Of a stretch of 12,053 bases of DNA, positions 1 to 12,053 are shown piece by piece; the stretch's first letter is position 1; every line of letters begins with the position of its first letter. The DNA comes from a methanogenic archaeon. Lineage in GTDB: Archaea > Thermoplasmatota > Thermoplasmata > Methanomassiliicoccales > Methanomethylophilaceae. The stretch lies in contig CADAGG010000022.1 in the NCBI GenBank assembly GCA_902787415.1, positions 1-12,053 on the forward strand, given 5' to 3'. Below the pieces are notes generated by a model. The model did not search any database and was not told the DNA's origin. It saw only the letters and a program-made list of their open reading frames with translations. The translations under genes were made by a program, and so were the position numbers.

Positions 1-262
1 GGTGTTCAAGAACGACGAGCAGCTCAAGCCCAACGCCACCTCCCTCATGAGGGACGGAGCCATCAACCTGGTCATCAACACCCCCACCAACCACTCCGGA
101 GCCGTGAGGGACGGACACAGGATGAGGAGGCTCGCCGTCGAGCTGGAGATCCCCTACGTCACCACCATCAACGGCGCCAAGATCGCGGCGGGGGCCATCA
201 GGGTCGCCAAGGAGCACGAGATCGGCGTGAAATCCATGCAGGACTTCCACGGCCTCGTCTGA
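1..262 (+). CDS. carB: Carbamoyl-phosphate synthase large subunit, C-terminal end (partial)
   Basis: This is the last 86 codons of a gene that begins upstream of the window; the reading frame is open from base 2 and ends in TGA at 260-262. The segment matches the C-terminal methylglyoxal-synthase-like (MGS) domain of the carbamoyl-phosphate synthase large subunit. It carries the strand ending NLVINTP, a basic stretch with DGHRMRRLAVE, and the IPYVTTINGAKIAAGAI segment that follows in this family. In CarB this domain binds allosteric effectors (UMP, IMP or ornithine in well-studied enzymes), while the ATP-grasp halves that make carbamoyl phosphate for pyrimidines and arginine lie upstream and are not visible. 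The GTG at 2-4 is an internal valine codon, not a start. A strong hairpin and T-tract follow at 283-316, so the gene probably ends its transcription unit. A free-standing MGS protein is unlikely because the frame has no start or ribosome binding site here. Confidence 0.88.
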   Translation, partial: VFKNDEQLKPNATSLMRDGAINLVINTPTNHSGAVRDGHRMRRLAVELEIPYVTTINGAKIAAGAIRVAKEHEIGVKSMQDFHGLV

Positions 263-282
263 ACGTCGGGGTTTGACAACTG

Positions 283-316
283 GCCCGCGGGCATGGGTCC
301 GCGGGCAACACTTTTT
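283..316 (+). terminator. Hairpin and T-tract terminator after carB
   Basis: A perfect 8-bp stem, GCCCGCGG (283-290) pairing with CCGCGGGC (299-306), has an 8-base loop and is followed within a few bases by a run of six T (312-317). It lies 20 bases after the carB stop and before the citrate synthase promoter, so it fits a transcription terminator separating the two units. Confidence 0.65.
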
Positions 317-326
317 TAATTTGTTC

Positions 327-332
327 TTTATA
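327..332 (+). promoter_or_regulatory. Probable TATA box of citrate synthase
   Basis: TTTATA lies in a short AT-rich stretch right after the carB terminator. Using an archaeal spacing of about 26 bases, transcription would start near 355, leaving a leader of about 27 bases that includes the Shine-Dalgarno sequence at 366-375. Unlike the other promoters in the window, this one appears to give a leadered transcript. It is identified by position and sequence only. Confidence 0.45.
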
Positions 333-365
333 GCGCGCATTTAAGCAGGCCTTGTGCTGGTCTGC

Positions 366-375
366 AAGGAGGAGG
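366..375 (+). promoter_or_regulatory. Ribosome binding site of citrate synthase
   Basis: AAGGAGGAGG ends six bases before the ATG at 382. It decides the start: the in-frame ATG at 352 lies upstream of this site and would add ten unrelated residues, so 382 is preferred. Confidence 0.8.
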
Positions 376-381
376 CTCGTC

Positions 382-1725
382 ATGGCCGATCATGACCAAT
401 ACTACATCGATAAGGCGAAAATCTGTGAGGAGAACGGGCAGATCCCCGCCGAACTCTACACCGAGTACGACGTGAAGAAGGGGCTGCGCGACAAGAACGG
501 CAAGGGAGTCGTCACCGGAATCACCAGGATCTCCAGGCTTGACGGCTACAAGACCGTCGACGGACAGAGGGTCCCCATGGAGGGAGTCCTCGCCTACCGC
601 GGATACGCCATCGAGGACCTGGTCGGGAAGCACACCCCCAGGTGCGGTTTCGAAGAGTCCTCCTATCTCCTCCTGTTCGGAGAGCTCCCCGACTGCGCCG
701 ACCTGCCCCAGTACTAGCAGGCCCTGCGCTCCAACATGGAGCTCCCCAACAACTTCGTGAAGAACGTCATCCTCAGGCAGAACTGCAAGGACATCATGAA
801 CACCATGGCCCGCAGCGTCCTCGAGATGGCCGCCTACGACGAGGACCCCACGGATGTCTCCACCCCTCACGTCCTCAAGCAGTGCATGAAGCTCATCGCC
901 ACGCTCCCGCTCTTCGCGGTGTACGGTTACCACGCCTACAGCCACTACGACTGCAACAGGAGCCTCATCATCCACAGGCCCGACCCCACCCTCTCCATGG
1001 CGGAGAACATCCTCATGATGCTCCGTCCCGACGGGAAGTACACCGCCACCGAGGCCGAGGCCCTCGACAACGCCCTCATCATCCACATGGAGCACGGAGG
1101 AGGCAACAACTCCGCCTTCACCACCCGCGTCATCACCTCCGCCGGTTCCGACACCTACTCCGTCATCGCCGGCGCCCTGCTCTCGCTGAAGGGCCCCAAG
1201 CACGGAGGAGCCAACATCAAGGTTGTGCAGATGATGGATGACATCAAGGCCAACGTCATCGACCCCACCGACGACGGGGAGCTCAGCAACTACCTCTCCA
1301 AGATCCTCAACAAGGAGGCCTTCGACCGCCAGGGACTCATCTACGGAATGGGCCACGCGGTCTACTCCATCTCCGACCCCAGGGCCCAGCAGCTCAAGCA
1401 GTTCGTCTACAAGATGGCCAAGGAGAAGGGATGCGACGCGGAGCTCGACCTCTACGAGAGGGTCGCCAGGCTCGCTCCCGACGTGATCGCCACCAAGAGG
1501 AAGTCCCCCATCAAGGTCTGCGTCAACGTGGATTACTACAGCGGATTCCTCTACAGGATGCTCGGCATTCCCGAAGAGCTCTACACTCCGCTCTTCGCCA
1601 TCGCGAGGGCGAGCGGATGGAGCGCCCACAGGATCGAGGAACTGGTCAGCTCCGGCAAGATCATCCGTCCCGCCTACGTGAGCATCGCCAAAGAGAGGGA
1701 GTACGTCCCTCTCGAGAAGCGCTGA
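382..1725 (+). CDS. Citrate synthase with an in-frame amber (TAG) codon at residue 112
   Basis: Condenses oxaloacetate and acetyl-CoA to citrate, the entry to 2-oxoglutarate and glutamate synthesis. The frame from ATG 382 to TGA 1723-1725 gives 447 residues if TAG at 715-717 is read as an amino acid. Both sides of the TAG are in the same frame and both are clearly citrate synthase: EHGGGNNS, KHGGAN (catalytic His274), GMGHAVYS (His325) and NVDYYSG (Asp384) are intact. The protein resembles clostridial-type enzymes, which suggests old transfer from Firmicutes (inferred from remembered sequences). The TAG falls between two LP motifs (residues 102 and 120 regions) in a variable, often polar or basic position; counting it as one residue keeps the spacing I recall for the family. 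No ribosome binding site precedes the next ATG (736), so reinitiation is unlikely. Pyrrolysine insertion is the leading reading; a sequencing error or a recent nonsense mutation is the alternative. Confidence 0.85.
715..717 (+). other. In-frame TAG, candidate pyrrolysine codon
   Basis: The context is CAG TAC TAG CAG GCC, codon 112 of citrate synthase. A single base change from AAG (Lys) would produce it, and pyrrolysine is a lysine derivative. The frame is uninterrupted for 111 codons before and 335 after. No gene ending inside the window uses TAG as its stop. The pyl genes themselves are not in the window, so the reading as pyrrolysine is inference. Confidence 0.6.
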
Positions 1726-1732
1726 AAACTCA

Positions 1733-1760
1733 GGGGGCCGCTCCCCCCAATTTTTCTTTT
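1733..1760 (+). terminator. GC hairpin and T-rich tail after citrate synthase
   Basis: GGGGG (1733-1737) pairs with CCCCC (1743-1747) around a 5-base loop, followed by AATTTTTCTTTT (1749-1760). It begins eight bases after the citrate synthase stop. A 26-bp imperfect palindrome lies further on at 1780-1805, between this terminator and the end of hisA. Confidence 0.65.
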
Positions 1761-1840
1761 CAAAAGTGTGTCTGGCACATCACCGTTTATCATGATTGAT
1801 GGTGAAACTGTTCCCGTTATATGCCTAGAAGAAGGACGCT

Positions 1841-2557
1841 TCACTCGGCAACCCAGGGGCGTCCGAAGGTCCAGGGCTTCATGGTACCCTTGTAGAGGGC
1901 CATTCCCACGACGACGCCTCCGGCTCCGGATTTGGCGGCCGCCTTCGCATCTTCCTCGGTGGTGACCCCTCCGGAGATGATGACGGTCACGGGGCAGTCC
2001 TTGCAGAACCTGTCGACCCTCTCCCTGTTGATGCCGCCCTGCTGTCCCTCCACGTTGATGTCGGTGTGGAGCACGGCGACCACGGGGACGGTCTCGAGTA
2101 TCCTGAACATCTGCTCGAGCGCGATGGGGGCGGACTCCTGCCATCCCTTGATGGCGATCTTCCCGTCCTTCATGTCAAGTCCCAGCATCAGCTTGTTGGG
2201 GAACTTGTTGGCCATCTCCTTCAGCCATTCGGTGTCGGTGACGGCCTTGGTGCCGACGACGATCCTCTCGGCTCCCGCCTTGACGTACTTGGCAATCTGC
2301 TCCTCGGTGCGGATTCCTCCTCCGACCTCCACGGGCACTCCGGCCTCGCGGATGATCCTGCAGAATACGTCGGAGTTGTCCTCCTTGCCGAAAGCGGCAT
2401 CCAGATCCACCAGGTGGAGGTAGGGTGCGCCCTTGGCGACCCAGTCCATGGCCACCTCGAAGGGATCCTCGAGGACCACCTGCTGGCTGCCGGGCATGCC
2501 GCCCACCAGCTGCACCACCTTGTGGTCGAGCACGTCTACGGCGGGGATGACTATCAT
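1841..2557 (-). CDS. hisA: ProFAR isomerase HisA
   Basis: A 238-residue (beta/alpha)8-barrel enzyme that converts ProFAR to PRFAR by an Amadori rearrangement, step four of histidine synthesis, in the cytoplasm. The N-terminal strand IPAVDVLDHKVVQL carries the catalytic acid-base Asp8; the partner is Asp128 in LGLDMKDGK. Phosphate-binding loops are VEVGGGIRTEEQ (about 77-87) and ISGGVTT (about 194-200), the duplicated half-barrel signature of this family. TDINVEGQQGG (165-175) matches the loop that in HisA reads TDI-x-x-[DE]-G. Length is normal. Its ATG overlaps the hisH stop as ATGA (2557-2554), so translation is probably coupled. It is the last gene of hisG-hisC-hisH-hisA. HisF is the only close paralogue and is present separately at 9602, which makes the assignment firm. 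The start needs no choice, because the next ATG would remove the catalytic strand. Confidence 0.95.
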   Translation of the reverse strand: MIVIPAVDVLDHKVVQLVGGMPGSQQVVLEDPFEVAMDWVAKGAPYLHLVDLDAAFGKEDNSDVFCRIIREAGVPVEVGGGIRTEEQIAKYVKAGAERIVVGTKAVTDTEWLKEMANKFPNKLMLGLDMKDGKIAIKGWQESAPIALEQMFRILETVPVVAVLHTDINVEGQQGGINRERVDRFCKDCPVTVIISGGVTTEEDAKAAAKSGAGGVVVGMALYKGTMKPWTFGRPWVAE

Positions 2558-3153
2558 GCTTTGTCCTCCGCGAAGGAGACGAAGTTCTTCAGGAACTTCA
2601 GTCCGGACTCGGCACTCTTCTCGGGGTGGAACTGGGTCGCGACGACGTTCTTCCTCCTCATGAGAGTGGCGAACTCAAATCCCTCGTATTCGGTGGTTCC
2701 CTTGACGACATCCCTGTCGGCGGGGTCGCAGTAGTAGGAGTGCGCGAAGTAGAAGTGGTTGTCTGGCACATCCTCCATGAGGGGATCCTTTCCCTCGACG
2801 GTGTTCCATCCCATGTGGGGGACGGTGCGGGACTTCAGCATGCGGACCTTGCCGTCGAAGAAGCTGACGCCGGTGAGCTTTCCCTCGTCGCTGCAGGGGA
2901 ACAGGATGTGGGTCCCGATGCACACGCCCAGACAGGGCACTCCGGCCTCCAGGCGCTCGTTGATCTTCTTGGAGAGGGGGTCGATGGGGGCTACGGTGCA
3001 GTCGAAGGCACCCACTCCAGGGAAGACGATGCACTTGGCATCGAGGAGCCTGCTCATATCGGTGACGATCTCCACCTCGGCCCCTGCGAGCTCCAGGGCC
3101 TTCTTGATCGAGTGCAGGTTGCCGACCTGGTAGTCGGCCATGAGCATCTTCAT
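2554..3153 (-). CDS. hisH: Glutamine amidotransferase subunit HisH of imidazole glycerol phosphate synthase
   Basis: A 199-residue class I glutamine amidotransferase that releases ammonia from glutamine and passes it to HisF (encoded at 9602) to form IGP and AICAR. The nucleophile is Cys78 in LGVCIG; His176 and Glu178 in QFHPEKS complete the triad. PGVGAF (45-50) is the oxyanion-strand motif typical of HisH, and the N-terminal DYQVGNLHSI matches the usual DYG-x-GN. Odd point: the conserved glutamine of G-x-C-x-G-x-Q is a histidine here (GVCIGTH, His82). The start is ATG 3153, which overlaps the hisC stop as ATGA and follows GGAGGAGAGGAG; ATGs at 3147 and 3141 are also possible and would remove two or four residues. 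The frame is open much further upstream, but that part is antisense-like noise over hisC. It overlaps hisA by 4 bases. Confidence 0.94.
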   Translation of the reverse strand: MKMLMADYQVGNLHSIKKALELAGAEVEIVTDMSRLLDAKCIVFPGVGAFDCTVAPIDPLSKKINERLEAGVPCLGVCIGTHILFPCSDEGKLTGVSFFDGKVRMLKSRTVPHMGWNTVEGKDPLMEDVPDNHFYFAHSYYCDPADRDVVKGTTEYEGFEFATLMRRKNVVATQFHPEKSAESGLKFLKNFVSFAEDKA

Positions 3154-4211
3154 CTCCTCTCCTCCCTCAGGACGTCCTCGATGGCGTCTGTCATTATCTT
3201 GTTGAGTTCCTCGGTGCCGATTGTCATCCTGACGCAGTTCTCGGTCCTCCTCTTGCTTCCGAAGTCGCGGATGAGGACGTTCCTCTTCTTCAGGCCCTCG
3301 ATCATCTTCACGTGGTCGATGGGGGATTTGGCGAGGATGAAGTTGGAATCCGAGGGGTAGGGCTCGAAGCCGAGCTCCTTCAGCTTGGCGAAGAGCTTGG
3401 GCCTCTGCTCGGAGACCATGTCGACGCTCCTCTTCACGAAGTCCTGATCCTTCAGGGCGGCGATGGCCGCTCCCTCGGAGACAGAATTCAGTGAATAGGG
3501 GACCTTCACGGAGTTGAGCATATCGGCGACCTTGAGGTTGGTGGCGCAGTAGCCCACCCTGAGGTTGGCCATGGCGTAGGCCTTGGAGAAGGTCTTGCAC
3601 ACGATCAGGTTGTCGAACTCGTCGACCTTGGAGACCATGGTCTGCCTGGCATACTCGGAGTATGCCTCGTCGAGGATGACGATTCCCTCGTGCTTGGCGA
3701 GGATGGATTCGATGTCCTTCTGCCTGAAGCAGTTGCCGGTGGGGTTGTTGGGCGAGGGCATGATGAGGATGCCCTTGTTGGCAGCCCCCTTCCCCGCCAT
3801 CTCGTCCACGTCGAGCTGGAACTCCTCGTCGAGCTCGACTTCTCTCAGAGTTCCCGAGGCGAGGTCCACGAAGTAGGAGTACAGGCTGTAGGAGGGCACG
3901 GGGATGGTGCACACCTGCCCGGGCTCGGTGAACGTGGTGTAGATGGTGTTGAGGATCTCGTCGGAACCGTTGCCGGCGACGAAGTTCTCCATCTTCAGGC
4001 CGTACAGCCTGGCGAGCTCGGTCCTCAGACCGTCGGAGTAGGTGTTGGGGTATCCGTTCAGGTTGAGGTCCAGGTGCTTCAGGTATTCCGCCGCGGCGGG
4101 GTTGGAGCCCAGGACGTTGGTGTTGGTGTCCATCCTGAGGGCGTCCCCCACCTTGGGGTTGTAGTACATGGTGAGTTTCTGTACGCTCTTCCTCATCGAG
4201 CTGCGGTCCAT
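3150..4211 (-). CDS. hisC: Histidinol-phosphate aminotransferase HisC
   Basis: A 353-residue fold-type I PLP enzyme that transfers the amino group of glutamate to imidazole acetol phosphate, giving histidinol phosphate. Visible PLP-site motifs in order: GNGSDEIL (80-87), PSYSLY (106-111), SPNNPTGN (153-160), LDEAYSEY with Asp181 that binds the pyridine nitrogen, and KTFSKAY with Lys210 as the Schiff-base lysine, followed by LRVGY. The C-terminal SNFILAK and RDFG..RTENCVRMTIGT hold the arginine that binds the substrate carboxylate. Length is normal. The start at 4211 lies one base after the hisG stop (TAAGATG) with GGTGGAG upstream, so it is coupled to hisG. The hisG-hisC-hisH-hisA context separates it from other class I/II aminotransferases. 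A broader aromatic aminotransferase role cannot be excluded. Confidence 0.93.
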   Translation of the reverse strand: MDRSSMRKSVQKLTMYYNPKVGDALRMDTNTNVLGSNPAAAEYLKHLDLNLNGYPNTYSDGLRTELARLYGLKMENFVAGNGSDEILNTIYTTFTEPGQVCTIPVPSYSLYSYFVDLASGTLREVELDEEFQLDVDEMAGKGAANKGILIMPSPNNPTGNCFRQKDIESILAKHEGIVILDEAYSEYARQTMVSKVDEFDNLIVCKTFSKAYAMANLRVGYCATNLKVADMLNSVKVPYSLNSVSEGAAIAALKDQDFVKRSVDMVSEQRPKLFAKLKELGFEPYPSDSNFILAKSPIDHVKMIEGLKKRNVLIRDFGSKRRTENCVRMTIGTEELNKIMTDAIEDVLREERR

Positions 4212-4212
4212 C

Positions 4213-5082
4213 TTACTCCACCATCCTCTCGATGGGCATGGTGAGGATGCCGGTGGCGCCGATCTTCTTCAGGTCCCTTACGACCTGGTAGGTGTCCTTG
4301 GCGGAGACCACGGCGTGTACCGCGACGATCTTGTCGTTGCCGGCGATGTTGAGGACGGTGGGCCCTCCGATGCCGGGGATGATGGACTCGACCTTGCCGA
4401 GCATCTCCTTGGGCACGTCGGCCATGACGTACTTCTTCTGGTCGGCGTCGAGGACGGACCTGATGGCGTCGCTGATCTCCTCGATCTTGGACTTCTTGAC
4501 GGGGTCGGCGAGGGCCTTCTCGGAGGAGAACAGGCACGCATCGGAAACCATGACGGTGGCGATTTCGCGAAGGTGGTTGGTCCTCAGGGTACCTCCGGTC
4601 TCTACGAGGTCGGTGATGATGTCGGCGACTCCCAGGTAGGGCATGATCTCGGCCGCTCCCTGGACGGGGACGATCCTCGCCTTGATGCCCTGCTGCTCGA
4701 AGTACTTCCCGGTGATGTTGGTGAAGGTGGTGGCCACGCGGACACCGTCCTTGAGGTCGGAGACATCCTTGTAATTGCTCTCCTCGGGGACGATGACGCT
4801 GAAGCGGCAGTGTCCGAAGTGCAGGTTCTGCACGAGGACCAGGTCGGAGCCTGCCTCGGCGGCTACATCCTGTCCGGTGATTCCGAAGTCGACGGCTCCG
4901 GAGTCGATGAACACGGGGATGTCCTGCGCACGTACGAACACAACTTCCAGGTCAAGGTCGGGGATCTTGATGTTGAGACTCCTGCCCCAGGCGGGACCGA
5001 GACTGATGCCTGCCTTGGTGAGGAGTTCGATTGCCCTTTCGTTGAGCCTGCCCTTGTTGGGAATGGCCATTTTTACCGTCAT
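4213..5082 (-). CDS. hisG: ATP phosphoribosyltransferase HisG, long form
   Basis: Condenses ATP with PRPP, the first and committed step of histidine synthesis. The protein has 289 residues and is of the long type: a two-lobed catalytic part (residues 1 to about 212) starting with MAIPNKGRL, the DFGITGQD hinge region (65-72), the PRPP loop region DIITDLVETGGTLRTN (154-169), and a C-terminal ACT-like regulatory domain (about 215-289; PGIGGPTV, then VHAVVS and a MPIERMV end). Long forms are normally feedback-inhibited by histidine and do not need HisZ, and no hisZ is visible. The frame is open to 5232, but the start at 5082 is chosen because it begins 31 bases after the centre of a TATA box and matches the family N-terminus; ATG 5070 (MAIPNKG) is a possible alternative. 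No Shine-Dalgarno precedes it, so the message is probably leaderless. It heads the hisG-C-H-A operon and ends in TAA, the only such stop seen. Confidence 0.94.
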   Translation of the reverse strand: MTVKMAIPNKGRLNERAIELLTKAGISLGPAWGRSLNIKIPDLDLEVVFVRAQDIPVFIDSGAVDFGITGQDVAAEAGSDLVLVQNLHFGHCRFSVIVPEESNYKDVSDLKDGVRVATTFTNITGKYFEQQGIKARIVPVQGAAEIMPYLGVADIITDLVETGGTLRTNHLREIATVMVSDACLFSSEKALADPVKKSKIEEISDAIRSVLDADQKKYVMADVPKEMLGKVESIIPGIGGPTVLNIAGNDKIVAVHAVVSAKDTYQVVRDLKKIGATGILTMPIERMVE

Positions 5083-5108
5083 TTTATCGTATGCGCCTAT
5101 GTGCGACC

Positions 5109-5118
5109 TTATTAAATA
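5109..5118 (-). promoter_or_regulatory. TATA box of the hisG-hisC-hisH-hisA operon
   Basis: On the minus strand this reads TATTTAATAA, centred about 31 bases upstream of the hisG ATG (5082). A start site 26 bases downstream would fall near 5087, giving an almost leaderless message, which agrees with the lack of a ribosome binding site. It is flanked upstream by the inverted repeat at 5123-5148. Confidence 0.7.
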
Positions 5119-5122
5119 GGTT

Positions 5123-5148
5123 CGCGTGCGCGGGCTGGGGCGCACGCG
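5123..5148. repeat. 9-bp perfect inverted repeat upstream of the hisG TATA box
   Basis: CGCGTGCGC (5123-5131) and GCGCACGCG (5140-5148) are exact reverse complements separated by eight bases. The pair begins five bases upstream of the hisG TATA box, over the site where TFB and an activator or repressor would bind. It fits a dimeric regulator site. The rest of 5149-5290 holds no gene that I can see. Confidence 0.5.
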
Positions 5149-5293
5149 CAGGGATTCCCGACTCGGTAATTCGGGCTCTGAGATGATTATGGAAGGCTGT
5201 TTGCAACCACGATATACAAAATACCCAGACAATTCATTCTTGAAAAGACAGTGTTGATTGAAACGTTTTTACCATCATAATATGAAACTATTT

Positions 5294-5306
5294 TGATACA
5301 GTATCA
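5294..5306. promoter_or_regulatory. Palindrome upstream of the kinase/HTH cassette, candidate operator
   Basis: TGATACAGTATCA is a perfect 13-base palindrome (six-base arms around a central A) ending three bases before the TATA box of the kinase gene. The word ATCATAAT also occurs twice, at 5274-5281 and 5303-5310, the second overlapping the palindrome. The second gene of the cassette encodes a probable DNA-binding domain, so autoregulation through this site is a reasonable inference. Confidence 0.45.
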
Positions 5307-5308
5307 TA

Positions 5309-5318
5309 ATTATATAAT
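5309..5318 (+). promoter_or_regulatory. TATA box of the kinase/HTH cassette
   Basis: ATTATATAAT is centred about 26 bases upstream of the ATG at 5338, so the predicted start of transcription coincides with that start codon. This favours a leaderless message beginning at 5338 over the longer frame from 5293, whose ATG would lie upstream of the TATA box. Confidence 0.65.
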
Positions 5319-5337
5319 ATCAATACCATCCGATAGC

Positions 5338-6201
5338 ATGGTCCCGATGGATTTCACCTCTGCTTCGATCGATCCGGTTTTCTACGGAGGTTCGGAAAGA
5401 AAGACCGGTGTCGTCATAGACGGTCAGAGATTCATCATGAAGTTTCAGACGAAATCCGAATTCGGACCCAGATTCAACCACGTCTCCGAACACCTAGGTT
5501 CCGAGATATTCTCTCTGCTGGGGATACCATCACAGCAGACAGAGCTCGGCACGTACAGAGGAGAAGAGGTCGTCCTTTGCAAGAACTTCCTGGGGAAGAA
5601 CGAGCTGTTCGTCCCATTCAACGATGTGGGGGAAAGTTCGCTCGACACCGAGTCCGAACATCATTCGTACACCTACGAAGAGATAGTTCACCTGATCGAT
5701 ATCAACAAGAAACTCACCGATGTAGAAGGAACCAGAGAGAGGTTCTGGGACATCTTCGTGGTCGATGCCCTGCTCGGAAACTTCGATCGCCACGGGGGAA
5801 ACTGGGGATTCATCAAGACGGACAACCAATACCGTCTTTCACCCGTATTCGATAACGGTTCGTGTCTGTTCCCGCAGATGAACTCGGATGAGGAAATGTC
5901 CGGGATCATCGAATCCCCTGAAATGACTGATGACCGGGTATACCGCTTCCCCACCTCACAGATCAAGATGGGCGGGAAGAAGAGCTCGTACCATGAGGTC
6001 ATAGGCAGCCTGCGGTTCCCGGAATGCAATGAAGCTTTGAGAAGAATCGTCCCCCGGGTCGACCTTGACAGGATCTCGGAACTGATCGATGACACCTGCT
6101 TCATCACAGACACCCACAGACGGTTCTACAAGCACATGATAAGGAACAGGTTCGAGAAGATACTCTTGGATTCCTTTAACAGACTGGAGGAGAGTTCATG
6201 A
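5338..6201 (+). CDS. HipA/CtkA-like serine/threonine kinase
   Basis: A 287-residue soluble protein with the HipA-type kinase core. YGGSERKTGVVIDG (16-29) resembles the glycine-rich nucleotide loop of the clostridial/CtkA branch; FIMKF gives Lys35 as the ATP lysine; VVDALLGNFDRHGGNWGF (141-158) is the catalytic loop with Asp150 and Asn155; SPVFDNGSCLFP (168-179) contains the metal-binding Asp172. All expected catalytic residues are present, so it is probably an active kinase. The N-terminal HipA subdomain is absent and may be supplied by the next gene, which overlaps by 4 bases. Known relatives include HipA/HipT, toxins that phosphorylate a tRNA synthetase, and CtkA; the target here is unknown. 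The start at 5338 is chosen from the TATA spacing (5347 is also possible). AGA arginine codons and lower GC than the flanking genes suggest recent acquisition. Confidence 0.82.
   Translation: MVPMDFTSASIDPVFYGGSERKTGVVIDGQRFIMKFQTKSEFGPRFNHVSEHLGSEIFSLLGIPSQQTELGTYRGEEVVLCKNFLGKNELFVPFNDVGESSLDTESEHHSYTYEEIVHLIDINKKLTDVEGTRERFWDIFVVDALLGNFDRHGGNWGFIKTDNQYRLSPVFDNGSCLFPQMNSDEEMSGIIESPEMTDDRVYRFPTSQIKMGGKKSSYHEVIGSLRFPECNEALRRIVPRVDLDRISELIDDTCFITDTHRRFYKHMIRNRFEKILLDSFNRLEESS
6185..6191 (+). promoter_or_regulatory. Ribosome binding site of the HTH gene inside the kinase gene
   Basis: GGAGGAG lies inside the last codons of the kinase gene, six bases before the ATG at 6198. With the ATGA overlap it shows that the second gene is translated from the same message as the kinase. 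Confidence 0.7.
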
Positions 6202-6944
6202 AGGAGAACACCACGTCTGCATACATCTGCCTGAAGGATGATCTGGGTATAGAGTACAGGCTCTGCAGACTTGACTATATCTCGTCGGATGACGGTCATT
6301 ACGCCTACATATTCAGGCCCGACTACTCCGTTATCGATATGCTCTCCCCTCCGCTCTTTCAGGGTATCCCCGGATTGGATTTGGACCTCCGCAAGGAGGA
6401 ATACATCAGAAAGGACATGGTCCCGTGTTTCATATCCGAGAGGACCCCGGGAGAGAACCGCATTGATGTATCCGAGTTGCTGGAAAGCGCGGGGATGGAT
6501 CATCTGAACAGATTGGAATGGCTTATCCGCACGGATCTGCGGTACTTCGGGGATTCGTTCTATGCCATCAGATACACGGAACCGGAGACCGTCGACATGA
6601 GCGGTCTGTCCCTCAGATTCCCCGATGCCGCGATGAGAATCATGAAGAACATCTGTGCCGGAAACACGGTGATTCTGAAGGACCTGAGAATCGATAAGAA
6701 CAACAGGGCCCAGACTTACTTCCTGCTGAAGGAACTGTACCTGGGAAACCGCAAGGCACTGAAGACGATGAGGGATGCGGGCGAGCTTCCCAGATTAGGG
6801 AGAAAAGAGAAGGAAATCCCGGAAAAGGAACTCCGCGAAATGAGGAGACGCATGGAGAACGGACTCATTACGTCTCAGCAGGCGGCCGATGCGCTGGGAA
6901 TCGGCAGAGCCACCTTGTTCAGGAAATTCAAAAAATTAGAATGA
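6198..6944 (+). CDS. HipA-N-like partner protein with C-terminal Hin-type helix-turn-helix
   Basis: A 248-residue protein translated from the kinase message (ATGA overlap). I do not recognise a named family. Residues 65-125 (segment with FISERTPGENRIDVSELLESA, then DLRYFGDSFYAI) faintly resemble the fold part that precedes the kinase core in HipA proteins, where an F-x-x-x-x-PE/GxR pattern and a GxD/DD turn occur. The C-terminus looks like the DNA-binding end of serine invertases: a basic linker (about 185-204, ending in LGRK), then ITSQQAADALGIGRATLFRKF (225-245) as a helix-turn-helix of the Hin/resolvase HTH_7 type. No recombinase catalytic domain is present. A likely role is antitoxin or autorepressor and kinase partner, in place of separate HipB and HipS; this is inference. 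The gene converges on asd with the hairpin 6951-6972 between them. Confidence is high that it is a gene and moderate on its role. Confidence 0.62.
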   Translation: MKENTTSAYICLKDDLGIEYRLCRLDYISSDDGHYAYIFRPDYSVIDMLSPPLFQGIPGLDLDLRKEEYIRKDMVPCFISERTPGENRIDVSELLESAGMDHLNRLEWLIRTDLRYFGDSFYAIRYTEPETVDMSGLSLRFPDAAMRIMKNICAGNTVILKDLRIDKNNRAQTYFLLKELYLGNRKALKTMRDAGELPRLGRKEKEIPEKELREMRRRMENGLITSQQAADALGIGRATLFRKFKKLE

Positions 6945-6950
6945 TGAAGT

Positions 6951-6972
6951 ACTGCAGGCTTGCGCCTGCAGT
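6951..6972. terminator. Perfect 9-bp hairpin between converging genes
   Basis: ACTGCAGGC (6951-6959) pairs exactly with GCCTGCAGT (6964-6972) around the loop TTGC. It lies six bases after the HTH gene and eight bases beyond the asd stop on the other strand, so it may end transcription from both sides. On the minus strand a T-rich stretch (TTTTTT at about 6930-6935) follows after about 15 bases. Confidence 0.6.
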
Positions 6973-6980
6973 TTGGAGTT

Positions 6981-8045
6981 TCAGAGAATGCCCTTCTTGT
7001 AGGCGTACTCGGCGTTCAGCATGGAACCGCCGGCGCCGCCGCGGAGGGTGTTGTGGGAGACGACCCACATCTTGTAGTAGCCGTTGGACTGTCCGATCCT
7101 TCCCACGGTGGACGCCATTCCCCTGGCCCTGGCGGGGCTTCCGGCGAAGACGTCGTAGATGGGCTGGGGGCGGTTGGGCTCCTCCCTGACGATGACAGGC
7201 TGCTCGGGTGCCGAGGGGAGACCCATCTTCTGGGGCTCCGCGCGGAACGAGGACAGGCACTTGGCGAGCTCCTCGACGGTGGGCTGCTGCTCGAGGTCGA
7301 GCACCAGGGACTCGGTGTGGCCGTCGACGACGGGCACCCTGGCACAGTTGGCCATGACCTTGAAGTCGGCGAACCTGAACTCGCCGTTTCCGTAGCTTCC
7401 GAGCATCTTGCAGATCTCGGTCTCCATCTTCTCCTCCTCATGGGAGATGTAGGGGATGACGTTGCCGAGGATGTCGAGCGAGGGCACTCCGGGGTATCCT
7501 GCACCGGAGATGGCCTGGTAGGTGGATACGAACACCTGCTTGAGTCCGAAGGTGTCCATGATGGGCTTCAGGGGGACGACGATTCCGGTGGAGGAGCAGT
7601 TGGCGTTGGTGACGATGTATCCTCCGTTGGCGTAGGTGTCCTGGTCCTTGATGGAGTCGAACTGGGCGACGTTGACCTCGGGCACGATGATGGGGACGTG
7701 CTTGTCCATCCTGTGGGATCCGGCGTTGGTGAACACGGCGACCCCCTTCTGGGCGAGCTCGGTCTCGGTGGGACCTGCCAGGTCGGAGGGGATTCCGGAG
7801 AACGCGATCCTGCAGTTCTTGGCGATGTGATCGAGGTCCATCTTGGAGATCTTCATGTCGAGGGTCTCCTGCTTGTAGGGGTAGTCCCTGACCTTGAGAG
7901 CGTCTCCGAACTTCTTTCCGTCGGACCTCTCGGAGGCGTAAAGCCCCTCGATGTTGAAGTAAGGATGGTCCTCCAGCATCTGGACGAACCTCTGGCCGAT
8001 CATCCCGGTCGCACCGAGAACGGCTACGTTTATCTTTCCACTCAT
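6981..8045 (-). CDS. asd: Aspartate-semialdehyde dehydrogenase (archaeal/fungal type)
   Basis: Reduces beta-aspartyl phosphate with NADPH to aspartate semialdehyde, the branch point for threonine, methionine, isoleucine and lysine, and in many archaea a precursor of the aromatic ring. The 354 residues begin with a Rossmann strand and GATGMIGQRF (11-20) for NADP. TNANCSSTG holds the catalytic Cys150, and VDGHTES the active-site His243. SGAGYPGVPSLD (180-191) is the loop typical of this subfamily, and the RARG..STVGR segment near residue 320 is the usual C-terminal strand region. Length matches archaeal enzymes rather than the common E. coli type. GAGGAA lies five bases before the ATG. The gene follows aroQ by 42 bases on the same strand with no obvious promoter in between, so the two are probably cotranscribed. 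Confidence 0.94.
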   Translation of the reverse strand: MSGKINVAVLGATGMIGQRFVQMLEDHPYFNIEGLYASERSDGKKFGDALKVRDYPYKQETLDMKISKMDLDHIAKNCRIAFSGIPSDLAGPTETELAQKGVAVFTNAGSHRMDKHVPIIVPEVNVAQFDSIKDQDTYANGGYIVTNANCSSTGIVVPLKPIMDTFGLKQVFVSTYQAISGAGYPGVPSLDILGNVIPYISHEEEKMETEICKMLGSYGNGEFRFADFKVMANCARVPVVDGHTESLVLDLEQQPTVEELAKCLSSFRAEPQKMGLPSAPEQPVIVREEPNRPQPIYDVFAGSPARARGMASTVGRIGQSNGYYKMWVVSHNTLRGGAGGSMLNAEYAYKKGIL

Positions 8046-8087
8046 GTGAATTCCTCAGTTAGCGTGATTATGCGGGAACCTGCGGGT

Positions 8088-8369
8088 TCATTCGTTGTAT
8101 ATCCTCATCTGCCTCTCCTTGGAGATGGAGAGGATGAGCCTGGCGATCTGGTCAGCCTCCTCTTTGGTGAGGTTGACCTCCTGGCAGAGCTCGTTGTAGC
8201 GGTTGACGATACGTTTCTCCACGTCGTCGTCCCATGCGCTCTGTCCGGACGCCTTCTTGGCCTTTGCTAGCTCGTCGGTGATGTCCATGCGGGTCGCGAG
8301 GAGATCGATGATCTGTGCGTCGATGTCCGCGATTTCGTCCCTAAGTACCTTGGTGGATGCAGGTTCCAT
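8088..8369 (-). CDS. Chorismate mutase, AroQ class
   Basis: A 93-residue, all-helical protein of the monofunctional AroQ type that rearranges chorismate to prephenate for phenylalanine and tyrosine. Aligned by eye to the E. coli and Methanocaldococcus enzymes, Arg10 (LRDEI), Arg27 (LLATRMD), Lys38 (ELAKAKK), an Asp in WDDDVEK, Glu in VEK and Gln near the end (KERQM) match active-site residues. The position that is usually Arg in the D-x-x-R-E motif is Val here (DDDVEK). Length is normal for AroQ. The start at 8369 lies 32 bases downstream of the centre of a TATA box with no Shine-Dalgarno, so translation is near-leaderless. It heads the aroQ-asd unit and is divergent from the ACT regulator at 8480. 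A prephenate dehydratase or dehydrogenase fusion is absent. Confidence 0.88.
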   Translation of the reverse strand: MEPASTKVLRDEIADIDAQIIDLLATRMDITDELAKAKKASGQSAWDDDVEKRIVNRYNELCQEVNLTKEEADQIARLILSISKERQMRIYNE

Positions 8370-8396
8370 GATAGTCGCGCGCCCATATCCGCGACC

Positions 8397-8405
8397 GTAT
8401 TTATC
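8397..8405 (-). promoter_or_regulatory. TATA box of aroQ-asd
   Basis: On the minus strand this reads GATAAATAC, centred about 32 bases upstream of the aroQ ATG; the predicted start of transcription lies near 8375, about six bases before the gene. Between the box and the gene, the arrangement GCGCCCAT (8379-8386, plus strand) and GCGACC (8391-8396) resembles that of the hisG promoter. Confidence 0.6.
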
Positions 8406-8418
8406 CGTAGCGATTGAA

Positions 8419-8440
8419 CGGGCGGGAACGTCTGCCCGCG
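8419..8440. repeat. GC-rich inverted repeat between divergent aroQ and ACT-gene promoters
   Basis: CGGGC (8419-8423) pairs with GCCCG (8434-8438); the overlapping pair GCGGG (8422-8426) and CCCGC (8435-8439) is an alternative register. It sits between the two back-to-back TATA boxes (8397-8405 and 8450-8458), where one bound regulator could control both directions. The arms are short, so chance in GC-rich sequence is possible. Confidence 0.3.
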
Positions 8441-8449
8441 GAGGGTATG

Positions 8450-8458
8450 TTATTTATA
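8450..8458 (+). promoter_or_regulatory. TATA box of the ACT-domain regulator
   Basis: TTATTTATA is centred about 26 bases upstream of the ATG at 8480, so the predicted first transcribed base is the start codon itself. This supports a leaderless start at 8480 and argues against the upstream ATG at 8414 in the same frame, which precedes the TATA box. A second AT-rich word, TTTTATA (8471-8477), is too close to the gene to act as the TATA box. Confidence 0.65.
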
Positions 8459-8479
8459 CTCAATGTACATTTTTATACT

Positions 8480-8977
8480 ATGGACCGCATAAAACGTCAT
8501 TTTAAGAACCTCCCCTCCCAAGAGCAGGTCGCTACCCTCATGCTGAAACTCGGTATGAGCGTGCACGACGGGGGAGCCTACTGCGGCCCCGTTCTGCAGA
8601 GCGACACCGCCGTGGCCCGCGCCATCGACGTGGACAGGCGCGTGGTGCGCTCCACCATCAACCACATCATGGAAGTGCCAGAACTCCTGAATCTGTTCTC
8701 CAGGGTGGAGTCCATGCTCCTCCTCGCCAACGCCGCCAGCGAGATCGGGTGCTCGGCCATCGAGATCGTCCCCGTGGACGCCCAGGTGCCCGGACTGATG
8801 GCCAGGATCCTCGTGGTCCTCTCCGACGCCGGGATCAACGTCAGGCAGGCCGTGGTCAGCGACCCGCAGGACCTATCCGACTCCCATCTCATCATCGTGG
8901 CGGACGGCTCGATCCCCGGCGACATAATGACCCAGATACGCGGATGTCCCGGTGTCGCGAGCGTCATCATCAGATGA
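8480..8977 (+). CDS. ACT-domain regulator of amino-acid metabolism (COG2150-like)
   Basis: A 165-residue protein. The C-terminal part (about 93-165) has the ACT pattern: AIEIVPVDAQVPGLMARILVVLSDAGINVRQ with the Pro-Gly turn and the GIN loop that binds amino-acid ligands, followed by two further strands. The N-terminal half looks like a DNA-binding domain: two helical blocks, the second being TAVARAIDVDRRVVRSTINHI (43-63), with helix-turn-helix spacing. This architecture matches a family of predicted amino-acid regulators that is common in methanogens. The start at 8480 follows from the TATA spacing and a Met-Asp-Arg N-terminus. Its position between divergent aroQ-asd and, 74 bases downstream, the hisB operon makes it a candidate regulator of both. 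The effector is not evident from the sequence; histidine or an aromatic amino acid is a guess from context. It ends in TGA, and hisB has its own promoter. Confidence 0.78.
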   Translation: MDRIKRHFKNLPSQEQVATLMLKLGMSVHDGGAYCGPVLQSDTAVARAIDVDRRVVRSTINHIMEVPELLNLFSRVESMLLLANAASEIGCSAIEIVPVDAQVPGLMARILVVLSDAGINVRQAVVSDPQDLSDSHLIIVADGSIPGDIMTQIRGCPGVASVIIR

Positions 8978-8979
8978 TC

Positions 8980-9010
8980 GCGAAGCATTCCTGCGCGCGA
9001 CGGTTCCTGC
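8980..9010. repeat. Two tandem imperfect repeats upstream of the hisB TATA box
   Basis: GCGAAGCATTCCTGC (8980-8994) and GCGACGGTTCCTGC (8997-9010) share GCGA and TTCCTGC at nearly the same spacing, with the TTCCTGC words 16 bases apart. They end three bases before the hisB TATA box, so they are plausible binding half-sites for a regulator. The first copy also forms part of the CCTGCGCG word shared with the hisG promoter. Confidence 0.4.
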
Positions 9011-9013
9011 ACA

Positions 9014-9023
9014 TATTATAAAA
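9014..9023 (+). promoter_or_regulatory. TATA box of the hisB-hisF-hisIE-PHP operon
   Basis: TATTATAAAA is centred about 33 bases upstream of the hisB ATG (9052), which predicts a leader of about seven bases. No Shine-Dalgarno sequence precedes hisB, which agrees with near-leaderless translation and with the shorter start at 9052 rather than the ATG-less extension to 9028. Confidence 0.65.
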
Positions 9024-9051
9024 ATACGTGCGCCCATTAAGTGGCATTACC

Positions 9052-9600
9052 ATGACCGCAAGAAAAGCTAAACTCGAGCGCAGCACCCGCGAGACCAAGA
9101 TCAAGGTCGACCTGAACATCGATGGCAGCGGAAAGTTCGAAGTCAAGAGCGACATCCAGTTCCTCAAGCACATGTGCGAGACCCTGGCCAGGTACGCCGA
9201 CTTCGACCTCAAGCTGGAGGCCAGCGGAGACAACGAGCACCACATCATCGAGGACGCAGCCATCGCCATCGGTTCCGCACTGAAGCAGGCCCTCGGCGAC
9301 GCCCCCGTGGAGAGGACCGCATCCTGCATCCTGCCCATGGACGACGCCCTCGTCATGGTCGCGATCGACCTGGTGGACCGCCCCTACTGCGAGGCGGACT
9401 GCCCCGACCCCAACTACGCCCACTTCTTCAGGAGCTTCGCCATGTCCGCCGGCATCACCCTCCACATCGTGGAGATCCGCGGATTCGACGACCACCACAT
9501 CATCGAGGCATCCTTCAAAGCGCTCGGCAAGTCGCTCAACGCGGCCACCAGACCCAGGAAGGCGCTCCTCAGCACCAAAGACGCGGTCAGGGTGAACTGA
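9052..9600 (+). CDS. hisB: Imidazoleglycerol-phosphate dehydratase HisB
   Basis: Dehydrates imidazole glycerol phosphate to imidazole acetol phosphate, step six. The 182 residues contain the two repeated half-domains that bind the Mn pair: His40 (FLKHM), His63-His64 and Glu67 (EHHIIED) in the first, His124 (HFFRSFA), His148-His149 and Glu152 (DHHIIEAS) in the second. VERTASC (86-92) has the arginine that contacts substrate phosphate, and STKDAV near the end matches the C-terminal Ser/Lys region. It is the monofunctional form with no HAD phosphatase domain, so histidinol phosphate must be cleaved by another protein. The N-terminus is about ten residues longer than the usual start. It is first gene of a four-gene operon; hisF begins one base after its stop. 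The frame is open upstream to 9028, but the TATA box position favours 9052. Confidence 0.94.
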
Positions 9601-9601
9601 G

Positions 9602-10357
9602 TTGGCTCTAGCCAAGAGGGTCATCCCCTGCCTCGACGTCAAGGACGGAAAGGTCGTCAAGGGTACCGAGTTCGTCAATCTGAGGGACGTGGGCTATCCC
9701 CCCGCCCTCGCCGAGAAGTACAGTCTCGAAGGGGCCGACGAGGTCACCTTCCTCGACATCGCGGCCTCGCAGGAGTCCAGGGGCACCACCCTCGACCTCG
9801 TGAGGGAGACCGCCGAGAGGGTCTTCGTCCCCCTCACCGTCGGAGGCGGCATCAGGACCGCCGACGACGTCCACGCCGCTCTGCTTGCGGGAGCGGACAA
9901 GGTCTCCATGAACTCCGCCGCCGTCTACCACCCCGAGCTGATCACCGAATCCGCCAGGAGGTACGGCAGGCAGTGCGTCGTGGTCGCCATCGACGCCAAG
10001 CGCACCGAGAAGGGCTGGGAGGTCTATGTCAAAGGCGGAAAGGAGCCCACCGGCATCGACGCCCTCGAGTGGGCCGGAAAAGCGGAGGATCTGGGAGCGG
10101 GAGAGATCCTGCTGACCTCCATCGACGCTGACGGCACCAAGAAGGGATACGACATCCCGCTCACCAAGGCGGTGGTGGACGCCACCAACATCCCCGTCGT
10201 CGCCTCCGGCGGCTGCGGCAACATGGAGGACATCTACCAGGTGTTCGAGAAGACCGACTGCTCCGCCGCACTGGCAGCATCCATATTCCACTACAACGAG
10301 TGCACCGTTCAGCAGGTGCACGACTACCTCAGAGAAAGGGGGATCGAAGTAAGATGA
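9602..10357 (+). CDS. hisF: Imidazole glycerol phosphate synthase cyclase subunit HisF
   Basis: A 251-residue (beta/alpha)8 barrel that joins PRFAR with ammonia from HisH to give imidazole glycerol phosphate and AICAR. The catalytic aspartates are Asp12 ([16 protein letters not shown]) and Asp131 (VVVAIDAKR). Phosphate loops are [11 protein letters not shown] (79-89) and ASGGCGN (201-207), and [13 protein letters not shown] (172-184) is the HisF-specific loop. Start: TTG at 9602, one base after the hisB stop (TGAGTTG), with GGTGA ten bases upstream; no ATG occurs before the catalytic strand, so this rare start codon is well supported. Its partner HisH is encoded in the other his block on the opposite strand, so the two subunits of one enzyme are made from separate messages. 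It overlaps hisIE by 4 bases (ATGA). Confidence 0.95.
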
Positions 10358-10977
10358 CCGATATCCCGGAACTAACATACAACAAGGACGGACTCATCCC
10401 GGTGATCGTCCAGGACTACAGGACCAACGAGGTCCTCATGATGGCCTACTCCAACGAGGAGGCCGTGAAACTCATGTACGAGACCGGCTACACCCACTTC
10501 TGGAGCCGCAGCAGGCAGAAGATGTGGAAGAAGGGCGAGGAGTCCGGCCACGTCCAGAAGATCAAATCCATCCAGGCCGACTGCGACAGCGACACCCTGC
10601 TGGTGCGCGTCGACCAGGCCGGGGGCATCGCCTGCCACACCGGCACCCCCTCCTGCTTCAACAAGCTGGTCTACGGCAGCACCGACGACACCGCCGCCAT
10701 CCTGCCCGAGCTCATCAGGACCATCAGGGACAGGAAGGAGAACCCCTGCGACGAGAGCTACACCTGCAAGCTCTTCAACAACGAGACCAAGATGTGCAAG
10801 AAGATCGTCGAGGAGGCGGCCGAGGTGGTGCTCGCCATCAAGGACCGCGAGAACGACCCCGACCAGACCGACCTGGCGGGAGAGGTCGCCGACCTGATCT
10901 ACCACACCCTCGTGGCAATCGTCAAAGAGGACCTCGACCTCGGAAAGGTATATTCGGAACTCAGCGAGAGGCATTGA
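10354..10977 (+). CDS. hisI: Bifunctional phosphoribosyl-AMP cyclohydrolase / phosphoribosyl-ATP pyrophosphatase HisIE
   Basis: A 207-residue fusion that performs steps two and three: the HisE part removes pyrophosphate from PR-ATP and the HisI part opens the adenine ring of PR-AMP. HisI (about 1-110) shows [18 protein letters not shown] (48-65), then the metal ligands Asp76, Asp78 and Asp80 (ADCDSD) and the zinc cysteines Cys77, Cys94 and Cys101 (CHTGTPSCF). HisE (about 115-207) has SYTCKLF, the helix [16 protein letters not shown] with the acidic Mg-binding residues, and [12 protein letters not shown]. Both halves look complete. The fused form is widespread in bacteria, while many archaea keep two genes. 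The ATG overlaps the hisF stop (ATGA), and the PHP gene starts one base after its own stop (TGAGATG). The upstream in-frame ATG at 10300 lies inside hisF and is not used. Confidence 0.95.
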
Positions 10978-10978
10978 G

Positions 10979-11632
10979 ATGATTCCCAGAGCAGACCTTC
11001 ACACCCACTCCATCTACAGCGACGGGGAGCTCATCCCCGCGGAACTCGTCAGGAGGGCCCAGGTCCTCGGACACGAGGTGATAGCGATCACCGACCACGT
11101 CGACATGAGCAACGTCGAGTGGGTGGTGACCAACGTCGTCAAGGCGTGCGAGCTCAGCGAGGACTACTGCAAGGTCATCCCCGGCGTGGAGATCACCCAC
11201 GTCCCCCCGAGGAAGATCGCAGAGGTCGCCAAGAAAGCGCGTCAGTACGGTGCGAAATGGATCGTCGTGCACGGCGAGACCGTCACCGAACCCGTGGCGC
11301 CCGGCACCAACAGGGCCTCCGTGGAGAACCCCGACATCGACGTGCTGGCACATCCCGGATTCATCACCCTCGAGGAGGCTCAGCTCGCCAAGGACAACGG
11401 CGTCGCATTGGAGATCACCGGCCGTGCGGGACACAACATCACCAACGGCCACGTGTACCATATGGCGCACGAGGTAGGGGCCATGATGGTCGTCGATTCC
11501 GACACCCACCAGCCCGAGAACCTCATGGACGATGCTGCCGCCAAGGTGGTCGCGCTGGGAGCGGGACTCACCGAGAAGGAGGCCGACAAGGCGCTCCACG
11601 TGACTCCCTTCGAGCTCACCAAGAAACTCTGA
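10979..11632 (+). CDS. PHP-domain phosphoesterase, probable histidinol-phosphate phosphatase
   Basis: A 217-residue metal-dependent hydrolase with PHP-family motifs in order: DLHTHSIYSDG (6-16, His8 and His10), ITDH (His40), PGVEIT (Glu71), VVHGE (His99), LAHPG (His125) and VDSDTH (Asp175, His177). These are the trinuclear metal ligands expected for an active phosphoesterase. It is the last gene of hisB-hisF-hisIE and starts one base after hisIE (TGAGATG). HisB here lacks a phosphatase domain and no HisN-type inositol-monophosphatase gene is visible, so this protein probably removes the phosphate from histidinol phosphate. It is shorter than Bacillus HisJ (about 270 residues), and related archaeal proteins are often annotated only as PHP-domain proteins, so the substrate is inferred from context. 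A hairpin at 11637-11655 follows. Confidence 0.85.
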   Translation: MIPRADLHTHSIYSDGELIPAELVRRAQVLGHEVIAITDHVDMSNVEWVVTNVVKACELSEDYCKVIPGVEITHVPPRKIAEVAKKARQYGAKWIVVHGETVTEPVAPGTNRASVENPDIDVLAHPGFITLEEAQLAKDNGVALEITGRAGHNITNGHVYHMAHEVGAMMVVDSDTHQPENLMDDAAAKVVALGAGLTEKEADKALHVTPFELTKKL

Positions 11633-11636
11633 AACC

Positions 11637-11655
11637 GCCGGGGGATTCCCCCGGC
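11637..11655. terminator. Perfect 8-bp hairpin between converging genes
   Basis: GCCGGGGG (11637-11644) pairs exactly with CCCCCGGC (11648-11655) around the loop ATT. It starts five bases after the PHP gene stop and abuts the stop of the minus-strand gene. No long T-run follows on either strand, so a terminator role is likely but less clear than for the hairpins at 283 and 1733. Confidence 0.5.
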
Positions 11656-12053
11656 TCACATCACTTCTCTGTAGATTTCAGCGACCTCTTCCCTGCCCAG
11701 GGGCTTGGGGTTGAGTTCGAGCCTCGCTTTGGACAGCGTCATGCAGCTGTCTGTCAGCCACTCCACATCGTCCTCGGTGAATCCCTCGTCCGAGAGGTAC
11801 ACCTCCAGATCGATGCGGGAGAGCAGCCTCCTGATGGCCATGCCGCAGTCGTTCTCGTCCTTCCCGCCGAGAATGCGGGAGATGAATGCGTACCTCTCGG
11901 GGTTCCCGGAGATGGAATGCTCATAAATCGCCGGGGTGAGGGCGGCCAGTCCCCTTCCGTGCTTGATGTTCCTCAGTCCGGAGAGCGGGTGCTCCATGCC
12001 GTGGGGCGCGATGAGTCCGGCCACGAAGAAGGCAGCACCCACCATAGTGGAGG
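11656..12053 (-). CDS. Iron-containing alcohol dehydrogenase, C-terminal part (partial)
   Basis: The last 131 or so codons of a gene that starts beyond the window end; the frame is open through 12053, and the ATG at 12045 is internal. The sequence matches the all-helical, metal-binding domain of group III alcohol dehydrogenases. APHGMEHPLSGL (13-24 from that ATG) and IKHG (27-30) provide the metal-binding histidines, followed by GRGLAALTPAIYEH and NPERYAFISRILGG, typical of the BDH/YqhD side of the family. The nucleotide-binding N-terminal half is not visible, so neither cofactor nor substrate can be stated; butanol-, propanediol- or lactaldehyde-type activities are all possible. It converges on the his operon and is probably unrelated to histidine synthesis. 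Confidence 0.85.
   Translation of the reverse strand, partial: STMVGAAFFVAGLIAPHGMEHPLSGLRNIKHGRGLAALTPAIYEHSISGNPERYAFISRILGGKDENDCGMAIRRLLSRIDLEVYLSDEGFTEDDVEWLTDSCMTLSKARLELNPKPLGREEVAEIYREVM

Follow-up and report, generated by a model that had tools for sequence, protein, structure and literature searches.

A citrate synthase gene with an in-frame TAG, very probably read as pyrrolysine, in a methanogenic archaeon

Does an in-frame TAG codon end a citrate synthase gene prematurely, or is it translated? The question arises in a stretch of 12,053 nucleotides from a methanogenic archaeon of the Methanomethylophilaceae (assembly GCA_902787415.1, contig CADAGG010000022.1; hereafter, the window), in which a sequence-only reading had proposed a citrate synthase gene whose TAG is likely read as pyrrolysine (Pyl), the 22nd amino acid and an N6-acylated lysine. 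Codon 112 of the frame that runs from ATG 382 to TGA 1723-1725 is TAG (ORF reading), and very probably, judging from the comparisons below, it is read as pyrrolysine. Overall, we are confident that the gene encodes a working citrate synthase, with a pyrrolysine codon that would have arisen by near-neutral drift of a lysine codon.

The citrate synthase frame and its relatives

Direct reading and profile searches confirmed the anatomy first proposed for the gene, namely a single internal TAG, a TGA end and a good ribosome binding site (Table 1). The citrate synthase profile NF010635 matched residues 8-447 at 660.5 bits (cut-off 426), a full-length match that spans the TAG, and the PF00285 match (370.3 bits) was reported with "1 TAG" inside. 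H274, H325 and D384, which we take by analogy with other citrate synthases to be the catalytic His/His/Asp set, all lie downstream of the TAG and were invariant in 37 of 37 aligned sequences, in line with the earlier statement that the distal catalytic residues are intact. The 17-residue spacing between two LP motifs, earlier noted for clostridial homologues, also held up: L102 and P103 were invariant and L121 and P122 nearly invariant in the 37 sequences, and the interval was ungapped in the aligned relatives when the TAG was counted as one residue. Since the opposite strand of the gene is also open, for 433 amino acids, an open frame by itself is weak evidence here, and the weight therefore rests on homology and on the substitution pattern.

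Table 1 Features of the citrate synthase gene in the window, and TAG sites in citrate synthases of the family (codons in window numbering)
Feature	Position	Strand	Basis or remarks
Citrate synthase gene	382..1725	+	448 codons including stop; single internal TAG; TGA end
Predicted pyrrolysine codon, in-frame TAG, codon 112	715..717	+	Direct reading; alignment of relatives
Strong ribosome binding site AAGGAGGAGG	366..375	+	Direct reading; upstream of ATG 382
Met119, start of 329-aa database versions	736..738	+	7 of 14 such sequences viewed
His274, invariant	1201..1203	+	Alignment of 37 sequences; catalytic role by analogy
His325, invariant	1354..1356	+	Alignment of 37 sequences; catalytic role by analogy
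Asp384, invariant	1531..1533	+	Alignment of 37 sequences; catalytic role by analogy
TAG site 112	codon 112		G000, G012; one clade, support 100/99
TAG site 57	codon 57		G093 (L108), G089 (L109), G094 (L110), G101 (L112), G102 (L117); one clade, support 98/93
TAG site 12	codon 12		G086, G087 (L111, L113); sixth codon of match
TAG sites 289 and 370	codons 289 and 370		Two copies in G095 (L116, L114)

The window's own assembly (G000) is fragmented and 83% complete, and we compared its gene with that of G012, which belongs to the same genus and is assembled as a single contig of 1,937,883 bases. The G012 citrate synthase carries the same TAG112 and is identical to the window gene at 1320 of 1341 bases, with 20 of the 21 differences at third positions. 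Downstream of the TAG, all 16 changes were synonymous and none nonsynonymous, a pattern whose probability by chance is about 8e-11, and upstream there were four synonymous changes and one nonsynonymous change. These counts indicate purifying selection on both sides of the TAG. An in-frame TAG that is common to a relative and has conserved coding on either side, one of the marks of a predicted Pyl protein, is thus present here, although the persistence of TAG112 covers little time because the two genomes are closely related.

Database entries tell a similar story. Among the 120 matches listed, 14 clusters (P0013-P0026; 64 contigs by the contig column of the table), at 97-100% identity, all encode proteins of 329 amino acids; for one of these clusters, P0013, no source is stated, and the protein of the window itself may be part of it. 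All seven of the sequences fetched from these clusters begin at Met119, and such 329-residue entries are what gene callers would produce by treating the TAG as a stop. An assembly or sequencing error, which the fragmented and incomplete state of G000 might have favored, is hardly conceivable given these uniformly 329-residue clusters (with the same caveat for P0013) and the same TAG in the single contig of G012; the latter refutes it, unless both genomes share one error.

Two more distant entries, P0056 and P0061 (82-83% identical; with the above clusters, 329/330 amino acids in length), start at the methionine equivalent to Met119. They suggest a further lineage with an interruption ahead of the same methionine, and may share the TAG at the same site.

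Could the TAG nevertheless be a real stop? The gene would then be a recent pseudogene, or would yield a short N-terminal piece and a 329-residue piece restarted at Met119, as the existence of that piece in database entries and of a second citrate synthase in the genus would allow. The second copy in G000 (L085:3367-4579, contig C97) is, however, itself the broken one: it is out of frame and lacks about 107 bases relative to its G012 counterpart, a gap that is either a real loss or an assembly fault. The combination that had been named as contrary to readthrough, a second intact citrate synthase with decay in the copy studied here, was accordingly absent from G000, where the TAG-bearing copy is undecayed. 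Inspection by eye revealed no ribosome site before Met119 comparable to that upstream of ATG 382. We rejected both the pseudogene and the split gene on the absence of decay after the TAG, where every change was synonymous, and regard a genuine stop at this codon as very improbable. In G012, the second citrate synthase is uninterrupted, so its TAG-bearing copy need not be essential.

Pyrrolysine machinery and TAG as a stop codon

Contig C17 of G000 encodes PylS (274 bits), PylB (402), PylC (339) and PylD (212), all above the cut-offs, and we identified pylT by eye upstream of pylS. All five genes that had been suggested as a check on the pyrrolysine reading, and that a Pyl protein demands of its host, therefore occur in the same assembly. 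An identical 39-base pylT core is found once each in G000 and G012 (L153 / L084:9063-9101). Beside the pyl set on C17 lie two mtmB genes, named from their location and their TAG rather than by profile, both of which contain a single in-frame TAG and terminate in TGA, and an mtbB gene on contig C11 (PF09505, 804 bits) carries a TAG at codon 355. These three genes are positive controls for TAG readthrough in G000.

TAG was also rare as a terminator. We sampled 204,388 bases of G000 and 240,000 bases of G012, predicting genes with a simple codon-usage script; TAG ended two of 141 predicted genes in the former, one of which is mtbB and is read through, and none of 158 in the latter. The shares of TAG across all frames were 0.195 (G000) and 0.186 (G012), so base composition does not account for the scarcity of TAG stops. 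Among 16 gene ends checked in the window, 15 were TGA, one was TAA and none was TAG. The avoidance of TAG as terminator that accompanies Pyl proteins was thus seen in the samples of both genomes, and it counts further against a real stop at codon 112. We also looked through these samples for genes in which a single in-frame stop is flanked on both sides by coding-like sequence, and obtained one TAG (mtbB), no TAA and two TGA in G000, and no TAG, one TAA and no TGA in G012; this crude scan alone does not distinguish TAG from the other stops.

In the proposed mechanism, TAG112 would be decoded by tRNA-Pyl(CUA) charged by PylS. That the codon is instead read as a standard amino acid, through another suppressor tRNA or a leaky release factor, appears most unlikely: pylT is present together with PylS, and the methyltransferase controls employ the same codon. 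The tRNA scan bearing on this alternative covered 24 sampled stretches, and none of the 11 tRNAs that ARAGORN found in them had a CUA anticodon, which is a weak argument since ARAGORN also failed to report pylT in either of the two pyl regions. Scans of this kind may therefore overlook a suppressor tRNA in this group. Folding of pylT (z -0.41) predicted no anticodon stem, and the anticodon stem of tRNA-Pyl is termed imperfect by Borrel et al. (PMC3941956).

TAG codons in citrate synthases across the family

We surveyed 102 genomes of the Methanomethylophilaceae, of which 46 had a match to the window citrate synthase (59 match rows, 51 of them near full length) and 56 had none. Eleven of the 51 near-full-length rows, from ten genomes, hold one TAG each (sites in Table 1), and the matches of the remaining 36 genomes are free of TAG. 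No internal TAA was found in the 51 rows, and the sole internal TGA, in G008, aligned to residue 442 of 447. That the internal stops of relatives are all TAG, save this one near the end, is again difficult to reconcile with a real stop in the window gene.

In the clade with TAG at site 57, the codon is kept in all five rows, with dS downstream of it reaching about 1.7. Across ten pairs, dN/dS ranged from 0.00 to 0.20 before TAG57 and from 0.06 to 0.15 after it, pointing to strong selection on either side. Site 57 is otherwise among the most variable columns of the alignment (98th percentile), and since its TAG persisted over a dS of about 1.7, room is left for selection on pyrrolysine there. 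All five TAG columns rank in the more variable half of the alignment, three of them with percentiles of 86 or higher.

Four genomes (G086, G087, G095 and G102) have a TAG in each of the citrate synthase matches that were found. G086 and G087 are nearly complete, and the sole match of each has TAG12, downstream of which a later start codon is possible. In G095, both detected copies carry a TAG, at different sites. PylS was found above the cut-off in 74 of the 102 genomes and in nine of the ten TAG carriers, the exception being G094 (82% complete), and PylB was found in eight of the ten, with no match in G093 or G094. Conversely, 11 of the 46 citrate synthase carriers had no PylS above the cut-off (seven belong to genera g2 and g6, and the others are G092, G094, G099 and G103, with PylS pieces present in G092 and G099), and only G094 among these 11 has a TAG in the gene.

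What occupies codon 112 in the other sequences suggests how the TAG arose. The column (73rd percentile of variability) holds Lys in 27 of the 51 rows, Arg in 14, Ile in three, Met and TAG in two each, and His, Val and Ser in one each. Lysine or TAG in relatives had been put forward as support for the pyrrolysine reading, and both were found; the description of the position as often polar can be sharpened to mostly basic. AAG, the commonest codon in the column (22/51), is one base away from TAG. A single base change at this tolerant position could thus have turned AAG into TAG, and in an organism that makes pyrrolysine and rarely ends its genes with TAG, such a change could have been retained, the more so since pyrrolysine is itself a modified lysine. 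More generally, TAG would be a sense codon for pyrrolysine in this lineage, and citrate synthase would have acquired it by drift at tolerant sites.

We also asked whether citrate synthase gains TAG unusually often. Its 51 rows hold five TAG sites, vs two in four control genes: Asd had two TAG in 106 rows (one of them a 23-bit match at 26% identity), HisC one in the best 93 rows of a longer list (down to 225 bits), PylB none in 74 rows, and a DEAD-box helicase none among the matches listed (at least 150 rows). Internal TGA codons occurred in the controls as well, in Asd row G002, PylB row G084 and the distant aminotransferase rows G119 and G027 of the HisC search. A binomial test against codon exposure, with row lengths approximated and shared ancestry ignored, gave 0.0007 for the five sites, 0.004 without the window site and 0.008 with the weak Asd row added. 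Citrate synthase may thus gain TAG more often than the four control genes; we treat this enrichment as a lead only, because the controls are few and picked by convenience and related rows were counted as independent. It is very improbable that evolution in this family repeatedly singled out citrate synthase as a favored Pyl protein (at least five separate sites, one of them clade-wide, and all detected copies in some genomes), which would make the synthesis of citrate, and through it that of glutamate, depend on the methylamine-linked Pyl cassette.

A further idea is that Pyl112 is functional, regulating or modifying the enzyme and so coupling citrate synthesis to the methylamine-linked supply of pyrrolysine. 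The apparent excess of TAG gains and the retention of TAG57 across large synonymous divergence would fit it, whereas the small, convenience-picked control set, the many genomes whose match lacks a TAG and the scatter of TAG sites among lineages, outside the more conserved columns, speak against it. We rejected a regulatory role for Pyl112, as TAG occurs at four further places in family citrate synthases and Pyl proteins other than methyltransferases are already published, and hold a functional Pyl112 to be very improbable. The sequence-only reading had raised the same coupling, of which we saw no sign, since lineages differ in where the TAG lies and over half of the family genomes have no match at all.

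Relation to known pyrrolysine proteins

In MtmB, MtbB and MttB, where TAG is decoded as pyrrolysine by the same cassette, the residue takes part in catalysis. The citrate synthase TAG differs from these in being lineage-specific, at a variable column and away from the presumed catalytic residues, and its presence at codon 112 in just two of 51 rows is unlike the family-wide retention expected of a functionally required Pyl residue such as that of MtmB. A parallel, by its title, is a study by Heinemann in 2009, in which pyrrolysine reportedly entered tRNA-His guanylyltransferase by neutral evolution, likewise outside the methyltransferases, in a different enzyme. An archaeal genetic code in which all TAG are read as pyrrolysine has reportedly been described by Kivenson et al. 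in Science in 2025, and such a code would predict that the citrate synthase gene is read through.

Pyrrolysine outside methylamine methyltransferases had at first been considered unusual. This proved not to be so: two reports give 46 amber-containing genes in ISO4-H5 (Li et al. 2016, PMC5011839) and 16 predicted Pyl proteins besides methyltransferases in M. alvus (Borrel 2014, PMC4153887). Those predicted Pyl proteins of Methanomassiliicoccales and the citrate synthase are alike in having a TAG in a housekeeping gene with homology on both sides, a pyl cassette and rare TAG stops; what differs here is the occurrence of five TAG sites in one enzyme across a family, together with a substitution test. 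Our drift account is close to the general account that Borrel et al. offer for M. alvus (PMC4153887). The word "citrate" does not occur in the main texts of PMC4153887 and PMC5011839, as distinct from their supplements, and the 46 amber-containing genes of ISO4-H5 (PMC5011839) may include that of citrate synthase. Judged by titles, and leaving supplements aside, we came across no paper in which citrate synthase is listed among Pyl proteins.

The citrate synthase TAG thus adds a good new case to a phenomenon already known, with no new mechanism. The Pyl proteome predicted for these methanogens gains a central-metabolism enzyme backed by a substitution test beyond an open frame, and one enzyme is shown to have acquired TAG at five different places within a family, which supports the view that TAG behaves here like any other sense codon. 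The 329-residue "citrate synthases" held in databases would be half-read genes without their N-terminal quarter. Citrate synthesis in G086, G087, G095 and G102 would require the Pyl cassette even in the absence of methylamines, provided that these genomes have no other citrate synthase and that translation of the G086 and G087 genes does not begin at a later start codon.

Elsewhere in the window, positions 5293-6944 encode a HipA_C-domain protein and, after it, one that bears a resolvase-type helix-turn-helix. The pair sits between asd and a hisG-like gene.
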